Source: Oscillospiraceae bacterium | GTDB taxonomy: Bacteria; Bacillota; Clostridia; Oscillospirales; Ruminococcaceae | Direction: 5' to 3' | Assembly: GCA_022508825.1 (NCBI GenBank) | Contig: JAFLUI010000001.1 | Span: forward strand, 1 to 64,000 | Length of the DNA: 64,000 nt | Made by a program: the position numbers and the translations under genes | Part shown: piece after piece, positions 1 through 64,000 of the stretch | Position numbering within the stretch: the stretch's first letter is position 1 | Layout of the letters: the number at the start of each line of letters is the position of its first letter | The notes under the pieces: generated by a model | The model's database searches: none | What the model saw: only the letters and a program-made list of their open reading frames with translations | What the model was told of the DNA's origin: nothing

Positions 1-599
1 TAATTTCCTATCTCGTCAAGGATGCTCTGATCCCAGAAATCCATATACGCCTCGTCTATTATAACAAGACAGAACACATTCTTTACAAGCCTGATAATAT
101 CCTGCTTAGTGACACCCAGAGATGTAGGATTACAGGGATTTGAAAAGATGACAGCCTTTATGCTGTTATTGTTGCAGTAGGAAATGACCTTTGGTATGCT
201 TATCTGCAGGGACGGCTCCTTCGGCATAGTCTCAACGTCCAGCTCATACAGGCTTCCGTAGAAGGCGTACATTGAAAAATCCGGAGAGAGGGTCAGAATC
301 TTGTCTCCCTTTTCAAGAAAACAGCCTGCAATAATGCTTATAAGCTCGTCTGAGCCGTTTCCGGCGGTGATATATTTTTCGGGGACATCGTAATACTCGG
401 AAAACGCCTTTACCGCCTTTGTCGCCATAGGGTCGGGATAGCGGTTCAGGGAGACCTTTTTTATCTCCTCCGCGATCTTATCTCCAAGGGTATCATTTAT
501 ATTGAAAAAAGACTCGTTTGCGTCCAGCCTTATTCTGTAATTACCCTCAATAGGGTCATACGGCTCGACTTTTTTTAATTTTGAATTAAGCTCGTACAT
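1..599 (-). CDS. hisC: Histidinol-phosphate aminotransferase (3' part outside window)
   Basis: PLP-dependent aminotransferase of histidine synthesis, converting imidazole-acetol phosphate to histidinol phosphate with glutamate as donor. The frame runs off the left edge, so only about the first 200 residues are visible. Seen: the start MYELNSKLKKVEP, then RLDANES and NRYPDP, and further on SNPCNPTS and IIDEAYMDF, in which the Asp should contact the PLP ring nitrogen. The PLP-binding lysine lies beyond the edge. The ATG at 599 has an AAAGGA ribosome site. It lies 20 bp after hisD and is probably the fourth gene of the his operon, which continues off the window. Other HisC-like aromatic aminotransferases share these motifs; the operon decides the call. 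Confidence 0.93.
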   Translation of the reverse strand, partial: MYELNSKLKKVEPYDPIEGNYRIRLDANESFFNINDTLGDKIAEEIKKVSLNRYPDPMATKAVKAFSEYYDVPEKYITAGNGSDELISIIAGCFLEKGDKILTLSPDFSMYAFYGSLYELDVETMPKEPSLQISIPKVISYCNNNSIKAVIFSNPCNPTSLGVTKQDIIRLVKNVFCLVIIDEAYMDFWDQSILDEIGN

Positions 600-619
600 A
601 ATAATGTCCTTTCATTTAT

Positions 620-1906
620 TTATTCAAATCTTACCTTTACAGCATTAGCGTGGGCAGTAAGACCCTCACGCTCTGCAATGCAGACAATGTCGTCCTTGGC
701 GTCAAGCAGAGCCTGTTCGGTATAGTAGATGAAGCTTGAACGCTTTGTAAAGCTGTTTACCGAAAGCGGGGAGAAAAATCTCGCCGTTCCGCTGGTGGGA
801 AGAACGTGGTTAGGACCTGCAAAGTAGTCTCCCAAAGGCTCGGGAGCGTATTTTCCCAGAAATACAGAGCCTGCATTGTCTATCATTCCGATATACTGCA
901 GAGGGTTCTCCACCTGCAGCTCAAGGTGCTCGGGAGCAAGCTCATTTGCAAGCTCAATGGCACATTCAAGACAGTCCGCAACAATGACTGCTCCGTAATC
1001 GGACAGTGACTGCTCGATGATCTCCCGTCTTGAAAGCTCCTTCACCTGTCTTTCGAGCTCGGCGATGGTCTTGTCTGCGATATCCTCGCTTGTTGTTATA
1101 AGGATAGAGGACGCCAGCTTGTCGTGTTCCGCCTGAGACATCAGGTCAGCCGCAAGATACTTAGGGTCGGCAGTTTCGTCCGCAACAACAAGTATCTCAC
1201 TGGGACCCGCTATCATGTCGATGTCCACCTTTCCGTAAAGAAGCTTCTTTGCAGTTGCAACGAAAATATTGCCGGGACCCACGATCTTATCTACCTTGGG
1301 AATTTCCTCCGTACCGTATGCAAGAGCAGCAACAGCCTGAGCGCCTCCTGCAAGGAACACACGGTCAACGCCGCAAACAGACGCAGCCACAAGAATGTCC
1401 TTGTTGGGAGTGCCGTCCTTTAACGGAGGAGTCACCATTATAATTTCCTTTACCCCTGCTATTTTTGCGGGGATGGCGTTCATAAGCACGGATGAGGGAT
1501 ACGCCGCCGTACCTCCGGGAACGTAAAGACCCACCCTTTCAAGACCTCTTACACGCTGACCGAGAATAACTCCGTTGTCGTGAGGGTCGATGAAGCCCTG
1601 CTCCTTTTGTCTGTGGTGGAAAGCAGCGATGTTTTCCATAGCGTCCAGAAGTGCGTTTACAAAGTCCTCGTCCGCCTCGTCAAGAGCGTCGTGGATAACA
1701 TCAAGAGGTACCTCGTAATACTCGGGAAGCTTGCCGTCAAATTTAAGGGTGTAGTCCTTGACAGCCTTGTCTCCGTTTTCCTTCACATTTTCTATTATCT
1801 CCGAAACGATCTCGGTTACTCTTTTGTCGGTCTCACCGTTGCGCCTTTCCACTTCCTTAAGGAAAGCCACCTCGTCGGTGCCGTTAGCGATTATCTTTCT
1901 TATCAT
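620..1906 (-). CDS. hisD: Histidinol dehydrogenase
   Basis: Zn-dependent enzyme that oxidises histidinol to histidine in two NAD-linked steps, the last steps of the pathway. The 428 residues are the usual full length. Visible motifs include GPGNIFVATAKKLLYG followed by IDMIAGPSE, the metal-site segment LMSQAEHD, the catalytic APEHLEL near residue 325, and a C-terminal YFAGPNHVLPT. The start has a GGGAGGG ribosome site 8-9 bases upstream. It follows hisG by 16 bp and precedes hisC by 20 bp, so one transcript is likely. No truncation or missing key residue was noticed. Confidence 0.97.
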   Translation of the reverse strand: MIRKIIANGTDEVAFLKEVERRNGETDKRVTEIVSEIIENVKENGDKAVKDYTLKFDGKLPEYYEVPLDVIHDALDEADEDFVNALLDAMENIAAFHHRQKEQGFIDPHDNGVILGQRVRGLERVGLYVPGGTAAYPSSVLMNAIPAKIAGVKEIIMVTPPLKDGTPNKDILVAASVCGVDRVFLAGGAQAVAALAYGTEEIPKVDKIVGPGNIFVATAKKLLYGKVDIDMIAGPSEILVVADETADPKYLAADLMSQAEHDKLASSILITTSEDIADKTIAELERQVKELSRREIIEQSLSDYGAVIVADCLECAIELANELAPEHLELQVENPLQYIGMIDNAGSVFLGKYAPEPLGDYFAGPNHVLPTSGTARFFSPLSVNSFTKRSSFIYYTEQALLDAKDDIVCIAEREGLTAHANAVKVRFE

Positions 1907-1922
1907 TTTAAATACCCTCCCG

Positions 1923-2561
1923 TTAATTCAGATTTTCTTCGATCAGTTTAATAAGGGACTCTATCTCCTGCTGTCTCATTTTAAGACTTACCATATTGAC
2001 GATAAGCCTTGCAGAGATAGGAGATATATCCTCAAAGACTTCAAGTCCGTTTTCTTTGAGAGTAGTGCCCGTCTCAACGATATCAACGATAGCATCTGCA
2101 AGCCCGAGCAGCGGAGCAAGCTCCACGCTTCCCTCTATCTTTACAATGTCAACGTCCATGCCCTTTTTCTCAAAAAAGCTCCGGGACACGTTCGGATACT
2201 TTGTAGCTATTGTTTTTACATTGTATCCGCTGTAAAAGTCCGTACCCTTTTTTCCTGCAAGAGCAAATCTGCACTTTCCGAAACCGAGATCGGCGATCTC
2301 AAAGAACTTTCCGTTCATTTCCATGATGGTATCCTTACCTACAACGCCCATATCACAAACGCCGTTTTCAACATATGTAATAACGTCCGCTGCCTTTGCA
2401 AGAACCACTTCTATTGTATCTCCCACAGGCAGGATAAGTCTGCGTCCCTTGTCACGGACAGCGGCGCAGTCGTAGCCTATCTTTTCAAGGAGACCCACAG
2501 TGTCCTTCTCCAGTCTGCCCTTTGTAAGGGCAATTCTCAGAGGTCTGTTGACCTTTTCCAT
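1923..2561 (-). CDS. hisG: ATP phosphoribosyltransferase, short-form catalytic subunit
   Basis: Condenses ATP and PRPP, the committed step of histidine synthesis. At 212 residues it is the short HisG, which lacks the C-terminal histidine-binding domain and, in characterised members, works only in complex with HisZ; hisZ is the gene directly upstream. Seen: RIALTKGRLEKDT at the N-terminus, GVVGKDTIME, and the PRPP-loop segment ADAIVDIVETGTTLKENGL. The ribosome site is AGGAGG. There are 24 bp between hisZ and this start. Feedback inhibition by histidine is expected through HisZ (family knowledge). Confidence 0.97.
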   Translation of the reverse strand: MEKVNRPLRIALTKGRLEKDTVGLLEKIGYDCAAVRDKGRRLILPVGDTIEVVLAKAADVITYVENGVCDMGVVGKDTIMEMNGKFFEIADLGFGKCRFALAGKKGTDFYSGYNVKTIATKYPNVSRSFFEKKGMDVDIVKIEGSVELAPLLGLADAIVDIVETGTTLKENGLEVFEDISPISARLIVNMVSLKMRQQEIESLIKLIEENLN

Positions 2562-2585
2562 TTATTTTTCTCCTCCTGATGCTTC

Positions 2586-3761
2586 TTATTTAATATTTTC
2601 TCCTACACATACGATCCTGCCTATATGCTTTTCCTTTGCATAATCCAGAGTTTCCTCATATGTATCAAAAACAGAAAGCTCTGCTATAAGTCCGTCCTTT
2701 CTGAGCTCTGCGGCGTGTTCAACAGCCTTTATCTCGTAGCCGTCCTCGCCGAATACAATGACATCAGGCACAGGAGCAGGATAGGAATTTGTCTGCTTCA
2801 TCACCTTTGCCGCAGCGTCCACATTCACCGCAAAGCCTGTAGCGGGAACGTCATATCCAAACTCTGCAAGGAGCTTGTTGTAACGACCTCCCGAAAGTAC
2901 AGCGTCGCCGTACCCCTCTAAATATCCCTTGATGACAACTCCGGTATAATAGTCAAGCTTGTTTACAAGACCCAGATCTATTGTGATCTTTCCGTTATAG
3001 CCAAGAGCGGTAAGACTGTCATAGATCCCACGGAGGTTCGCAATTATATCCTTGCCTCCCTCAAAAAGCCTTTCAGCCTTTTCAAAGACCTCCTCGCCGC
3101 CGAAAAGTCTGGGAAGCTGCTTAAGAGCGCTTGTGATCTCATTGCTTCCGATGCTGTCCAGCAGATCATTAAGAGCGGGATAGTTCTTCACTTCGATAAG
3201 ACTGCGTATCTCCTCCTTGGTCTCCTTGTCGATGGCGAGCCTTTCCACCAGCTTGCGGAAATATCCTATATCCCCAAGCTCAAAACGGAAACTGTCATTT
3301 TCCAGTGAGGACAGCACCTCTATTGCTCCTGTAAGGACTTCCAGATCAGCACGCTTGGAGTCCGAGCCTATAAGCTCGATACCCATCTGATGTATCTCAT
3401 CGCTTCTTCCACGCATGGCAGGCTTGTTTCTGTAGACGTTCTGTCTGTAGAAAAGCCGCAGGGGCAGTCTTGCATCCTTTAGCCTTGTAGCTGCCACTCT
3501 GGCAATAGGCAGGGTGGAGTCCGGTCTTACAACAAGTATCCTTCCCTTGTTGTCCACAAGCTTATACATACTCTCCTGGGGAAAGTATCTGGAATTAAGG
3601 TTGAAAATATCGAAAAATTCCAGTCCGGGGGTGACTATCTCACAATAACCCATGGACTTGAATATTCTGGACAGCTTTTCTTCAAGGCTCCTCCGGACTG
3701 CGCAGTCCTCAAAAAGCAGATCCTTAGTCCCCTCGGGAGTGAGCAGGTCGTATCTTTTCAT
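2586..3761 (-). CDS. hisZ: ATP phosphoribosyltransferase regulatory subunit
   Basis: HisZ is a class II histidyl-tRNA-synthetase-like protein without charging activity that activates short HisG and carries the histidine feedback site. Seen: TPEGTKDLLFEDC at the start, VRPDSTLPIARV (motif-2-like), RLFYRQNVYRNKP, and IDLGLVNKLDYYTGVVIKGY in the C-terminal half. The 391 residues fit HisZ, and the tRNA anticodon-binding domain of true HisRS is not evident. Its pairing with a 212-residue HisG favours HisZ over HisS. It is the first gene of the his operon, with an AAAGGAG site and the promoter about 56-84 bp upstream. Confidence 0.95.
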   Translation of the reverse strand: MKRYDLLTPEGTKDLLFEDCAVRRSLEEKLSRIFKSMGYCEIVTPGLEFFDIFNLNSRYFPQESMYKLVDNKGRILVVRPDSTLPIARVAATRLKDARLPLRLFYRQNVYRNKPAMRGRSDEIHQMGIELIGSDSKRADLEVLTGAIEVLSSLENDSFRFELGDIGYFRKLVERLAIDKETKEEIRSLIEVKNYPALNDLLDSIGSNEITSALKQLPRLFGGEEVFEKAERLFEGGKDIIANLRGIYDSLTALGYNGKITIDLGLVNKLDYYTGVVIKGYLEGYGDAVLSGGRYNKLLAEFGYDVPATGFAVNVDAAAKVMKQTNSYPAPVPDVIVFGEDGYEIKAVEHAAELRKDGLIAELSVFDTYEETLDYAKEKHIGRIVCVGENIK

Positions 3762-3794
3762 TTAAAATCTCCTTTTATTTTATTGTAGTAAAGT

Positions 3795-3826
3795 GGTATT
3801 ACGGTATCTTGGTATTATGATATCAC
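3795..3826 (-). repeat. Four tandem 8-bp units overlapping the his promoter (putative operator)
   Basis: On the plus strand the units read GGTATTAC, GGTATCTT, GGTATTAT and GATATCAC, back to back with no spacer. They cover the -10 box (3817-3822) and the presumed start site of the hisZGDC transcript, a position that suits a repressor site. There is no T-box in this short leader. TrpR-like regulators (YerC/HisR) have been proposed for his genes in Firmicutes; a link to this site is inference only. Confidence 0.55.
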
Positions 3827-3845
3827 ATTATCTTACAAATGTCAA
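3817..3845 (-). promoter_or_regulatory. Sigma-A promoter of the hisZGDC operon
   Basis: The minus strand shows a perfect -35 TTGACA (3845-3840), a 17-bp spacer and -10 TATCAT (3822-3817). Transcription would start near 3810, about 49 bases before the hisZ ATG. Confidence 0.85.
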
Positions 3846-3912
3846 GGGCAATAACGCACAAAAAATACAGTCCGATCACAAAGCCTGATTTGCGGTATTG
3901 CCCAAGTTTTTT

Positions 3913-6900
3913 TTAAAAAAGTGTCATCTGAGTAGTTTTTGGCAGTGCCGCAAAAGCTCCGACGCTTTCAAGCTTCTCAATTACAGAGCTTGATACCTTG
4001 CTGCGTTCCTGCAGCTCCTCTACTGAAAGCAGTTCTCCCTGTTGCACTGCGTCATAGATCGCCTGAGCGGCAGCTTCGCCAACTCCCTTTGCCGCACAGA
4101 AAGGAAGTCTCAGCTTTCCGTTTTCGATCTTGTATTTTGACGCGTCAGACTTGTAGACGTCAATGGGCAGGAACTCAAAACCCCTTGCCATCATCTCATT
4201 TGTAAGCATGAGCATATCATAGGTTTTGCTTTCCTTGTCGCTGCGGTCATTGCCTTTCTTTTTAAGCTCCTCCATCCTGGATTTTACTGCCTTCCTGCCC
4301 TGAACAGCAGTTTCAGCGTCAAAATCCTCACCGCGGACGGTAAATATGGTAGCATAAAATGCAAGCGGCTCGTATACCTTGTACCAGCCAAGCTTCATTG
4401 CCGCAGTAACATATGCCGCCGCATGAGCCTTGGGGAACATATACTTGATCTTAAGACAGCTGTCAATATACCATTCCGGAACATTATGTTCACGCATATC
4501 CTGCTTCATTTCATCTGTCAGAAGCTTGGCAGCGTTTCCTTTACGGGTAATCTCCATGATCTTGAAGGAAAGCTTTGATTCCAGTCCGTGATAGATAAGA
4601 TAGGTCATGATACTGTCACGGGTACCTATAACATCAGAAATAGTGCATATGTTATTTTTTATAAGCTCCTGAGCGTTTCCAAGCCATACGTCCGTACCGT
4701 GGGAAAGTCCAGATATCTGCAATAAATCTGAAAAATTTTTCGGTTTGGCTTCGATTAACATTCCACGGACAAAATTTGTTCCCATTTCAGGTATTGCAAG
4801 AGTCCCCGTCTCGCAGTCGATGTCATCGGGAGTCACTCCGAGAGCCTCGGTAGAGGTACACAGACTTATTACCTTTTCATCTCCCGGGAAAATATCGCTT
4901 GTTTTTATCCCCGTCATATCTTCAAGATGCTTATAGAGGGTCGGAACGTCGTGTCCAAGCTCGTCAAGCTTCAATATAGTGTCGTGAAGCGAATGGAAAT
5001 CAAAATGGGTGGTAATAATATCGTGATTTTCCGCAGGATGCTGTATAGGAGTAAAATCGTATACTTCAAATTTGGACGGAACTACTACCATTCCGCCCGG
5101 ATGCTGGCTGGTAGTTCTCTTTACACCAGTACAGCCTGCTGCAAGACGGTTTACTTCAGCAGAAGAAACCGTAGTCCCCGTTTCTTCAAGGTATTTCTTT
5201 ACGTATCCAAAAGCGATCTTATCTTTGACAGCACCGATAGTTCCTGCCTTGAAAACGTTGTCCTTTCCGAAAAGCTCCTCGGTGTATCTGTGTGCGGATG
5301 CCTGATATTCACCTGAGAAATTAAGATCGATATCAGGAGCCTTGTCTCCGTCAAAGCCAAGGAAGGTCTCAAATGGGATGTCGTGCCCGTCGCGATTGTA
5401 AGGAGTACCGCATTTTTCGCAGTTTTTGGCAGGAAGGTCATATCCAGAGCCTACAGTACCGTCTGTAATGAAAATACTGTGCTTGCACTTCGGACACACA
5501 TAGTGGGGCGGCAGCGGATTCACCTCGGAGATTCCCGCCATAGACGCTGCAAAGGATGACCCAACCGAGCCTCTGGAGCCCACCTGATACCCATTATCAT
5601 TGGAATTGGCAACAAGCTTCTGAGCGATCATGTACAAAACTGCAAATCCGTGCTTTATAATTGAAGTAAGCTCTCTGTCAAGCCTTTTTGCCACAAGCTC
5701 AGGGACAGGATCCCCGTAGATGGCTTTGCATCTCTCCCAGCAGATACGCTCCAATTCTTCCTCAGACCCCGGAATCTCGGGAGTGAACGTCCCCGGAGGT
5801 ATGGGAACGATATCCGGACTTACCATATCAGCGATCATATTGGTGTTTTTCACAACTACCTCGTAAGCCTTTTCCTCTCCCAGATAGGAAAACTCCTCCA
5901 GCATTTCATCTGTTGTGCGGAAATAAAGAGACTGATTTTCCGAATCTCCGAACTTCTGATAGGTAAGTATCTTTCTGAAAATACTGTCCTGCTTGTCCAT
6001 ATAGTGGACATCACAGGTAGCAACAACAGGGATGCCCAGCTCATCGCCGAGCTGTACTATCTTTCTGTTAAGCTCACGAAGGTCATCATCATCAGAGATA
6101 TCCGGATAATCCTCATCATATATGAGAAATTTATTATTTGCAATAGGCTGTATCTCAAGATAGTCATAAAATCTTGCAATATCCTTGACCTCATCCCAGG
6201 ATTGACCGTTCTTGACAGCGGAAAACACCTCCCCTGCCTCACAGGCGCTTCCCACAATAAGACCGTCCCTGTGCGCCATAAGCTCGGAAACAGGGATACG
6301 GGGGTTGTATTTATAATATTTTATATTGCTGTATGAAATAAGCTTATACAGATTTTTAAGACCTATAGCATCCCTGACAAGTATTATCTGATGATACGCC
6401 CTCAGAGAACGGGGGTCAACATTCATAACGCAGGCGTTTATCTCGCTTATCTGTCTGATATCATGATCCTCTGTCAGACGCCTCATCAGAGTTATATATA
6501 TTCTTGCAAGAATCTTTGCGTCCTCATCCGCACGATGATGGTCAAATTCTCCCAGCCCTAATGCTTTTGCTACATGGTCAAGCTTATGCTTCTTAAGGTC
6601 AGGAAGCATACTTCTGCTTATTACGACAGTGTCAATAGAAGAAAATCCAAAAGTCTCTCCGTATCTTTCACAGGCAGCCCTGATAAAGGAGCAGTCAAAG
6701 CGCGCATTATGGGCAATAAGCACAGGAGACTCTCCGCAGAACTCCATAAATTTTTTAAGAGCCTCATGCTGTGACGGAGCGCCCTTTACCATTTCATCGT
6801 CTATCTTTGTAAGCTCGGTTATCCTTTCGGGTATGTGTCTTTCGGGATCAACAAAGGTCTGGAATGTACCCTGTATTTCAAGATCCTTGAGCTTTACCGC

Positions 6901-8229
6901 ACCTATTTCAATTATCCTGTCCGACTGAGAATTGAATCCTGTAGTCTCAATATCAAAAACTATCATTTCGTCATTGATATTTTTATCCGTATAAACATTG
7001 ACAGCCTTTGTACGGTCATTTACCGAATAAGCCTCGCAGCCGTAGATGACCTTGAAATCGCCCCCGTTTTTGCGGATCTTAGCCGCCGCGGAAGCCGCCT
7101 CGGGAAAAGACTGTACAACGCCGTGATCCGTAATGGCAACTGCCTTATGTCCCCATGAAAAGGCTCTTTCCACAAGCTTCTCTGCAGGAGTGACAGCATC
7201 AAGAGCAGACATATTGGTGTGCATATGGAGCTCTACCCTTTTTTCCGGGGCAGTATCCTGCTTCTGAGTTTTCTGCACCTGCATTATATCATTCGGCTTG
7301 ATAATGAACTCCTTGTCAAAGTTATCAAAATCCGACCTGCCCCTGATAAGGACAGTCCCGCCTTTTTTGAAATTAGCAAGGATATTTTCATCATCCTTAT
7401 CCTCAAAGCTTTTTATGGATATAGAGCCTGTATAATCGGTAATACCCAGAGTAACTACACGCTTAGTGCCGTTTTTGGTATTTATCTCCTTTTCAGCATA
7501 GCTGAATGCGTCTCCCCATACAGTTATATTGCTCATTTTGCTTGTTATGGAGGAAATATTCATGACCGGTGAATTTATCACCTTTCCCTTAAGGAGCTTT
7601 GCTCCATCGGTAAGAATGGGAAGATCCTTGAAATCTATTGTAAAGACAGGCTCATTTCTGACAGGCTCTTTGGGAGCGTCCGCTTTTTCAGGAGGCACCT
7701 CCTTGGGAGCAGGCATAGCTGCAATAGCCTCAGCCATGCGTTTTTCGTAATCGTCATTATCAAGTGGGATATTTCCTTCCTGCAGGACTACCTTTACATT
7801 TACCGAATATACATCCCTGATGCACTTTTCAAGCTCATGCTCTATCCCCGCTTTTTTCAGGAGCTCAAAGCCTGCACCGTTTACATCTACAGTGACAGTG
7901 TTATCGGAAAAGCTGTACTCCGCATTGCTCAGGTGCCCGTTTATAACATACACCCTTCTTTTGAGCATAGAAACAATATCCGGCATACATTTCTCATTAA
8001 AAAGTGAAGGAGCATAACGGCAGTTAAGGATAAAGCTGTTTATTTCAAGACTCCTTTTCATAGCCTGTTCAAAATCCATAACATAATCATATTTCTGTGT
8101 CTGCTCATAGGAAGCGTATACTGTAAGCTCCTTCTTGTTATCAGAGTGCTCAAGCTTCAGTACATCTCCCCGTCCTATTGAGTTGGGAATATCGGATATG
8201 TAATCGGAAAACAATTCTTTTATAAGCAT
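3913..8229 (-). CDS. polC: DNA polymerase III alpha subunit, PolC type
   Basis: The replicative polymerase of low-GC Gram-positives. Domain order over 1438 residues: an N-terminal region and OB fold (to about 330), a PHP domain split by the exonuclease ([15 protein letters not shown] near 335, with ITDHG), a DnaQ-like 3'-5' exonuclease (VFDIETTGF near 421 giving the DxE pair; HNARFDCSF), a zinc finger with two CxxC pairs (about 906-935), and the palm PDIDLNF near 965 carrying catalytic Asp residues. The C-terminus ends QMTLF, a sliding-clamp-binding pentapeptide. Length matches the family. It follows ispG by 15 bp as the last gene of the pyrH-to-polC operon. The start has a rather distant AGGA site, so a few residues are uncertain. 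Confidence 0.97.
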
Positions 8230-8244
8230 CAGCTTTCACCATTC

Positions 8245-9282
8245 CTACATTTTTTCTATTTCATCCAGCAATGCCGGGAGAATTTCCTCCTCGGTCACTT
8301 TTTTTATGATCTCGCCCCTGCGGAACAGGACAGCGCACCCGTCCCCTCCTGCAATGCCTATGTCTGCTTCTCTTGCCTCTCCGGGACCGTTTACCGCACA
8401 TCCCATGACAGCTACGGTAATATCCTTACTGATATCCTTTAATGCTTCCTCCGTCCTTTCGGCAAGGGAAATAAGGTCAATTTTGGTTCTTCCGCAGGTG
8501 GGACAGGAAACAAATTTTATACCCCCGCCCTTTCCCACAGCGGAGAGGATATCCCTTGCAGCAGAAACCTCCTCCACCGGGTCGGCAGTAAGAGACACCC
8601 TTATGGTCTCACCTATCCCGTCAGCAAGGAGAGAGCCTATACCCACCGCCGATTTGATAATACCCATCCTCTTCGTCCCCGCCTCGGTAACTCCAAGATG
8701 GAGGGGGTAGTCCGTTTTCTCTGCAATAAGCCTGTATCCTTTTATCATAGTGGGCACGTCCGAGGACTTTATGGAAATGACTATATCCCCGAAATCGCAG
8801 CGTTCAAGAAGCTCCGCATGGCGCAGAGCGCTTTCCGTCAGAGCTTCCGCCGTGGGAGACCCGTACTTTTCAAGAATATCCTTTTCAAGTGAGCCTGAAT
8901 TGACCCCTATCCGTATGGGGATATTTTTTTTCCTGCAGGCATCAGCAACCAGCCTGACATTTTCAAAATCCCCTATATTCCCGGGATTTATCCTGATCTT
9001 GTCGATTCCCGCCGCCACGCTTTCCAGTGCCAGCTTGTAATTGAAATGGATGTCCGCAACCAGAGGTATCTTCACCGCACTTTTTATTGCAGGGATAAGC
9101 TTAACGGCTTCCATATCAGGGATAGCCGCCCTGATTATCTCACAGCCTGCTTTTTCCAGCTCTACAGCCTGTCTTACGTTTCCTTCGATATCAGAAGCAG
9201 GAACATTGAGCATAGACTGTATATAGATTTTCTCTCCGTCAAGAGTACAGTTTCCGACCTTTACACCGCGGATATTCCTCAT
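8245..9282 (-). CDS. ispG: (E)-4-hydroxy-3-methylbut-2-enyl-diphosphate synthase
   Basis: GcpE/IspG is the 4Fe-4S enzyme of the MEP isoprenoid pathway, reducing methylerythritol cyclodiphosphate to HMBPP. Seen: VKVGNCTLDG...IQSMLNVPASD at the N-terminus, ADIHFNYKLAL, RINPGNIG, and the C-terminal cluster-ligand segments SCPTCGRTKIDL and VMGCAVNGPGEA. The 345 residues are normal for the bacterial short form. The ribosome site is AAAGGA. It shares the operon with dxr, the second MEP enzyme, and with polC. The two accessory genes upstream separate it from rseP. Confidence 0.97.
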   Translation of the reverse strand: MRNIRGVKVGNCTLDGEKIYIQSMLNVPASDIEGNVRQAVELEKAGCEIIRAAIPDMEAVKLIPAIKSAVKIPLVADIHFNYKLALESVAAGIDKIRINPGNIGDFENVRLVADACRKKNIPIRIGVNSGSLEKDILEKYGSPTAEALTESALRHAELLERCDFGDIVISIKSSDVPTMIKGYRLIAEKTDYPLHLGVTEAGTKRMGIIKSAVGIGSLLADGIGETIRVSLTADPVEEVSAARDILSAVGKGGGIKFVSCPTCGRTKIDLISLAERTEEALKDISKDITVAVMGCAVNGPGEAREADIGIAGGDGCAVLFRRGEIIKKVTEEEILPALLDEIEKM

Positions 9283-9323
9283 TATTTACCATGTCCTTTC
9301 TGAATCTTATTTCCGAGCAAAAA

Positions 9324-9731
9324 TCAAATTACATTAAGCGGTTTCCCCCATGCACAATCTACACAAAGAAATTTATTGAATACCTGACGCTCCGCCGCAT
9401 TTATTACCGCTGTTAATGAATCATTCATATAAATACTTACTGTTTCGCCGTCAGTAGACCATAGAATTTTGAACATATCTTCCCTCGGCATACTGATATT
9501 GACATATCCCTCAACCAGAACATCCACCGGAGCGGGCGGAGGTGCATTTTTATATTGATCTATATTTTCCTTTATATCTTTATGACTTGGAGCATTTATT
9601 TTGTTTGCTATCCAGCAATCAAGAAAAATCTTATCAGAAAAAGGCTGCGTCAGGTAAGCCCAGACCGTATTTTCATCTTCGTCAATTATAAGATTCCTAT
9701 GTGATTCTGAATTGTAATCCGAAATAAACAA
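9324..9731 (-). CDS. Hypothetical protein, probable UUG start
   Basis: I do not recognise this 135-residue protein. An ATG at 9761 has no ribosome site, whereas AAAGGAG lies eight bases before a TTG at 9731, so I place the start there (MFISDYNSES). Seen: an N-terminal acidic stretch with IIDEDENTVWAYL and CWIANKINAP, a Pro-rich hinge NAPPPAPVDV, and VEGYVNISMPRED further on. There is no signal peptide or membrane segment, so it is probably cytoplasmic. It is AT-rich relative to ispG and rseP and is paired with the DUF4259-like gene 39 bp upstream. The two look like a small inserted unit. Confidence 0.7.
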   Translation of the reverse strand: MFISDYNSESHRNLIIDEDENTVWAYLTQPFSDKIFLDCWIANKINAPSHKDIKENIDQYKNAPPPAPVDVLVEGYVNISMPREDMFKILWSTDGETVSIYMNDSLTAVINAAERQVFNKFLCVDCAWGKPLNVI

Positions 9732-9770
9732 AGATGTAACTCCTTTCAGACCATAAAACAATAATTTCTA

Positions 9771-10652
9771 TTATGACATTCCATCTATAAGCCATTTATG
9801 ATAATGCTTATCCTCCGGGTCGTTATTTCTGTCAAATATAAATTTTATTTCATCTTCAAAATTACTGGGATGAATACCAATATCCGCATGGTCATGACTA
9901 TTATCAGTCAACGGGGCTATCTGCTCACCCCTCGGAATGAAAAAATCAAAGCTTCCGACATAACTAACCTTCTTATACAAGTCATTAAATTTTATATTGT
10001 ACCACATGAACCTGATCACATTTTTATCAGTTTCATGCTGGAAATAATGCGTCAGGAACAATGCATTATTTATCTCAGAAGAATCCGAAGGTATCTTATC
10101 GGACAGCTTGACCAATGTTATCGGCAGAATATCTCCAAGCCCTTTAATTCGCGCATCGTGTGTTACCAGGCGTTCAACAAGAATAAGAATATATTTACCT
10201 GAATATTCTGTATCAGCAAATTCATTTGTATCCAATCTGAAATAGAAAACATCGTTTTGTTTCCATTTACAGTGAAATGGCTTTGTAACCGGAATATTTT
10301 TTCGTGGTGGAGGCTCTGAATTTAACTTTTCTTTCAAAGTATTCAATTCTTTAATTCGCTTTTTTCTGTCCGGATCATTCCATCGTTCTAAATCACTGCC
10401 GCAATGTTCTAATAAATTCAAGGCTTTATTTTTTACATCATCAGTAATTCGTCCCAGATCATGTGAAATTGACGCCAATGAAAACCAGAAATTATATTTA
10501 TCATCGTCATCATAAATATAATCGGCGCTCTCTGCAATGATTTCCTGTAACGCCTGTTCATCACTTTTTCCCATCTTTAACTTTGCTCTATAGTCATATC
10601 TGACATCATCAGCAGTATCATTCTGAAAAATTCCTGTTCCCCATGTTCCCAT
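9771..10652 (-). CDS. DUF4259-like protein
   Basis: The N-terminus MGTWGTGIFQNDTADDVRYD matches the opening of the DUF4259-type family, whose function is not known to me. The following region (YNFWFSLASISHDLGRITDDVKNKAL, about residues 60-85, then DLERWNDP) also matches relatives. After residue 120 a second, beta-rich half begins (FHCKWKQNDVFYFRLDTNEF). At 293 residues it is soluble, without a signal peptide. The ribosome site is GAGGT. It sits between rseP and ispG with the next unknown gene; both are AT-rich compared with the operon around them, which suggests acquisition. A role as an immunity or stress protein is only a guess. Confidence 0.75.
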   Translation of the reverse strand: MGTWGTGIFQNDTADDVRYDYRAKLKMGKSDEQALQEIIAESADYIYDDDDKYNFWFSLASISHDLGRITDDVKNKALNLLEHCGSDLERWNDPDRKKRIKELNTLKEKLNSEPPPRKNIPVTKPFHCKWKQNDVFYFRLDTNEFADTEYSGKYILILVERLVTHDARIKGLGDILPITLVKLSDKIPSDSSEINNALFLTHYFQHETDKNVIRFMWYNIKFNDLYKKVSYVGSFDFFIPRGEQIAPLTDNSHDHADIGIHPSNFEDEIKFIFDRNNDPEDKHYHKWLIDGMS

Positions 10653-10681
10653 TTATATTTTACCTCATATGGTTACTCCGT

Positions 10682-11803
10682 TTACTTTACAAAAATATTC
10701 TTAACATCATTAAATGTTACTACAACCATAAGAACCATAAGCAGAGCAAATCCCACAAAGTGTATCATACCCTCTGTCTCTGCCTTCATAGCCTTGCGGC
10801 GTATCGCCTCAACGATAAGCAGGACAAGTCTGCCGCCGTCCAGAGCAGGAACAGGCAGGAGGTTGAAGATTCCTATGTTTATGGTGACAAGAGTTGCAAT
10901 GTCAAGCAGGAAGCTTATGTCAAAGCCGCTTTGCTCAGCCACATCTCCTATTGTAGTGACAATTCCTACAGGTCCCTGCAGATCGTTTACCCCATATTTT
11001 CCTCTGATTATATCCCTGAGAGACATAAGCACTATCCTGCCGTAGTAAAGAGCATTTTTAAAAGAATAGGGCACCAGATTTGCAGCGGTTATCTTCACTG
11101 CCTGCACCTTGAAATCATAAATAAGCGTGCTTTTGCCCGTGGCAGGGTCTGTCTTCATTTCAAAACGGACGTTATCAAGTCTGACAAGCTCCCCGTTCCG
11201 CCTTACAACAAAGTCAACAATGCCGTCCTCGTCGTTTCCCAGCTGATAAATAATATCCTTTGCCGAAAATATCCTTACACCGTTTATTTTGACAATGGTA
11301 TCATTCATCTGCAAGCCATACTGGGTGCTTACAGCATCATCTGAAAACCACACTATCTCAGAGGACGTCACCCTGCCGTCCACAAGCAGAAGCACCACAG
11401 AAAGGATAAATCCCAGAATGAGGTTCATGACCGCTCCTGCCGCAATAACCGCTATCCTTGATGGAACGGGCTTTTTACGGAAGGAATTTGGATCGTCATC
11501 CTCAATATCCTCTCCCATTGAGCAGAAGCCGCCTATCGGAAGGAGCCTAAGAGTGAAAAGAGTCTCCTCCCCCTGCTTTTTGTATATCACCGGACCCATT
11601 CCTATGGCAAATTCGTCCACACGTATGCCGCACTTCTTTGCCACGATAAAGTGTCCGAACTCATGTATCACAATTATAAGACAGAAAAACGCCGCTGCGA
11701 ACAGGATAGACAAAACAGTCCCCGAAACACGGGAGCCGCCGCCTGCAGCCGCTTTTTCAGCCGTCTTTTCAGCAGCCATTAAAACATAAGTAAATTTATC
11801 CAT
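10682..11803 (-). CDS. rseP: Site-2 intramembrane zinc metalloprotease (RseP/RasP family)
   Basis: A membrane protease that in relatives cleaves anti-sigma factors and leftover signal peptides inside the bilayer. Seen: the HExxH zinc motif VIHEFGHFIVAKK in the first membrane segment, a PDZ-like region in the middle (QYGLQMNDTIVKINGVRI), and the second metal-ligand motif NLLPVPALDGGRLV in the C-terminal membrane segment. The N-terminal tail with GGGSR is slightly longer than usual, giving 373 residues. The start has GAGGT 5 bases upstream. It is 17 bp after dxr, as in many Firmicutes operons. It could serve the ECF sigma/anti-sigma pair at 29.7-31.3 kb, but that is inference. Confidence 0.95.
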   Translation of the reverse strand: MDKFTYVLMAAEKTAEKAAAGGGSRVSGTVLSILFAAAFFCLIIVIHEFGHFIVAKKCGIRVDEFAIGMGPVIYKKQGEETLFTLRLLPIGGFCSMGEDIEDDDPNSFRKKPVPSRIAVIAAGAVMNLILGFILSVVLLLVDGRVTSSEIVWFSDDAVSTQYGLQMNDTIVKINGVRIFSAKDIIYQLGNDEDGIVDFVVRRNGELVRLDNVRFEMKTDPATGKSTLIYDFKVQAVKITAANLVPYSFKNALYYGRIVLMSLRDIIRGKYGVNDLQGPVGIVTTIGDVAEQSGFDISFLLDIATLVTINIGIFNLLPVPALDGGRLVLLIVEAIRRKAMKAETEGMIHFVGFALLMVLMVVVTFNDVKNIFVK

Positions 11804-11820
11804 ATTACCTCACATACGAT

Positions 11821-12957
11821 TCAGATATTTTCTCTGACATACTCCCTTGCAGCGCTGTCAGCCTTTTTTATATCCTCATAGCTTTCCACGGGAAGCATGG
11901 GGAAAGCTTTTAACGACTCCAGAACAAGCTCCCCGATCTTAAGGAACGGTATCTTACCGTCAAGAAAAAGTCCCACCGCCTCCTCGTTGACGGCATTTAC
12001 AATGCAGGGATACGCCCCTCCCCGTCTGATCGCCTCTATGCATCCTGAAAGACATTCAAAGGTCTCAAGATCCGGTTTTGCAAATGTCAGTGTCCCGTAA
12101 TCGGTAAAGGACAGCGGCTTTACATCGCAGTCAAGCCGTTCAGGATACAGAAGCGCATACTGAATGGGTATCTTCATATCGGGAACACCCATCTGACCTA
12201 TCACCGAGAAGTCGTCAAACTCAACAGCAGAGTGAAGAACGCTTTCCCTGTTCACTATTATTTCAATATTCTCGGGGTCTATCCCGAACAGCCACCTTGC
12301 TTCAATGAACTCCAGCCCCTTATTCATAAGTGTAGCAGAGTCTATGGTTATTTTTTTACCCATGCTCCAGTTAGGGTGAGCAAGCGCCTGCTCAGGCGTG
12401 ACATTTTCAAGCTCATGCTTTTTCTTTCCGAAAAATGGTCCCCCGGAAGCGGTAAGGATCAGCTTTCTGACCTGTTCCCTTTTGTTTCCCTGCAGGCACT
12501 GAAATATAGCCGAGTGCTCGCTGTCAATGGGGTATATCCTTACATTTTTTCTCTCCGCAGCGGACATTACAAGATGTCCCCCCGCAACAAGAGTCTCCTT
12601 GTTTGCAAGAGCGATGTCCCTGCCATGCTCTATGGCTGTAAGCGTGGGAAGGAGACCCACCATTCCCACTGCCGAATTTACAAACAGATCGGTGTCAAGG
12701 GATGCAATTTCACACAGTCCCTCCATACCGCAAAGTACCTTTATACCGGTGTCCGACAGTCTGTCCCGAAGCTCCTTATACAAGGACTCCTCGTAAATGC
12801 ATACGACCTCGGGAAGAAACTCCCTTGCCTGTGCTTCCAGCAGTCCGGTATTTTTTTTCACCGCCAGAGCCCTTACCTTAATATTATGCTTTTTGCAGAC
12901 CTGTAATGTCTGCGTCCCGATGGAGCCTGTAGAGCCTATCAAAGAAATCGTTTTCAT
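11821..12957 (-). CDS. dxr: 1-deoxy-D-xylulose 5-phosphate reductoisomerase
   Basis: The first committed enzyme of the MEP pathway, NADPH-dependent conversion of DXP to MEP, and the fosmidomycin target. Seen: the nucleotide-binding loop LIGSTGSIGTQTLQV at the N-terminus, LANKETLVAGG, PIDSEHSAIFQ, LTASGGPFF, HPNWSMGKKITIDSATLMNKGLE (substrate and metal binding), and EAVGLFLDG. I start at MKTISLIGS (12957), which has a GGGAG site, instead of an in-frame ATG ten codons upstream that lacks one. The 378 residues are typical. The two flanking gaps (17 bp to rseP, 66 bp from cdsA) fit an operon. Confidence 0.96.
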   Translation of the reverse strand: MKTISLIGSTGSIGTQTLQVCKKHNIKVRALAVKKNTGLLEAQAREFLPEVVCIYEESLYKELRDRLSDTGIKVLCGMEGLCEIASLDTDLFVNSAVGMVGLLPTLTAIEHGRDIALANKETLVAGGHLVMSAAERKNVRIYPIDSEHSAIFQCLQGNKREQVRKLILTASGGPFFGKKKHELENVTPEQALAHPNWSMGKKITIDSATLMNKGLEFIEARWLFGIDPENIEIIVNRESVLHSAVEFDDFSVIGQMGVPDMKIPIQYALLYPERLDCDVKPLSFTDYGTLTFAKPDLETFECLSGCIEAIRRGGAYPCIVNAVNEEAVGLFLDGKIPFLKIGELVLESLKAFPMLPVESYEDIKKADSAAREYVRENI

Positions 12958-13023
12958 TTTATGGTATACTCCCGAAAAATCATACAAGAGGCCAGAAATT
13001 TCTTCCCTGACCTCTTTTTACTT

Positions 13024-13857
13024 CTACTTAAAAAGTGTGAAATGTGTCAAAACGAACATCATAAACGGCGCCACAAACAATACGCTGTCAAACCTGTCCA
13101 TAAGACCGCCGTGACCCGGCATTATGTTTCCGAAATCCTTTATCCCGCATTGCCTTTTTACAAGGGAGGCGGAAAGATCTCCCACTATGCCAAGTATGCC
13201 GCATATCAGTCCCATTATGACAAGATAGATGTAATTGACTTCAAATTCAAAGCCTCTGTATCCCTGAACCATGTGATAGAAGAACGCATATACCGCAAAT
13301 ACGATGCCTACTGTGATGACGCCGCCAACAGCACCCTCCACAGTCTTCTTCGGGGATATCTCGGGACAGAGCTTGTGCTTGCCCAGAAATGTTCCCGCAA
13401 AGTATGCGCCCGAGTCTCCCAGCCATGCCCCTGCAAGACACAGAACGATGTAGCATACTCCATGTACCTCGTCAAGATTTTTCAGCGCCACAAGGCAGCA
13501 CATACACGTAGATGCAAGTATGGTGACCGCTATCATATAGCATAGCTTTTCAAATGCCATTTCTTTATGCTTTGCGATAAACCATACAAACATTGAGAAA
13601 ATACACACCGCTGCAAGAATGTATTTAAGTTCCATTCCGTTTGAATATTCCGACAAAAACGGCATCACTATCGCAAAGAAAAAGCATACACCCGAGTGAA
13701 ATTTATATTTTATGCACTTATTTGCTGAAAGCAATTCATATACCATAATTACCGAAAGCGCCGCTACCATCGCATCATAAGCCGGAGTATCATGCAGGAA
13801 CAGGATACCTATCGCGATAGCAATACCAATTGCAGCCGAAATACTGCGTATAATCAT
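13024..13857 (-). CDS. cdsA: Phosphatidate cytidylyltransferase (CDP-diglyceride synthase)
   Basis: Integral membrane enzyme making CDP-diacylglycerol from CTP and phosphatidic acid. Several hydrophobic segments cover most of its 277 residues. The family signature is at the C-terminus: VKRQCGIKDFGNIMPGHGGLMDRFDS, with the conserved Asp residues that bind metal. GDSGAYFAGTFLGKHKL and SPKKTVEGAVGG in the middle are also typical. The start has AAAGGA. The order uppS-cdsA-dxr-rseP is conserved widely in Firmicutes. Confidence 0.96.
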   Translation of the reverse strand: MIIRSISAAIGIAIAIGILFLHDTPAYDAMVAALSVIMVYELLSANKCIKYKFHSGVCFFFAIVMPFLSEYSNGMELKYILAAVCIFSMFVWFIAKHKEMAFEKLCYMIAVTILASTCMCCLVALKNLDEVHGVCYIVLCLAGAWLGDSGAYFAGTFLGKHKLCPEISPKKTVEGAVGGVITVGIVFAVYAFFYHMVQGYRGFEFEVNYIYLVIMGLICGILGIVGDLSASLVKRQCGIKDFGNIMPGHGGLMDRFDSVLFVAPFMMFVLTHFTLFK

Positions 13858-13902
13858 TGTACCATTTCCTTTTCCGATGTTAAAACTGCCCGTATCAGAA
13901 AG

Positions 13903-14616
13903 TCAGACTCCTCCGAAGCGTCTGCTGCGGGAAGAGTAGTCCTTTAAAGCCTTGTCAAGCTCTTTTGTGGAAAAATCGGGCCATAGTGTGTCTGTAAAAT
14001 AATATTCTGCATAAGCAGACTGCCATATCAAAAAATTGGAGATCCTTTTTTCTCCGCTGGGACGGATAAGAAGGTCAACGTCAGGCATCCCGCCTGTATA
14101 AAGCAGGCTGGACACAAGGCTCTCGTTAATATCAGTCAGCCCTATCTCCTTATCTGACACCATCTCCGCTATCTTTTTCACAGAATGGACTATATCGTCC
14201 CTGCCTCCGTAATTCATAGCAAGCATGAGAGTCATGCCGTCAAAGTCAGCAGACTTTTTCTCCATATCGATCATTTTCTGAGCCATATCTCTGCCAAATG
14301 CGGATTTATCTCCAAGAAAGACCAGTCTGGTATTTTCTCCCGCGTACTCCTCCACCTCGTCAAGATATTCATTGAACAGACGCATAAGCTCGTCGACTTC
14401 ATCCTGAGGGCGTTTCCAGTTTTCCGTGGAGAAGGCATAAAAGGTCACATATCTGATACCTATTTTTTTACAGTACCTTGCTATCTTACGGAAGGTCTGA
14501 GCGCCTTCCCTGTGACCCATTTTCCTTGGCAGACCCCGCTTTACAGCCCATCTGCCGTTGCCGTCCATAATAAAGCCGATATGCACCGGCATATTGCCGC
14601 TATTTTTGTCTGACAA
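13903..14616 (-). CDS. uppS: Isoprenyl transferase (undecaprenyl-diphosphate synthase), UUG start
   Basis: cis-Prenyltransferase that extends farnesyl diphosphate with IPP to the C55 carrier needed for peptidoglycan. Seen: IGFIMDGNGRWAVKRGLPRKMGHREG, whose Asp binds Mg, FYAFSTENWKRPQDEV, AMNYGGRDDIV, and the C-terminal DLLIRPSGEKRISNFLIWQSAYAEYYFTD. At 237 residues it is the usual size. The start is TTG at 14616, with GGAGG about eight bases upstream and no better ATG. The 21-bp gap to frr and the 45-bp gap to cdsA point to cotranscription. Confidence 0.96.
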   Translation of the reverse strand: MSDKNSGNMPVHIGFIMDGNGRWAVKRGLPRKMGHREGAQTFRKIARYCKKIGIRYVTFYAFSTENWKRPQDEVDELMRLFNEYLDEVEEYAGENTRLVFLGDKSAFGRDMAQKMIDMEKKSADFDGMTLMLAMNYGGRDDIVHSVKKIAEMVSDKEIGLTDINESLVSSLLYTGGMPDVDLLIRPSGEKRISNFLIWQSAYAEYYFTDTLWPDFSTKELDKALKDYSSRSRRFGGV

Positions 14617-14637
14617 AGCACGCTCCTCCGTTCCGCA

Positions 14638-15192
14638 TCAGATGGACATGATCTCCTTTTCCTTTTCAGCAACAACAGAATCCACTGTATCACAGAATTT
14701 ATCGGTAAGCTTCTGGATATCCTTCTCGTAATCCTTCATATCGTCCTCAGTTATCTCATTGTTCTTTTTCATGGTCTTGAACTTTTCCATAGTATCACGT
14801 CTTACATTTCTGATAGTGACCTTTGCTTCCTCTCCGAACTTCTTGACCTGCTTGACAAGCTCCTTGCGGCGGTCCTCGGTAGGCTGAGGGAAAGCAAGTC
14901 TCAGAACGTTTCCGTCATTAGTAGGGGTAATTCCTATATCGGAAGCCTGGATAGCCTTTTCGATAGGCTTGAGCTGACTTTTATCCCATGGCTGAACAAC
15001 AAGGATCCTTGCCTCTGAAACAGATACCGCAGCCATCTGCTGTATGGGTGTTGGAGTTCCGTAATAGTCCACAAGTACCTTATCAAGTACCGCAGGATTA
15101 GCTCTGCCTGCTCTGATAGTTGAAAATTCATGCTCAAGGCTCTTGACGCATTTTTCCATTTTACCCTGTGCGTTTGAGATCTGCTCGTTCAT
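14638..15192 (-). CDS. frr: Ribosome recycling factor
   Basis: RRF acts with EF-G to split post-termination ribosomes. Seen: a three-helix-bundle sequence with EFSTIRAGRANPAVLDKV, YYGTPTPIQQMA, VQPWDKSQL, GITPTNDGNVLRLAFPQPTEDRRKELVKQ and, at the end, KDIQKLTDKFCDTVDSVVAEKEKEIM. I start at MNEQISNAQ (15192), which has AAGGAGAG in the right place; an upstream in-frame ATG adds 14 residues not expected in the family. The 184 residues are exactly typical. It follows pyrH by 65 bp. Confidence 0.97.
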   Translation of the reverse strand: MNEQISNAQGKMEKCVKSLEHEFSTIRAGRANPAVLDKVLVDYYGTPTPIQQMAAVSVSEARILVVQPWDKSQLKPIEKAIQASDIGITPTNDGNVLRLAFPQPTEDRRKELVKQVKKFGEEAKVTIRNVRRDTMEKFKTMKKNNEITEDDMKDYEKDIQKLTDKFCDTVDSVVAEKEKEIMSI

Positions 15193-15257
15193 AAAAAACT
15201 CTCCTTTTAACAAAATATTCATGACACCCCGCACACAACACGGAGCCGTCTTAACAG

Positions 15258-15974
15258 TTATCTGTCAATTACTATCGTACCGACCTTTTTGCCCATGCAG
15301 GCGTCATAGATGTTATCAGGTTTTCTCAGGTCAAACACCAGTATGGGAATGTTGTTGTCCTTGCACATTGAGGCAGCGGTGCTGTCCATAACAGCAAGAT
15401 TTCTCACCAGAATGTCATTAAAGCTCAGCTCGTCGAACTTTACCGCATCGCTGTATTTATTGGGATCCTTATCGTAAACGCCGTCCACCATAGTGGCTTT
15501 CAGGACGATATCCGCCTCGATCTCAGCTGCTCTCAGCGTAGACGCTGTATCTGTGGAAAAGAAAGGATTTCCCGTTCCGCATCCGAAGATGACCACTCTT
15601 CCCTTTTCCATGTGACGTACAGCCTTGTTTCTTATATAAGGCTCAGCCACCTGATGCATGGCGATAGCAGTCTGGACACGGACGTCTACTCCCAGAGATT
15701 CAAGCACATCCGCAACAGCCAGAGCGTTCATGGTAGTTGCCAGCATACCGATATGATCGGCACGGGTCCTGTCCATTGCTCCGCTGGAGCGTCCCCTCCA
15801 GAAATTTCCTCCGCCTACTACGATGCCTATCTGTATCCCTGCATCGGCGCACCTTTTTATGCTCTCACAAATTCTGGTAATTATTGAATAGTCAAGACCG
15901 ATTTTCTTCTCCCCCGCCAGAGCCTCACCGCTCAGCTTAAGGAGTATCCTTTTGTACTTAGGCTGTTCGGACAT
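15258..15974 (-). CDS. pyrH: UMP kinase
   Basis: Bacterial hexameric UMP kinase of the amino-acid-kinase family, making UDP. Seen: [67 protein letters not shown] and the C-terminal MGKKVGTIV. It has 238 residues. It is the promoter-proximal gene of the long operon that ends with polC. The ribosome site AAAGGATG is a little distant (about 12 bases). Nothing is unusual. Confidence 0.97.
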
Positions 15975-16024
15975 ATGCCAAGATCATCCTTTCCTCAGAA
16001 GCATATCAAAACACTGCTATACTT

Positions 16025-16053
16025 ATTGTACTACAATTTTTATGATATGTAAA
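16025..16053 (-). promoter_or_regulatory. Promoter of the pyrH-to-polC operon
   Basis: On the minus strand, -35 TTTACA (16053-16048), a 17-bp spacer and -10 TACAAT (16030-16025), about 50 bases before the pyrH start. It is the only good promoter seen for the whole operon. Confidence 0.75.
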
Positions 16054-16101
16054 GGGGTGCAGGAAAAAATTTTTCCTGAATTTTCTCATAAAAAATGCCC
16101 C

Positions 16102-16170
16102 GAAAGGCTGAGCCTTTACCCTTTCCGCTGATTATAATTTTCGGAAAGGGTAAAATACGACACGGAAGCA
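16102..16170 (+). repeat. Dispersed ~70-bp hairpin repeat, copy A
   Basis: Begins with a small hairpin (AAAGGC, TGA, GCCTTT), followed by a longer inverted repeat (TACCCTTTCCG / CGGAAAGGGTA) and ends GACACGGAAGCA. About 85% identical to copy B at 18236-18304, which is in the opposite orientation, and related to copy C at 62003-62075. Copies A and B flank a 2-kb segment with two transcription units and the small-RNA candidate. It lies between the pyrH promoter and the end of the gene at 16216. Confidence 0.8.
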
Positions 16171-16215
16171 TAAAAATCTCCGTACCGCTGCCAACCCAAA
16201 CAGGGCACGATATTA

Positions 16216-16575
16216 TTATTTATACACTATCCCATACATATTGTAAACAAGGATAGCAGCCAGCATTACATTGAAAACAAGGGACATTGTAATATACGCC
16301 GCCCGTGTTGATCTTTTGCCGAACTTTGCCGACATTATGCCAACAAGACAGCTTGAGACCACAACAGCAAATACGTTTATAGCTGTATAGACCGTAAACA
16401 TATCCATGGGAAGCATATTTGAAAGTCTGCCTGACAGCATATACGAGAGCACATTGGCGGCAGGAAGAACCAGCAGCGGGACAGTCGCAAAGGCATGATC
16501 CTTCCTTCCCGCATGGAGATACACAACGACTACCGCAAAAATAAGTCCAAAAATCGTAAGACACTCAACGATCAT
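16216..16575 (-). CDS. Small integral membrane protein of unknown function
   Basis: 119 residues, mostly hydrophobic, with three to four predicted membrane spans: near residues 3-20, 30-48, 65-85 and 95-115. I do not recognise the family. I chose MIVECLTIFG at 16575 because AAAGGAGA lies 9 bases before it; the longer ATG nine codons upstream has no such site. It overlaps the 3' end of nothing, since the upstream SGNH-like gene stops at 16592, 16 bp away. The two are probably cotranscribed and may work together at the membrane. Another open frame over the same DNA (16220-16564) is Cys-rich and looks like a shadow. Confidence 0.7.
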   Translation of the reverse strand: MIVECLTIFGLIFAVVVVYLHAGRKDHAFATVPLLVLPAANVLSYMLSGRLSNMLPMDMFTVYTAINVFAVVVSSCLVGIMSAKFGKRSTRAAYITMSLVFNVMLAAILVYNMYGIVYK

Positions 16576-16591
16576 GTCAGGATGTCTCCTT

Positions 16592-17377
16592 TCAGTTTGC
16601 AATATGGGTCAGAATATATTCAGAAAGCTCTCCGTACTTTTCCTTTTTGAGCCTTACCCCGTTTGCCTCCGCCGCAGAATCCGGAAGCTTTCCGTCATTT
16701 CCCTTAAATCCTGTATTCACATCAAGATACCGGACGTTCTTTTTATTTGCAAATTTAAGCAGCTCGGAGTTATATGCATCGATATCCGAATTATAGGCAA
16801 CGCTGCTTTCACTTCCGGCAGGTACAGGCAGAAGGGACATAAGATATATCTCGGTGTCTGGAGCCTGACTTACAACAGCATCCACAAATGCCTCCATCTC
16901 GTCAAAAAGACCGGAATGATCGCTGGTCACGCTTCCCATTCCTATCATTATGTAGACCCCGGACACATTTTTGCGTATCACCGCATCTGCTATACCGCTT
17001 TCCACACCGTCAACGGACAATATCACCGAATTGAAATTTTCCGGAGTGATGGCATCGGATATCAGCATATTTCCGGACGGTACATATTCATAATCCGCAA
17101 GCCCTGCAAGAGCTCTGTTGCCGATAAACGCCACATCTTTATAGTAGCTGTCGTCCTGACGCTCTCCCGCCGGGACAGGATTTATAACACTGCTGCTCTG
17201 CCCCACAGGGTCTACGTAGACCACTGCGTCTGTGGTATTGTCAAGCATTTCGCTTGTCACCACGAAGTCCTCTTTCATATAAAAAACAAAGCATACCGCA
17301 AAGCTTGCAAAAATAAACAGTAAAATAAAGGAAAAACGAAACTTGGCTTTTTTCTTTTCCTTTTGATTTATCATCAT
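16592..17377 (-). CDS. SGNH/GDSL-fold membrane-anchored protein lacking catalytic residues
   Basis: 261 residues with a short cytoplasmic Lys-rich start, one membrane anchor (FILLFIFASFAVCFVFYM, about 15-32) and an extracellular domain. From about residue 84 the order of motifs matches Clostridia SGNH hydrolases (usual block I FIGDSR, block III LGxNE, block V DGIH). Here block I is FIGNRALAG, block III is IMIGMGSV and block V is ANGVRLKK, so the nucleophile Ser and the Asp/His of the triad all appear replaced. It may be a binding or scaffold pseudoenzyme. It is upstream of a small membrane protein. The assignment to SGNH rests on motif order and is moderately sure. Confidence 0.65.
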   Translation of the reverse strand: MMINQKEKKKAKFRFSFILLFIFASFAVCFVFYMKEDFVVTSEMLDNTTDAVVYVDPVGQSSSVINPVPAGERQDDSYYKDVAFIGNRALAGLADYEYVPSGNMLISDAITPENFNSVILSVDGVESGIADAVIRKNVSGVYIMIGMGSVTSDHSGLFDEMEAFVDAVVSQAPDTEIYLMSLLPVPAGSESSVAYNSDIDAYNSELLKFANKKNVRYLDVNTGFKGNDGKLPDSAAEANGVRLKKEKYGELSEYILTHIAN

Positions 17378-17418
17378 CTACGGATCACATCCTTCCCGCA
17401 AAACAAATCACACTACAC

Positions 17419-17447
17419 ATTATATCACAGCTCCGCAAAAAATGCAA
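17419..17447 (-). promoter_or_regulatory. Promoter of the SGNH-like gene
   Basis: The minus strand has -35 TTGCAT (17447-17442), a 17-bp spacer and -10 TATAAT (17424-17419), about 40 bases before the 17377 start. It lies downstream of the small-RNA terminator, so the gene does not depend on the sRNA promoter. Confidence 0.75.
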
Positions 17448-17483
17448 CCGAAAAATATTTCATTTCCGGTTATTTTTGTTTTC

Positions 17484-17583
17484 GGGTCAAAATAATAAAG
17501 ACTGCCCTGAAACGCAGTCTTTATTATAGGGGTAATATTTGGTATATATTGAGTAGATTGGTAAGAATTTACTAAGTACACCC
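17484..17583 (-). ncRNA. Candidate independent small RNA, about 100 nt
   Basis: A strong promoter (17590-17618) and a strong terminator (17492-17527) bracket about 60 bases with no plausible ORF. The predicted RNA begins near 17583 with GUAGGGUGUACUUAG, has a U/A/C-rich single-stranded middle containing AUAUAUACC and UUACCCC, and ends in a 14-bp hairpin and U-run. No known family was recognised. The next gene has its own promoter after the terminator, so this need not be a leader. Confidence 0.55.
17492..17527 (-). terminator. Intrinsic terminator of the small-RNA candidate
   Basis: Arms 17492-17505 and 17514-17527 pair over 14 bp around an 8-base loop. On the minus strand the hairpin is followed by ATTATTTTG. 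Confidence 0.8.
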
Positions 17584-17589
17584 TACAAT

Positions 17590-17618
17590 ATTATAACATT
17601 TAAAGAACAATTTGTCAA
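17590..17618 (-). promoter_or_regulatory. Consensus sigma-A promoter of the small-RNA candidate
   Basis: The minus strand has TTGACA (17618-17613), 17 bp, TATAAT (17595-17590): both hexamers perfect. It lies 37 bp after the end of the membrane-protein gene at 17655 and points at the terminator 60 bases away, not directly at a gene. Confidence 0.8.
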
Positions 17619-17654
17619 GAAAAAATTAAAAAATTAAAAAGCTGAGCCTTCAGG

Positions 17655-18194
17655 TCACTTCATCTTCCGCAGGAAAGTGGGTCTAAACCACTTTTTATAG
17701 CACTCCACCAATACTGACAGAACGTAGTCATACATTACAAAAACAAGGTTTCCGAAGACAAAAAGTGCAGGTATCAGCCATTCGTTGTAAAATCCGAACT
17801 CCTCAAACAAGTCAAGTGTTCCCAGTATGTTCATAAGGATATAGAAAATTGCCGCCACCGCTGCATCAAACACTGCAAGCTTGCAGAGAACAGCTATAAG
17901 CTTTACCTTAAATCCCTCAAAATAGGACTTCAGTATAGGATAGTACCCGAAAAGAAATGTAAAAAACAGCCATGCGTCCTTATCGGGAGTCACAAAGAAA
18001 GCAAGGACGACGATCACCGCATAGGTGACAAAAGCCCATGAACGGCTTATTTCAATTGCCACAACAGCCACAAGGGCTCCCGCAAATAAAGGGAGGGTCA
18101 TGCTAAGGATCGGGAACACCGCTGTAAGGAACATCATTACCAGACAAAGTGATGCTATCACTCCGCCAAGCGACACCTTATAACTGGTTTTCAT
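17655..18194 (-). CDS. Integral membrane protein, possibly ECF-transporter S-component-like
   Basis: 179 residues with about five membrane spans and a basic C-terminal tail (KKWFRPTFLRKMK). The N-terminal KTSYKVSLGGVIASLCLVMMFL and the compact five- to six-span layout recall substrate-binding S components of ECF transporters, but no substrate can be named and no riboswitch precedes it. The start at 18194 (MKTSYKV) follows GGGGAGGG; an in-frame ATG seven codons earlier does not. It lies 108 bp after a DUF5685 gene, with repeat copy B in between. Confidence 0.65.
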   Translation of the reverse strand: MKTSYKVSLGGVIASLCLVMMFLTAVFPILSMTLPLFAGALVAVVAIEISRSWAFVTYAVIVVLAFFVTPDKDAWLFFTFLFGYYPILKSYFEGFKVKLIAVLCKLAVFDAAVAAIFYILMNILGTLDLFEEFGFYNEWLIPALFVFGNLVFVMYDYVLSVLVECYKKWFRPTFLRKMK

Positions 18195-18235
18195 AGACGC
18201 CCTCCCCTCAATCAAGCATCAATATTGAAATATTA

Positions 18236-18304
18236 TGCTGCCGTGTCGTCTTTTACCATTTACCGCAATAATAATCAGCGGAAAGGGTAAAGGCTCAGCC
18301 TTTT
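18236..18304 (-). repeat. Dispersed ~70-bp hairpin repeat, copy B
   Basis: Read on the minus strand it starts AAAAGGCTGAGCC, continues TTTACCCTTTCCGC and ends GACACGGCAGCA, closely matching copy A (16102-16170) in inverted orientation. It begins inside the stop codon of the DUF5685 gene and fills most of the gap to the next gene. Confidence 0.8.
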
Positions 18305-19175
18305 ATTCCTCAGCCATTTCTTCCTTTTCCTTTATCAGGTCGTAAAATCCGTTTTTAAGTCCCAGATAAACAATATTGTCTATAACAGGCTTGAACCGCT
18401 CTATATCAAGCTGGACATAGCAGTCTGCAAGAGCGCCGAGGGTAAAGTTCACACTGTCCTCGGTCTTTTTCTGTATAGCAGGCAGGTCGATATCGTTTAT
18501 AACATAGTTTCCGCGGATAAGCGGGTTGAAGCCCCGTCTGCGGAAATCCTCCTCGACATCGTCAAAAGCGTCGGCAATGTAAATATATCTTGCCAGAAGA
18601 AAACCGAAGCGGCGGAGTATCCTCTGCTTCTCGGGGTCTGTACTCAGTCTTGATGCGACCTCGGACAGTATATTCGAAGACGGCTCGGAAGCGCGGTCTA
18701 CAGTCTTGCAGTTTTCCTTTTCCAGCTTTTTCTGGAGAGCCATCTGCTCTGACACATACTCAGAAAGGTCGGGATATTTTTCTGCTGCTTTATTATACGC
18801 CTTCGTCGACTTTTTAAGCATACTTTTTAATACTGACTTTCTTAGAAAACGGCTGTCCTCCAGATCGTCCAGTATGTTATTATATATAAGGATCGCAGCA
18901 GCGGCACATGTAATTTCCAAGCCATTTGCAGTAACCATACAGGGTATCTTCTTAAATGGATGACCAAACCTGCGGATATTGACAGTATCCACCTCCGCAC
19001 CGTTAAGGGACAGCTCCAGAAGTGCCAGAAGAGCAAAATCTTCGCATATGGACATTCTGGGCTTCAGTCCGTAATTCTTTTTCATAGTCCTGCGGAATCC
19101 CCAGCAAGCCGATCTGTATGTTTCATAATCGCATATGCGCATATGGTCTTCAAATGGTTTTACATAGCCGAACAT
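18303..19175 (-). CDS. DUF5685 family protein
   Basis: The N-terminus MFGYVKPFEDHMRICDYETY is the hallmark opening of DUF5685 proteins, common in Clostridia. The 290 residues are mostly helical, with several Asp/Glu motifs (ILDDLEDSRF, YIYIADAFDDVEEDFRRRGFNPL) that resemble polyprenyl-synthase-like metal-binding helices; this resemblance is only suggestive. The pattern GLC that many relatives have near residue 27 is replaced by ACWGF. No function is established to my knowledge. It has a consensus promoter of its own and may be cotranscribed with the following membrane protein. Confidence 0.85.
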   Translation of the reverse strand: MFGYVKPFEDHMRICDYETYRSACWGFRRTMKKNYGLKPRMSICEDFALLALLELSLNGAEVDTVNIRRFGHPFKKIPCMVTANGLEITCAAAAILIYNNILDDLEDSRFLRKSVLKSMLKKSTKAYNKAAEKYPDLSEYVSEQMALQKKLEKENCKTVDRASEPSSNILSEVASRLSTDPEKQRILRRFGFLLARYIYIADAFDDVEEDFRRRGFNPLIRGNYVINDIDLPAIQKKTEDSVNFTLGALADCYVQLDIERFKPVIDNIVYLGLKNGFYDLIKEKEEMAEE

Positions 19176-19213
19176 AGACTCACCTCTATTTATTTTACTG
19201 TATAATTAATTAT

Positions 19214-19242
19214 ATTATATCATATCTTTTTATTTTTGTCAA
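19214..19242 (-). promoter_or_regulatory. Promoter of the DUF5685 gene
   Basis: The minus strand has TTGACA (19242-19237), 17 bp, TATAAT (19219-19214), about 40 bases before the start at 19175. It is back-to-back with the ilvB promoter. Confidence 0.85.
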
Positions 19243-19310
19243 ACAAAGGACGACATTTTTTGACTTGCGGGATAATTCTGACGTTTAATAAATAATTAAC
19301 ATAAAATTCA

Positions 19311-19339
19311 TTGACAAAACCGACTGCCGGTGATATGAT
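19311..19339 (+). promoter_or_regulatory. Promoter of the ilvB-cimA operon
   Basis: TTGACA (19311-19316), 17 bp, TATGAT (19334-19339). Transcription would start about 19346, just before stem I of the T-box. Confidence 0.85.
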
Positions 19340-19350
19340 GTTATCAATAT

Positions 19351-19622
19351 GTGTAAAAGCTTTGATGAGGAGCAAAACGGATCAGGGAAATTTTCAGAGA
19401 ATTGCCGTTTGGTGTGAGGCAATATTTCCCCCCGATAATAGATCACCTCGGAGCTTTCTGCCGAACAGCTTACTGCTCAGTAGGACGGAACGGGCTTCTC
19501 CCGTTACAGAGAAGCGCATTGATAGATGCGGCAGAGTGCGGATTTTTCCGAACGAGAGTGGTACCGTGGATGTATTTTATACCTTCACCTCTTGATTATG
19601 TCTTGAGGTGAAGGTTTTTTAT
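19351..19622 (+). promoter_or_regulatory. T-box riboswitch, likely isoleucine-specific
   Basis: The tRNA-sensing leader of ilvB. Stem I: a basal helix (19356-19361 with 19452-19457), a GATGAGG kink-type segment, helix 19367-19370 / 19446-19449 and a distal arm with loop GGTGTGA. The specifier loop places AUC (19442-19444, Ile) followed by A. The T-box core (AGAGTGGTACCGTGG, 19555-19569) carries UGGU, whose U fits a tRNA with discriminator A, as tRNA-Ile has. Uncharged tRNA-Ile should stabilise the antiterminator and allow ilvB-cimA transcription. CUC (Leu) at 19447-19449 was considered but lies in a helix. Confidence 0.88.
19581..19620 (+). terminator. T-box terminator ahead of ilvB
   Basis: An 11-bp perfect stem (19581-19591 / 19605-19615), 13-base loop and TTTTTT run. 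It is mutually exclusive with the T-box antiterminator. Confidence 0.92.
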
Positions 19623-19648
19623 TTTCTGAAAATGAAAGGGAGATCAAA

Positions 19649-21325
19649 ATGATTTTAAACGGTTCTCAGATAATTCTTGAATGTCTTTTAGAACAGGGGG
19701 TGGACACGGTTTTCGGCTATCCCGGAGGTGCGGTATTAAATATCTATGACGCTCTTTACGACTACAGCGACAGGATCAGACACATACTCACCTCTCATGA
19801 GCAGGGAGCTTCCCATGCGGCGGACGGTTATGCCCGTTCCACCGGAAAGACCGGCGTAGTCATCGCAACATCCGGTCCGGGAGCAACGAATCTTGTTACC
19901 GGTCTTGCCACCGCTTACATGGACAGCATTCCCGTAGTCGCCATTACCGGAAATGTGGCAACTCCCCTGCTTGGTCTGGACAGCTTTCAGGAGGTGGACA
20001 TCACCGGAATTACCATGCCAATTACCAAGCACAACTACATTGTCAAGGATGTTGCCAAACTTGCAGACGCTATCCGTGAAGCCTTCTTTATAGCAAATGA
20101 CGGAAGAAAAGGTCCGGTTCTCATTGACGTTCCCAAGGATATTTCTGCGGCAAAGTGTGAATTTCAGCCGAAGGTTCCCGAAGGACACAGCTACAGGATC
20201 GATGATGAAGAAATTTCCGCTGCTGTGAAAATTATCGAGCAATCGGAAAAGCCTTTCATTTACGCAGGAGGAGGCGTGGTTTCCTGCAATGCCACCAAGG
20301 AGCTTGCGGAATTTGCGGAGCTTATCGACGCTCCGGTTTCCCTTTCTCTTATGGGGCAGTGCGCTTTCGACAATTCGGACGACAGATACACAGGAATGCT
20401 GGGAATGCACGGAACGAAAACCTCTTCCCTTGCCCTTGCCGAAAGTGACCTGATGATAGTTCTTGGCGCAAGGTTTTCCGACAGGGTCACTTGCAGTACC
20501 GACAGCTTCCGGACTGTCACCGGAACAGCGAAAATTCTCCATATTGAAATTGACCCTGCCGAAGTAAACAAAAACATTCCCGCAGATGCCCGTATCTGCG
20601 GAAATGTAGAACTTGTTCTGAAAAGGCTGAACGAAACTCTCAACCGTAAAAAGCATCCGGAATGGATGAAACAAATTGCAGATTGGAAAAGAACCTACCC
20701 CCTTACACAGGTTTCGGAAAATTCCGGGGAAGTTCTTCCCAAAGACGTTATCGAAACCCTTGATGAGCTGACCCACGGCGAAGCAATAATAAGCACCGAG
20801 GTCGGACAGCACCAGATGTGGACTGCGGAATTCTACAATTTCCGCAAACCAAGGTGCTTTGCTTCCTCGGGCGGTCTTGGAACAATGGGCTACGGTCTGG
20901 GAGCTGCCATCGGCTGCAAGGTTGGAAATCCGGACAGAGTTGTGGTAAACTGCGCAGGAGACGGAAGCTTCTACATGAACATGAACGAGCTTACCACCCT
21001 TGCAAAATACCAGCTTCCCGTTATAGAACTGATTTTCAACAACAGCGTCCTTGGTATGGTACGCCAGTGGCAGAAGCTTTTCTACAACAATCATTTTTCC
21101 CAGACCACTCTTGAAAAGCCCACGGATTTTGAGCTTCTCGGCAAGGCTCTTGGCATTGAAGCTATGACAATAAAAACAAAGGACGATATCCGTCCCGTTC
21201 TTGAAAAAGCTATCGCTCTTAATAAGCCGGTGCTTATAAACTGCATTATCGACAAGGATATAAACGTTCTGCCGATGGTCCCTGCAGGAGCTTCAATTGC
21301 AGAGCCCATACTGGAAATAAAATAA
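19649..21325 (+). CDS. ilvB: Acetolactate/acetohydroxybutyrate synthase, large subunit
   Basis: ThDP- and FAD-dependent enzyme that condenses pyruvate with pyruvate or 2-ketobutyrate, first common step of valine, leucine and isoleucine synthesis. Seen: VFGYPGGAVLNIYDAL and HEQGASHAADGYARSTGK (ThDP-activating Glu), GPGATNLVTGLATAYMDS, SFQEVDI, and the ThDP/Mg motif GDGSFYMNMNELTTLAKY...NNSVLGMVRQWQ. At 558 residues it is full length. GGGAG precedes the ATG. No regulatory subunit gene (ilvN) is adjacent, so it must be elsewhere or absent. It is 16 bp from cimA, which makes the 2-ketobutyrate precursor path. Confidence 0.95.
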   Translation: MILNGSQIILECLLEQGVDTVFGYPGGAVLNIYDALYDYSDRIRHILTSHEQGASHAADGYARSTGKTGVVIATSGPGATNLVTGLATAYMDSIPVVAITGNVATPLLGLDSFQEVDITGITMPITKHNYIVKDVAKLADAIREAFFIANDGRKGPVLIDVPKDISAAKCEFQPKVPEGHSYRIDDEEISAAVKIIEQSEKPFIYAGGGVVSCNATKELAEFAELIDAPVSLSLMGQCAFDNSDDRYTGMLGMHGTKTSSLALAESDLMIVLGARFSDRVTCSTDSFRTVTGTAKILHIEIDPAEVNKNIPADARICGNVELVLKRLNETLNRKKHPEWMKQIADWKRTYPLTQVSENSGEVLPKDVIETLDELTHGEAIISTEVGQHQMWTAEFYNFRKPRCFASSGGLGTMGYGLGAAIGCKVGNPDRVVVNCAGDGSFYMNMNELTTLAKYQLPVIELIFNNSVLGMVRQWQKLFYNNHFSQTTLEKPTDFELLGKALGIEAMTIKTKDDIRPVLEKAIALNKPVLINCIIDKDINVLPMVPAGASIAEPILEIK

Positions 21326-21341
21326 TTATGGAGGTCTCCTT

Positions 21342-22925
21342 ATGAAAAAGGTTCAGATATTTGATTCTACCCTGCGGGACGGAGCCCAGGGAGAAAACGT
21401 CAATTTCTCCGTGGAGGACAAATTCAATGTTATGAAGGCTCTGGACGATTTCGGAATCGACTTTATCGAGGCAGGAAATCCCGCGTCCAATCCCAAGGAC
21501 ATGGAATTTTTCAAAAGAGCGGAGGAACATCCTCCAAAGCACGCAAAGCTTGTGGCTTTCGGCTCCACAAGAAGAAAAAATGTCTCCTGTGAGGAGGACG
21601 CCAACCTTAACGCTCTTGCCAATACCAATGTAGACTATGTTTCCGTCTTCGGAAAGAGCTGGGATATGCACGCCACCGAGATTCTGGGGACTACCCTTGA
21701 AGAAAATCTCAATATGATATCCGATACCATAAAATATCTCGTTTCAAAAGGCAAAAAGGTCTTTTTTGACGCAGAGCACTTTTTTGACGGGTATAAACGA
21801 AATCCCGAATACGCTCTGGAAACTCTTAAAACTGCGGAAAAAGCAGGCGCGGAGGCTGTAGTACTTTGTGATACAAACGGAGGCTGCTTCCCCGATGAGA
21901 TCTCAGAGATCACCGCAAAGTCAGTTTCCACAGTAACTATCCCTGTTGGAATACATTGTCACAACGATACAGGCTGCGCCGTTGCAAACTCGGTAGCTGC
22001 TGTAAAGGCAGGAGCTTCACAAGTTCAGGGGACACTGACCGGCATAGGCGAGCGCTGCGGAAACACCAATCTTTCGACAGTGATCGCCAATCTGCAGCTT
22101 AAGCTCAGAATGGAGTGCGTACCTGAGACCAGTCCTGCAAATCTCACTCAGCTTGCAAGATATATCGCCGAGGTCTGCAACATGAAGCTTACAGGAACTA
22201 TGCCATATGTGGGTACCAGCGCCTTTTCCCACAAGGGAGGAATGCACGCCGACGGGGTAAATAAAAATCCCATAAGCTTTGAGCATATCCCCCCCGAATC
22301 TGTAGGAAACAAGCGGAATATCCTTCTTTCCGAGGTGGCAGGACGCTCCGCTATACTCCGCCGTATCAACGATATCGCCCCCGAGCTCAACAAGGACAGC
22401 TTCGAGACAAAGGCTATCATCGACCTGCTTAAGGAAATGGAGTTCAGAGGCTATCAGTACGAAGCAGCAGAGGCTTCCTTTGAGCTGCTGGTAAAAAAAT
22501 ACCTCGGCAAGACCGAGGATTACTTTGGGATCAATTATTTCAAGATCATCGGAGAAAAAAGCGGAGGCTTCCAGAATCCCTCCTCCGCAATGGTAAAGGT
22601 CTCCGTAAAAGGACAAACGGAAATGGCAGCCGCCGAAGGAGACGGTCCCGTAAATGCGATAGACAAAGCTATCCGTCAGGCTCTGACAGTGTTTTATCCA
22701 TCCATTGCGGACATTCACCTTATCGACTACAAGGTTCGTGTAGTGGACGGAAGCGCAGCGACAGCGGCAAACGTAAGAGTGCTTATCGAAAGCACCGACG
22801 GAAAGGACATCTGGACAACAGTGGGAGCCTCTACCGATATAATCAATGCCTCTGTCACTGCACTTATTGACAGTCTGGAATACAAGCTTGTGAAGGATAG
22901 TTCTGACTCTCAACAAAACTCATAA
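21342..22925 (+). CDS. cimA: (R)-citramalate synthase
   Basis: Condenses acetyl-CoA with pyruvate to citramalate, opening a threonine-independent route to 2-ketobutyrate and isoleucine. The opening FDSTLRDGAQGENVNFS, with DxEHFFDGYKRNPEYAL and LCDTNGGCFPDE, matches the 520-540-residue citramalate synthase branch better than LeuA. HCHNDTGCAVANS and GTLTGIGERCGNTNL are the shared metal and acyl-acceptor motifs, and the C-terminal LeuA dimer-type domain covers about residues 385-520. An Ile-type T-box upstream supports this call. Its terminal 62 bp overlap the convergent lysR gene, and its terminator lies inside lysR. Confidence 0.88.
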   Translation: MKKVQIFDSTLRDGAQGENVNFSVEDKFNVMKALDDFGIDFIEAGNPASNPKDMEFFKRAEEHPPKHAKLVAFGSTRRKNVSCEEDANLNALANTNVDYVSVFGKSWDMHATEILGTTLEENLNMISDTIKYLVSKGKKVFFDAEHFFDGYKRNPEYALETLKTAEKAGAEAVVLCDTNGGCFPDEISEITAKSVSTVTIPVGIHCHNDTGCAVANSVAAVKAGASQVQGTLTGIGERCGNTNLSTVIANLQLKLRMECVPETSPANLTQLARYIAEVCNMKLTGTMPYVGTSAFSHKGGMHADGVNKNPISFEHIPPESVGNKRNILLSEVAGRSAILRRINDIAPELNKDSFETKAIIDLLKEMEFRGYQYEAAEASFELLVKKYLGKTEDYFGINYFKIIGEKSGGFQNPSSAMVKVSVKGQTEMAAAEGDGPVNAIDKAIRQALTVFYPSIADIHLIDYKVRVVDGSAATAANVRVLIESTDGKDIWTTVGASTDIINASVTALIDSLEYKLVKDSSDSQQNS

Positions 22926-23790
22926 AACGCTCCAACGGAGAGGTTGGTTTTGCACCTTTCAGGTATGCAAATCCAACCTCTCTTTTATTTATGGGGACGG
23001 TCAGAGGAATTTCCATAAGACTTCCGCTTTCAAGCTCCTGCTTAACAAACTGCTTTATGACGCAGGCAACTCCGATACCTGTTCTGGCGAACTCGATAAG
23101 CATATCCATGCCGCTGACCTCAAGTACGTGCTCAGGAAAAATACCGTTTTCGGAAAAATACCTGTCAACGTGCATACGGGACACATTTTCTCCGTCAAGA
23201 AGCATGATGTTTGCCATTTCAAAAATTGCGGACTCCCCTCTTATATGGAGATTGTCAATGTATGACTTGGTGGCGATAAAGACGTCCTCTATTTCTCCAA
23301 GAGAGCGGAAGCCTATATCCATAAGATTTTCCGGCTTTGCGATAAGGGCAATGTCTATCCTGCCGTCTGCAAGCTGCTTTATAATTTTTGAGGAGGACTG
23401 ACAGTCCACGGTTATTTTAACGTGGGGATTTTCCTCAATAAAGCCTTTCAGATAAGGCAGAAGCATATGCTTGCAGAGTATGGCGCTGGCTCCCAGACGA
23501 AGCCTGCCTATACCAAGCTCGTTGATGCGGCGGAGCTTGTCCTCACCCTCATGGATTATGTCGAATGCAGTCTTAAGCTGCTCGTAAAGGAGCTTTCCCT
23601 CGTCAGTGAGGGTCACGCCCCGGTGATTGCGGACAAAAAGCTGAGTCCCCAGACTTTCCTCCATTTTTGTCACCGCCTTGCTGATGGCGGGCTGGCTTAT
23701 ATAGTTTATCTCGGCGGCTCTGGATATGCTTCCGCACTCTGCAACCGCGCAGAAAAGACGGTACCTGTTAAGGTTGCTTTCTGAGATCAT
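22864..23790 (-). CDS. LysR-family transcriptional regulator
   Basis: 308 residues: an N-terminal winged helix-turn-helix (RLFCAVAECGSISRAAEINYISQPAISKAVTKME, about residues 11-45) and a periplasmic-binding-like effector domain from about 92 (LRLGASAILCKHMLLPYLKGF). AAAGGAG precedes the ATG. It converges on cimA with a 62-bp overlap and is divergent from the lipoprotein cluster. LysR proteins often control a neighbour, so either side could be the target. No effector can be inferred. Confidence 0.93.
   Translation of the reverse strand: MISESNLNRYRLFCAVAECGSISRAAEINYISQPAISKAVTKMEESLGTQLFVRNHRGVTLTDEGKLLYEQLKTAFDIIHEGEDKLRRINELGIGRLRLGASAILCKHMLLPYLKGFIEENPHVKITVDCQSSSKIIKQLADGRIDIALIAKPENLMDIGFRSLGEIEDVFIATKSYIDNLHIRGESAIFEMANIMLLDGENVSRMHVDRYFSENGIFPEHVLEVSGMDMLIEFARTGIGVACVIKQFVKQELESGSLMEIPLTVPINKREVGFAYLKGAKPTSPLERFMSFVESQNYPSQACIPDCQ
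22938..22986 (+). terminator. Terminator of ilvB-cimA, inside the lysR coding region
   Basis: Outer arms 22938-22947 and 22973-22982 (GAGAGGTTGG / CCAACCTCTC) pair perfectly and are extended inward by 22949-22954 / 22966-22971. The plus strand then reads TTTTATTTAT. It encodes part of the C-terminal domain of LysR on the other strand. Confidence 0.85.
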
Positions 23791-23854
23791 GATGTTCGCT
23801 CCTTTATATATCTATTTATTTAAGTTATAGCAACGGTCAATATTATATACTTAA

Positions 23855-23883
23855 ATTATATCATACTTTAAAGGACAATGCAA
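23855..23883 (-). promoter_or_regulatory. Promoter of the lysR-type gene
   Basis: The minus strand has TTGCAT (23883-23878), 17 bp, TATAAT (23860-23855), about 65 bases before the ATG. Confidence 0.7.
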
Positions 23884-23975
23884 GCGGGTTTTATCTTAAT
23901 TAGTTACAGATCGGTAAAAAATCTTCCTGCCTGTTTACAATTTGGTTAAAATCCGGAACAGTTTTGTAACTGTCA

Positions 23976-24004
23976 TTGACTTTTGAAACTGCTGCCAATA
24001 TAAT
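23976..24004 (+). promoter_or_regulatory. Promoter of the lipoprotein cluster
   Basis: TTGACT (23976-23981), 17 bp, TATAAT (23999-24004), 31 bases before the first lipoprotein start. No second promoter is evident until after the PstS-like gene, so all four lipoproteins may be cotranscribed. Confidence 0.8.
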
Positions 24005-24035
24005 TATTTTAGATAAAATTTACGGAGGACTTTTT

Positions 24036-25508
24036 ATGCGGAAATTTCTTTATGGACGGATACTGACGGCATTAACTGCATCAGTGATATTTTTTACAAG
24101 CTGCAACAAAGAAGCTCCCCTCCCCCATAATGAAGAAATAATTGCAACGGAAACAACATCAGAAACTATTTCGGAAACTGTGTCCGAGTCTCCCATCACC
24201 GAAGCTCAGACAACAGAGCCGGAAACAGTAACAGAGCCTAAAAAATATGAGCCGTATCAGCTAAAGCTTTATGACAGTTCCGGAACAGGTATGCCGCGTC
24301 CAGATAATTACGAAAGAAATTCAATATCCTATCATTTAGGCGGAGATTTAGATGAAATATTCTCTCTTATGAAAGACAAATCTGTATCTGAAAAAATTCA
24401 GAACGAAGTAAACGAGTGGATAAATTATATTGAAGAAAAATACAACACGGACGGAGAAAAAGAATTCCGTACTTATTGCTATGCACGAAATGGAATACTT
24501 TTCTATAAAAAATATTCGTATAATCCTTATGAAAAATATACTATTGTCTTTGATTTAAAAACCGGAAAACGTCTGGAACTGTCCGATATGTTTTTTGAAG
24601 GGGAGAAATTCATTGATAAGCTGAATAAAGAATTATGGAACAACATACAAAAATTAGACTTTGTAGACTATTATAGTTTTGATGTTGATTATCCGCAAAT
24701 AAAACGTGAATTTACAGGGCTTACAGAAGACGGATTTTACTTTGATGACAGTGGTTTCTATTTTCCTGTTGATAATCCATATTTCACAACATTTAAAGAA
24801 TTTAATGTGAGCATTTTGAATTTTGACAGTATTCTTAATGTTTCCTATGATATGACCGGACTTTTTGAGGACGGCGCTGACAAACAGCTCAGATTTTCTG
24901 TCCTGAATTACGGTTATGAAACTAATTATTATATACAGACAGGAAATATAAATGTTTATCTTTTTGATGAAACATCTATGCTTACGGAGGAACAGAGAGA
25001 ATTTCTCAACAATAAGGCTCTGAGTCTGACAAGCAGTGAATTTCTTGACCGGATGAGGGAGAAATATGGCTGGAATGTTTATTCCGCAGATGAACCTCCT
25101 GTGTACAGCAGGATCTATGAAAATCCGGACGGAACAGAAGAAAAGTGGATAGATTTTTTCACCATAAAAATTACTGTCAGAAAAAATAATATTGCAGAAA
25201 TACGTTTTCGTCAGGATAATGTTTACGAAGCGCCTAATCAAAGTTATAATCTTCATTATGACCTTGAAACCCTTGAACCTCTTGATATCGAAGATATCTT
25301 TGCAAGAACATTTGGTGATAAAGAATACGTATGGCGTTACATAAATGTATGGGGAGAAGAAATAGATGGTTTCAAAGATAGTGATGTTCCTGATCTGAGC
25401 AAGCTGACCCTTGAAAACCTCTCTGTATATGACACAGAAATTTATTTTGACGGAATAACAGATGACCGCGTGATATGGGGCAGTATTTCTCAAAAAAAGT
25501 TTGACTAA
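24036..25508 (+). CDS. Lipoprotein with DUF3298/RsiV-like region, paralogue 1
   Basis: 490 residues. A signal peptide with lipobox FFTSC (Cys about residue 22) predicts a lipid-anchored extracytoplasmic protein. A Thr/Ser/Glu-rich linker (about 35-68) follows, then a domain beginning YEPYQLKLYDSSGTGMPRP. The stretch FDLKTGKRLELSDMFFEGEKFIDKLNKE and, later, TEDGFYFDDSGFYFP...SILNV are typical of the DUF3298 fold found in RsiV-type anti-sigma proteins. I chose 24036 because GGAGG lies before it and the signal peptide begins there. It is the first of three tandem paralogues. Ligand or partner is unknown. Confidence 0.85.
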   Translation: MRKFLYGRILTALTASVIFFTSCNKEAPLPHNEEIIATETTSETISETVSESPITEAQTTEPETVTEPKKYEPYQLKLYDSSGTGMPRPDNYERNSISYHLGGDLDEIFSLMKDKSVSEKIQNEVNEWINYIEEKYNTDGEKEFRTYCYARNGILFYKKYSYNPYEKYTIVFDLKTGKRLELSDMFFEGEKFIDKLNKELWNNIQKLDFVDYYSFDVDYPQIKREFTGLTEDGFYFDDSGFYFPVDNPYFTTFKEFNVSILNFDSILNVSYDMTGLFEDGADKQLRFSVLNYGYETNYYIQTGNINVYLFDETSMLTEEQREFLNNKALSLTSSEFLDRMREKYGWNVYSADEPPVYSRIYENPDGTEEKWIDFFTIKITVRKNNIAEIRFRQDNVYEAPNQSYNLHYDLETLEPLDIEDIFARTFGDKEYVWRYINVWGEEIDGFKDSDVPDLSKLTLENLSVYDTEIYFDGITDDRVIWGSISQKKFD

Positions 25509-25532
25509 ACTAAAATGAAAGGAAAAACATTA

Positions 25533-27029
25533 ATGAAAGATTATTTTAAAGCAGCGCTGTTTTCGGCAGTGTCAGCATTGATTCTTTTCACGGGCTGCAA
25601 TAAAGAAGCTCCCCTCCCCGGTCATGAGGAAATCACTGCAGCAAAAACAACGTCCGGAACTATTCCGGAAACTGTGTCAGAATCCCCCACCGAAGCTCAG
25701 ACAACAGAGCCGGCAACAGTAACAGAGCCTAAAAAATACGAGCCCTATCAGCTAAAGCTTTACGACAGTAAGGGAACCGGTATGCCCCGTCCCGATGATT
25801 ACGATGATGATTCATACATCTATACTGTCCGTGGAAATTACATTCTTACACTTCTGAAAGACAGAGCCGCTGCTGAAAAAATTGAAACCGAGGCACAGGA
25901 TTTTATCAGTTACATAAATGATAAATATTTTCCGGACGAAGATATTACAGATGAAACCTCAAAGAAAAAACCTCACATTGAATATAGCGCTTGTAATGGC
26001 TTTCTTTTTTACAGTATCGGATTTTCATATAATAATTTCCCAATGAAATGCTGCCTTGTTTTTGACATAAAGACCGGAGACCGTCTGGAGCTGTCCGATA
26101 TGTTTTTTGAGGGAGAGGAGTTTCTGAGCCTTCTCAATAAAAAACTGCAGGAGGAAATTCAGAAAATCAATATTAATAGTGTTGATTATTATGACTATAT
26201 TCCAATAAAACGAGAGTTTGCAGGACTTACTGAAAACGGTTTTTACTTTGACGACAACAGCTTTTATTTTCCTGCCGATAACCCATATATGGCAAGGTAT
26301 GTGAGACTTGATATAAGTCTTCTAAATTTTGATTCTGTTCTGAACGTGCCGTATGATATGAGGTCTCTTTTTGAGGAAAGAACTGATAAAACAGTATCTT
26401 TCAGTCAATATAAAAACAGCATTACATCTGACAGCTATGTATATTCAAAGCACTATCTGACAGGAAATATAATGGTGCATCTTTTTGAGGAGTCTTCATA
26501 TCTTACAAAAGAGCAGACTGAGTTTTTGAATAATGCTGCTGTCAGTCTGACAAAAGGAGAAGCGTTTGAAAATATCAAAAAGGAATACGAATGGAATGTC
26601 TATACGGATGATGATGAGATCTGGTACTATTCTTATGCGCCGGACGAGCTTCCTGTCGTAACATTTACAGACCATTATGATATAAAAATTCAAGCAGTAA
26701 AAAACAAATTTGCAAATGTATCCATTTACAACAGCGGCGTAAATGAAGCATATTCAGGTTATAATCTTTATTTTGATCTGGAAACGCTTGAGCTGCTTGA
26801 TACCGAACAGATCATTGAATATGTATATGGAAGCAGCAATATTATATGGGATTATGTATACAATTATTCAAGTGAAACTGATGTTGACGGATTTATACAA
26901 GGTGAAGCACCTGACATAAGTAAGCTTGAAACAAAATATTTAAGATATGTACCAAGCCCCGGCTTATTTTATGAGGGGATATATGATAATCATTATATAT
27001 CCGGAAAATTTAAGCTCGCAGAAGAATAG
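25533..27029 (+). CDS. Lipoprotein with DUF3298/RsiV-like region, paralogue 2
   Basis: 498 residues, closely similar to the preceding protein in the signal peptide (lipobox LFTGC), linker (TTEPATVTEPKKYEPYQ) and DUF3298-like part (FDIKTGDRLELSDMFFEGEEF; TENGFYFDDNSFYFP). The middle and C-terminal thirds have diverged, with an insertion around DEDITDETSKKKPH. The start MKDYFKAAL at 25533 has AAAGGA upstream; an ATG six codons earlier does not. It begins 24 bp after paralogue 1. The best-conserved part is the extracellular neck rather than the end, as if the C-terminal half is under diversifying change. Confidence 0.85.
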   Translation: MKDYFKAALFSAVSALILFTGCNKEAPLPGHEEITAAKTTSGTIPETVSESPTEAQTTEPATVTEPKKYEPYQLKLYDSKGTGMPRPDDYDDDSYIYTVRGNYILTLLKDRAAAEKIETEAQDFISYINDKYFPDEDITDETSKKKPHIEYSACNGFLFYSIGFSYNNFPMKCCLVFDIKTGDRLELSDMFFEGEEFLSLLNKKLQEEIQKININSVDYYDYIPIKREFAGLTENGFYFDDNSFYFPADNPYMARYVRLDISLLNFDSVLNVPYDMRSLFEERTDKTVSFSQYKNSITSDSYVYSKHYLTGNIMVHLFEESSYLTKEQTEFLNNAAVSLTKGEAFENIKKEYEWNVYTDDDEIWYYSYAPDELPVVTFTDHYDIKIQAVKNKFANVSIYNSGVNEAYSGYNLYFDLETLELLDTEQIIEYVYGSSNIIWDYVYNYSSETDVDGFIQGEAPDISKLETKYLRYVPSPGLFYEGIYDNHYISGKFKLAEE

Positions 27030-27054
27030 ACCATGTGTGAAAGGAGTTCATATT

Positions 27055-28557
27055 TTGCTGAATAAAAACACCATCAAGTCAATATTTATTTTTTCAATTA
27101 CAGCGGCGATCATTTTCACAGGCTGCAGTAAAGACTCTCCCCTCCCCGGTTATGAGGAAATTACTGCGACGGAAACAACATCAGAAACTGTTTCGGAAAC
27201 TGTGTCAGAATCCCCCGTCACCAAAGCTCAGACAACAGAGTCTGAAACAGTAACAGACCCCAAAAGCTACGAGCCGTATCAGATCAAGCTTTATGACAGT
27301 CTCGGAACAGGTATGCCCCGTCCGGATAATTATGGCGAGGACAGAACCCGTTATAGTGTAAGTTTATTTGACGACCCGGAAATATTTTTCTCACTCATGA
27401 AAGACAGATCTGTGGCTGAAAAAATAAAGGATGAGATAAGTAAATGGACAGACTCCATTGAAGAAAAATACAACGCAGACGGAGAAAAGTTGTATAAAAA
27501 TTATTGCAATGCATACAACGGCATACTTTTTTACAGAAAACTTTTTAATTACACCTTTGAAGAATATGTTATTATTTTTGATATGCGAACGGGAGAACGT
27601 CTTGAACTTTCCGATATGTTCTTTGAAGGTGAGGAATTCATTAGCAGGCTCAATAAAAAAATTGGACAGGAAATGCAAAAATTAACATACATGGAGGCAG
27701 AGGATTATGAACCCATTGATTATCTTCCCATGAAGCGTGAATTTTCCGGTCTTACAGAAAACGGATTTTATTTTAATGCAAACGAATTTTGTTTTCCCCC
27801 CGACAATCCATATTTTCAGGACTGCAGACAAGTCCGTGTAAGTCTTTTTGATTTTGACACCGTACTGAATGTCCCATATGATATGACCGGACTTTTTGAA
27901 GACGGAGCTGACAAACAGCTTAGATTTAACACAAGAAATTATGATTTTTCCACAAGCTATTTCTCACAGACCGGAAATGTAGATATTTTTCTTTTGGATG
28001 AATCCCCAAAGCTTACAAAAGAACAAAGAGAATTTCTCAATAACAAAGCATTGAGCCTTGCAAGCAGTGAGTACATCCAAAAAATGAGGGAAAAAAGCTG
28101 GAGTATTTATTCCGGCAATGAGGATCCTGTGTACAATATTCATAAAGGTGCAGACGGAACAGAATATGAATATAAAGACATTTTCACAATAGATATCAGC
28201 ATCCTAAACAATGATCTTGCGCTGATATACTGCCGTCAAAGCAATCTTTGGGATTCTCCTGTTCCAAGCTATTCTCTGTATTTTGATCTGAAAACTCTTG
28301 AACCGCTTGACACCGAACAGCTTTTTGAACGGATATTCGGAGAAGAAGAATATGTATGGGATTACGTGTATATTTATTCACCTGAAAGCAGTTATACAAC
28401 TATGGACGGCTTCATAAGAAATGAAACTCCCGATATAAGCAAAATACAGACAGAAGACATAATTACATTTGATGGCTCAGCTTTGGACTATTACGGCAAG
28501 GTAGATGACAGCTCTATATGGGGCAGCATTTACAAAAAAACAAGTTCTGAAAATTAA
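27055..28557 (+). CDS. Lipoprotein with DUF3298/RsiV-like region, paralogue 3, UUG start
   Basis: 500 residues with the same plan: signal peptide with lipobox IFTGC, Thr/Ser/Glu linker, KLYDSLGTGMPRPDNY, FDMRTGERLELSDMFFEGEEF and TENGFYFNANEFCFP. The frame has no suitable ATG; a TTG at 27055 lies 8 bases after AAAGGAG, and the signal peptide begins at that point, so UUG is the likely start. The longer frame from 26947 overlaps paralogue 2 and would bury the signal peptide. The region TGLFEDGADKQLRF is nearly identical to paralogue 1, so these two share a more recent origin or have exchanged sequence. Confidence 0.83.
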   Translation: MLNKNTIKSIFIFSITAAIIFTGCSKDSPLPGYEEITATETTSETVSETVSESPVTKAQTTESETVTDPKSYEPYQIKLYDSLGTGMPRPDNYGEDRTRYSVSLFDDPEIFFSLMKDRSVAEKIKDEISKWTDSIEEKYNADGEKLYKNYCNAYNGILFYRKLFNYTFEEYVIIFDMRTGERLELSDMFFEGEEFISRLNKKIGQEMQKLTYMEAEDYEPIDYLPMKREFSGLTENGFYFNANEFCFPPDNPYFQDCRQVRVSLFDFDTVLNVPYDMTGLFEDGADKQLRFNTRNYDFSTSYFSQTGNVDIFLLDESPKLTKEQREFLNNKALSLASSEYIQKMREKSWSIYSGNEDPVYNIHKGADGTEYEYKDIFTIDISILNNDLALIYCRQSNLWDSPVPSYSLYFDLKTLEPLDTEQLFERIFGEEEYVWDYVYIYSPESSYTTMDGFIRNETPDISKIQTEDIITFDGSALDYYGKVDDSSIWGSIYKKTSSEN

Positions 28558-28576
28558 ACCGAAAGGATAGATAACC

Positions 28577-29605
28577 ATGAAAAAAATTTTTAAATCAGCA
28601 CTTTTAACAGCAGCGGCTATGGGTATACTTTTTACAGGCTGCAATAAGGAAACCGCAGACGCTCCCACAGAGACAATCCCCGAAAACGTAAAAATGATGG
28701 AGACTCACCCTGAAACTGTCTCAGAGACTACATCCGAAACCGTTTCAGAGACGACCGCTGAGACCTCCGCCGTCCCCGAATCTAACGCCAACAACTTAGC
28801 GGCGCAGTATGGTCTTACCGAGGACAACTTCCCTGTGATAGACGGCTCTACATCGGCTATCCCCATAGAATCCGGACTCCGTGCAATGCTGTTTGACATC
28901 CCCCAGGAGGAAGCGGAAATGCAGGTCAAGCACACCAAGACCCACACCGCATTTACAAAGCTTCTTGACGGCGAGTGCGATATGATCCTGTCCGTCCCAC
29001 TTTCGGCAGACCAGAAAAAAGCCGCCGAGGAAAAAGGTATAGAGATTGAAATGGTACCTGTTTCCGCCGAGGGTTTCACCTTTGTTGTGAATACAGAAAA
29101 TCCTGTTGACAACCTCACTCAGGATCAGATAAGAAAAATATACTCCGGAGAGATAACCAACTGGAGCGAAGTGGGAGGAAACGATGCAGATATCATTCCC
29201 TATCAGCGGAACACCGACTCAGGAAGTCAGAATTACATGATAGAATTTATGGGGGACACCCCTCTCATGGAAGCTAAGACCGAGCTTATCAATTTCGGAA
29301 TGGGAGGCATACTGGATTCAATAGCAGTCTACGACAACAGCGTGGATGCAATAGGATACACAGTCTATACATATGCTATAAATATGTATGAAAACTACGA
29401 CGACATCAAGGCTCTTAAAATAGACGGCATTGAGATATCGGCCGACACCCTTTCAGACGGCACATATCCCCTTTTAAGCGTTACATACTGTATGTTCCGC
29501 GCTGACGAGCCTGAGGACTCCCCCGTAAGAAAATTTGTGGAGTTCCTTGGTTCTGAGGAAGCAAAGACCGCTATAACCAATTCAGGATATGTACCTGTTT
29601 CATAA
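28577..29605 (+). CDS. PstS-like phosphate-binding lipoprotein
   Basis: 342 residues with lipobox LFTGC, then a repetitive SETTSETVSETTAET linker (about 50-65), then a type-II periplasmic-binding domain of the PstS class: DGSTSAIPI (anion-binding turn), GFTFVVNTENPVDNLTQDQIRKIYSGEITNWSEVGG and RNTDSGSQ. The latter Arg/Ser-rich loop binds phosphate in PstS. No pstC, pstA, pstB or phoU is nearby, so it may act as a receptor and not as a transporter part. It is the last gene of the lipoprotein row, 19 bp after paralogue 3, and shares the linker composition with them. Confidence 0.85.
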   Translation: MKKIFKSALLTAAAMGILFTGCNKETADAPTETIPENVKMMETHPETVSETTSETVSETTAETSAVPESNANNLAAQYGLTEDNFPVIDGSTSAIPIESGLRAMLFDIPQEEAEMQVKHTKTHTAFTKLLDGECDMILSVPLSADQKKAAEEKGIEIEMVPVSAEGFTFVVNTENPVDNLTQDQIRKIYSGEITNWSEVGGNDADIIPYQRNTDSGSQNYMIEFMGDTPLMEAKTELINFGMGGILDSIAVYDNSVDAIGYTVYTYAINMYENYDDIKALKIDGIEISADTLSDGTYPLLSVTYCMFRADEPEDSPVRKFVEFLGSEEAKTAITNSGYVPVS

Positions 29606-29610
29606 AAAGG

Positions 29611-29635
29611 CTGCGCAAAATGCGCAGTCTTTTTT
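29611..29635 (+). terminator. Intrinsic terminator after the lipoprotein cluster
   Basis: A 7-bp GC-rich stem, CTGCGCA / TGCGCAG (29611-29617 and 29621-29627), extended by G-U pairs, and a T-run. It separates the lipoproteins from the sigma-factor unit. Confidence 0.85.
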
Positions 29636-29643
29636 CAAATATA

Positions 29644-29676
29644 TGCAACCGAACGTCAATTTTGGGTAGTAGTATA
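29644..29676 (+). promoter_or_regulatory. Possible ECF-type promoter ahead of the sigma gene
   Basis: TGCAACC (29644-29650) and, 16 bases on, TAGTAGTATA. The AAC core is typical of ECF -35 elements, and ECF operons often read their own promoter. There is no good sigma-A promoter here. The exact element is inferred. Confidence 0.45.
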
Positions 29677-29703
29677 ACAGAAGCATATGAAAGGAGGCAG
29701 GCA

Positions 29704-30261
29704 ATGGAAGACCGGGAAATTATCAAGCTTTATCTTGAACGGAGCGAAAATGCGATAGCTGAGACAAATAAAAAGTACAGGAAATACTGTTACTCTATTG
29801 CATATAACATTCTGCATGATACCGAAGATTCGGAGGAAACGGTCAATGATGCTTACTTAGGGGCATGGAACAGCATTCCGCCAAACGTTCCGGATGTATT
29901 ACAGACCTTTCTTGGCAGGATCACAAGAAATATCAGTCTTAAAAAGATAAGAGCCCGCAATGCACAAAAACGGGGCAGCGGAGAATTTCTTCTTGTTCTG
30001 GATGAAATGTCGGAATTGATACCCTCCGGACATGATACCGAAAAAGACACCGAAGCAAAGGAGTTTGCACAGCTCATAAATACATTCTTAAGATCACTGC
30101 CTGAGACGGAAAGAAAGGTTTTCGTGTGCCGTTATTGGTATTTTGACTCCATTGCGGACATATCAAAGCAGTTCGGATTTACCAAAAGCAAGGTGAAATC
30201 CATGCTTTTCCGAACCAGACAAAAGCTTTTTATCAAACTTGAAACGGAGGACTATTTATGA
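29704..30261 (+). CDS. ECF-type RNA polymerase sigma factor
   Basis: 185 residues. Sigma region 2 is in the first half (AIAETNKKYRKYCYSIAYNILHDTEDSEETVNDAYLGAWNSIPP, with the RNA-polymerase-binding helix), and region 4 in the last third (LPETERKVFVCRYWYFDSIADISKQFGFTKSKVKSMLFRTRQKL, a helix-turn-helix). Between them is a short linker and no region 3, as in ECF factors. The start MEDREII at 29704 follows AAAGGAGG; the open frame extends 28 codons upstream without support. The next gene overlaps by 4 bp (ATGA), which implies translational coupling with its anti-sigma partner. Confidence 0.93.
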   Translation: MEDREIIKLYLERSENAIAETNKKYRKYCYSIAYNILHDTEDSEETVNDAYLGAWNSIPPNVPDVLQTFLGRITRNISLKKIRARNAQKRGSGEFLLVLDEMSELIPSGHDTEKDTEAKEFAQLINTFLRSLPETERKVFVCRYWYFDSIADISKQFGFTKSKVKSMLFRTRQKLFIKLETEDYL

Positions 30262-31274
30262 AAATAAATAATTTAATTGATGCCATAGGCATGATAGATG
30301 ATACGCTCATTATTGAAGCAAAAAGACCCGCCCCTAAAATAAAATTAAAACAGGCTAAGCCCGCTATAGCTGCTGCCGTGCTGTTATTGTGTCTTTCAGC
30401 GCCGCTCCCCACTGCTGTTGCTCTCGGTTCTGACACTGCATATCAGGCGCTTTATCTCATTTCCCCTGCTGCTGCTCAGGTCTTCAAGCCTGTCCGGAAA
30501 TCATGCACCGATAAAGGTATCATGATGGAAATAATCTCTGCTTCGGTAGACGGCAGCAAAGCAAGCTTTTATATTTCTTTGCAGGACTTAGAGGGAAAGG
30601 GTCTTGACCCGACTGTCGATCTCTTTGACAGCTACTCTATTAACTGTCCCTATGATAGTACAGGATACTGCAGCTTTTCCGAGTACGATGAGGAAACAAA
30701 TACTGCCTATTTCCTTGTAAATATTGAACGGATGGATCGCAAAAAAATCAGAAATGACAAGATCACTTTCTCCGTAAAAGAGCTTATTTTCGGAAAGCAA
30801 GATTATGAGGGGGTATTGTCTGAAATTGACCTGACCAACATTCCATATGAGCCTGATACTCAGAGTTCTATCCCATACAGAGGAGCCTCCTTTAAATACA
30901 AGGAGCCTGATTACAGGGATTACCGCTATCTTATCCCTGACGCGTCCCCGTTAGCTTCACCTGTGGACGGCGTTTCCGTGACGGGTATCGGATATATCAA
31001 CGGCGCACTTCATATCCAGACACACTATGAGGATATCGGACGCACAGACAATCATGGGTCGGTATATCTGGCTGACGAAAGCGGCAGCAGGATAGAATTT
31101 GATAATGAATGTGACATTTCCTTCTGGGACGATGAACACAAGGGCAGCTATGATGAAAAGATCATTGAAATGCCCTATGAGGATATATCAGACTACCGGC
31201 TTTACGGCAGCTTCCTTACAAGTAAAGGATATGAAAGCGGCAAATGGGAGATCACCTTTGAGCTTGGGAAATGA
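30258..31274 (+). CDS. Membrane-anchored anti-sigma factor with DUF4179-type sensor
   Basis: 338 residues. The short cytoplasmic part (1-34) should bind the sigma factor. One membrane span (about 35-58, AIAAAVLLLCLSAPLPTAVALG) is followed by an extracytoplasmic domain whose start, TAYQALYLISPAAAQVFKPVRKSCTDKGIMMEIISASVDGSKASFYISL, is characteristic of DUF4179 anti-sigma proteins in Clostridia. It overlaps the sigma gene by 4 bp. Release of the sigma factor probably involves regulated proteolysis, which RseP could finish. The signal is unknown. The adjacent PstS-like and DUF3298 lipoproteins are candidates for a role in the same envelope response. Confidence 0.85.
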   Translation: MKINNLIDAIGMIDDTLIIEAKRPAPKIKLKQAKPAIAAAVLLLCLSAPLPTAVALGSDTAYQALYLISPAAAQVFKPVRKSCTDKGIMMEIISASVDGSKASFYISLQDLEGKGLDPTVDLFDSYSINCPYDSTGYCSFSEYDEETNTAYFLVNIERMDRKKIRNDKITFSVKELIFGKQDYEGVLSEIDLTNIPYEPDTQSSIPYRGASFKYKEPDYRDYRYLIPDASPLASPVDGVSVTGIGYINGALHIQTHYEDIGRTDNHGSVYLADESGSRIEFDNECDISFWDDEHKGSYDEKIIEMPYEDISDYRLYGSFLTSKGYESGKWEITFELGK

Positions 31275-31312
31275 TATAACTTGCAATTATACTATCCATT
31301 CATATTATGTAT

Positions 31313-31341
31313 TTGAATTATATCAAACAATGTGGTATAAT
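31313..31341 (+). promoter_or_regulatory. Promoter of leuC-leuD-leuB
   Basis: TTGAAT (31313-31318), 17 bp, TATAAT (31336-31341), 38 bases before the leuC ATG. There is no room for a T-box, so this operon is not under the same leader control as ilvB-cimA. Confidence 0.8.
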
Positions 31342-31378
31342 TCAGATATAATCTATTTATGAAAGGAACGAATTTGTT

Positions 31379-32641
31379 ATGGCAATGACAATGACACAGA
31401 AGATACTTGCCGCTCATGCGGGTCTTGACAAGGTTGAAGCCGGACAGCTCATCAGATGCAAGCTGGACATGGTACTTGGCAACGACGTTACCACTCCTGT
31501 TGCTATCAATGAATTTGAAAAGGCTGGTTTTAACAGCGTTTTCGATACCGAAAAAATCTCCATGGTAATGGATCACTTTACACCAAATAAGGACATCAAG
31601 TCCGCAGCACATACAAAGCAGTGCCGTGATTTTGCTTCCAATCTTAAGATCAAGAACTATTTTGACGTTGGAGACATGGGAATCGAGCACGCTCTGCTCC
31701 CCGAAAAAGGACTTGTTGCATCCGGAGAATGTGTTATCGGCGCAGACAGCCACACCTGTACATACGGAGCTTTAGGAGCCTTCTCCACAGGCGTAGGCTC
31801 TACCGATATGGCTGCGGGAATGGCTACAGGAGAAGCATGGTTCAAGGTACCCTCTGCCATCAAGTTCAATCTTACAGGCAAGCTTAACGAATATGTTATG
31901 GGCAAGGACGTTATCCTCCACATCATCGGAATGATAGGCGTTGACGGCGCCCTCTACAAATCTATGGAATTTTCGGGAGAGGGTCTGAAAAATCTCTCCA
32001 TGGACGACAGACTTTCCATGGCAAACATGGCTATCGAAGCAGGTGCAAAGAACGGTATCTTCGCTGTTGACGAGATCACCAAGGCATACCAGGCAGACAA
32101 GGTAAACAGAGAATACACCGTTTACGAGGCTGACCCCGACGCTCCATACGATGCAGTATACGACATTGACCTTTCCACCATCAAGCCAACAGTCGCTTTC
32201 CCACATCTTCCCGAAAATACAAAGACAATCGACGAGGCAGGAGAGGTAAAGATCGACCAGGTGGTCATCGGCTCATGCACAAACGGCAGAATGGAAGACC
32301 TTGAAATGGCAGCTTCGATCATCAAGGGCAAGAAAGTCCACGAGGGAGTCCGCTGCATAGTTATCCCTGCAACTCAGAAAATATATCTTGAAGCTATGAA
32401 AAAGGGACTGCTTGAAATTTTCATCAACGCAGGCTGCGCAGTTTCCACACCTACCTGCGGACCCTGTCTCGGCGGTCACATGGGTATCCTTGCAAAGGGT
32501 GAAAGAGCCGTTGCAACAACAAACCGTAATTTCGTAGGACGTATGGGACATCCCGAATCCGAAGTATATCTCGCTTCCCCCGCTGTTGCTGCTGCTTCGG
32601 CAATTACAGGAAAGATCAGCGGTCCGAAAGAAGTTCTTTGA
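31379..32641 (+). CDS. leuC: 3-isopropylmalate / citramalate dehydratase, large subunit
   Basis: Aconitase-family 4Fe-4S dehydratase that isomerises 2- to 3-isopropylmalate (leucine) and, in the citramalate route, citramalate to 3-methylmalate (isoleucine). The 420 residues match the shorter archaeal/clostridial LeuC type. Cluster ligands: SCTNGR near residue 300 and CGPCLGG near 360; also [29 protein letters not shown] precedes the start. It needs LeuD, which follows after an unusual 156-bp gap. Confidence 0.95.
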
Positions 32642-32797
32642 TTAAGGTGGAAGGAGAATGTTTTAAAAATCAAAGATTTTTAAAACTGCGAGTTTTGTTT
32701 TCCTCGCTGCCGCTCAGAATTTTGCTAACGCAAAACCACAAAACATCGTATGAAAGGAGGACACATTTTCCCTACAGGAAAATGGTCAATAATAAAT
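32642..32797 (+). promoter_or_regulatory. Hairpin-rich leuC-leuD intercistronic spacer
   Basis: The spacer holds a perfect 12-bp inverted repeat (32660-32671 / 32675-32686) with a 3-base loop, a second TTTTGC/GCAAAA repeat near 32720, and an 8-bp hairpin (32764-32771 / 32777-32784) between a strong AAAGGAGG (32753-32760) and the leuD ATG. At its start, AAGGAG is followed by ATG TTT TAA, a two-codon ORF. It may tune the LeuC:LeuD ratio or be an inserted repeat. Confidence 0.55.
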
Positions 32798-33280
32798 ATG
32801 AAAGCATTTGGTAAAGTTCATAAATACGGAGACAACGTCGACACAGACGTTATCATCCCCGCAAGATACCTTAACTCCGCAGACCCCAAGGAGCTTGCTA
32901 CTCACTGTATGGAGGACATCGACAAGGATTTCGTGAACAACGTAAAGGATGGCGACATCATGGTGGCTGTCCAGAACTTCGGATGCGGCTCCTCCCGTGA
33001 GCACGCTCCCCTGTCCATCAAGGCAAGCGGTATCTCCTGCGTTATTGCGTCCACATTTGCAAGAATTTTCTACAGAAACGCAATAAACATCGGTCTGCCG
33101 ATCCTTGAATGTGCGGAAGCCGCTGAAAAGATCGAAAGCGGTGACGAGGTAGAGGTGGATTTCGATACCGGTATCATCACCAACAAAACAAAGAATCAGA
33201 CCTATCAGGCACAGCCCTTCCCTGATTTTATGAAGGATATCATCAACGCCGGCGGTCTGCTGAAATCTCTGAAAAAGTGA
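32798..33280 (+). CDS. leuD: 3-isopropylmalate / citramalate dehydratase, small subunit
   Basis: Swivelling aconitase domain subunit partnering Leu[27 protein letters not shown], with [12 protein letters not shown] in the middle and [18 protein letters not shown], are classic. I place the start at 32798, giving 160 residues, the family length; the ATG at 32750 would add 16 unrelated residues. The nearest strong ribosome site (32753-32760) is 37 bases upstream and would only approach the ATG if the hairpin between them folds. It is followed by leuB after 18 bp. Confidence 0.93.
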
Positions 33281-33298
33281 TCGTAAAGGAGTATTGCT

Positions 33299-34378
33299 AT
33301 GAATAAAAATATTGCAGTTATAAGAGGCGACGGTATCGGTCCGGAGATCGTCACTGAAGCCATCAAAGTTCTTGACAAGGTAGGCGCAAAGTTCGGACAC
33401 ACCTTCAAGTACACCGACGTACTTATGGGAGGCTGTGCGATCGACGCAACAGGCGTTCCCCTGCCCCAGGAAACTATCGACATCTGTCTTAAATCCGACA
33501 GCGTGCTTTTAGGAGCAGTCGGCGGTCAGAAATGGGACACTCTCCCCGGAAATCTCCGTCCCGAAGCAGGACTTCTGGGCATAAGAGGAGCGTTGAAGCT
33601 CTTTGCAAATATCCGTCCCGCAAAGCTGCTGACTCCCCTTGCTTCTGCTTGTCCCCTTAAAAAGGAGATCACAGACGGCGGTCTTGACCTTGTTATCGTC
33701 CGCGAGCTTATCGGCGGCGCATACTTCGGCGAAAGAAAGACCTACACCGACGAAAAGGGCGTAAAGCACGCCAGCGATTCAATGGCTTACGCTGATTATG
33801 AAGTAGAGAGAATATGCCGCGTGGCTTTCGATATGGCAAAGAAGCGCCGCGGAAAGGTACACTCTGTTGACAAGGCAAATGTTCTGGACTCCTCCCGTCT
33901 TTGGAGAGAGGTTTCCCACAAGGTCGCCGCAGAATACCCCGATGTTGAATTCAGCGACATTCTGGTGGACAACTGCGCAATGCAGCTTGTAAGAAATCCC
34001 GGACAGTTTGACGTCCTCGTAACCGAGAACCTTTTCGGAGACATCCTTTCCGATGAGGCTTCCATGATAACCGGCTCTCTTGGAATGATCCCCTCCGCTT
34101 CACTTGGAGAGACATCTCTGGGACTTTACGAGCCAATCCACGGCTCCGCTCCCGACATTGCAGGACAGAACAAGGCAAATCCTATTGCCACTATCCTTTC
34201 AGCAGCAATGATGCTTCGTTACTCTTTCGACATGGCAGCCGAAGCAGACGCTATCGAGAACGCAGTAACAGCAGTCCTTGAAGAAGGCTACCGCACAGCG
34301 GACATCATGTCCGACGAGGCAGGCTTAAAGAGCGTATCCTGCACCGAAATGGGAGATCTTGTTGCGGCTAAAATATAA
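33299..34378 (+). CDS. leuB: 3-isopropylmalate / 3-methylmalate dehydrogenase
   Basis: NAD-dependent oxidative decarboxylase that completes the leucine chain extension and, in the citramalate path, gives 2-ketobutyrate. Seen: IAVIRGDGIGPEIV, RELIGGAYFGERKTY, DKANVLDSSRLWREV, VDNCAMQLVRNPGQFDVLVTENLFGDILSDEASM and EPIHGSAPDIAGQNKANP. At 359 residues it is full length. AAAGGAG lies before the ATG. It ends the leuCDB operon and is followed by a long inverted repeat. Confidence 0.96.
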   Translation: MNKNIAVIRGDGIGPEIVTEAIKVLDKVGAKFGHTFKYTDVLMGGCAIDATGVPLPQETIDICLKSDSVLLGAVGGQKWDTLPGNLRPEAGLLGIRGALKLFANIRPAKLLTPLASACPLKKEITDGGLDLVIVRELIGGAYFGERKTYTDEKGVKHASDSMAYADYEVERICRVAFDMAKKRRGKVHSVDKANVLDSSRLWREVSHKVAAEYPDVEFSDILVDNCAMQLVRNPGQFDVLVTENLFGDILSDEASMITGSLGMIPSASLGETSLGLYEPIHGSAPDIAGQNKANPIATILSAAMMLRYSFDMAAEADAIENAVTAVLEEGYRTADIMSDEAGLKSVSCTEMGDLVAAKI

Positions 34379-34453
34379 TACTGATCCCGCTGAGGGAACA
34401 GCTTTTATGTCAATATGACAAAACCCGCGCAAGCCCATGTAAATCATAAAAAA

Positions 34454-34530
34454 CATTAAACCAACAAATATACATCTGAAATTCGATTGTTTTCGACTAT
34501 TTCTGACTGATGTATTTTGTTGGTTTAATG
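34454..34530. repeat. Long inverted repeat downstream of leuB
   Basis: Arms 34454-34476 and 34509-34530 match over 22 bases with one extra T in the first arm; the 32-base loop contains a TCGA-flanked mini-hairpin. There is no T-run after it, so it is not a simple terminator. It may be a stand-alone palindromic repeat or a 3'-end protecting structure. Confidence 0.7.
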
Positions 34531-34561
34531 CGTTTATGAGCGTAAAAACGATAATAATTGA

Positions 34562-34590
34562 TTGAAAGTGCGATACCAGCCGTATATAAT
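34562..34590 (+). promoter_or_regulatory. Promoter of the tandem acidic-protein pair
   Basis: TTGAAA (34562-34567), 17 bp, TATAAT (34585-34590), 49 bases before the start at 34640. Confidence 0.75.
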
Positions 34591-34639
34591 AAATATAGAC
34601 CCAAATAGAATGGGTAACAACATTTATTTATAAGGAGAC

Positions 34640-35293
34640 ATGAAAATGCAAAAAATTGTTAATCTTAAACCGGAAGACGTTATTATTTCCGGTAATTACG
34701 GTATCGGCAAGGTTGAATATATCTGTAACGACAAATTCAACGTTGACTTTATCGATCCGAGTGATTGGTCATTTAACTTTACTTGCAGTGAAGATCTGAA
34801 ATGGTATCAGGACAATTGCCATTTAGCAGATTCAGAAGAAGCTCAGATGCTGGCGGATTATATTCGCAGGTGCGATGAACTGCTCATTGAGGCGGAAGAG
34901 TACGATGAGCAGTTCCCGGACGAATGGGATATTGAAAACGATTTTGATGTAACTGCTCTCGAAGTGGGCGATTATGTATTATGGCATGACGGCAGTTTAG
35001 CACAAGTCAAGGCAATTCACGGTGATCTATATTGGTTCTGGATCACGGATTCCGGTGATCCGCGTAACAGCGAGTATATGTGGGAATTAGAATTTTGCCT
35101 CGAGGATTGTTGTCAATATTTACCTAAACAAAAAGCTCTGCTGCATTTATTGCGTCTCAAATATATCACCTATCATAACGCATCAACAGATGATGTATGC
35201 GGTGCGGAAGAATTTTATGCTGCGGGAAATAATTATGATGGAGATTGGTCAGACAATTTTGATGACCCGTCAGACGTGCAGGCTGTCGGATAA
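34640..35293 (+). CDS. Acidic protein of unknown function, tandem copy 1
   Basis: 217 residues, strongly acidic, with no signal peptide or membrane span. The first 40 residues (VNLKPEDVIISGNYGIGKVEYICNDKFNVDFID) resemble a small SH3-like barrel such as that seen in DUF3553 or CarD-type proteins, judging by the GIGKV turn. A conserved helix DLKWYQDNCHLADSEEAQMLADYIRRCDELL follows. A second barrel-like segment begins near LEVGDYVLWHDGSLAQVKAIHG. I do not recognise the family. The start has AAGGAG. The next gene is a diverged duplicate. Confidence 0.8.
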   Translation: MKMQKIVNLKPEDVIISGNYGIGKVEYICNDKFNVDFIDPSDWSFNFTCSEDLKWYQDNCHLADSEEAQMLADYIRRCDELLIEAEEYDEQFPDEWDIENDFDVTALEVGDYVLWHDGSLAQVKAIHGDLYWFWITDSGDPRNSEYMWELEFCLEDCCQYLPKQKALLHLLRLKYITYHNASTDDVCGAEEFYAAGNNYDGDWSDNFDDPSDVQAVG

Positions 35294-35319
35294 TAGACTT
35301 TTTTATAGGAGGTATTAAT

Positions 35320-36018
35320 ATGACAAAGCTTGTAAATCTTAAACGGTTAATATTGTTATTTATGAAAAGAATGAAACTGAAAATAATCATGTCTCTTAAA
35401 CCCGGTGATGTGGTTGTTTCGAATGAGTATGGCATAGGTAAGGTTGACAGCATATGCGGCAGCATGATCAACGTTGACTTTATCGAAATGACAGACATTA
35501 CAGACATTTCAAATTGGGAATACAGCTTTACTTGCCGCGAAGATCTGAAATGGTATCAGGACAATTGCCGTTTGGCAGATGCAGAAGAAGCTCAGATGCT
35601 GGCGTATTATGTTCGCAGGTGCGAAGAGTTGATGCGCGAGTTGGAAGAAGAGTACAGCACATTCATGGCGGAGTGGGATTGGGAATATTCGATAGACGGA
35701 CATATACTTGAAGAAGGAGATTATCTCTTGTATGAAAATGAGCTCGGAATAATTCAGAAAATTCGCTCAGACAGAAAATATATGTATCTTATAGAGTTTA
35801 CAGACCTGGATGAGCCTCTCAAAGGCTCTAGTACTTTGAATGACATTGAATGGATCTCTAAATATTGCCGGTATTTGCCTGAATCAGAGGCTCAACGGTA
35901 TTTAGATCATTTAAATTGGATCAATGATTACGATGACTCCATATCATACGGTTTAAGCGCCTCGGACTATTACGACGATTGGTCAGATTTTTATGATGAT
36001 GAAGATTTTTCAGACTAA
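35320..36018 (+). CDS. Acidic protein of unknown function, tandem copy 2
   Basis: 232 residues, a duplicate of the gene before it: both contain VNLK, P(E/G)DVxxSxxYGIGKV, DLKWYQDNC(H/R)LAD, EEAQMLA and a C-terminal tail with YDDWSD. Relative to copy 1 it has about 20 extra, basic and hydrophobic residues (RLILLFMKRMKLKIIM) between NLK and the barrel, as if a short insertion entered there. AGGAGG precedes the ATG at 35320; an internal ATG just before the barrel has no site. The 26-bp gap implies one transcript. Confidence 0.8.
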   Translation: MTKLVNLKRLILLFMKRMKLKIIMSLKPGDVVVSNEYGIGKVDSICGSMINVDFIEMTDITDISNWEYSFTCREDLKWYQDNCRLADAEEAQMLAYYVRRCEELMRELEEEYSTFMAEWDWEYSIDGHILEEGDYLLYENELGIIQKIRSDRKYMYLIEFTDLDEPLKGSSTLNDIEWISKYCRYLPESEAQRYLDHLNWINDYDDSISYGLSASDYYDDWSDFYDDEDFSD

Positions 36019-36033
36019 AACACAGAATATATA

Positions 36034-36070
36034 AAAACGCACCGATTTTCTGTAATCGGTGCGTTTTGCT
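36034..36070 (+). terminator. Intrinsic terminator after the acidic-protein pair
   Basis: A 14-bp perfect stem (36034-36047 / 36054-36067) with a 6-base loop, ending in TTTT. The complementary strand also ends in a T-run, so it could stop the convergent PII-like operon too. Confidence 0.9.
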
Positions 36071-36114
36071 TTATTGATGAAAAAATCATAACCCATATAT
36101 TAGCTTCTCGGTAA

Positions 36115-36801
36115 TTAACCGCCCGTGACAATATTGGTGATATCGTCATTCTTGCCTGCAAGACCCAGAGCGCTGTCCACAGGAAGTGAAAAGCATATTC
36201 CACGGTATTCTGTAAGCAGTCCCGCATCATTGAGGATATGCTGCATCACATTTTCTCTGTCCTCACGCTCAACAACAATGAGGACTATGTCCTTTTCCGG
36301 CTGAATGGAGATACCAAGAAACTTTGCAGCCTCCTCGCCGCCCATTCCAAGTCCGTGAAGAAGCGTTCCTCCCCTTGCGCCTGCGGCTTTGGAGGCTTCC
36401 TTGACAGCATCAAAGCCGCCCCGGTTTACTATTGTTATGATAAGCTCGTATTTGCTTTCCGCCATCTCAGTTTCTCCCTCCGCTTCGGCTGTTGTTCCGT
36501 TCAGCTTGAACGCCGCTCCGGACGCTCCCGTAACAGGTACGGCAAATGCTATTCCCGTCCCTGCTTTATGTAATGAAAGCTCGTCGTTGAATAATTTGTA
36601 AATGTTCATTACTGCACTGTCAGCAACAAAGGAGACCACCACTAATTTTTTATTGTCTCCCAGTCCCAGATAATCAAGCATAGCCGAATCCGCTGAACCG
36701 TCACCATGAACAAAGAAACGGCATGGAAGCTCCACCTTTGAAAACACATCCCGGACATTCTGAGCATAGCTGTAATCCGCGATCAGAAACATTGCCTTCA
36801 T
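36115..36801 (-). CDS. Tandem PII-like signal protein
   Basis: 228 residues that seem to be two PII/GlnB-like ferredoxin-fold domains in a row. Residues 1-100 (FLIADYSYAQNVRDVFSKV...FVHGDGSADSAMLDYLGL...KKLVVVSFV...GTGIAFAVPVTGASG) align with 118-222 (LIITIVNRGGFDAVKEASKAA...LLHGLGMGGEEAAKFLGI...KDIVLIVVERED...RGICFSLPVDSALG). A Thr/Glu-rich linker joins them. Its start overlaps the stop of the DUF1538 gene by 4 bp, so it is probably its regulator, as PII proteins regulate membrane transporters. Ligands (nucleotides or others) are unknown. Confidence 0.8.
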   Translation of the reverse strand: MKAMFLIADYSYAQNVRDVFSKVELPCRFFVHGDGSADSAMLDYLGLGDNKKLVVVSFVADSAVMNIYKLFNDELSLHKAGTGIAFAVPVTGASGAAFKLNGTTAEAEGETEMAESKYELIITIVNRGGFDAVKEASKAAGARGGTLLHGLGMGGEEAAKFLGISIQPEKDIVLIVVEREDRENVMQHILNDAGLLTEYRGICFSLPVDSALGLAGKNDDITNIVTGG

Positions 36802-38375
36802 GCGCTCACGCTCCTTCCGGACACGTCAAGTATAATAACCTTGTCACAGCTTTCATCAAGTGTAATGGGAAATGCCTGTACAGCAGCCGTATCTGTCTGA
36901 GGTATCGGCGGTACCTCCTGAACAGTCTTGAATCTGCTTATCAAGCCTAATATCTGGATGGTCAGGAGCGGCGTCATTGCAACCATGGCAACTATACCGA
37001 AAGCATTTGCCGCAATGTCCCCTCCCTCAGCGCTGCAGGCGCCCATAGCAAGAGGAAGCAGGAACGTTGCTGTAAGAGGTCCGGACGCAACTCCTCCGGC
37101 GTCAAATGCAACAGACGTAAATATAGTCGGAACGAAAAATGTCACTATCAGCGAAAGAGCATATCCGGGGATAAGGAACCACATTATTGAGATACCCGTA
37201 ATAACACGCAACATAGATATCCCAACAGACACTGCAACGCCAAGAGCAAGGCTTGTTCCCAGCGCACGGGCTGAGATGCGTCCCTCTGTGATGGTCTCAA
37301 CCTGCTGTTTAAGAACGTGAACGGCAGGCTCGGCAGATACTATAAAGTAACCAATCAGCATTCCCACAGGGATAAGCACCCATGAGAAGCGTCCTCCTGC
37401 AAGGCTTTCGCCAATATACTGACCAAGGGGCATGAATCCCACATTAGCCCCCGTAAGGAAAATAACCAGTCCCATATATGTAAACGCCAGACCAACAAAA
37501 ATTTTCAGCATGGTCTTTCTGTCCAGTCTGAGGAAGATCGCATCAAATATAAGAAAGAATATTACTACAGGAAGAATAGCCGAAGCAACTTCCTTAAAAT
37601 AGTGAGGAAAGGAATCAATAAACTCACCGAATGCCTGAGATATGGTGTCATAGCTATTAGGATGGGAAAGCTCCTGCTGAAATGACTCGGTGCTGTTCAT
37701 TGCGCCAAGTATCAGGACAGTGATTATCGGACCTATAGAGCAAAGTGCAACCAGCCCGAAGCTGTCCTCCTCCGAGGTCTTATCACCACGTATTGAAGAA
37801 AGACCCACACCAAGAGCCATAATAAACGGAACCGTTATAGGACCCGTAGTTACTCCTCCGGAGTCAAATGCCGCAGGAATAAAATCCGCTGAGATCAGCG
37901 GAGAGCAGGCAAATATAAATACTATACTGTAAAAGATTATGAAAAGTACGGATATCCTGAACTGGAGAAAGATACGCAGGAAAGCCAGTACCAGAAAAAT
38001 GCCCACACCTATCCCCACAGACCATATCATGACCTGTGAGTCAACGATAGGAGTCTGCTCTGCAAGGACTGTCAGGTCAGGCTCAGCCACTGTGACCAGT
38101 ACGCCTATAATAAAGCATATGGGAAAAATCAGTCCTAATTTTCTGGACTGTGTAAGCCTTGCACCGATCTTTTCGCCGATAATTATCATAGAGGTATCTG
38201 CGCCGAGGGTAAACATACCTATACCCACAATAAGCATGACAGTACCCACAAAAAACATAAAGAAAAGCTCGCCGCTTACAGGGACAATTGTAACCGTCAA
38301 AAGAAATACGACTGCCGTAACAGGAAGCACCGAGCCAAGCGATTCTTTAATTTTCGCAATAAGATTTTTCTGCAA
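36798..38375 (-). CDS. DUF1538 membrane protein, likely transporter, UUG start
   Basis: 525 residues, about 12 or more membrane spans in two internal repeats. Each repeat has the pattern AF-D-(S/A)-GGV-xx-GP-(I/L)-T: AAFDSGGVTTGPITVPF near 180 and VAFDAGGVASGPLTATF near 430, typical of DUF1538. These half-buried loops look like a two-fold transport site. A cytosolic tail of about 45 residues ends the protein. AAAGGAG lies eight bases before a TTG at 38375; the ATG at 38405 has no site. It starts 5 bp after the comFB-like stop and overlaps the PII-like gene. The substrate is unknown. Confidence 0.85.
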   Translation of the reverse strand: MQKNLIAKIKESLGSVLPVTAVVFLLTVTIVPVSGELFFMFFVGTVMLIVGIGMFTLGADTSMIIIGEKIGARLTQSRKLGLIFPICFIIGVLVTVAEPDLTVLAEQTPIVDSQVMIWSVGIGVGIFLVLAFLRIFLQFRISVLFIIFYSIVFIFACSPLISADFIPAAFDSGGVTTGPITVPFIMALGVGLSSIRGDKTSEEDSFGLVALCSIGPIITVLILGAMNSTESFQQELSHPNSYDTISQAFGEFIDSFPHYFKEVASAILPVVIFFLIFDAIFLRLDRKTMLKIFVGLAFTYMGLVIFLTGANVGFMPLGQYIGESLAGGRFSWVLIPVGMLIGYFIVSAEPAVHVLKQQVETITEGRISARALGTSLALGVAVSVGISMLRVITGISIMWFLIPGYALSLIVTFFVPTIFTSVAFDAGGVASGPLTATFLLPLAMGACSAEGGDIAANAFGIVAMVAMTPLLTIQILGLISRFKTVQEVPPIPQTDTAAVQAFPITLDESCDKVIILDVSGRSVSA

Positions 38376-38380
38376 AACAC

Positions 38381-38665
38381 TTACTCCTTTTTCTTGGACA
38401 GACATGAAGCAGACGGAGATGAGCTTACAACAACAACAGCTCTTGAAACAGCAACGTCAATATCAATTGTATTCTGATACTTTGTGCTGTCGATCTTGCT
38501 GAAAAGCTCTCCTTTTCTGGAATTTACATACTTTGGCTTAAGTGCGTTCAGTGCCATAGCCATCATATCGCCCTTGCACACCTCGCACTTGCAGCAATCC
38601 ATGTCCTTCAGCTGAACCTCCAGACGTTCCTTTACGATATCCTCCATAACATTAATGACATCCAT
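38381..38665 (-). CDS. ComFB-family small protein
   Basis: 94 residues. VINVMEDIVKERLEVQLKDMDCCKCEVCKGDMMAMALNALKPKYVNSRKGELFSKI matches the late-competence ComFB family, with a Cys cluster (CCKCEVC) that probably binds zinc. In other bacteria ComFB proteins are small signalling or binding proteins; the function here is not known. The start at 38665 has AAAGGA about ten bases upstream. It is the first gene of an operon with the DUF1538 transporter and the PII-like protein, a pairing that suggests a sensory module and not DNA uptake. Confidence 0.85.
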   Translation of the reverse strand: MDVINVMEDIVKERLEVQLKDMDCCKCEVCKGDMMAMALNALKPKYVNSRKGELFSKIDSTKYQNTIDIDVAVSRAVVVVSSSPSASCLSKKKE

Positions 38666-38745
38666 TCCGTTCACATTCCTTTCTGAATATTTAAAATCAG
38701 TGGTTACACCTTTAAGATCCAAAATGAAAAATACACTGTTACAAA

Positions 38746-39918
38746 TTATTCGCTGACATTTCTGTTAATGACCTCTATGCACATTCTTCCGTTATGGTAC
38801 GGACATTTCCATGGGTTGACCATGTTTACAGTCCGCATAGGTTCCCCTTCAAATGTGACTTCTGCCCACCACTCGGAATTTGGACGGCTGTCCGCCTGTT
38901 TTTTGATTATCCACCGGAAAATATCCTCGGCTGCTTCAAGATAAGGCTCTTCACCACACTGCTGAAAAGCGTTCAGAAAGCCAACAACGCTTTCCGCCTG
39001 TACCCACCAGACACGTTTTTTATCTATCTTGTCATTTTCCCGCTCGTTGTTCATTGCGCCGTCCTCAAATGCAACATCGTAAATGTGTCTTACTATGCTA
39101 AGGTTTATGGCTTTCCAGTCCTCTATAAGACTTCTGTCTCCGATGACCTCACAGGCACGGTCAATAAGCCAGGTGGCTTCGATATCATGACCGTATGAGT
39201 GGATATCCCCTATCTCATTCAGCTCTCTGTCAAAGAATACTCTAAGACATTTTTTTTCGCTGTTGAAAATTTTCTTTTTAGTGATGTCCAGCAGGAATCG
39301 CAGACGTTCCTCTACTCTGTGGTCTCTGCTTGCTTCCAGAAGGACTGTGTAGGCTTCTATCAGATGGAGCACCGTATTCATGGTCTTATCCGCCATAAGA
39401 CCGTTTTCCGAAAGAGCGTCATTGGGGACAAGCTTCCAGTCCCTTGAAAACGCCTCCATATAGGCAATGTCGTCTGTACATTTTTTCTCTACCGTATCAA
39501 ACAGCTCAAAAGCAAGATCAAGAGCTGACTTGTCGTCTGAGGCAAGGTAATAGGTCGACAATGCGTAAATGGCAAATGCCTGATTATATGTATGCTTCAT
39601 ATCGTCCGAGGGCTTGCCGTCAAAGGTCATCATCCAGTAGACCCCTCCGTTTTCACGGTCAACGCACTTTTTAAGGAATTCATAAGCGTGACGGGCGTTA
39701 TCAAGCATATAGTCTTCTTTAAGAGTTCGGTAACAGGACGAGTAAAACCAGAGTATGCGGGAAGTGAGTATCACTCCCTTATCTGCTTTTTTGTCGACCT
39801 CAAGGTCATTATTCATAAACCCGTAAAAGCCGCCGTTTTCGTCGTCCCGAAGCTTGTTCCAGAATGGAAGTATCCGTCCTGTAAGCTCTCTTTTACACTT
39901 ATCTGCCAATACAGCCAC
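38746..39918 (-). CDS. Cellobiose 2-epimerase, GUG start
   Basis: Epimerises the reducing-end glucose of cellobiose or related beta-1,4-disaccharides to mannose, feeding mannobiose-type metabolism. The 390 residues are a helical (alpha/alpha)6 barrel. FWNKLRDDENGGFYGFM, KKADKGVILTSRILWFYS, KHTYNQAFAIYALSTYY, SYGHDIEATWLIDRA, RVWWVQAESVVGFL and the final MVNPWKCPYHNGRMCIEVI agree closely with the R. albus enzyme as I recall it; catalytic His residues sit in SYGHDIEA and PYHNGRM. The start is GTG after AAAGGGG. N-acylglucosamine 2-epimerase is the alternative, but the sequence pattern fits cellobiose 2-epimerase better. Confidence 0.9.
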   Translation of the reverse strand: MAVLADKCKRELTGRILPFWNKLRDDENGGFYGFMNNDLEVDKKADKGVILTSRILWFYSSCYRTLKEDYMLDNARHAYEFLKKCVDRENGGVYWMMTFDGKPSDDMKHTYNQAFAIYALSTYYLASDDKSALDLAFELFDTVEKKCTDDIAYMEAFSRDWKLVPNDALSENGLMADKTMNTVLHLIEAYTVLLEASRDHRVEERLRFLLDITKKKIFNSEKKCLRVFFDRELNEIGDIHSYGHDIEATWLIDRACEVIGDRSLIEDWKAINLSIVRHIYDVAFEDGAMNNERENDKIDKKRVWWVQAESVVGFLNAFQQCGEEPYLEAAEDIFRWIIKKQADSRPNSEWWAEVTFEGEPMRTVNMVNPWKCPYHNGRMCIEVINRNVSE

Positions 39919-39941
39919 AGTGATCGTCCCCTTTGCCTCTA

Positions 39942-41210
39942 TTATTTAAGGTCTGAAAACTTATTCATAACAAGACCGGTTATAAGCTTAGGATAAAAAT
40001 ACGTGGATTTCTGAGGCATTTTTTCCGAAGCCAGAGCCACATCCCGAATTTCTGATACCTTTGTGGGATTCAGTATAAACGAGCAGTCCGCTCCATCTAT
40101 ATCTACCGCCTCAAGAGCCTCCTGACGTGAACGGGTATAGGTAAGATTTCTCTGATTCGCCATATTTTCCTTGTCAATGCCGAAGATGCGCTCCAGTACA
40201 AGACTGTGCAGCACCGAAACGTCCAGTCCGCAGTAAGCATCGGACATATCGGGAAGAAGCTTTTTCACAGCTCCCTCATCCTTAAGAGTCATAACATAGC
40301 ACTTTCCCGAGCCTGTGTACATGGCAAAGGCTTTTTTGCCGTCCTTGTATTTTTCGTTAAGAGCAGCCTGCATACGCTCCTCACCGGGAGCCTCGGCAAT
40401 GTCGAAATACTGCCTGCACTCCTCTATAATTTTGCTGACCTCGAAATTTTCCAGACCCTTTACGATTCTATGTGTAGGAAATACTACCAATCCCGGATTT
40501 TCCAGATTTACCAGCATCATAGCGATGTAGCCGCTGTTCCCCTCGTGAACTTCCTTGTGGAATCTGAGGGCAGTTTCGTATCTGTGGTGTCCGTCAGCGA
40601 TGTAAAGCTTTTTGCCTTTAAAGGCATCCGAGACCTTTTCTATAACGTTTTTGTCGGAAACGCACCACATTCTGTGGACGGTTCCGTCCGGGTCGGTGAC
40701 CGACATATCAGGTATGCCTTTTGAACAGCCGTCTATCAGACTGTACACCGAGCCGTCCTCATCCATATAAAGGGAATATATCTGACTGAAATTGCAGAAG
40801 GTCTGGCTCATAAGATTGAATCTGTCTTCCTTTGCCTTGGAAAGGGTCTCCTCATGAGGAAGAACTACCCCCTCGGAAAAATCGGACAGTCCCACCAGTG
40901 AAACAAAGCCCTTCAGGCTGTTCTTAGCCTCGTTTGCAGTAAATGACATTTCGTAGACATAGATGCTTTCCTCATCGTCACAGGCAAGGACTTTTTTATC
41001 CAGCCAGTCTCTGAGGGTATTTCCTGCCTCACGATAGCGTTCCTCTCCCCCTGCAGGAAGCTCCAGACGTATAATGTTATAAGGATTTTCCCTGATATAA
41101 TTTTCCCTCTGAGCTTCGGAAATTATATCATATGGAGGACAAACCAAGGTGTTAAGGTCACCGCCTGCCGAGGTATATCTCATGCCCTTAAAAGCCTTTA
41201 TTTCAGCCAT
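39942..41210 (-). CDS. DUF1015 family protein
   Basis: 422 residues, matching the widespread DUF1015 family: IKAFKGMRYTSA...LVCPPYDIISEAQRENYIRENPYNIIRLELP at the N-terminus, VVLPHEETLSKAKEDRFNLM, YIADGHHRYETALRFHKE in the middle and VSEIRDVALASEKMPQKSTYFYPKLITGLVM at the end. The HHRY motif may form a metal or nucleotide site; relatives sit near serine or phosphoglycerate dehydrogenases. No function is established. It is 23 bp upstream of the epimerase gene on the same strand. Confidence 0.9.
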   Translation of the reverse strand: MAEIKAFKGMRYTSAGGDLNTLVCPPYDIISEAQRENYIRENPYNIIRLELPAGGEERYREAGNTLRDWLDKKVLACDDEESIYVYEMSFTANEAKNSLKGFVSLVGLSDFSEGVVLPHEETLSKAKEDRFNLMSQTFCNFSQIYSLYMDEDGSVYSLIDGCSKGIPDMSVTDPDGTVHRMWCVSDKNVIEKVSDAFKGKKLYIADGHHRYETALRFHKEVHEGNSGYIAMMLVNLENPGLVVFPTHRIVKGLENFEVSKIIEECRQYFDIAEAPGEERMQAALNEKYKDGKKAFAMYTGSGKCYVMTLKDEGAVKKLLPDMSDAYCGLDVSVLHSLVLERIFGIDKENMANQRNLTYTRSRQEALEAVDIDGADCSFILNPTKVSEIRDVALASEKMPQKSTYFYPKLITGLVMNKFSDLK

Positions 41211-41250
41211 TTTTCAAATCATGCCCCCTAAGGAGCACTCTCCTTTCGCT

Positions 41251-43995
41251 CTATTTCAAGTCCATACCGCAGCACTTTTTGTACTTTTTGCCGCTTCCGC
41301 AGGGACAGGGGTCATTTCTGCCCACCTTTGCACCGGTCTTTCTTGGAGCAGGTGACAGAGAACCGTCCCCGCCTGTATCCATAGGCTTCATAACACGCTC
41401 ACGCTGGGGAGCAGCCTGATTCTGCTGTATCTGGATGGTAAACAGAAGTCGTATAGTCTCCTCACGTATGGACTCAACCATAGCATCGAACATCTCAAAG
41501 CCTTCAAAACGGTACTCAACAACAGGGTTCTTCTGACCGTATGAACGGAGTCCGATACCGCGTTTCAGCTCCTCCATGTCATCGATATGAGCCATCCACT
41601 TAAGGTCAACTATCTTCAGCAGGATAACACGCTCCAGCTCACGGAGAACATCCGAGCCCACACGCTCTTCCTTCTGTGTATAGAAATCCATTGCTCTTTC
41701 TGTAAGCTTGTCAACAATATCCTGCTTTGAGGTCTTTTCAAGCTCCTCGGTGGTAAAGCGGAAATCCTCATTTACAGTAAACAGACCCATAAATCTGTCA
41801 CGGAGACCAGCAAGGTTCCAGTCATCCTTAACGCCGTCGTCCATCAGATACTGGTCTACCGTATCCGAGATCATTTCCTTTATCATCTTGATGATATAAT
41901 CATGGATATCCTCGCCGTCAAGCACCTTTGCTCTCTGACTGTATATGATCTGTCTCTGAGCGGACATAACATCGTCATAGTTAAGGACGTTTTTACGTAT
42001 AGCAAAGTTCCTGCCCTCCACCTTTTTCTGGGAGGATTCAATGACCTTTGTGAGCATACTGTTCTCAATAGGCATATCCTCTTCGACCTTGAGAGCATCC
42101 ATCATGCCTGTGATCCTGTCTCCGCCGAAAAGACGCATAAGATCATCCTCAAGTGAAAGGAAGAAACGGCTTTCACCAACGTCTCCCTGACGTCCCGAAC
42201 GTCCGCGGAGCTGATTGTCTATACGGCGGGATTCATGTCTTTCCGTACCGAGAATGAACAGACCTCCTGCCTCTTTTACCTTTTCAGCCTTTTCCTTGAC
42301 CTCAACATCATATTTATCGTAAAGCTCACGGTATATCTTACGAGCCTCAATGATCTCCTCATCATCTGTTTCGGCATAGCTTACAGCCTCATTGATAAGA
42401 GCTTCTTCCATGCCCTGCTTTCTCATCTGAGCCTTAGCCATAAACTCAGCGTTACCGCCAAGGATGATATCGGTACCGCGTCCTGCCATGTTTGTAGCGA
42501 TGGTCACAGCGCCGTATTTTCCTGCCTGAGCAACGATCTCCGCTTCTCTTTCATGCTGCTTTGCATTAAGAACGTTATGCTTGATGCCCTCTTTGGACAG
42601 CATTTTGGAAAGAATTTCCGATTTTTCGATAGAGACTGTACCCACCAGCACAGGCTGACCCTTTTCATGGCACTCCTTTATCTGACGGATCGCAGCCAGG
42701 AACTTGCCGTGCTCTGTCTTGAAAACAACATCGGAGTGGTCTATACGCTGAACAGGGCGGTTAGTGGGTATCTCAATAACATCCAGCTTATATATCTCCT
42801 TGAACTCCTCTTCCTCCGTCATACCTGTACCTGTCATACCTGAAAGCCTCTTATACAGACGGAAATAGTTCTGGAAGGTAATACTTGCCAGTGTTTTTGA
42901 CTCATGAGCGACCTTTACGCCCTCTTTTGCCTCGATAGCCTGGTGCAGACCGTCATTGAAACGGCGTCCCATCATAAGACGTCCTGTAAATTCGTCAACG
43001 ATGATGACCTCGCCGTCCTTGACAACGTAGTCTATATCCAGCTTCATGACACCGTTTGCTTTAAGAGCCTGATTTACATGGTGCAGCAGAGTGGAGTTTT
43101 CAGGGTCAAACAGGTTGATGACATTGAAATACTTCTCAGCCTTTTTAACACCCTGTCTTGTAATGGTAGCAGTCTTAGCCTTTTCATCTATGATATAGTC
43201 ATAATTTTCGGCGGCTTCCTCCTGGTCTACCTTGCTGTCCATTTCCACAACAACGTAAGGTATAAGACCCTTGGCAAATTTATCCGCAAGAGTATAGAGC
43301 TCTGTGGATTTATCGCCCTTACCTGAAATAATAAGCGGAGTTCTCGCCTCGTCTATGAGGATAGAGTCCACCTCGTCCACAATTGCGAAATTGTGCTCAC
43401 GCTGTACCTTTTCACTTTTGTATATTACCATGTTATCACGGAGATAGTCAAATCCGAACTCGTTGTTGGTACCATAGGTGATGTCGCAGTTATATGCCTC
43501 CCGGCGCTGATCGTTATTCAGCTCATGAAGGATACATCCTATAGTAAGTCCCATATAACGGTAGACCTTACCCATTTCTTCAGACTGGAACTTAGCCAGA
43601 TAGTCATTTACAGTTACAACGTGAACGCCCTTGCCCTCCAGAGCGCAAAGATAGGATGCACAGCAGGCAACCAGAGTTTTACCTTCACCTGTCCTCATCT
43701 CAGCGATACGTCCCTGATTAAGAACTATAGCGCCTATGATCTGAACGGGAAAGGGTTTCTTGCCCAGAACGCGCCATGCAGCCTCACGGACTGTGGCAAG
43801 CGCCTCAGGGAGAATATCGTCAAGTGTTTCACCGTCAGCAAGTCTCTTCTTTAATATACCGGTCTGAGCCTTGAGAGTTTCCTCTGACATTGCAGCATAT
43901 TCGTCCTCCATGCTCAGGACCTTATTCTTTATCGGCTCTATTTTAGCAAGCTCTCTTTTACTGTAGCTTCCGAAAAGTCCGTCAAAGATACCCAT
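41251..43995 (-). CDS. secA: Preprotein translocase ATPase SecA
   Basis: Motor of Sec protein export. Domain order over 914 residues: NBD1 with Walker A ([11 protein letters not shown], near residue 102) and Walker B ([17 protein letters not shown]), preprotein cross-linking domain, NBD2 ([23 protein letters not shown]), the helical scaffold and wing, then the C-terminal zinc-binding tail [18 protein letters not shown], which binds SecB or ribosomes. AGGTGG precedes the ATG. A consensus promoter lies about 60 bases upstream. It exports the lipoproteins and anchored proteins of this region, among others. Confidence 0.98.
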
Positions 43996-44056
43996 ATTTG
44001 TTATTCCACCTTCTAAAACATATAATTATTCCATTATTTTTTCAAACACACTATTT

Positions 44057-44085
44057 ATTATAACCGATTTCAGTCCGTTTGTCAA
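44057..44085 (-). promoter_or_regulatory. Promoter of secA
   Basis: The minus strand has TTGACA (44085-44080), 17 bp, TATAAT (44062-44057): both hexamers are perfect. Confidence 0.9.
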
Positions 44086-44199
44086 TAATTTTCTTAACAA
44101 AAATTCAACAATAATTATTATTGACAAAAATCATCTTGACTTTATGCCCTGTTTGCGCTAAACTTGTAAGTACCGAAAATCGTATCAAAGGGGGTGGCA

Positions 44200-45693
44200 A
44201 TGGATATGGTATGCAGAAAATGCGGGAAAAAAGTACGGGACGGCGCCAGATTCTGTCCATACTGCAGGGCGGAGATCTCAGAGCTTGCCGAAAAATTCAA
44301 TGAGACCGACGATCTTTTTGTCGTAAAAGAGCCCGCCATGATAGAGATCCTCCACACTAAGCTTGCCCCATTAAGGAGAGAGGTCCCGGTCAGACCTATA
44401 ATAATGACCGTTTTCATTGCCGCAGTGCTGGCAATATTTGCTTACTGTATACCTAATTACATAGTACCTGCCATACGATATAATAACGCTTCAAAGCTTT
44501 ACGAAAATGCCGATTATGATGATGCAGAAGTTATTTTTTCCCAGTTGGGAGATTTCAAAAGAAGCGAGGATTACGTCACAAAATGCCGTTATAAAAAAGC
44601 ACTGGTATTAATGAATAAGGAGCTTTATCCGGAAGCGGCCGATGCATTTTCATCACTTGACGGCTATGCCGATTCAGACCCTCTTGCAAGGGAATGTATG
44701 CTCCGCATCGCAGAAAGCTACGAGGACGACGGCAGCTTTGACGCCGCTATGTCGGTGTATGCCGCCGCAGGGAAAGCCGAGCTTGCCGAAAAGACCGCCC
44801 TCCGTAAAGCTGAAGCCCTTGCCGATGAGGGAAACTATTTCGCCGCTGCAAGGACTGCGGAGAAATTCTGTGACAAAGATACCATTTCCGAGTATATTTA
44901 CCTGGGAGCGTCCAAAGCAATGTCCGAGGGCTCTTATAAGGTGGCAGCGGACAACTTCTACCGTATCATGGACTACAAGGATTCCGCCTCACTGGCAGAC
45001 AGCTGCACCTACGGCTTTTACAGCTCCGAATATGCAGAAAACGGCGCCTCCGAAGAAACGGTACGGGGATTTTATTTTCTGGGAGATCACAGTGATTCCC
45101 GCGAAATGTTTATAAAGAACTCCTACGAATACGGTAAAAAATGCCTTAAAAGCGGAGATCTCGCTTCTGCAGCGGCTATGTTCAGAAACGCAGGCTCCTA
45201 CAAGGATGCCTCATCAAGGGTATATGAATCAAGATATGAGCTGGGAAAAGCTCTTGAAGACACCGACCCTGCTTCCGCACGCTCTGTTTTTGCAATGCTG
45301 GGAAATTATTACGACAGCATCGACCGCAAGGAAAGCATCTCGGGCAGCAGCTGGTATGTTGACGGACTCACATCCGTCTACAGATATACATCCGCAGACA
45401 ACATTACAGCCGCAGATACATACTATACAACGGTTTTCCGAAAGAATGACACCCTTACCCTTTACTGTACAGCAGGCACCGACATACCCTCCCCTGCAGT
45501 CACGATGGTAATTACTTTCCGTGACAGCGCAGGTCTTACCGTTTCAGCAGACTGTGAGAACATACGGAACAGCAGCTCATTCAGCGGAAGCTTCTCTCTT
45601 TCGGAAGCAGCGACCGGAAAAGCGTCCGTTACTGTTTCAGAAAAGGAGACAGGCGACGTCCTGAGAACATTTGAGATCACTATTGCGGAGTAA
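44200..45693 (+). CDS. Zinc-ribbon membrane protein with TPR-like repeats
   Basis: 497 residues: an N-terminal zinc ribbon (CRKCGKKVRDGARFCPYC, four Cys), a short linker, one membrane span (about 70-92, IIMTVFIAAVLAIFAYCI), then an extracytoplasmic array of helical repeats. The repeats recur about every 30-40 residues, marked by A...F..LG.Y.DS or F..AG.YKDA (FSSLDGYADSDPL, FRNAGSYKDASSRV, FAMLGNYYDSIDR), a pattern frequent in Clostridia surface proteins. The last 130 residues form a beta-rich domain. GGGGG lies 5 bases before the ATG. A weaker promoter, TTGACT-17-TAAACT, lies at 44136-44164. Role unknown; possibly a scaffold. Confidence 0.85.
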   Translation: MDMVCRKCGKKVRDGARFCPYCRAEISELAEKFNETDDLFVVKEPAMIEILHTKLAPLRREVPVRPIIMTVFIAAVLAIFAYCIPNYIVPAIRYNNASKLYENADYDDAEVIFSQLGDFKRSEDYVTKCRYKKALVLMNKELYPEAADAFSSLDGYADSDPLARECMLRIAESYEDDGSFDAAMSVYAAAGKAELAEKTALRKAEALADEGNYFAAARTAEKFCDKDTISEYIYLGASKAMSEGSYKVAADNFYRIMDYKDSASLADSCTYGFYSSEYAENGASEETVRGFYFLGDHSDSREMFIKNSYEYGKKCLKSGDLASAAAMFRNAGSYKDASSRVYESRYELGKALEDTDPASARSVFAMLGNYYDSIDRKESISGSSWYVDGLTSVYRYTSADNITAADTYYTTVFRKNDTLTLYCTAGTDIPSPAVTMVITFRDSAGLTVSADCENIRNSSSFSGSFSLSEAATGKASVTVSEKETGDVLRTFEITIAE

Positions 45694-45699
45694 GAACGT

Positions 45700-46935
45700 T
45701 CAGACATTCTCCGGGCTTTTAGCAGCACGCAGGATGCCTGCAAGCATTATTATTGGAAAGACAGCCGCAAAAAGCAGTCCTGTCCTCAGTCCTGCAGAGG
45801 CTGCGTCCATATTCGGAAACAGACGGGCTATCCACTCTGCTCCGTTTTCGGAAGCGTTTACAAATATCCCCACAAGTCCGGGACCCGCAGAGCAGCCGAT
45901 GTCCCCTGCAAGAGCCAGAGCCGCAAACATGGACGTCCCTCCGGTTGGATATCTTTCCGAAGCCACGCTGAACACCCCCGGCCACATTATCCCCACCGAC
46001 AGACCGCACAGACCGCATCCTGCAAGGGACAGCCATGGTACGGGAGAAAACACCATCAGCACGTAGCTTATAACACACAGAACAGAGCTTGCCGCTATGA
46101 CAGGAGCAAGCTTTATTTTTTTGCCGAATATCCCGTAGCAAAGCCTTGCAGAGCCCATAAGAACAGCAAACATACAGGGTCCCAGAAGGTCTCCCATTGT
46201 TTTGGACACTCCAAGCCCCGACTCTGCAAAAAGTGACGCCCATTGAGATGCCGCAAGCTCGGAGGCTCCAGCAGATATCATAAGCAGACAGAACAGCAGG
46301 AATGTCCCGCTTGCAAACAGATCTTTCAGCGATATCTCCTCTCCCCCGTCTTCCACAAAGGGACAAAGGGGTACCTTTATAAACAGGAAAATATTCACAA
46401 ACGGTACTGCTGCCCATAATGCGGTAAGGATGCGCCAGTTCTCTATCCCTGCAAGGGTAAAGAAAAGTGTGGACAGCAGCACTACCGACACCTGTCCCCA
46501 GCAATAAAAGGAATGGAGCAGGCTCATAGCCGAAGCCTTTGCGTCCCCGGGGAGAGAGTCCACAATGGGACTTATAAGCACCTCGGTAAGACCTCCCCCC
46601 ACTGCGCAGAGAGCCGCCGAAAGAAGCAGTCCTGCAAATGGGTCCGGCAGCAGATATGGAAAGAACCCCATGCCGATTAGTCCTGCCGATGCAAAAACAT
46701 GAGCAGCCGCTATGGAGCCTCTCACTCCAAGCCTGTCCACGATCTTCGCCGAGCACAGATCGGTCAGTATCTGAACTGCAAAATTCGCGGATATCAGAAA
46801 CGCGATCTTTTCAAGTGATATCCCGAATGTGCTGTTAAAGGTCAGAAAAAGCAGCGGTGAAAGGTTATTGACAATTGCCTGCGTGATATATCCTGTGTAA
46901 CACGCTGCAAGGGTATGCTTGTATGTAAATTTCAT
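45700..46935 (-). CDS. Major facilitator superfamily transporter
   Basis: 411 residues with about 12 membrane spans. The signature after span 2, DRLGVRGSIAAAHVFASAG, is a degenerate MFS motif A. The general layout and sequence resemble the FucP or sugar/drug MFS branch, but the substrate cannot be told. GGAGG precedes the ATG. It converges on the zinc-ribbon gene with a 6-bp gap and is divergent from the sensor-GGDEF gene, whose periplasmic-binding-like sensor may recognise a related ligand (inference). Confidence 0.9.
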   Translation of the reverse strand: MKFTYKHTLAACYTGYITQAIVNNLSPLLFLTFNSTFGISLEKIAFLISANFAVQILTDLCSAKIVDRLGVRGSIAAAHVFASAGLIGMGFFPYLLPDPFAGLLLSAALCAVGGGLTEVLISPIVDSLPGDAKASAMSLLHSFYCWGQVSVVLLSTLFFTLAGIENWRILTALWAAVPFVNIFLFIKVPLCPFVEDGGEEISLKDLFASGTFLLFCLLMISAGASELAASQWASLFAESGLGVSKTMGDLLGPCMFAVLMGSARLCYGIFGKKIKLAPVIAASSVLCVISYVLMVFSPVPWLSLAGCGLCGLSVGIMWPGVFSVASERYPTGGTSMFAALALAGDIGCSAGPGLVGIFVNASENGAEWIARLFPNMDAASAGLRTGLLFAAVFPIIMLAGILRAAKSPENV

Positions 46936-47117
46936 AATATCCTCCGATTACAGAAAATATCCTTAAAAAATATTATATCTCTTATATCTTCACTTTAAGT
47001 TAAAATTTTACCGATTTTTTATAAATTTGTTCAAAATTTTATGGTAAAATATTAGTGTAAGTATATAATTATACAAATAATTACCATATATTCCTGCATT
47101 TTCGGAGGTCGTTCCCA

Positions 47118-49061
47118 TTGAAGAAAAACCGAAAGCTTCTTGGTGTTGTTATTTCCCAGCCTGATTCACCCTATCAGTCAAGACTTCTTTCAGGTATACT
47201 GGAGGAGGCTTTTCAGCTTGATTATGATGTTGCTGTCTTTTCGACCCTCATAAAAGAAGGTCTTTCCGATGAATGGCATCAGGGCGAGGCTAACATATTT
47301 TCTGTTATAAATTATTCAGCTCTTGACGGAGTCATCTTCGTCCCCGACACTATACAGGTAGCGGGAAGCAATAAAAGAGTGGAAAAGGATATACTTGAAA
47401 AATTTGATAAGCCTGTAGTTTCTGTGGACATCGAAAGCAATCATTTTGACAGTGTTTTTACAGACGATATACAGAATATCAAAAAGATAGTTTCCCACCT
47501 GATAGAGGTACATGATCTTACGGATATTGCTTTTATGACCGGTGTCAAGGGACATCCCCATGCAACAAACAGACTTACCGGATATTATGAAGCGCTTGTG
47601 GAACATAACCTGCCTATCGACCAGAGCAGAGTTTTCTACGGGGATTTCTGGTACTTCAAGGGTGAAGAGGTGGTTCAGTCTCTTGTGGACGATCCACGTC
47701 CGATGCCTCAGGCTATCGCCTGCGGAAGCGACACTATGGCGATCAGTGTCTGTGAGGCTCTGAAAAAGCGGGGGTACAGAGTCCCCGAGGACATAGCCGT
47801 CACAGGATATGATTCCATTGTAGAAGGCATAAATTATATTCCCTGCATAACCTCCTCCTATATCCCTGCAGACGATACAGGAAGACGGGCTGTCTGGCTT
47901 ATTGACAGTCTTATAACAGGGAAGAAATTTTCCGATAAAAAATGTAATGCCAATATTATCCTTGGAAAGAGCTGCGGCTGTAATCATAACGCTGCTGAAG
48001 AATTCCGCAAAAAGAAAGCCAGATGGTTTTCCGAAAGCTATTACGGAGAATTCAACTCGGATTCCAACTTTATGCTGGAATCACTTATCACCAAAACAGA
48101 CCTGGAAGCTTATATGGGATCAATTGCATGGTACTCATATCTGATAGGAAAGCAGTCCGACCTGTATATCTGTCTCAACGAAGACTGGGATAATATGGGC
48201 GAGACCGACCAGAACAGCTCCTACCGTACATCAGGGTATTCAAAGACAATGCTGCTTCCTCTGCGCAAAAAGGGCGATGATGCAAGAGTAAATCTTGACT
48301 GTACCTTTGAGCTGTCGGAAATGCTCCCTGCTCTTTATGAAGACCATCCCGAGCCGAAAGCCTTTTATTTCCTCCCCCTGCATTTTAACGACAGGTGCTT
48401 TGGATATGCGGTGTTCTCGGGAGAAAATAACGGTCTGGACTATCCCGGCTGCTTTGTTCAGTGGATGCGTTATCTCTGCGCGTCTCTGGAGAGCTTACGG
48501 CGGCAGAGAAGCCTGATGTATATGTACAAAAAGATGGCGGAAAACGCTGTCACCGACCTTCTCACGGGCATATACAACAGAAACGGCTTCAATCTTTATG
48601 CAGAAGAAATATTTCGCAATGCCAAGACCGGCGGCAAGAGATTTACCATCATACTGGGCGACATGAACAACCTCAAATACATAAATGACACCTTTGGTCA
48701 CGCTGAGGGGGATTTTGCCATAAAATCCGCTGCTGAAGCATTCAAGACCGCCTGCAGTGAAAATATGTACTGCTTCAGGATAGGCGGAGATGAATATGTT
48801 ATCGTCAGCAGCGCAATTGAGACCGATGAGGAGATAGAACGTATCAAGCGCACCGCTAACGACTATCTTAAAAAGGTCAACGAAAGCGCAAATAAGCCCT
48901 ACTCCATAAATATCAGCATAGGAGTTTTCTCGGAGACCGTTGAAAATTATGAGTCCAGTGAAAATCCCTTCAACATTGCCGATGAAAGAATGTTTGAGGC
49001 AAAGGAAAAATTCAAGCGGGAAGAAGGCTTCGACTACAGAAAGATGCGTTCTTCAAATTAG
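47118..49061 (+). CDS. Cytoplasmic LacI-type sensor fused to GGDEF, UUG start
   Basis: 647 residues. Residues 1-285 are a periplasmic-binding fold of the LacI/PurR effector type (LLGVVISQPDSPYQSRLLSGILEEAF, GVIFVPDT, IACGSDTMAISVCEALKKRGYRVPEDIAVTGYDSI) without the HTH or a signal peptide. A GAF-like middle region follows (about 320-480). Residues 485-640 are a GGDEF domain: DLLTGIYNRNGF, LGDMNNLKYINDTFGHAEGD and RIGGDEYV. The signature is GGDEY and the inhibitory RxxD is absent. It probably makes c-di-GMP in response to a cytosolic ligand. The start is TTG at 47118, preceded by GGAGG at 9 bases; no in-frame ATG fits. Confidence 0.9.
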   Translation: MKKNRKLLGVVISQPDSPYQSRLLSGILEEAFQLDYDVAVFSTLIKEGLSDEWHQGEANIFSVINYSALDGVIFVPDTIQVAGSNKRVEKDILEKFDKPVVSVDIESNHFDSVFTDDIQNIKKIVSHLIEVHDLTDIAFMTGVKGHPHATNRLTGYYEALVEHNLPIDQSRVFYGDFWYFKGEEVVQSLVDDPRPMPQAIACGSDTMAISVCEALKKRGYRVPEDIAVTGYDSIVEGINYIPCITSSYIPADDTGRRAVWLIDSLITGKKFSDKKCNANIILGKSCGCNHNAAEEFRKKKARWFSESYYGEFNSDSNFMLESLITKTDLEAYMGSIAWYSYLIGKQSDLYICLNEDWDNMGETDQNSSYRTSGYSKTMLLPLRKKGDDARVNLDCTFELSEMLPALYEDHPEPKAFYFLPLHFNDRCFGYAVFSGENNGLDYPGCFVQWMRYLCASLESLRRQRSLMYMYKKMAENAVTDLLTGIYNRNGFNLYAEEIFRNAKTGGKRFTIILGDMNNLKYINDTFGHAEGDFAIKSAAEAFKTACSENMYCFRIGGDEYVIVSSAIETDEEIERIKRTANDYLKKVNESANKPYSINISIGVFSETVENYESSENPFNIADERMFEAKEKFKREEGFDYRKMRSSN

Positions 49062-49066
49062 TGTTA

Positions 49067-49120
49067 TTGGTCAGTGTGTACAAAAAGCAGATGTTTATTA
49101 GTGCACACTGACTAATTTTT
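49067..49120 (+). terminator. Terminator of the sensor-GGDEF gene
   Basis: A 15-bp stem (49067-49081 / 49101-49115, with two G-U type pairs), 19-base loop and TTTTT. It ends 10 bp before the trp promoter. Confidence 0.88.
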
Positions 49121-49130
49121 ATAAAAGTGC

Positions 49131-49159
49131 TTGACAAATCAAAGCCGCCGCTGTATAAT
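49131..49159 (+). promoter_or_regulatory. Promoter of the trp operon
   Basis: TTGACA (49131-49136), 17 bp, TATAAT (49154-49159): both hexamers perfect. Confidence 0.9.
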
Positions 49160-49397
49160 TGGTGATGTTAATTTAATATAATAAATTCGTTGAGCAAAGG
49201 TAAGTAACAGATATGCTGATGAATCAGAGAATCCGGCGGCGGTGAGAGTCCGGGTCATAACGGTATCTGCGAATGGATTTGTGAGAAGCAAGGGCAAACA
49301 GTCGTATAGACTCAGTAGTCCGCGCCGATTTCCTGCGTTAGTGGATAGGGTATAACTGCGTATGCGGCGTACTTGAACGACTATGTTGAAGTTTTGC

Positions 49398-49429
49398 ATC
49401 CGCTTGTACCCAACAAGGCGGATTTTTTT
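49398..49429 (+). terminator. Terminator-like hairpin inside the trp leader
   Basis: Arms 49398-49407 and 49413-49423 with one bulged G, a 5-base loop and seven T residues, all upstream of the T-box core. It could be stem III of the riboswitch that doubles as an early stop. Confidence 0.5.
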
Positions 49430-49465
49430 CATGTCCGCGAAAACGGGTGGCACCACGAGGTTTAT

Positions 49466-49512
49466 CGTCCCGTCTGCTGAAAGATCGGCAGACAGGATGG
49501 TAAGCCTTTTTT
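49466..49512 (+). terminator. T-box terminator ahead of trpE
   Basis: GTCTGC/GCAGAC core (49472-49477 / 49488-49493), extended outward to CGTCC / GGATGG with one mismatch, followed by TTTTTT at 49507-49512. Confidence 0.8.
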
Positions 49513-49602
49513 AATTGACAGCGATGCAGAAGCTTTATTATGTTACCGAGCCGCAAGCTTACAAGTTACCTCAAAACAAATCAACGGAAAAGGAGTTTTA
49601 TT

Positions 49603-51072
49603 ATGTTGTATCCATCAAAGGAAGAAGTTAAAAGCCTGCTTTTAAGCTACAAGACAGTTCCGGTCTTCTATGAAATGCTCATTGACGGCTGTACACCGGT
49701 TGGACTGTTCGCCGCTCTCAAGGAAAAATACGAAAACTGCTTTATACTTGAAAGCGTAGACAACACCGATCAGTGGGGCAGATACTCATTCATAGGCATC
49801 GACCCTAAAATGGAGGTCCGCATTTTCGGAGACGAGGCGGAGATCATCGAGGGCGACAAGTCCGAAAAGAAAAAGTGTGAGAACCCCATTGAGCTTTTCA
49901 ACAGTATCCTCAGCAAGCGCACCTCCCCTGTTTTTCTCAACAGACCCAGACTCACAGGCGGTCTGATAGGATACTTCGGCTACGATACGGTAAGACGCTT
50001 TGAGAAAAAGCTGGTAAATGTCCCGGAGGACGACCTTAAAATGCCGGACTCAAATATGTTCCTCTATGACGAGCTGGTCGCATATGACCATCTTACAAAC
50101 AAGGCAGTCATTATCCTCAACATCAATGCAGGTGAAAATCTGGACGCAAAATATGAGGAGTGCATAAAAAAATCCTTTGAGATAGGAAAGATACTTTCAG
50201 AAGCAAGCCCTGTTTTCCGGTCAAGCGGAAAGGGCAAGGAAATAAACGTTACCTCCAATGTTACCAAAGAGGAATTTATCTCAATGGTGGAGACTGCAAA
50301 GGAGCATATCGTAAACGGCGATATCAGTCAGGTAGTGCTTTCACAGAGATTTGAGGTGGCAGACCCCCCTGCTCCATTCGATGTCTACCGTATGCTCCGC
50401 TCCACAAACCCCTCCCCCTATCTTTATTATTTTGACCATGAGGACTACTGCATCACAGGAGCTTCTCCCGAAATGCTGGTAAGCGTAAATGACGGCTCCG
50501 TTATTACAAAGCCTATCGCAGGAACTATCGGCAGAGGAAAGACCGAGGAGGAGGACAAAGCTTTTGAGCAGCAGCTTCTGAACGACCCCAAGGAGCGTGC
50601 AGAGCACACAATGCTTGTTGACCTTGGCAGAAACGACGTAGGAAAGGTCTGCAGCTTCGGCACAGTAAACGTTACCGAATTTATGAGAGTAGAGCGTTAC
50701 TCCAAGGTAATGCACCTTGTTTCCGATGTTCAGGGAAAGCTTGCAGACGGCAAGACCGCTCTTGACGCTCTCATGTCCGTGCTGCCTGCAGGAACACTTT
50801 CCGGCGCTCCCAAGGTAAAGGCAATGGAGATCATTGACCGGCTTGAAAACAAAAAGAGGGGTCTCTACGGCGGAACAGTAGGTTATCTTTCCTTCAGCGG
50901 AAATATAGATACCTGCATCGCAATAAGGACTGTGCTTTTCCGGAATGGCAAGGCTTATGTCCAGGCAGGCGCAGGCATCGTTTATGACAGCGTCCCCGAA
51001 AAGGAATATGAAGAGACTAAAAACAAGGCTCTGGCAGTTGTAAATGCTATCGCCGAAGCAGCTAATCTTTAA
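49603..51072 (+). CDS. trpE: Anthranilate synthase component I
   Basis: Converts chorismate to anthranilate using ammonia from the TrpG domain of the next gene. 489 residues. The N-terminal LLESVD...-type region (here LESVDNTDQWGRYSFIGIDP) holds the Trp feedback site. The catalytic half has ITGASPEMLVSV, PIAGTIGRGKTEEEDKAFEQQLLNDPKERAEHTMLVDLGRNDVG, LPAGTLSGAPKVKAMEIID and QAGAGIVYDSVPEKEYEET. The ATG at 49603 has AAAGGAG; the open frame extends 21 codons upstream without a site. It is preceded by a Trp T-box. Confidence 0.97.
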   Translation: MLYPSKEEVKSLLLSYKTVPVFYEMLIDGCTPVGLFAALKEKYENCFILESVDNTDQWGRYSFIGIDPKMEVRIFGDEAEIIEGDKSEKKKCENPIELFNSILSKRTSPVFLNRPRLTGGLIGYFGYDTVRRFEKKLVNVPEDDLKMPDSNMFLYDELVAYDHLTNKAVIILNINAGENLDAKYEECIKKSFEIGKILSEASPVFRSSGKGKEINVTSNVTKEEFISMVETAKEHIVNGDISQVVLSQRFEVADPPAPFDVYRMLRSTNPSPYLYYFDHEDYCITGASPEMLVSVNDGSVITKPIAGTIGRGKTEEEDKAFEQQLLNDPKERAEHTMLVDLGRNDVGKVCSFGTVNVTEFMRVERYSKVMHLVSDVQGKLADGKTALDALMSVLPAGTLSGAPKVKAMEIIDRLENKKRGLYGGTVGYLSFSGNIDTCIAIRTVLFRNGKAYVQAGAGIVYDSVPEKEYEETKNKALAVVNAIAEAANL

Positions 51073-51086
51073 GGAGGTATACCGTA

Positions 51087-52718
51087 ATGATTCTGATGAT
51101 AGATAACTACGACAGCTTTACCTATAACCTCTATCAGCTTATAGGAACCATTTACCCCGATATAAAGGTCGTAAGAAATGATGAGATAACACTGGACGAA
51201 ATTGAAAAGCTCTCCCCCGAGGCGCTTATTATCTCCCCGGGTCCCGGATACCCTATAGACGCAGGTATCTCCGTAGAGGCAATAAAGCGTTTCAGCGGAC
51301 AGCTTCCCATTCTCGGCATCTGTCTGGGACATCAGGCTATTGCAGAAGCCTTCGGCGGAAAGATAGTCCGGGCAAAGCTTCCCATGCACGGCAAGGGCAC
51401 CGAGATCTCCATCAACACAGGCTGTCCCATTTTTGAGGGACTCCCCGACAAGATCACTGCAGCAAGATATCACTCCCTGATCGTGGACTCCATTTCCATC
51501 CCATCCTGCATAAATGTGGTAGCAACCGACGGCGAGGGACAGATAATGGCTGTCCGTCATAAGACACACCCTACCTATGGAGTGCAGTTTCATCCCGAAT
51601 CCATTCTCACAGAACAGGGAGCGGCAATTCTGTCTGCATTTCTCCGTACAGCAGGGATAAAAAATATCGGCGTAGAAGCTGCTTCCATGCCAAAGGAAAA
51701 GAGAGTGGCTCTGAAAAAATACATTGCAATGGCTGCCGACGGCAAGGATCTGACCATGGAGGACGCCGAAACAGCAATGAACATCATCATGTCGGACGGC
51801 GCAACAGACGCACAGATCTCCGCACTGCTTATGGCTCTGCGCTGCAAGGGCGAGACTATCGATGAGATCACAGGCTTTGCAAGAGTAATGCGCCAGAAGG
51901 CAAGCGTTGTCCCCTCCGCACGCTCAGCGGTGGACATCGTAGGAACCGGCGGAGACGTTGCCAATACATTCAATATCTCCACCACATCCTCCTTTGTAAT
52001 TGCAGGAGCAGGTCTGAACGTTGCCAAGCACGGAAACAGAAGCGTTTCCAGCAAGAGCGGCGCGGCTGACGTTCTGGAAGCCCTTGGCGTAAAGCTGAAT
52101 CTTACCCCTGCCACAGCCTCCGCCTGCATAAAGGAAACAGGCATTGCGTTCCTGTTTGCTCAGTCCTTCCACAAGGCAATGCGCTTTGTAGGTCCTGCAA
52201 GACGTGAAATGGGCGTAAGAACAGTGTTCAACATCCTTGGACCTCTTGCAAACCCTGCACTTTCCGACTATATTCTCCTTGGTGTTTACGATGAAAACTT
52301 GCTTGAAGTCATGGCTAAGGTGCTTATGAACATCGGCGTAAGAGGCGCTATGATAGTATACGGCGACGGTCTGGACGAGATCTCCGTCTGCGGAGTTACA
52401 AAGGTATGCGAGCTTCGGGACAGAAAGCTCATCAAATATGAGATCACTCCCGAGGATTACGGATTCAGGACTGCTCCCCGCTCTGAGATCGTGGGAGGCA
52501 CTCCCGACGAAAACGCGCAGATCACCCTTAACATCCTCAAAGGCATCGAACAGGGTGCAAAGAGAGACATTGTACTTCTCAATGCAGGATGCGCCATCTA
52601 CTGTACAGGAAACGCTTCCTCCATTGAAGAGGGCATAGCAATCGCAAGAGAGTCCATCGACAGCGGCAAGGCGTATACTAAATTTGCAATGATGAAAGAA
52701 TTCACCAACAGAGTATAA
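51087..52718 (+). CDS. trpGD: Fused anthranilate synthase glutaminase / anthranilate phosphoribosyltransferase
   Basis: 543 residues. Residues 1-190 are the class I glutamine amidotransferase (MIDNYDSFTYNL, GICLGHQAIAEAFGGK with the catalytic Cys near 78, and VQFHPESILT with the catalytic His). Residues 205-540 are TrpD (VDIVGTGGDVANTFNISTTSSFV, KHGNRSVSSKSGAADVLEALG, GPARREMGVRTVFNILGPLANP). The second enzyme transfers PRPP's phosphoribosyl group to anthranilate. Such trpG-trpD fusions occur in several bacteria. It follows trpE by 14 bp, with AAGGAGG before the ATG. Confidence 0.96.
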   Translation: MILMIDNYDSFTYNLYQLIGTIYPDIKVVRNDEITLDEIEKLSPEALIISPGPGYPIDAGISVEAIKRFSGQLPILGICLGHQAIAEAFGGKIVRAKLPMHGKGTEISINTGCPIFEGLPDKITAARYHSLIVDSISIPSCINVVATDGEGQIMAVRHKTHPTYGVQFHPESILTEQGAAILSAFLRTAGIKNIGVEAASMPKEKRVALKKYIAMAADGKDLTMEDAETAMNIIMSDGATDAQISALLMALRCKGETIDEITGFARVMRQKASVVPSARSAVDIVGTGGDVANTFNISTTSSFVIAGAGLNVAKHGNRSVSSKSGAADVLEALGVKLNLTPATASACIKETGIAFLFAQSFHKAMRFVGPARREMGVRTVFNILGPLANPALSDYILLGVYDENLLEVMAKVLMNIGVRGAMIVYGDGLDEISVCGVTKVCELRDRKLIKYEITPEDYGFRTAPRSEIVGGTPDENAQITLNILKGIEQGAKRDIVLLNAGCAIYCTGNASSIEEGIAIARESIDSGKAYTKFAMMKEFTNRV

Positions 52719-52736
52719 TTATCAGTGAGGTAAAGT

Positions 52737-53528
52737 ATGATACTTGACGATATTGCTGTAAAGCGTAAGGAACAGCTTGCAAGAGATATGGCGGCTGTGT
52801 CCTTTTCGGAAATAAAGGCGGCTGCTGAAAAAGCGGCGGAGGTACCCACAGGACGAAGCTTCAGAAAAGCCCTGACCTCACTCCCCCGACCTGCTGTAAT
52901 AGCGGAGGTCAAAAAAGCCTCTCCCTCAAAAGGGATAATCAGTGAGGATTTCCGTCCCGTAGAGCAGGCTCTGGCGTATGTCTCAGCAGGAGCGGCGGCT
53001 ATTTCCTGTCTTACCGAGGAATATTATTTCAAGGGCTCCGCAGAGTATTTCAAGGAGATACGTGCTGCCGTAGACCTGCCCATGATACGCAAGGATTTCA
53101 TCATTGACCCCTACCAGATATACGAAGCAAAGGTCATGGGAGCGGATGCAATACTTCTTATCGCCGCAATGCTTACAACCGAGCAGATGAAGGAGTACAG
53201 AGAAATTGCAGAGTCCCTTAAAATGGACGTCCTTGCAGAAAGTCACAACGCAGAAGAAATAAAGTCCGTAGCGGAAGCTGGCTGCACGATTTTCGGGATA
53301 AATAACCGCAACCTTAAGGACTTCACCGTAACTCTGGACACCACAAAGGCTCTTGCGGAGCTTATCCCAAGCGGCAGCATCATAGTTTCCGAAAGCGGTA
53401 TAAAAACAGCGGAGGACATAAAATTTGTCACCGACTGCGGCGCAAACGCTGTCCTCATAGGTGAGACCCTTATGAGAAGCGGCGATCCTGTCGACTCACT
53501 TAAAGAATTGAGGAAATTAGTATGCTGA
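52737..53528 (+). CDS. trpC: Indole-3-glycerol phosphate synthase
   Basis: TIM-barrel enzyme closing the indole ring. 263 residues. VIAEVKKASPSKGIISEDF (catalytic Lys), ISCLTEEYYFKGS, MIRKDFIIDPYQIYEAKVMGADAILLIAAM, GINNRNLKDFTVTLDTT and VSESGI are typical. The GAGGT site precedes the ATG. It overlaps trpF by 7 bp. Separate from trpF, unlike the enterobacterial fusion. Confidence 0.96.
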   Translation: MILDDIAVKRKEQLARDMAAVSFSEIKAAAEKAAEVPTGRSFRKALTSLPRPAVIAEVKKASPSKGIISEDFRPVEQALAYVSAGAAAISCLTEEYYFKGSAEYFKEIRAAVDLPMIRKDFIIDPYQIYEAKVMGADAILLIAAMLTTEQMKEYREIAESLKMDVLAESHNAEEIKSVAEAGCTIFGINNRNLKDFTVTLDTTKALAELIPSGSIIVSESGIKTAEDIKFVTDCGANAVLIGETLMRSGDPVDSLKELRKLVC

Positions 53529-54154
53529 TAAAACTCTGCGGAATGAGACGTCCCCAGGACATCGGATACGCAAACGATGCAAAGCCTGATTTTATAGGCT
53601 TTATACTGGCGGAGGGCTACCGCCGCACCATTTCTGCAGAACAGGCAGCGGAGCTTGCGGCTTCCCTGCAAAGTGAAATAAAAGCGGTGGGAGTTTTCAT
53701 TGACCAGTCCCCTGAATTTCTTGCGGAGACGGCAGAAAAAATAGGACTTTATGCTGTCCAGCTCCACGGAAACGAGGACGCAGATTACATTTCCCGTCTC
53801 AGAATGCTGACAAAGGCGAAGATATGGAAAGCCGCAAGAGTACAGACTGCAGAGGATATACACCATGCCGATTCTCTTGGAGCGGATATGCTTGTCCTTG
53901 ACAGCTTTTCCCCTGATGCTAACGGCGGAACGGGAAAAGTCGCCGACTGGGAGCTTATAAAAAGCGTCAGAACAAATACTCCCTATCTTTTAGCGGGGGG
54001 CATTGACATAAACAATATCGAGCAGGCAATAAAAATTCTCCCTCCCGGCTGCGGGATAGACATTTCCGGCGGAACAGAAACTGACGGCGTTAAGGATCCT
54101 GACAAAATAAAAGCAATAATGAACATTGTACGAAAGGTTGATAAAGATGTCTGA
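53522..54154 (+). CDS. trpF: Phosphoribosylanthranilate isomerase
   Basis: Amadori isomerase of the pathway, converting PRA to CdRP. 210 residues. [18 protein letters not shown] has the catalytic Cys, [12 protein letters not shown] and VQLHGNED lie in the middle, and [15 protein letters not shown] and [19 protein letters not shown] at the end bind phosphate. Its start lies inside the trpC stop region and it overlaps trpB by 8 bp, so the three are translationally coupled. Confidence 0.95.
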
Positions 54155-55343
54155 TACTTCAAAAGGAAGATTCGGAATTTTCGGAGGGCAGTACGTCCCC
54201 GAGACTGTTATGAACGCGGTAAACGAGCTTGACGCCGCCTATGAAAAATACAAGGACGACCCTGAATTTATAAAAGACCTCAAAGCTCTGTACAGAGATT
54301 ACGCAGGAAGACCGTCCATGCTCTACTATGCAGAAAAAATGACAAAGGATCTTGGCGGAGCAAAGGTCTACATCAAGCGTGAGGACTTGAACCATACAGG
54401 CGCTCACAAGATAAACAACGTCCTGGGACAGATACTTCTTGCAAAGCGCATGGGCAAGACCCGCATAATCGCCGAAACCGGAGCAGGTCAGCACGGAGTT
54501 GCCACAGCCACAGCCTGCGCTCTTTTCGGACTGGAATGTCAGGTCTACATGGGCGCAGAGGACGCTGTACGTCAGTCTCTTAACGTTTACAGAATGGAGC
54601 TTCTCGGAGCAAGCGTCACCGCTGTTGAGGAGGGCACTAACACCCTCAAGGACGCCATCAACGCCGCAATGCGTGACTGGGCAGAAAACGTTACTACCAC
54701 ATTTTACTGTATAGGCTCTGTTATGGGACCCCACCCCTACCCTGCCATGGTTCGTGATTTTCAGAAAATTATTTCTGAGGAAATTCGCGAGCAGCTTATG
54801 GAGAAGGAAGGAAAGCTTCCCGACTGCGTATGCGCTTGTGTCGGCGGAGGCTCAAACGCAATGGGTGCATTCTACGATTTCATCAAGGACGAATCTGTCC
54901 GTCTTGTGGGCGCAGAAGCCGCAGGTCACGGCGTTGACACCGACAAGCACGCCGCTACATTTGCAAAGGGCACTACCGGAATTTTCCACGGTATGAAGTC
55001 CCTGTTTTTGCAGAACGAATTCGGTCAGATAGACCCTGTTTACTCTATTTCCGCAGGACTTGACTATCCGGGTATCGGTCCCGAGCACGCTATGCTTGGA
55101 AAATCGGGACGTGCAGAGTATATCCCCATCACAGACGAAGAGTCTGTGCAGGCTTTTGAGTATCTTTCAAAAACAGAGGGTATCATTCCTGCTATCGAAT
55201 CTGCTCATGCAGTTGCGGCTGCTCTTAAGATAGTCCCCAAAATGGGCAAGGATCAGATAATGGTAATAAATCTTTCCGGTCGCGGCGACAAGGATGTTTA
55301 CTCCATAGCAAGATACCGCGGAAAAGATGTCGTAAACTCATAA
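54147..55343 (+). CDS. trpB: Tryptophan synthase beta subunit
   Basis: PLP enzyme joining indole and serine to tryptophan. 398 residues. [15 protein letters not shown]-type start (here [16 protein letters not shown]), [16 protein letters not shown] (PLP Lys), [29 protein letters not shown] and LSGRGDKD (phosphate). I start at MSDTSKG (54147), which has AAAGG upstream; the open frame is seven codons longer. Partner TrpA follows at 16 bp. Confidence 0.97.
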
Positions 55344-55359
55344 GAAAGGATAGATACAG

Positions 55360-56145
55360 ATGAACAGAATAGACAAAGCTCTTTCGGAGCTTAAAGACAA
55401 GGGCGAAAAGGCTCTCATAACCTTTGTTACAGCTGGGGACCCTGACCTTGACAACACCGAAAAGCTCATACTTAAAATGTTTGAAAGCGGCTCGGACATA
55501 ATCGAGATCGGAGTCCCTTTTTCCGACCCTGTTGCCGAGGGAAAGGTAATTCAGGAAGCAAGCCTCCGCTCTCTTTCACAGGGAACAGACCTTACGGGAA
55601 TTTTCGCAATGGTGGAAAGTGTCCGTAAAAAGACCGACAAGCCCCTTATACTTATGATGTATATAAACACTATTTTCCGTTTCGGAACAGAGAGATTTTT
55701 TACCCTCTGCCGTGAAAAGGGAATTGACGGAGTTATCGTCCCCGACCTGCCTTATGAAGAAAGAGACGAGGTACAGCCCTATGCAAAGGATAACGGGATA
55801 CGTGCGATCAGTCTTGTAGCACCTACATCTCACCAGAGGATATCGGATATCGCAGCAGAAGCAGAGGGCTTCCTCTACTGTGTTTCCTCCACAGGCGTGA
55901 CGGGAACAAGAAGCAAGTTCACCACCAACTTTGACGAGTTTTTCGGAGAGATCAAAAAGAGCTGCAAAGTCCCCGCAATGGTAGGCTTCGGAATTTCAGG
56001 TCCCGAGCAGGCAAAGAAAATGAGCAGCTACTGCGATGGAATAATCGTGGGAAGTGCCGTTGTAAAGATCGTTGCCGAGCATGGCAAAAACTCCGCCGAT
56101 AAGGTCGGAGAGTTTGTAAAGTCCTTAAAAGAAGCGATTTTGTAA
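55360..56145 (+). CDS. trpA: Tryptophan synthase alpha subunit
   Basis: TIM barrel that releases indole from indole-3-glycerol phosphate and channels it to TrpB. 261 residues. ITFVTAGDPDLDNTEKL, IEIGVPFSDPVAEGKVIQEAS (catalytic Glu of EIGVPFSDP; DP(V/T)A(D/E)G, where V replaces the more common A), GVIVPDLPYEERDEV and GFGISGPEQAKKM. AAAGGA precedes the ATG. It is the last trp gene, followed by a two-way terminator. Confidence 0.96.
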   Translation: MNRIDKALSELKDKGEKALITFVTAGDPDLDNTEKLILKMFESGSDIIEIGVPFSDPVAEGKVIQEASLRSLSQGTDLTGIFAMVESVRKKTDKPLILMMYINTIFRFGTERFFTLCREKGIDGVIVPDLPYEERDEVQPYAKDNGIRAISLVAPTSHQRISDIAAEAEGFLYCVSSTGVTGTRSKFTTNFDEFFGEIKKSCKVPAMVGFGISGPEQAKKMSSYCDGIIVGSAVVKIVAEHGKNSADKVGEFVKSLKEAIL

Positions 56146-56158
56146 TACATCAAAAAAT

Positions 56159-56199
56159 ACGCCAATCGGTTCTGAATTGACCGATCGGCGTGATTTTTT
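56159..56199. terminator. Two-way terminator between trpA and aroB
   Basis: A 12-bp stem with one A-C mismatch (56159-56170 / 56180-56191) has TTTTTT on the plus side and, on the minus side, TATTTTTTG. It serves both converging operons. Confidence 0.88.
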
Positions 56200-57313
56200 A
56201 TTCCATTGCCATAATTATCTCTCTTGCCATTTCCTCGGAGATGGGCTTTGCATACTGCTCACCGTCAAATACCATTATGTCCCCTATCCCCTTTTGGAGA
56301 ACAAATCGGAGCTGCCCGTTTTTGACTTTCTTGTCAGTATACAGCTTTTTGACTAATTCCTCTCTGTCAATGTAATCGGGAATTTTAACAGGCAGCTTTG
56401 CTTTTTCCAGAGCTTTTATCAATAACGTCTCGTCCTCGTCTGTGCAGTATCCAAGCTTGTTTGCAAGTTTAACTTCTGCGATCAGACCTATTGACAGCGC
56501 CTCTCCGTGAAGCAGTTTATATTCACTGACAGTCTCGATTGCTCTGCCCACGGTATGTCCAAGATTGAGTATCTCCCTGAGTCCGCTTTCACGCTCGTCC
56601 TTCATAACTACATGATATTTTACCTTGCAGTTTTCATGAGCAATATGCTGACAGACCTCATCGTTATTTTCAAAAATTGCGTCCATGTTGTTCAGGATGT
56701 AATCAAAAAACTCCCGGCTTGAAATGCAGGCGTGCTTTATTGTTTCCGCAAGACCACTGGACACCTGTCTCTGAGGCAGGGTCTTCCATGTAGAGATGTC
56801 AATATACACCTTTTTAGGCTGATTGAACAGTCCTATAAGATTGGTAGCAAGCGGAGTGTCCACTGCTGTCTTTCCGCCTACAGAAGCGTCAGCTGCTGCC
56901 AGTAATGTGGTGGCATAATTTATAAAGGGCACACCCCGTCCGTAGGTTCCTGCAACAAATCCTGCAATGTCTGTGACGACTCCCCCTCCCACAGCGATAA
57001 TACAGCAGTCCCTGTGGTATCCCTTTGCAAGCATGGAGTCCTCTATAAATTCCTTGGTCTCTCTTGTCTTGCTTTTTTCACCCTCCGGAAAGACGATCAG
57101 ATCACTTTTATAGCCATTCTGAATCAATAAATTATATATTTTTTCTGCATAAAGATCTTTTACTATGCTGTCGGTGACCACTGCAAATTTATTTATCTTC
57201 CCTACAAGGCCTGACTTGATGTCGTCGATCAGCTTCTGTCCAAGCTCGTATCCTATCTCTATTTCGTAGCTGTCGTCAACGACTTTTTTTAATTCAACAT
57301 TGAAAGTACTCAT
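56198..57313 (-). CDS. aroB: 3-dehydroquinate synthase
   Basis: Second shikimate step, NAD- and Zn-dependent, making dehydroquinate from DAHP and so feeding chorismate to trpE. 371 residues. VVFPEGEKSKTRETKEFIED, AVGGGVVTDIAGFVAGTYGRGVPFINYATTLLAAADASVGGKTAVD, and the Zn ligands in LNLGHTVGRAIE and LLHGEALSIGL. AGGAG precedes the ATG. It is a single gene with its own promoter, convergent with the trp operon. Confidence 0.96.
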   Translation of the reverse strand: MSTFNVELKKVVDDSYEIEIGYELGQKLIDDIKSGLVGKINKFAVVTDSIVKDLYAEKIYNLLIQNGYKSDLIVFPEGEKSKTRETKEFIEDSMLAKGYHRDCCIIAVGGGVVTDIAGFVAGTYGRGVPFINYATTLLAAADASVGGKTAVDTPLATNLIGLFNQPKKVYIDISTWKTLPQRQVSSGLAETIKHACISSREFFDYILNNMDAIFENNDEVCQHIAHENCKVKYHVVMKDERESGLREILNLGHTVGRAIETVSEYKLLHGEALSIGLIAEVKLANKLGYCTDEDETLLIKALEKAKLPVKIPDYIDREELVKKLYTDKKVKNGQLRFVLQKGIGDIMVFDGEQYAKPISEEMAREIIMAME

Positions 57314-57352
57314 GTGATTTTCTCCTATCCTGATTTTATTTTTAATGATTAA

Positions 57353-57381
57353 ATTATATCATACCTTACAGTATTTTTCAA
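57353..57381 (-). promoter_or_regulatory. Promoter of aroB
   Basis: The minus strand has TTGAAA (57381-57376), 17 bp, TATAAT (57358-57353), 40 bases before the ATG. Confidence 0.8.
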
Positions 57382-57510
57382 GTATATAAAATATCACCGC
57401 AAGACGTAATTTGTCAATGGTTTTTTCTGCATTTAAATAATATTTTTTAAATAAAGAGACTTAACAGCTTTCTGCTTCTTTGCAGTAAATGCGCCCTTAG
57501 TATAATGGGC

Positions 57511-57539
57511 TTGAAATTGCTTTCCATATATGCTATAAT
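57511..57539 (+). promoter_or_regulatory. Promoter of the GNAT gene at 57605
   Basis: TTGAAA (57511-57516), 17 bp, TATAAT (57534-57539). The AT-rich bases between 57382 and 57510 hold nothing else I can support. Confidence 0.75.
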
Positions 57540-57604
57540 TGTGACAGGATCAAATAGCACTATAAACTCGGAAATCAGGAAAATTATTTAGAGGAAGAAA
57601 CTCA

Positions 57605-58078
57605 ATGGATATACAAAATATTGACCAGCCTAATCGAGAACGGATCGATGCATTCATAGTACGGCAATGGTTTTCTATGCAGATGGTTGTTCACGGAGAA
57701 AGCATTGATCTTAGTGAAGCAGCTGGCTATTACGCTATGGAAGACGACGAAATTATCGGATTAATCACATATCGGATCACTGATAATGAAATGGAAATTC
57801 TGTCTCTTGATAGTCTTCGCGAGAATAAAGGAATTGGAACAGCGTTACTAAATAAAGTTACTCTTAAAGCCGTGGAAATCGGTTGTTCCAAAATAAAGCT
57901 GATTACAACGAATGATAACCTCGCGGCACTTTGGTTTTATCAAAAGCGTGGATTTGATATGGTTAGACTTTATTGCAACGCTCTTGAACAGTCAAGAAAA
58001 ATTAAGCCTGAAATACCTTTGATTGGTGAAAATGGTATTCCACTAAAACATGAAATAGAGCTTGAAATGAGTCTTTGA
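57605..58078 (+). CDS. GNAT-family N-acetyltransferase
   Basis: 157 residues with the GNAT fold. The acetyl-CoA loop is SLRENKGIGTALLNKVTLKA (about 74-93), followed by LITTNDNLAALWFYQKRGFDMVRLY, the usual C-terminal motif. Substrate unknown. The DNA is less GC-rich than the trp genes. The N-terminal tail DQPNRERIDAFIVRQWFSMQMVVHGE resembles small-molecule acetyltransferases. GAGGAAGA is found just upstream. It has its own promoter and terminator. Confidence 0.88.
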   Translation: MDIQNIDQPNRERIDAFIVRQWFSMQMVVHGESIDLSEAAGYYAMEDDEIIGLITYRITDNEMEILSLDSLRENKGIGTALLNKVTLKAVEIGCSKIKLITTNDNLAALWFYQKRGFDMVRLYCNALEQSRKIKPEIPLIGENGIPLKHEIELEMSL

Positions 58079-58102
58079 TAAATTCCAGTTTGTCGGATAG
58101 TA

Positions 58103-58144
58103 AAAAGGGGCATGACTGTTCATCGGCGTGCCATGTCCCTTTTC
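58103..58144. terminator. Two-way terminator between the GNAT gene and the hydrolase
   Basis: AAAAGGGGCATG (58103-58114) pairs with CATGTCCCTTTT (58132-58143). Both strands end in T-runs. Confidence 0.8.
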
Positions 58145-58169
58145 ATATTAACATTCAGCTCTTTATTAG

Positions 58170-59123
58170 TTATAAGCTCTGCAAAAATTCAGTTATTTTT
58201 TCACTTATCGTTTCATACTCATGATCGTGGACATAATGCGGGCAATCTAATTCTATGTATTCTCCATCGGTGACCTGAGAAATATATTCTATTGCAATTC
58301 TGCGCCATGTTTCTTCATCAAATTCGGTTCCACCCGAACCATCTGAAATGAATAACAGCATCGGAAGCTGCGGGATTCCCATACTACTGACTTTTTCAGC
58401 ATTTTCCTTTACCGTTTCTGTTTCGTTTATCATTGTCACAGTTGCAGTACGGCTATAGAAAACAGCTTTATAAATTTTCTTTTCGCTGTCTGATAACGTA
58501 CCGTAACGTATTGCATCGCTCTCTGAAAGCCCGGGTATCAGACGGGTAACTCCCATACCTGCCGCCAGACTTGCAGCACGCATAAGCGGTACGTTGATCT
58601 TCATATTGTCATAATACTCTGGTACAGCCATATCAAGTCCGATAATTGCCGTCACTTCGTCAGGATATTTCAGCTCCCAATACAATGCTTCAAGTCCTGA
58701 CATAGAATGAGGACATAAAACATATGGAGCATTCAGCCCTGCCGCCGTTAGCGCTGCCCGCGTATCTTCAAGCATGGAATCAATATCTCTGCTTTTATCA
58801 ACGATGTCACTGAATCCATATCCGAATTTTTCAACTACGGCAATTTTATATTCATCACTCAAAAGAGAATAAAGCGATTTGAAATCCAGTATCGGAGAAC
58901 AAGTGCCTGCCCCGGACATAAAAACAAGCGTTGTATTACCGTTTCCCTCAATATAAACGCTCATATCGTGACCGCCAACATCAACCGTTTGCCCGAGAGG
59001 TGTTCTCGATTCAGCTTCATTTTTCAAGCGGATCAGATGATTTATGTATATTGCTGATATCAATATTATTAACACGGCAATGATGATAAAAAATATTTTC
59101 ATTACTTTTTTCGCTTTCTTCAT
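58170..59123 (-). CDS. Membrane-anchored alpha/beta hydrolase
   Basis: 317 residues. One N-terminal membrane anchor (KIFFIIIAVLIILISAIYI, about 8-26) puts the hydrolase domain outside. The nucleophile elbow is CPHSMSGLEALYW (Ser of HSMSG); a possible oxyanion segment is FMSGAGTCSP, and the terminal LDCPHYVHDHEYE supplies the likely catalytic His. LLFISDGSGG may hold the acid. Substrate unknown. AGGAG lies before MKKAKKV at 59123, and an in-frame ATG eight codons upstream lacks a site. Its own promoter lies just beyond. Confidence 0.88.
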   Translation of the reverse strand: MKKAKKVMKIFFIIIAVLIILISAIYINHLIRLKNEAESRTPLGQTVDVGGHDMSVYIEGNGNTTLVFMSGAGTCSPILDFKSLYSLLSDEYKIAVVEKFGYGFSDIVDKSRDIDSMLEDTRAALTAAGLNAPYVLCPHSMSGLEALYWELKYPDEVTAIIGLDMAVPEYYDNMKINVPLMRAASLAAGMGVTRLIPGLSESDAIRYGTLSDSEKKIYKAVFYSRTATVTMINETETVKENAEKVSSMGIPQLPMLLFISDGSGGTEFDEETWRRIAIEYISQVTDGEYIELDCPHYVHDHEYETISEKITEFLQSL

Positions 59124-59160
59124 AACCGGTCTCCTGTAAAAAATCAATTCTCATTGTTTA

Positions 59161-59189
59161 ATCTTACCACATCCAGTTTAAAAAGTCAA
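59161..59189 (-). promoter_or_regulatory. Promoter of the alpha/beta hydrolase gene
   Basis: The minus strand has TTGACT (59189-59184), 17 bp, TAAGAT (59166-59161). Confidence 0.7.
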
Positions 59190-59249
59190 TATTACTATTT
59201 CTATCTACCCATTCTTACAAAATGACAAAGACATTTTTGTCGACATTTC

Positions 59250-59278
59250 TTGACACTATATGTTTTATATGATAAAAT
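59250..59278 (+). promoter_or_regulatory. Promoter ahead of the TPR remnant and the gene at 59519
   Basis: TTGACA (59250-59255), 17 bp, TAAAAT (59273-59278). The -35 region overlaps the palindrome TGTCGACA (59239-59246 region). Confidence 0.7.
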
Positions 59279-59303
59279 AAAAATAAAATTTGAGGACAAA
59301 CAT

Positions 59304-59484
59304 ATGGAATTAGATGATAAAATCTACGATCAGATCACAAAATTATGCGATGTTGGCGACAATTTAGCAGATGAAAGCGATTATGATGATGCAATATTTA
59401 TTTTGCGCTTATATGTTAGACGGTGAAAATGTTTTTAATTACGAAGATCCCTGCTATCTTAATTTTATAAAAGAAATCCTTTAA
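59304..59484 (+). pseudogene. Internally deleted TPR-type gene remnant
   Basis: The first frame (59304-59426, GAGGA site) gives MELDDKIYDQITKLCDVGDNL and ESDYDDAI, the normal N-terminus of a small TPR family I know from Firmicutes, and then stops early. The second frame, from about 59400 to 59484, gives CAYMLDGENVFNYEDP and CYLNFIKEIL, which matches the usual C-terminus of the same family. The roughly 100 middle codons are missing and the junction shifts the frame, so it is a deletion relic. It still has a promoter. Whether the 40-residue product is made is unknown. Confidence 0.72.
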
Positions 59485-59518
59485 AGCAGTTTTTTTGAAA
59501 TGAAAGGATAACAATATC

Positions 59519-59989
59519 ATGAATTGTGCATATGGAGAAATCCTTTATAGAAGTATGCGTTATATAAAAGGAAAATGTCCATCTAAATTATCACAGAAAT
59601 TCAAAAAAGAGCTTTCGGAGTATCTGAAGCTATTGGATATTTGCTTAATGCTGTTACTTGATGAAATAATCAATAAAAGTGATAATTTTAATAAGCTGAC
59701 AGAGTATTTGGATTCAAATAAAAAATATTTTTCTCATATTGATTTTGACAATATTTCTTCTCATGAAATACAAGCAAACATCCCTTTCAAGGCAATAAAT
59801 CTGCTGATAGATCATGTAAGCGAAATCAGCATTGAAATTTCTGATTATAAAAATAATTATGGAAAAATCAATCGTTATTTACACGCATTACATAACTTAC
59901 CCAGATGTTTGCTAAGTCCGAGCAGCAAAGAATATGTTTGTCAGAACGATGCAATACAATACTCTCAAAGCTATTTTAAACAAGCATAA
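59519..59989 (+). CDS. Hypothetical protein
   Basis: 156 residues, helical, basic, AT-rich, without signal peptide or membrane span. I do not recognise a family; the pattern (ISIEISDYKNNYGKINRYLHALHNLPRCLL) suggests a four-helix bundle. AAAGGA lies about ten bases before the ATG. It follows the TPR remnant by 34 bp and may have been its partner gene. Base composition differs from the genes on both sides, which suggests transfer. Confidence 0.7.
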   Translation: MNCAYGEILYRSMRYIKGKCPSKLSQKFKKELSEYLKLLDICLMLLLDEIINKSDNFNKLTEYLDSNKKYFSHIDFDNISSHEIQANIPFKAINLLIDHVSEISIEISDYKNNYGKINRYLHALHNLPRCLLSPSSKEYVCQNDAIQYSQSYFKQA

Positions 59990-60046
59990 ACATATACTAA
60001 AATCTATTTATGTGGATACAATTACAGAAAAAATTTCAAAAACCCC

Positions 60047-60094
60047 TTGACAAATAAAATTAAATGTGTTATTCTTTCAATATGCTTGCAAGCA
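60047..60094 (+). promoter_or_regulatory. Promoter and palindromic operator of the rtcB operon
   Basis: TTGACA (60047-60052), 17 bp, TATTCT (60070-60075). A perfect 12-bp palindrome TGCTTGCAAGCA (60083-60094) sits at the expected start of transcription, a usual place for a repressor site. Confidence 0.7.
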
Positions 60095-60132
60095 AAATTA
60101 TGATTTTAAATTTATGAAAGGAGGCGGACGCC

Positions 60133-60243
60133 ATGACAAAAACATATATACTTACAATAAGTAAAACAACATATAAAGGCATTTTCAAACGACTGTGCGT
60201 TCTTGAAGTATGTCCGCCTGCGCATACGCATACGGATATATAA
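60133..60243 (+). CDS. Leader peptide upstream of rtcB (36 residues)
   Basis: A short ORF with an AAAGGAGG ribosome site at the right distance. MTKTYILTISKTTYKGIFK, followed by RLCVLEVCPPAHTHTDI, contains seven Thr and several Lys residues and does not resemble a secreted or metal-binding peptide. Codons 27-31 form the segment that can pair with the attenuator (60212-60226). The stop at 60241 is 27 bases before the terminator. A regulatory role is more likely than a product role, since it has the classic leader-peptide geometry. Confidence 0.65.
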   Translation: MTKTYILTISKTTYKGIFKRLCVLEVCPPAHTHTDI

Positions 60244-60267
60244 GAAATCCGGCATATTATTGTCATT

Positions 60268-60300
60268 ATGCGCTCTCGTTTGTACGGGGGCGCATTTTTT
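60268..60300 (+). terminator. Intrinsic terminator between leader ORF and rtcB
   Basis: Arms 60268-60277 and 60286-60295 (six GC-rich pairs plus G-U pairs) and TTTTTT. Only 48 bases before the rtcB start. Confidence 0.8.
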
Positions 60301-60347
60301 GCGCGCAGAAATATCACAAACAAACACTATTGACGAAAGGAATTATT

Positions 60348-61556
60348 ATGATCGAATTAAACGGAAAATACAACTCAGCAAAGGTCTTCACAGATGTAAT
60401 AGACAGCGCTTCTGTATCGCAGATAATCGAATTTTGCAGTCAGGAGTTCACTGTCGGCGAAAAAATACGCATGATGCCGGATGTCCATGCAGGAATGGGA
60501 TGTGTCATCGGAACTACCATGACCATCACCGACAAAATCGTCCCCAATCTCGTAGGCGTGGACATCGGATGCGGCATGGAGACCGTCCTTATCAAGGAAA
60601 AACACATAGAGCTCCAACAGCTTGACAAGCTCATTTACGCAAAGATACCCTCCGGATTCAGCATCCGCAGCAAGCCCCACAAATACGCTGACCGGATCGA
60701 CATCTGCGAGCTCAGATGCGCAGGTAAAATAGACCTGCGCCGTGCAGAGCGCTCTCTCGGCACTCTTGGCGGAGGAAATCATTTTATTGAAGCGGACAGG
60801 GGCGAAAAGGGTATCTATATCGTTATCCACAGCGGCTCCCGTCATCTTGGCGTGGAGGTGGCGAAATACTATCAGGAGCAGGGCTACAAGCAGCTAAATC
60901 ACGCCGGGGACGACGCCGTCCGTCAGCTTATTGCCGACCTGAAAGCTCAGGGACGGGATACCGAGATCAGCAGGGAGCTTAAAAAGCTTGAAAACACCAA
61001 GCGGACGAAAATTCCCAAGCATCTTGCATATGTCAGCGGACAGCTTTTCGATGACTACATCCACGACATGAAGCTGGTCCAGCAGTATGCCGATCTGAAC
61101 AGAAAAGCCATGATGAACGAGATCATCAGCGGATTGAAGCTGACCGTTGTGGAACAGTTTACAACCATCCACAATTATATTGACACTGACAATATGATCC
61201 TGCGAAAGGGAGCTGTGTCTGCTCAGAAGGGCGAAAAGCTCATTATCCCCATCAATATGCGGGACGGCAGTCTTATCTGTATCGGAAAAGGAAGTCCCGA
61301 CTGGAACTTCTCTGCTCCCCACGGCGCAGGCAGGCTTATGAGCCGCGGCGAAGCAAAGGAAAGCTTTACTGTCAGCGAGTTCAAAAAGCAGATGGCTGGT
61401 ATCTACAGTACCTCCGTGGGCAGAGGGACTCTTGACGAGTGTCCTATGGCTTACAAGGGCATGGACGACATTCTTAACAACATCGGTGACACCGCAGAAG
61501 TAGCGGAGATAATCAAGCCTATTTACAATTTCAAAGCCGGAGGAGAACAGGAATGA
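60348..61556 (+). CDS. rtcB: RtcB family RNA ligase
   Basis: Ligase that joins 2',3'-cyclic-phosphate or 3'-phosphate and 5'-OH RNA ends, using GTP and Mn, and thus repairs cleaved tRNA or other RNA. 402 residues, the short bacterial form. Motifs: MMPDVHAGMGCVIG (about 43-56; Asp, Cys, metal), GVDIGCGMETV (about 68-78), LGTLGGGNHFIE (about 138-149; Asn, His), HSGSRHLG (about 162-169) and PHGAGRLMSR (about 325; His for GMP). The ATG at 60348 has AAAGG, and a longer frame back to 60210 overlaps the terminator and leader. The following GNAT gene overlaps by 4 bp. No rtcA is present. Confidence 0.95.
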   Translation: MIELNGKYNSAKVFTDVIDSASVSQIIEFCSQEFTVGEKIRMMPDVHAGMGCVIGTTMTITDKIVPNLVGVDIGCGMETVLIKEKHIELQQLDKLIYAKIPSGFSIRSKPHKYADRIDICELRCAGKIDLRRAERSLGTLGGGNHFIEADRGEKGIYIVIHSGSRHLGVEVAKYYQEQGYKQLNHAGDDAVRQLIADLKAQGRDTEISRELKKLENTKRTKIPKHLAYVSGQLFDDYIHDMKLVQQYADLNRKAMMNEIISGLKLTVVEQFTTIHNYIDTDNMILRKGAVSAQKGEKLIIPINMRDGSLICIGKGSPDWNFSAPHGAGRLMSRGEAKESFTVSEFKKQMAGIYSTSVGRGTLDECPMAYKGMDDILNNIGDTAEVAEIIKPIYNFKAGGEQE

Positions 61557-62002
61557 ATATTATAGAATTCTTTGAAAGTCCCGAAAAGGAGCACTGGCTT
61601 GAAGAGATCGGGAAAAGCGACTGGCGTGCCGCCGCTTTTCTCGTAAAAAACATCAAAGAAAATACATTCGATGATTATTGGGGAAAAGGCGGCAAGCTGT
61701 TTATTCTCACGGATGTTGAAAAAGTCGCCGCATTTGCGACTCTTTCTCCCAAGGACTGCATCGAAGACGATTCCCTCTCCCCTTGGATTGGCTTTGTATA
61801 CACCTTTCCCGAATACCGGGGACGCCGCCTGATGGGGACGCTTATTTTCCATGCCATTGAGGAAGCGAAAAAGCAGGGTGCAGAAAAAATTTATATCTGC
61901 ACAGACCATGTAGGACTTTATGAAAAATACGGCTTTACCTATATGGAAAGCCGTCCGGACATCTGGGGAGAGATCAGCAGGATTTATTATCAGGATATTT
62001 AG
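61553..62002 (+). CDS. GNAT-family N-acetyltransferase, coupled to rtcB
   Basis: 149 residues. The CoA-binding segment is FPEYRGRRLMGTLIFHAIEEAKKQGA (about 84-110), with the C-terminal IYICTDHVGLYEKYGFTYME. It is translationally coupled to rtcB (ATGA overlap), so it may act in the same response, perhaps by modifying an RNA or a protein of translation (inference). Substrate unknown. Repeat copy C begins directly at its stop codon. Confidence 0.9.
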   Translation: MNIIEFFESPEKEHWLEEIGKSDWRAAAFLVKNIKENTFDDYWGKGGKLFILTDVEKVAAFATLSPKDCIEDDSLSPWIGFVYTFPEYRGRRLMGTLIFHAIEEAKKQGAEKIYICTDHVGLYEKYGFTYMESRPDIWGEISRIYYQDI

Positions 62003-62075
62003 AAAAGGCAGGCGGAGCCTGCACCCATACCGCTGCATACTATTTCTGTAAAAAGTAAAATAAGACACGGAAGCA
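62003..62075 (+). repeat. Dispersed ~70-bp hairpin repeat, copy C
   Basis: More diverged copy: starts AAAAGGCAGGCGGAGCC and ends GACACGGAAGCA, as copies A and B do. Its first stem is GCAGGC/GCCTGC in place of AAAGGC/GCCTTT, so both arms changed together. It starts right after the stop codon of the GNAT gene. Confidence 0.7.
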
Positions 62076-62107
62076 AAATTAATCATATTACCGAAAGGAA
62101 CATTATT

Positions 62108-62335
62108 ATGGAAAAGTTCATACCGCTGGGTAAAATGAGCAAGAAAAAACAGCGGGAGATCCACCGTCTCAGCCGAAAGGACTGGGGCGGCATATCCCCT
62201 GTTACAAGAAAAGAGAAAAATCCCAAGGCTTACAACAGAGCTGCAGAAAAACGCAAAGGAGCCTCCCGAAAAAACTGGGAGGCTTCCTATTTTTATTTTG
62301 CAGACAAAGCTCTCTTTCCTATGTCCGTCCTGTAA
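62108..62335 (+). CDS. Small basic protein without an in-frame stop before its terminator
   Basis: 75 residues in the open frame. The first 48 (MEKFIPLGKMSKKKQREIH, then RKDWGGISPVTRKEKNPKAYNRA) recall a conserved small basic protein of Clostridia that ends near this point. The open frame does not stop there but runs through a strong hairpin (62258-62287) and 43 bases into the purD tail. AAAGGAA is found about 9 bases before the ATG. If the hairpin stops transcription, the message would lack a stop codon. The last 25 residues look like read-through. Confidence 0.65.
   Translation: MEKFIPLGKMSKKKQREIHRLSRKDWGGISPVTRKEKNPKAYNRAAEKRKGASRKNWEASYFYFADKALFPMSVL
62258..62301. terminator. Hairpin terminator between the small basic gene and purD
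   Basis: GGAGCCTCCC (62258-62267) pairs with GGGAGGCTTCC (62277-62287, one bulged T), followed on the plus strand by TATTTTTATTTT. The minus strand lacks a strong T-run. Confidence 0.8.
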
Positions 62336-63570
62336 TGTGCATTTTCAAAGCTGATCTTCTTCACCGCTTCATATGACTTGTCCAAAGCCGCCTGCAGGGT
62401 GTCCCCTGTTGCTGTTACGCCAAGGACACGACCTCCCGCAGTAAGAAATTTTCCGTCTGTGAACTTCGTTCCAGCATGGTATACAAAAACGCCGTCCACC
62501 TGTCCCTTGTCGTCCATGCCGGACATTTCAAGACCGGTGGGATATTTTTTCGGATATCCCCCGCTTGCCATTACAACGCAGGCACAGGACTGATCCTTCC
62601 ACTTTATATCAATATCCGAAAGTGTTCCCTTATATACTGCTTCAAAAATATCAACCAAGTCCGCATCAAGAAGGGGCAGAACTACCTGAGTTTCCGGGTC
62701 TCCGAAACGGCAGTTGTACTCGATGACCTTTACCCCATCGGGAGTGAGCATAAGCCCGAAATAAAGACAGCCCTTGAAAGTCCTTCCCTCTGCTTTCATT
62801 GCTTTTATGGTGGGCAGGAAGATATTCTCCATGCACTCCTTTGCCACAGCCTCAGTGTAGAACGGATTCGGAGCCACCGTTCCCATGCCGCCTGTGTTAA
62901 GACCCTGATCGCCGTCCAGAGCCCGCTTGTGATCCATTGAGGATATCATGGGGACCACAATATTTCCGTCCGTAAAGGAAAGCACTGACATCTCAGGACC
63001 TGTCAGAAACTCCTCTACAACAAGCTTGGAGCCGCTTTCCCCGAAAATTTTATCCTCCATAATTGAGCGTACTGCTTCCTCGGCTTCCTGCTCATTCTGA
63101 GCGATAATAACGCCCTTTCCAAGAGCAAGACCGTCCGCCTTGACAACTGTAGGATACTTTCCCTGCCCCTTTATGTAAGCGACAGCCTCATCTGCATTTG
63201 TAAAGGTCTCATACGCCGCCGTGGGGATACCGTATTTTTTCATAAGATCCTTCGAGAAAGCCTTGCTTCCTTCGATGATAGCCGCCGCCTTATCGGGACC
63301 GAATGTCATTATACCCTCTGCACCCAGAGCGTCTACCATTCCCATAACAAGGGGATCGTCCGGAGCAACTACCACCATGTCCACCGAAAGCTTTTTGGCA
63401 AGAGCCACGATACCGTCAATGTCTGTGGCTTTTACATCAAAGCACTCCGCATAGCGGGAAATGCCTCCGTTTCCGGGAGCGCAGTAAAGCTTTTCTGCAC
63501 GGGGACTCTCCGCAAGCTTCATGATAATGGCGTGTTCACGTCCTCCGCCGCCTACAACTAATATTTTCAT
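62293..63570 (-). CDS. purD: Phosphoribosylamine-glycine ligase (GAR synthetase)
   Basis: ATP-grasp enzyme of purine synthesis that joins phosphoribosylamine and glycine. 425 residues. KILVVGGGGREHAI at the N-terminus, GPDKAAAIIEGSKAFSKDLM, VVKADGLALGKGVIIA, MSVLSFTDG, GGMGTVAPNPFY, EYNCRFGDPETQVVLP and the C-terminal ASGGYPKKYPTG. I start at MKILVVG (63570) after GAGGA; the frame allows five more codons from a GTG. The start is 2 bp from the stop of the GNAT gene, so they may be cotranscribed. Confidence 0.96.
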   Translation of the reverse strand: MKILVVGGGGREHAIIMKLAESPRAEKLYCAPGNGGISRYAECFDVKATDIDGIVALAKKLSVDMVVVAPDDPLVMGMVDALGAEGIMTFGPDKAAAIIEGSKAFSKDLMKKYGIPTAAYETFTNADEAVAYIKGQGKYPTVVKADGLALGKGVIIAQNEQEAEEAVRSIMEDKIFGESGSKLVVEEFLTGPEMSVLSFTDGNIVVPMISSMDHKRALDGDQGLNTGGMGTVAPNPFYTEAVAKECMENIFLPTIKAMKAEGRTFKGCLYFGLMLTPDGVKVIEYNCRFGDPETQVVLPLLDADLVDIFEAVYKGTLSDIDIKWKDQSCACVVMASGGYPKKYPTGLEMSGMDDKGQVDGVFVYHAGTKFTDGKFLTAGGRVLGVTATGDTLQAALDKSYEAVKKISFENAHYRTDIGKRALSAK

Positions 63571-63571
63571 T

Positions 63572-64000
63572 TTATTGTTCCTCACTTTCGCATTTGATAT
63601 ATGTCATATTTTCTATAAACCCCACATAAATTTTCGAGCGGAATTCAGTACTTCCGTCAATTTTGCTGAATGTACCATAGCGGTCAAATTTCAGTCCGCA
63701 CTTTTCAATGACACTGCCGGAATCGGTATCCTCTTCTGCATGAGAGAAACAGAATTTCTTTGCGTCCAAATTCTCCGCTGCATATTTTATCATAGCCCTG
63801 ACCGCTTCAGCTTCGTAATCATTACCCAGACAGTCATACCGGAAATTATACCCGATCTCCGAGAAGTCATTTCCCATATTGCTGTCATAAACTCCGCCCT
63901 CTCCGATAAGCAGACCGTCAGACTTCCGTACAATTGCGAAAGTATCATCACCGAAATTTTCTATGGATTCACGGACAAGTTCCGCAGAATCGTATGTACA
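63572..64000 (-). CDS. GNAT-family N-acetyltransferase (5' end outside window)
   Basis: The frame is open through the right edge: 142 codons are visible. The upstream part reads AIVRKSDGLLIGEGGVYDS, the start of the acetyltransferase core, and then IGYNFRYDCLGNDYEAEAVRAMIKYA (CoA-binding helix region), FCFSHAEEDTDSGSVIEKCGLKFD (typical RimJ/RimL-type C-terminus). The internal ATG at 63877 is not the true start. It is directly upstream of purD, with a 1-bp gap. Substrate unknown. Confidence 0.82.
   Translation of the reverse strand, partial: CTYDSAELVRESIENFGDDTFAIVRKSDGLLIGEGGVYDSNMGNDFSEIGYNFRYDCLGNDYEAEAVRAMIKYAAENLDAKKFCFSHAEEDTDSGSVIEKCGLKFDRYGTFSKIDGSTEFRSKIYVGFIENMTYIKCESEEQ

Follow-up and report, generated by a model that had tools for sequence, protein, structure and literature searches.

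A candidate free-standing small RNA unit in an Oscillospiraceae bacterium

The DNA analysed here, a 64,000-nucleotide stretch of an Oscillospiraceae bacterium contig (the window), carries on its minus strand what its sequence signals suggest is probably a real transcription unit. The anatomy of this unit gives good support for a free-standing noncoding element, and the best reading of it is a young, species-restricted small RNA unit. With confidence slightly short of even, we propose that the unit is independent, that it makes a ~96-nt noncoding RNA present in this species only among the genomes searched, and that this RNA likely acts in trans as a base-pairing sRNA. A function as an sRNA is plausible, with neither conservation nor target analysis adding weight to it. 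The preliminary description of the site had called it a candidate orphan small RNA; the free-standing noncoding unit stands on its anatomy, while a regulatory role gained no support from relatives, from structure in the 5' half or from target pairing.

A promoter and a terminator delimit a probable short noncoding unit

Features of the unit and its neighbours:
17613–17618, minus strand: promoter −35 hexamer TTGACA, identified by motif match and shuffle count
17590–17595, minus strand: promoter −10 hexamer TATAAT, with a 17-nt spacer and a preceding TG
17488–17583, minus strand: predicted noncoding RNA of ~96 nt, its ends estimated from promoter spacing and the terminator
17528–17540, minus strand: linker AAAUAUUACCCCU, predicted to be unpaired (probability 0.84–1.00), candidate pairing region
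17492–17527, minus strand: intrinsic terminator hairpin of 14 bp with an 8-nt loop, U-run at 17491–17488
16592–17377, minus strand: downstream gene of the GDSL-like lipase/acylhydrolase family (Pfam PF13472), context outside the RNA
17419–17447, minus strand: separate promoter of the GDSL gene, TTGCAT-17-TATAAT
17655–18215, minus strand: upstream gene (context), encoding a 186-aa membrane-like protein that has no match in Pfam

The promoter at 17618–17590 scores 12 of 12 against the sigma-70-type consensus, which bears out the perfect promoter described earlier and adds the strand that the description had not given. The window contains four perfect TTGACA-N16-18-TATAAT sites where shuffled sequences would give 0.04, far more than chance, and the other three precede genes, one of them via a T-box leader. 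Read 5' to 3', the end of the upstream gene at 17655 is followed by a T-rich tract, the promoter, the start expected near 17583, an RNA stretch of ~56 nt rich in A, U and C, and the terminator, whose stem (17527–17492) consists of 14 perfect pairs and runs into UUUU. The terminator folds at −18.3 kcal/mol (z = −6.3), a value equalled by none of 200 shuffles; a transcript of about 100 nt ending in a strong terminator, as described earlier, agrees with these values. The RNA contains no ATG, and the sole ORF of at least 30 aa in its orientation opens at a GTG that lies just 2 nt inside the predicted 5' end; this frame overruns the terminator and has no family match, in accord with the earlier statement that no ORF lies between promoter and terminator.

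Folding of the whole RNA gave a z-score of −4.0, which comes mainly from the terminator, since the terminator alone reaches −6.3 and the 5' 56 nt reach −0.31. The middle of the RNA had been described as mostly unpaired. This fits the ACC-rich linker at nt 44–56, with predicted unpaired probabilities of 0.84–1.00 when the start is set at 17583, but not the first 43 nt, which are predicted to form a weak hairpin (−6.1 kcal/mol, z = −0.31) no better than those of shuffled sequences. The site shows three features expected of a free-standing small RNA gene, namely its own promoter, its own intrinsic terminator within 50–300 nt and no protein-coding ORF, and the linker at nt 44–56 is predicted to provide the unpaired seed region of a trans-acting base-pairing sRNA.

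From these strong signals, RNA polymerase with the housekeeping sigma factor would be expected to start near 17583 and to stop at the hairpin at 17527–17492. In the product, the weak 5' hairpin would be followed by a short unpaired linker of A, U and C that includes ACCCC, and then by the terminator hairpin, which may also shield the 3' end of the RNA. The most likely role of the ACC/ACCCC linker would be to pair with targets in trans.

A survey of 279,869 bases (the window and 12 more stretches from its genome) yielded 23 perfect promoters by hand count, two of which reach a terminator before any gene. The second of these lies on contig 46, and a 28-aa ORF preceded by a Shine-Dalgarno-like sequence separates its promoter from its terminator. 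In the 280-kb sample, the window unit is thus alone in pairing a perfect promoter with a terminator and having no gene or short ORF in between, a rough figure that depends on a crude gene caller skipping ORFs below 60 aa and on a strict terminator rule.

Searches for relatives of the RNA

The genome sets searched contain one genome per species. A DNA search with promoter plus RNA in 61 genomes (its own included) returned, among the matches listed, only short pieces besides the self-match, and the best of the listed pieces align with promoter or terminator. Querying with just the RNA body gave a match at E ≤ 0.05 in 33 of 396 family genomes, again including its own; the terminator stem accounts for the best non-self match (E = 4.8e-4), and all others are 17–39-nt pieces of the terminator or of A/T-rich linker. 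At the order level (394 genomes), one genome besides its own reached E ≤ 1e-4, through the terminator only. Apart from promoter or terminator pieces and short matches, the searches of 21 genus, 396 family and 394 order genomes revealed nothing homologous to the RNA body, and none of them found the RNA to be conserved in related species. The preliminary description had suggested a covariance search across Ruminococcus. Model R1, built from the single sequence, gives 130 bits against itself, and its top score among the other 20 genus genomes is 24.9 bits. The ten weak R1 matches elsewhere were rejected as candidates; for nine of them, no promoter-like box within 60 nt scores better than 8 of 12.

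A scan of the whole window against Rfam 15 gave no match at gathering score, and a local scan at low threshold gave chance-level matches only; the RNA still matches no recognised family, as first noted. A tracrRNA, antisense or repeat-derived RNA was rejected because no extended second match occurs in its own genome, where the best non-self match is the RNA's own hairpin reversed, followed by promoter pieces. We likewise rejected a phage or plasmid origin, since phage and plasmid matches are confined to short promoter, terminator or flank pieces; an exact-pattern search of IMG/VR with two patterns found no match.

Pairing with gene starts and comparison with known sRNAs

The UACCCC and UUACC tracts had been proposed to meet Shine-Dalgarno sequences, a proposal that found no support as an excess over shuffled queries. 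Across 188 gene starts with Shine-Dalgarno-like motifs, drawn from 280 kb (about a tenth of the genome, with crude starts), nt 1–57 of the RNA pair with a mean energy of −11.80 kcal/mol, weaker than shuffled queries (−13.17 kcal/mol), and nt 36–57 pair about as well as shuffled queries do (−6.66 versus −6.85 kcal/mol). The linker part pairs better with starts than with gene interiors (−6.66 versus −5.81), as expected of a C-containing sequence. None of the 188 start regions contains GGGGTAA, which is perfectly complementary to UUACCCC, and preferential pairing with ribosome-binding sites was not seen across this set. The linker at nt 44–56, predicted to be unpaired, leaves base pairing plausible.

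LhrC-type sRNAs of Listeria are described as short RNAs with stem-loops and a single-stranded C-containing stretch, and RsaE, SprD and RNAIII of Staphylococcus aureus and FsrA of Bacillus subtilis are cited as users of the LhrC motif (PMC4132741). The window RNA resembles the LhrC type in being short and in having stem-loops and, before its terminator, a C-containing stretch, predicted to be single-stranded, that could meet Shine-Dalgarno sequences. It differs from LhrC, RsaE and FsrA as described there in lacking a UCCC motif, having only ACCCC, and from the LhrC type in that its genome carries the RNA body only once, and in having no excess of pairing at gene starts and no match to an Rfam sRNA family at gathering score. 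Our literature searches, within the sources they covered, found no sRNA study of this genus. If expressed, the RNA would add another species-specific sRNA, from a lineage in which these searches found no sRNA work; on its own, it answers no open question.

The locus is arranged differently in the closest species

In G002, the closest species compared (82% protein identity), the genes flanking the RNA lie 7 kb apart with three genes between them: a response regulator/HD-GYP gene and two histidine-kinase-type genes, named by sequence inspection. The same three-gene block is present in the window's genome on contig 101, beside an RNase R-like gene. The RNA-bearing stretch has no counterpart in G002, where homology resumes only around the GDSL promoter. 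This three-gene two-component block, which takes the RNA's place in the sister species and lies elsewhere in this genome, spans L106 2942–9505 and L137 10287–16875; by inspection its histidine kinases are hybrid, the second with a DegV-like C-terminal part.

The main rival to an sRNA gene, to which we give roughly a one-in-three chance, is that rearrangement or gene loss left behind a promoter-terminator island without function, a scar that may be transcribed into an inert RNA. The block that fills the interval in the nearest species and sits elsewhere in this genome is consistent with such a history, as is an RNA without relatives, without structure beyond its terminator and without a target signal. 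Promoter, terminator and unpaired linker are nonetheless all intact, which would be unexpected for an old relic, and the sister-species block begins without a recognisable copy of the window promoter. Lying at a site whose arrangement differs between the sister species, the RNA could shed light on the emergence of new RNA genes.

The downstream GDSL gene has its own promoter motif

The unit lies on the same strand as the GDSL gene, and its terminator ends ~110 nt before the start of that gene. It could on this account serve as a distal second promoter with an attenuated 5' leader, in which a signal would relieve the terminator. We consider this unlikely, and the evidence for a leader is weak given that the terminator persists in both predicted folds and that the gene has its own promoter. 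GDSL orthologues of at least 57% identity occur in 13 other genus genomes, and 10 of the 13 share a TTGCA-N17-19-TAT box within 200 nt upstream; among the remaining three, L043 has its box farther upstream, L050 has none and L051 lies at a contig edge. The corresponding motif at 17447–17419 upholds the earlier statement that the next gene has its own promoter, and with such a motif in place the RNA unit would not be needed for GDSL expression. The perfect distal promoter, in contrast, is absent ahead of all 12 orthologues that could be examined. In the 206-nt leader that read-through would produce, the terminator hairpin is retained in both the MFE and the centroid fold, neither of which contains an alternative antiterminator, and no Rfam cis-regulator matches locally.

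Attenuator and T-box leaders share with the window unit a promoter, a length of ~100 nt or more and a terminator, but differ from it in that the gene after the window unit comes with a separate promoter, and neither an antiterminator fold nor a T-box match was found for the unit. The window itself carries two T-box leaders on the plus strand. One, at 19353–19595, precedes an acetolactate-synthase-like gene at 19649 and scores 92.3 bits against a gathering score of 93; the second, at 49181–49475, scores 84.7 bits, also under the gathering score of 93, is driven by the perfect promoter at 49131 and is followed by a gene at 49540.

Elements of similar layout in two other genomes of the genus

One of the weak R1 matches (E = 0.064) lies in G001 on contig C9 (L109 1475–1579), after an alcohol-dehydrogenase-like gene named by inspection, and belongs to a family of sRNA-like elements with a C-rich linker. 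In this copy, a promoter-like box scoring 10/12 is accompanied by two small hairpins, the C-rich linker, which is unpaired, and a strong terminator; a scan of it against Rfam gave no confident match. A DNA search with its sequence found a copy in G012, and covariance model R2, built from that first G012 copy, found the second at 95.6 bits. The two G012 copies (L144 526–618 on contig C52 and L163 1501–1596 on contig C4) sit in 2.1-kb stretches that are 90% identical and possibly represent two strains in one assembly; their 5' hairpins differ by a compensatory change, UGCGCA/UGCGCA to UGCACA/UGUGCA. The promoter box of the family is of the TATAATATACCA type, and its linker, CAUUCCCCUAA(A)CAAUCCCUA, is identical in the three copies bar one base. 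Among the 396 family genomes one, G001, carries the exact linker pattern, and G012 does not figure in that result.

These elements resemble the window RNA in genus, in length and in having a promoter-like box, a 5' hairpin, an unpaired CCCCUA linker and a terminator. That such a layout recurs in two other genomes, with a linker almost constant over three copies, speaks for the sRNA reading of the window unit. Their particular linker and 5' hairpin are absent from the window RNA, and the two show no significant sequence similarity. One further reading, to which we give a small chance, is that the genus uses a fast-evolving class of short sRNAs recognisable less by sequence than by layout: a strong promoter, then a small 5' hairpin, a linker with unpaired CCCCUA, and a terminator. 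The window RNA would then be a lineage-specific member beside the conserved G001 and G012 elements.

Direct kinship, with the window RNA as a diverged member of this family, we regard as very improbable. R2 does match the window at 17595–17491 with 25.6 bits, in register from TATAAT to the end of the terminator, and CCCUAUAA before the terminator is common to both. But the linker alignment is matched by 455, 501 and 816 of 1000 dinucleotide shuffles, unrelated gene ends with terminators score 22–36 bits with R2, and a whole-genome R2 search of the window's genome gives no match at E ≤ 1. R2 matches at that threshold number 16, and 12 of the 14 inspected lack the C-rich linker and the box. Since the linker alignment is no better than shuffles and 25.6 bits falls within the range of unrelated terminators, we claim no kinship; by these comparisons the window RNA and the family appear not to be detectably related.

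Least credible of all, and dropped as a candidate, is a leaderless, GTG-started small protein of 53 aa: its frame is open from 17581 to 17420, but it overruns the next gene's promoter as well as the terminator, has no room for a ribosome-binding site ahead of its GTG and matches nothing in Pfam or PHROGs.

Other units behind perfect promoters

Two other elements of this genome were seen in the survey of perfect promoters. At L122 16329–16540 lies the perfect promoter already mentioned, followed by its 28-aa ORF, MKNFSVKMYMQSVIYEMYNGFKLLCPKR, with the Shine-Dalgarno-like sequence and then by a terminator; this unit may be a small peptide or leader gene. At L127 10822–10930, on the minus strand, a drum RNA (RF02958) lies downstream of a perfect promoter at 11041.

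Follow-up and report, generated by a model that had tools for sequence, protein, structure and literature searches.

A conserved leader with a small open reading frame upstream of rtcB in Ruminococcus and relatives, probably a ribosome-controlled transcription attenuator

The rtcB gene of an Oscillospiraceae bacterium is preceded by a leader that is, with good probability, a ribosome-controlled transcription attenuator induced by antibiotics or damaged ribosomes. The leader lies in a window of 64,000 nucleotides (contig JAFLUI010000001.1, assembly GCA_022508825.1, positions 1 to 64,000), and all window features described below are on its forward strand. Our reading draws on the parts of the leader, their conservation and covariation, an open reading frame (ORF) that is kept open, and the genes with which similar leaders are associated; from these we infer termination in vivo, the direction of the switch and the inducer. 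RtcB repairs cleaved RNA, and its role in Bacteria is still under debate. We describe the leader as a new family within a known kind of RNA switch, one whose main target is new. No family of Rfam release 15 scored above its gathering threshold in the window's leader, permissive scans also gave none, and no relevant Rfam match was seen in the window or its relatives. Leader-peptide control of rtcB had been presented as undescribed in a preliminary description of this DNA, and we likewise found no description of leader control of this gene in the literature (open-licence papers).

The leader begins with a sigma70-type promoter (TTGACA-17-TATTCT, 60047-60075), whose -35/-10 layout is also present upstream of the leaders of relatives. 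It is followed by a Shine-Dalgarno (SD) sequence (AAAGGAGG, 60117-60124) that is conserved in both leader types, the window type and the Ruminococcus flavefaciens type, and by an ORF of 36 codons (MTKTYILTISKTTYKGIFKRLCVLEVCPPAHTHTDI, 60133-60243) with its ATG at 60133 and its TAA at 60241-60243. An intrinsic terminator hairpin (60268-60295; arms 60268-60279 and 60284-60295, 12 bp, -19.0 kcal/mol) with a T run at 60296-60300 stands between this small ORF and the gene; one such terminator was found, against 0.4 expected in shuffles. The promoter, the 36-codon ORF with its strong ribosome site and the strong terminator had all been pointed out in the preliminary description and were confirmed by our sequence scan. 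The parts are laid out as in a transcription attenuator, not as in the translational attenuator named there.

The remaining parts are alternative pairing strands. The antiterminator strand (60186-60200) consists of CAAACGA (60186-60192), which pairs with 60276-60282, and GTGCGT (60195-60200), which pairs with 60268-60273; the resulting antiterminator of 13 bp (-16.6 kcal/mol), with both-side changes in its pairs, overlaps the first terminator arm. Segment 1 (R1; AGGCGGACG, 60122-60130), an anti-antiterminator that lies between the leader SD and the start codon and so overlaps the start region of the small ORF, pairs with segment 2 (S2; TGTCCGCCT, 60211-60219), a run of late ORF codons complementary to the leader's own start region, and covariation of this pairing is seen in relatives. 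After read-through, segment 5 (GCGCGCAG, 60301-60308) can pair over 8 bp with 60193-60200, a pairing that is weak in the window's clade and strong in R. flavefaciens-type leaders. Folding, proposed earlier as a check, showed the rtcB leader region to be more stable than shuffled sequence (z -3.29).

The gene under control, rtcB (60348-61556), encodes an RNA ligase, as had been stated before (PF01139, E 1e-58, 200 bits against a cut-off of 27). Its identification as the PrfH-linked RtcB2 was rejected, with a TIGR03073 score of 99 bits below the cut-off of 272 and neighbours that comprise a GNAT acetyltransferase and a small protein but no prfH. The GNAT gene (61553-62002) overlaps the rtcB stop, and its homologue at locus L190 of another genome (31% identity over 127 amino acids) has a leader copy of its own. 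The small basic protein encoded at 62108-62335 (MEKFIPLGKMSKKKQREIHRLSRKDWGG...) has no Pfam or NCBIfam match and is 50% identical over 34 amino acids to a homologue encoded in L190, downstream of the leader and its GNAT gene. Homologues of this small protein recur adjoining rtcB or GNAT genes.

We compared the 80 closest rtcB genes of the genome collection, a sample with rather few genes from outside the family. About 52 of them have a small ORF, SD and terminator in the same place, and the terminator was detected by script in 51 of the 52 leaders. In the R. flavefaciens-type genus (g44), a covariance model recovered 57 leaders, spread over 50 of 80 genomes. No stop codon interrupts the ORF frame between the ATG and segment 2 in any of the 74 non-redundant leaders, whereas the other two frames are open in 5 and 14; many of the 74 were chosen with an ORF requirement, and nearly all of the g44 model hits, chosen without it, still have the ORF. 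The script's one ORF exception, L306, has the ORF when read by eye.

Several individual sites depart from this arrangement. The R. flavefaciens-type leader at L306 (G819, about 90-260, minus strand) diverges directly after the leader stop codon and is apparently interrupted by inserted DNA. At L187 (G242, 1421-1583, minus strand) short repeats, and no rtcB, come after a window-type leader; as the family scan gave no rtcB match in this genome, the leader looks like a remnant after rtcB loss. Locus L313 (G822) holds near-identical leader copies at about 70-200 and 1960-2140, 1.9 kb apart, of which the upstream copy ends before the terminator with other genes next to it and the downstream copy precedes rtcB. 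At L327, L328, L329 and L335 (G009, G007, G008 and G010) there are conserved RNAs that resemble the leader, with a terminator and with 1:2 complementarity (AGGTGGTGAACAGTATG with AGTACTGTTCACATCTT in L327); the script called no same-strand downstream gene at these four loci, which are candidate orphan leaders or small RNAs. An order-wide pattern search recognized no leader outside the family, and most of its matches were chance-like, as judged from the matched sequences. Weak model matches at L188, L195, L200-L204, L334, L336-L338 and L342-L344, and at L347, L361 and L372, also look like chance and were set aside.

We assessed the helices by a swap test that avoids circularity, in which partners were exchanged among 49 non-redundant leaders and each duplex was re-optimised (2000 swaps). 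The terminator (3:4; z -15.6), the 1:2 pairing between the leader start region and the ORF (z -10.3), the 2:5 pairing between the ORF and the segment separating terminator and gene (z -9.5) and the antiterminator 2:3, formed by segment 2 and the first terminator arm (z -3.7), were each matched by 0 of 2000 swaps, and the control stretches (for instance R1 with the tail, or the post-stop region with the arm) were no different from swaps in the same 49 leaders. After the terminator, the 1:2 helix (60122-60130/60211-60219) is the best supported: in the R. flavefaciens-type alignment it is 98.9% paired, with four pairs altered on both sides and 15 both-side-changed cells against 2.2 expected, and 83% of its cells are paired in the window's clade.

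The antiterminator shows the weakest covariation of the helices (211 of 5000 swaps for the R. flavefaciens type alone; 24 of 5000 for the window type, loop included). In the window's clade 89% of its cells are paired, and three of its pairs have changed on both sides (one in the window itself, GC to AU, and two in relatives, AU to GC and CG to UA) among ten sequences for which the shuffle controls were modest. The strand that takes this part in R. flavefaciens-type leaders is the first half of segment 2 (GGAGU(UU)GC with GCACUCC). The partner strand proposed in the preliminary description, 60220-60226 with 60267-60273, does exist as a 7-bp pairing (-11.0 kcal/mol), but the terminator is the stronger of the two, and bases around the stop codon pair with the arm no better than swaps do; conservation in relatives, which the description had made decisive, is lacking for that pairing and holds for another 2:3 pairing. 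The alignment of leaders that it suggested did yield compensatory changes and a conserved ORF. Its general proposal of leader-peptide attenuation of rtcB is supported by the conservation, the compensatory changes and the always-open ORF, with a different antiterminator partner.

In most relatives the 2:5 pairing joins the ORF segment to bases that precede the ribosome site of rtcB. It was matched by 0 of 5000 swaps in the R. flavefaciens type, and the swap test for segment 5 was not significant in the window's clade. That 2:5 simply switches access to the rtcB SD was rejected, the computed accessibility showing no mean change.

To relate these helices to ribosome position, the nascent RNA of the 49 leaders was folded up to the terminator loop with a ribosome placed at the start codon, in mid-ORF or at the stop codon. 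A ribosome on the start codon increased the probability of the antiterminator from 0.17 to 0.52 (40 of 49 leaders, p 1e-10), one in mid-ORF had no effect (0.18), and one at the stop gave 0.04. For the window's leader the corresponding values were 0.80 for free RNA, 0.94 at the start, 0.93 in mid-ORF and 0.00 at the stop, where the 1:2 helix forms (0.65). Since the free RNA of this leader favours the antiterminator and a local hairpin outcompetes 1:2, its off state depends on translation. From the ribosome-state folding, termination is expected under free translation, and read-through when a ribosome is held early.

In equilibrium folding the terminator prevails over the antiterminator for almost every leader and ribosome state, and therefore the decision of the switch must be kinetic. 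The same dominance of the terminator would suit constitutive read-through, in which a leaky terminator and a chance ORF provide low, fixed rtcB expression. We consider this improbable, as two observations speak against it: the ORF is open in 74 of 74 leaders, the other frames in 5 and 14, and helices beyond the terminator co-vary.

The ORF could matter through its peptide or through the passage of ribosomes. KHGVCP of R. flavefaciens leaders is the reverse complement of the start region of the same leader (GGTGAACACCATG), with one mismatch and G-U pairs, and one RNA segment is read as HGVC, MEFAC or WSLP, depending on the leader. Because the same segment is read in different frames, it is held by RNA pairing, and we rejected KHGVC, MEFAC and WSLP as a peptide-arrest motif: they are a single RNA segment in three frames. 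The ORF is nevertheless kept open, so ribosome passage matters, and judging from these sequences the leader peptide itself probably does not.

These peptides also bear on an amino acid attenuator of the trp type, in which shortage or cleavage of one tRNA would be sensed at regulatory codons and RtcB switched on. With such attenuators the rtcB leader shares a leader peptide and alternating 1:2, 2:3 and 3:4 helices, and RtcB repairs cleaved RNA, as this account would want. Unlike in them, the start region of the leader itself serves as segment 1 and there is no regulatory codon run, the longest run of a single residue being at most three in all 68 leader peptides examined. I, K, N and T abound in the variable part of the peptides, consistent with AT-rich DNA, and similar leaders stand ahead of drug and ribosome genes; we regard a trp-type switch as quite unlikely.

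Under the attenuator reading that we favour, freely translating ribosomes would cross the antiterminator strand and go on to the stop; segment 2 would then re-pair with segment 1, the terminator (60268-60295) would form, and rtcB would be off. A ribosome held at or near the leader start would keep segments 1 and 2 apart, so that the antiterminator strand could pair with the first terminator arm and polymerase could read into rtcB, the GNAT gene and the small protein gene. The signal read would be the position of the ribosome and no particular peptide. The natural inducers would most likely be translation-blocking antibiotics or damaged ribosomes.

Ribosome or antibiotic stress is suggested as the signal, by analogy with vmlR and hflXr, because similar leaders precede genes for HflX, an Lsa-type ABC-F, exporters and GNAT proteins. 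The preliminary description had offered cleaved or depleted tRNA or a bound antibiotic as the cause of stalling: the leaders at HflX and Lsa-type ABC-F genes agree with ribosome or antibiotic stress, but the lack of codon runs leaves a specific tRNA-depletion signal unsupported. These sites were found by model searches, some with E-values of 1e-5 to 3e-3, and we call the leaders closely similar with no implication of common descent. Closely similar leaders precede an Lsa-type ABC-F ribosomal protection ATPase (L185; ribo_prot_ABC_F, 451.8 bits, cut-off 380), HflX (L331 and L333; 446 bits, cut-off 217), a MATE pump (L321), the ATPase of an ABC-2-type transporter (L317 and L318), ABC exporters (L330 and L362), a GNAT gene (L190 and L318, with the small basic protein next in L190) and a P-loop protein of 200 amino acids with no assigned family that is followed by a GNAT gene (L311). 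The 1:2 complementarity and the terminator are visible in the sequences of these sites; 2:3 and 2:5 were read by eye at some of them, where the script chose the wrong T run. Segment 5 is present in several of these leaders, for example as GCAGGC. In L318 (G809, 1690-2000) two divergent leaders lie back to back, with the ABC transporter ATPase on one side and the GNAT gene on the other.

These associations also weigh on two readings without a ribosome sensor. RtcB or another protein might bind the leader RNA and autoregulate, the long helices being its binding site or a ligation substrate; segment 5 does adjoin the ribosome site of rtcB, and in leaders of the R. flavefaciens type it and segment 2 co-vary, yet similar leaders, several with segment 5, precede unrelated genes (Lsa-type ABC-F, ABC transporter, GNAT and HflX), and we hold this to be very improbable. 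A drug- or ligand-binding riboswitch that does not need translation would fit a regulon of drug-resistance-like genes but is hardly credible for a leader that has no conserved ligand pocket, is variable outside its pairing strands and ribosome site, maintains an ORF and lacks an Rfam match.

The ribosome-controlled attenuator has close parallels in the vmlR and hflXr leaders, antibiotic-induced transcription attenuators established at the bench (PMC9226507, PMC6310831), which we compared by their described logic. As in the rtcB leader, the start of the vmlR upstream ORF (uORF) of Bacillus subtilis lies inside the anti-antiterminator, a ribosome stalled on it releases an antiterminator, which prevents an intrinsic terminator from forming, and read-through transcripts form an extra pairing near the ribosome site of the gene, like 2:5 here (PMC9226507). 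vmlR controls an ABC-F, and a similar leader here also precedes one (L185). The vmlR uORF has only three codons (MIN), whereas the leaders here have 24-36; its read-through pairing breaks an SD-sequestering hairpin, whereas the accessibility of the rtcB SD showed no change here; and its target is vmlR, whereas the leaders here mostly precede rtcB (PMC9226507). The Listeria hflXr/rli80 leader, induced by lincomycin and erythromycin, likewise combines a small ORF within an anti-antiterminator with an antiterminator and a terminator, and an HflX gene is a target common to it and to the similar leaders here; its 14-amino-acid ORF has an RLR arrest motif, in contrast to our leaders, which have no conserved arrest peptide (PMC6310831). 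Escherichia coli rtcBA is induced by translation-challenging agents via RtcR and sigma54, that is, by an activator protein at a sigma54 promoter, in place of an RNA leader behind a sigma70-type promoter as here (PMC12606134).

On balance, we lean slightly towards the view that one leader family serves a translation-stress regulon in Ruminococcus and relatives, in which ribosomes held at the start codon, with no arrest peptide, would switch on RtcB for RNA repair, HflX for the splitting of ribosomes, the Lsa-type ABC-F for their protection, and efflux. The leader would add to the known RNA families one that is absent from Rfam 15. If the regulon is real, RtcB would be part of an antibiotic response through RNA attenuation, and the presence of a similar leader at rtcB, at genes for ribosome rescue and at resistance genes would directly connect RNA repair with ribosome stress in bacteria that are abundant in the gut and rumen.
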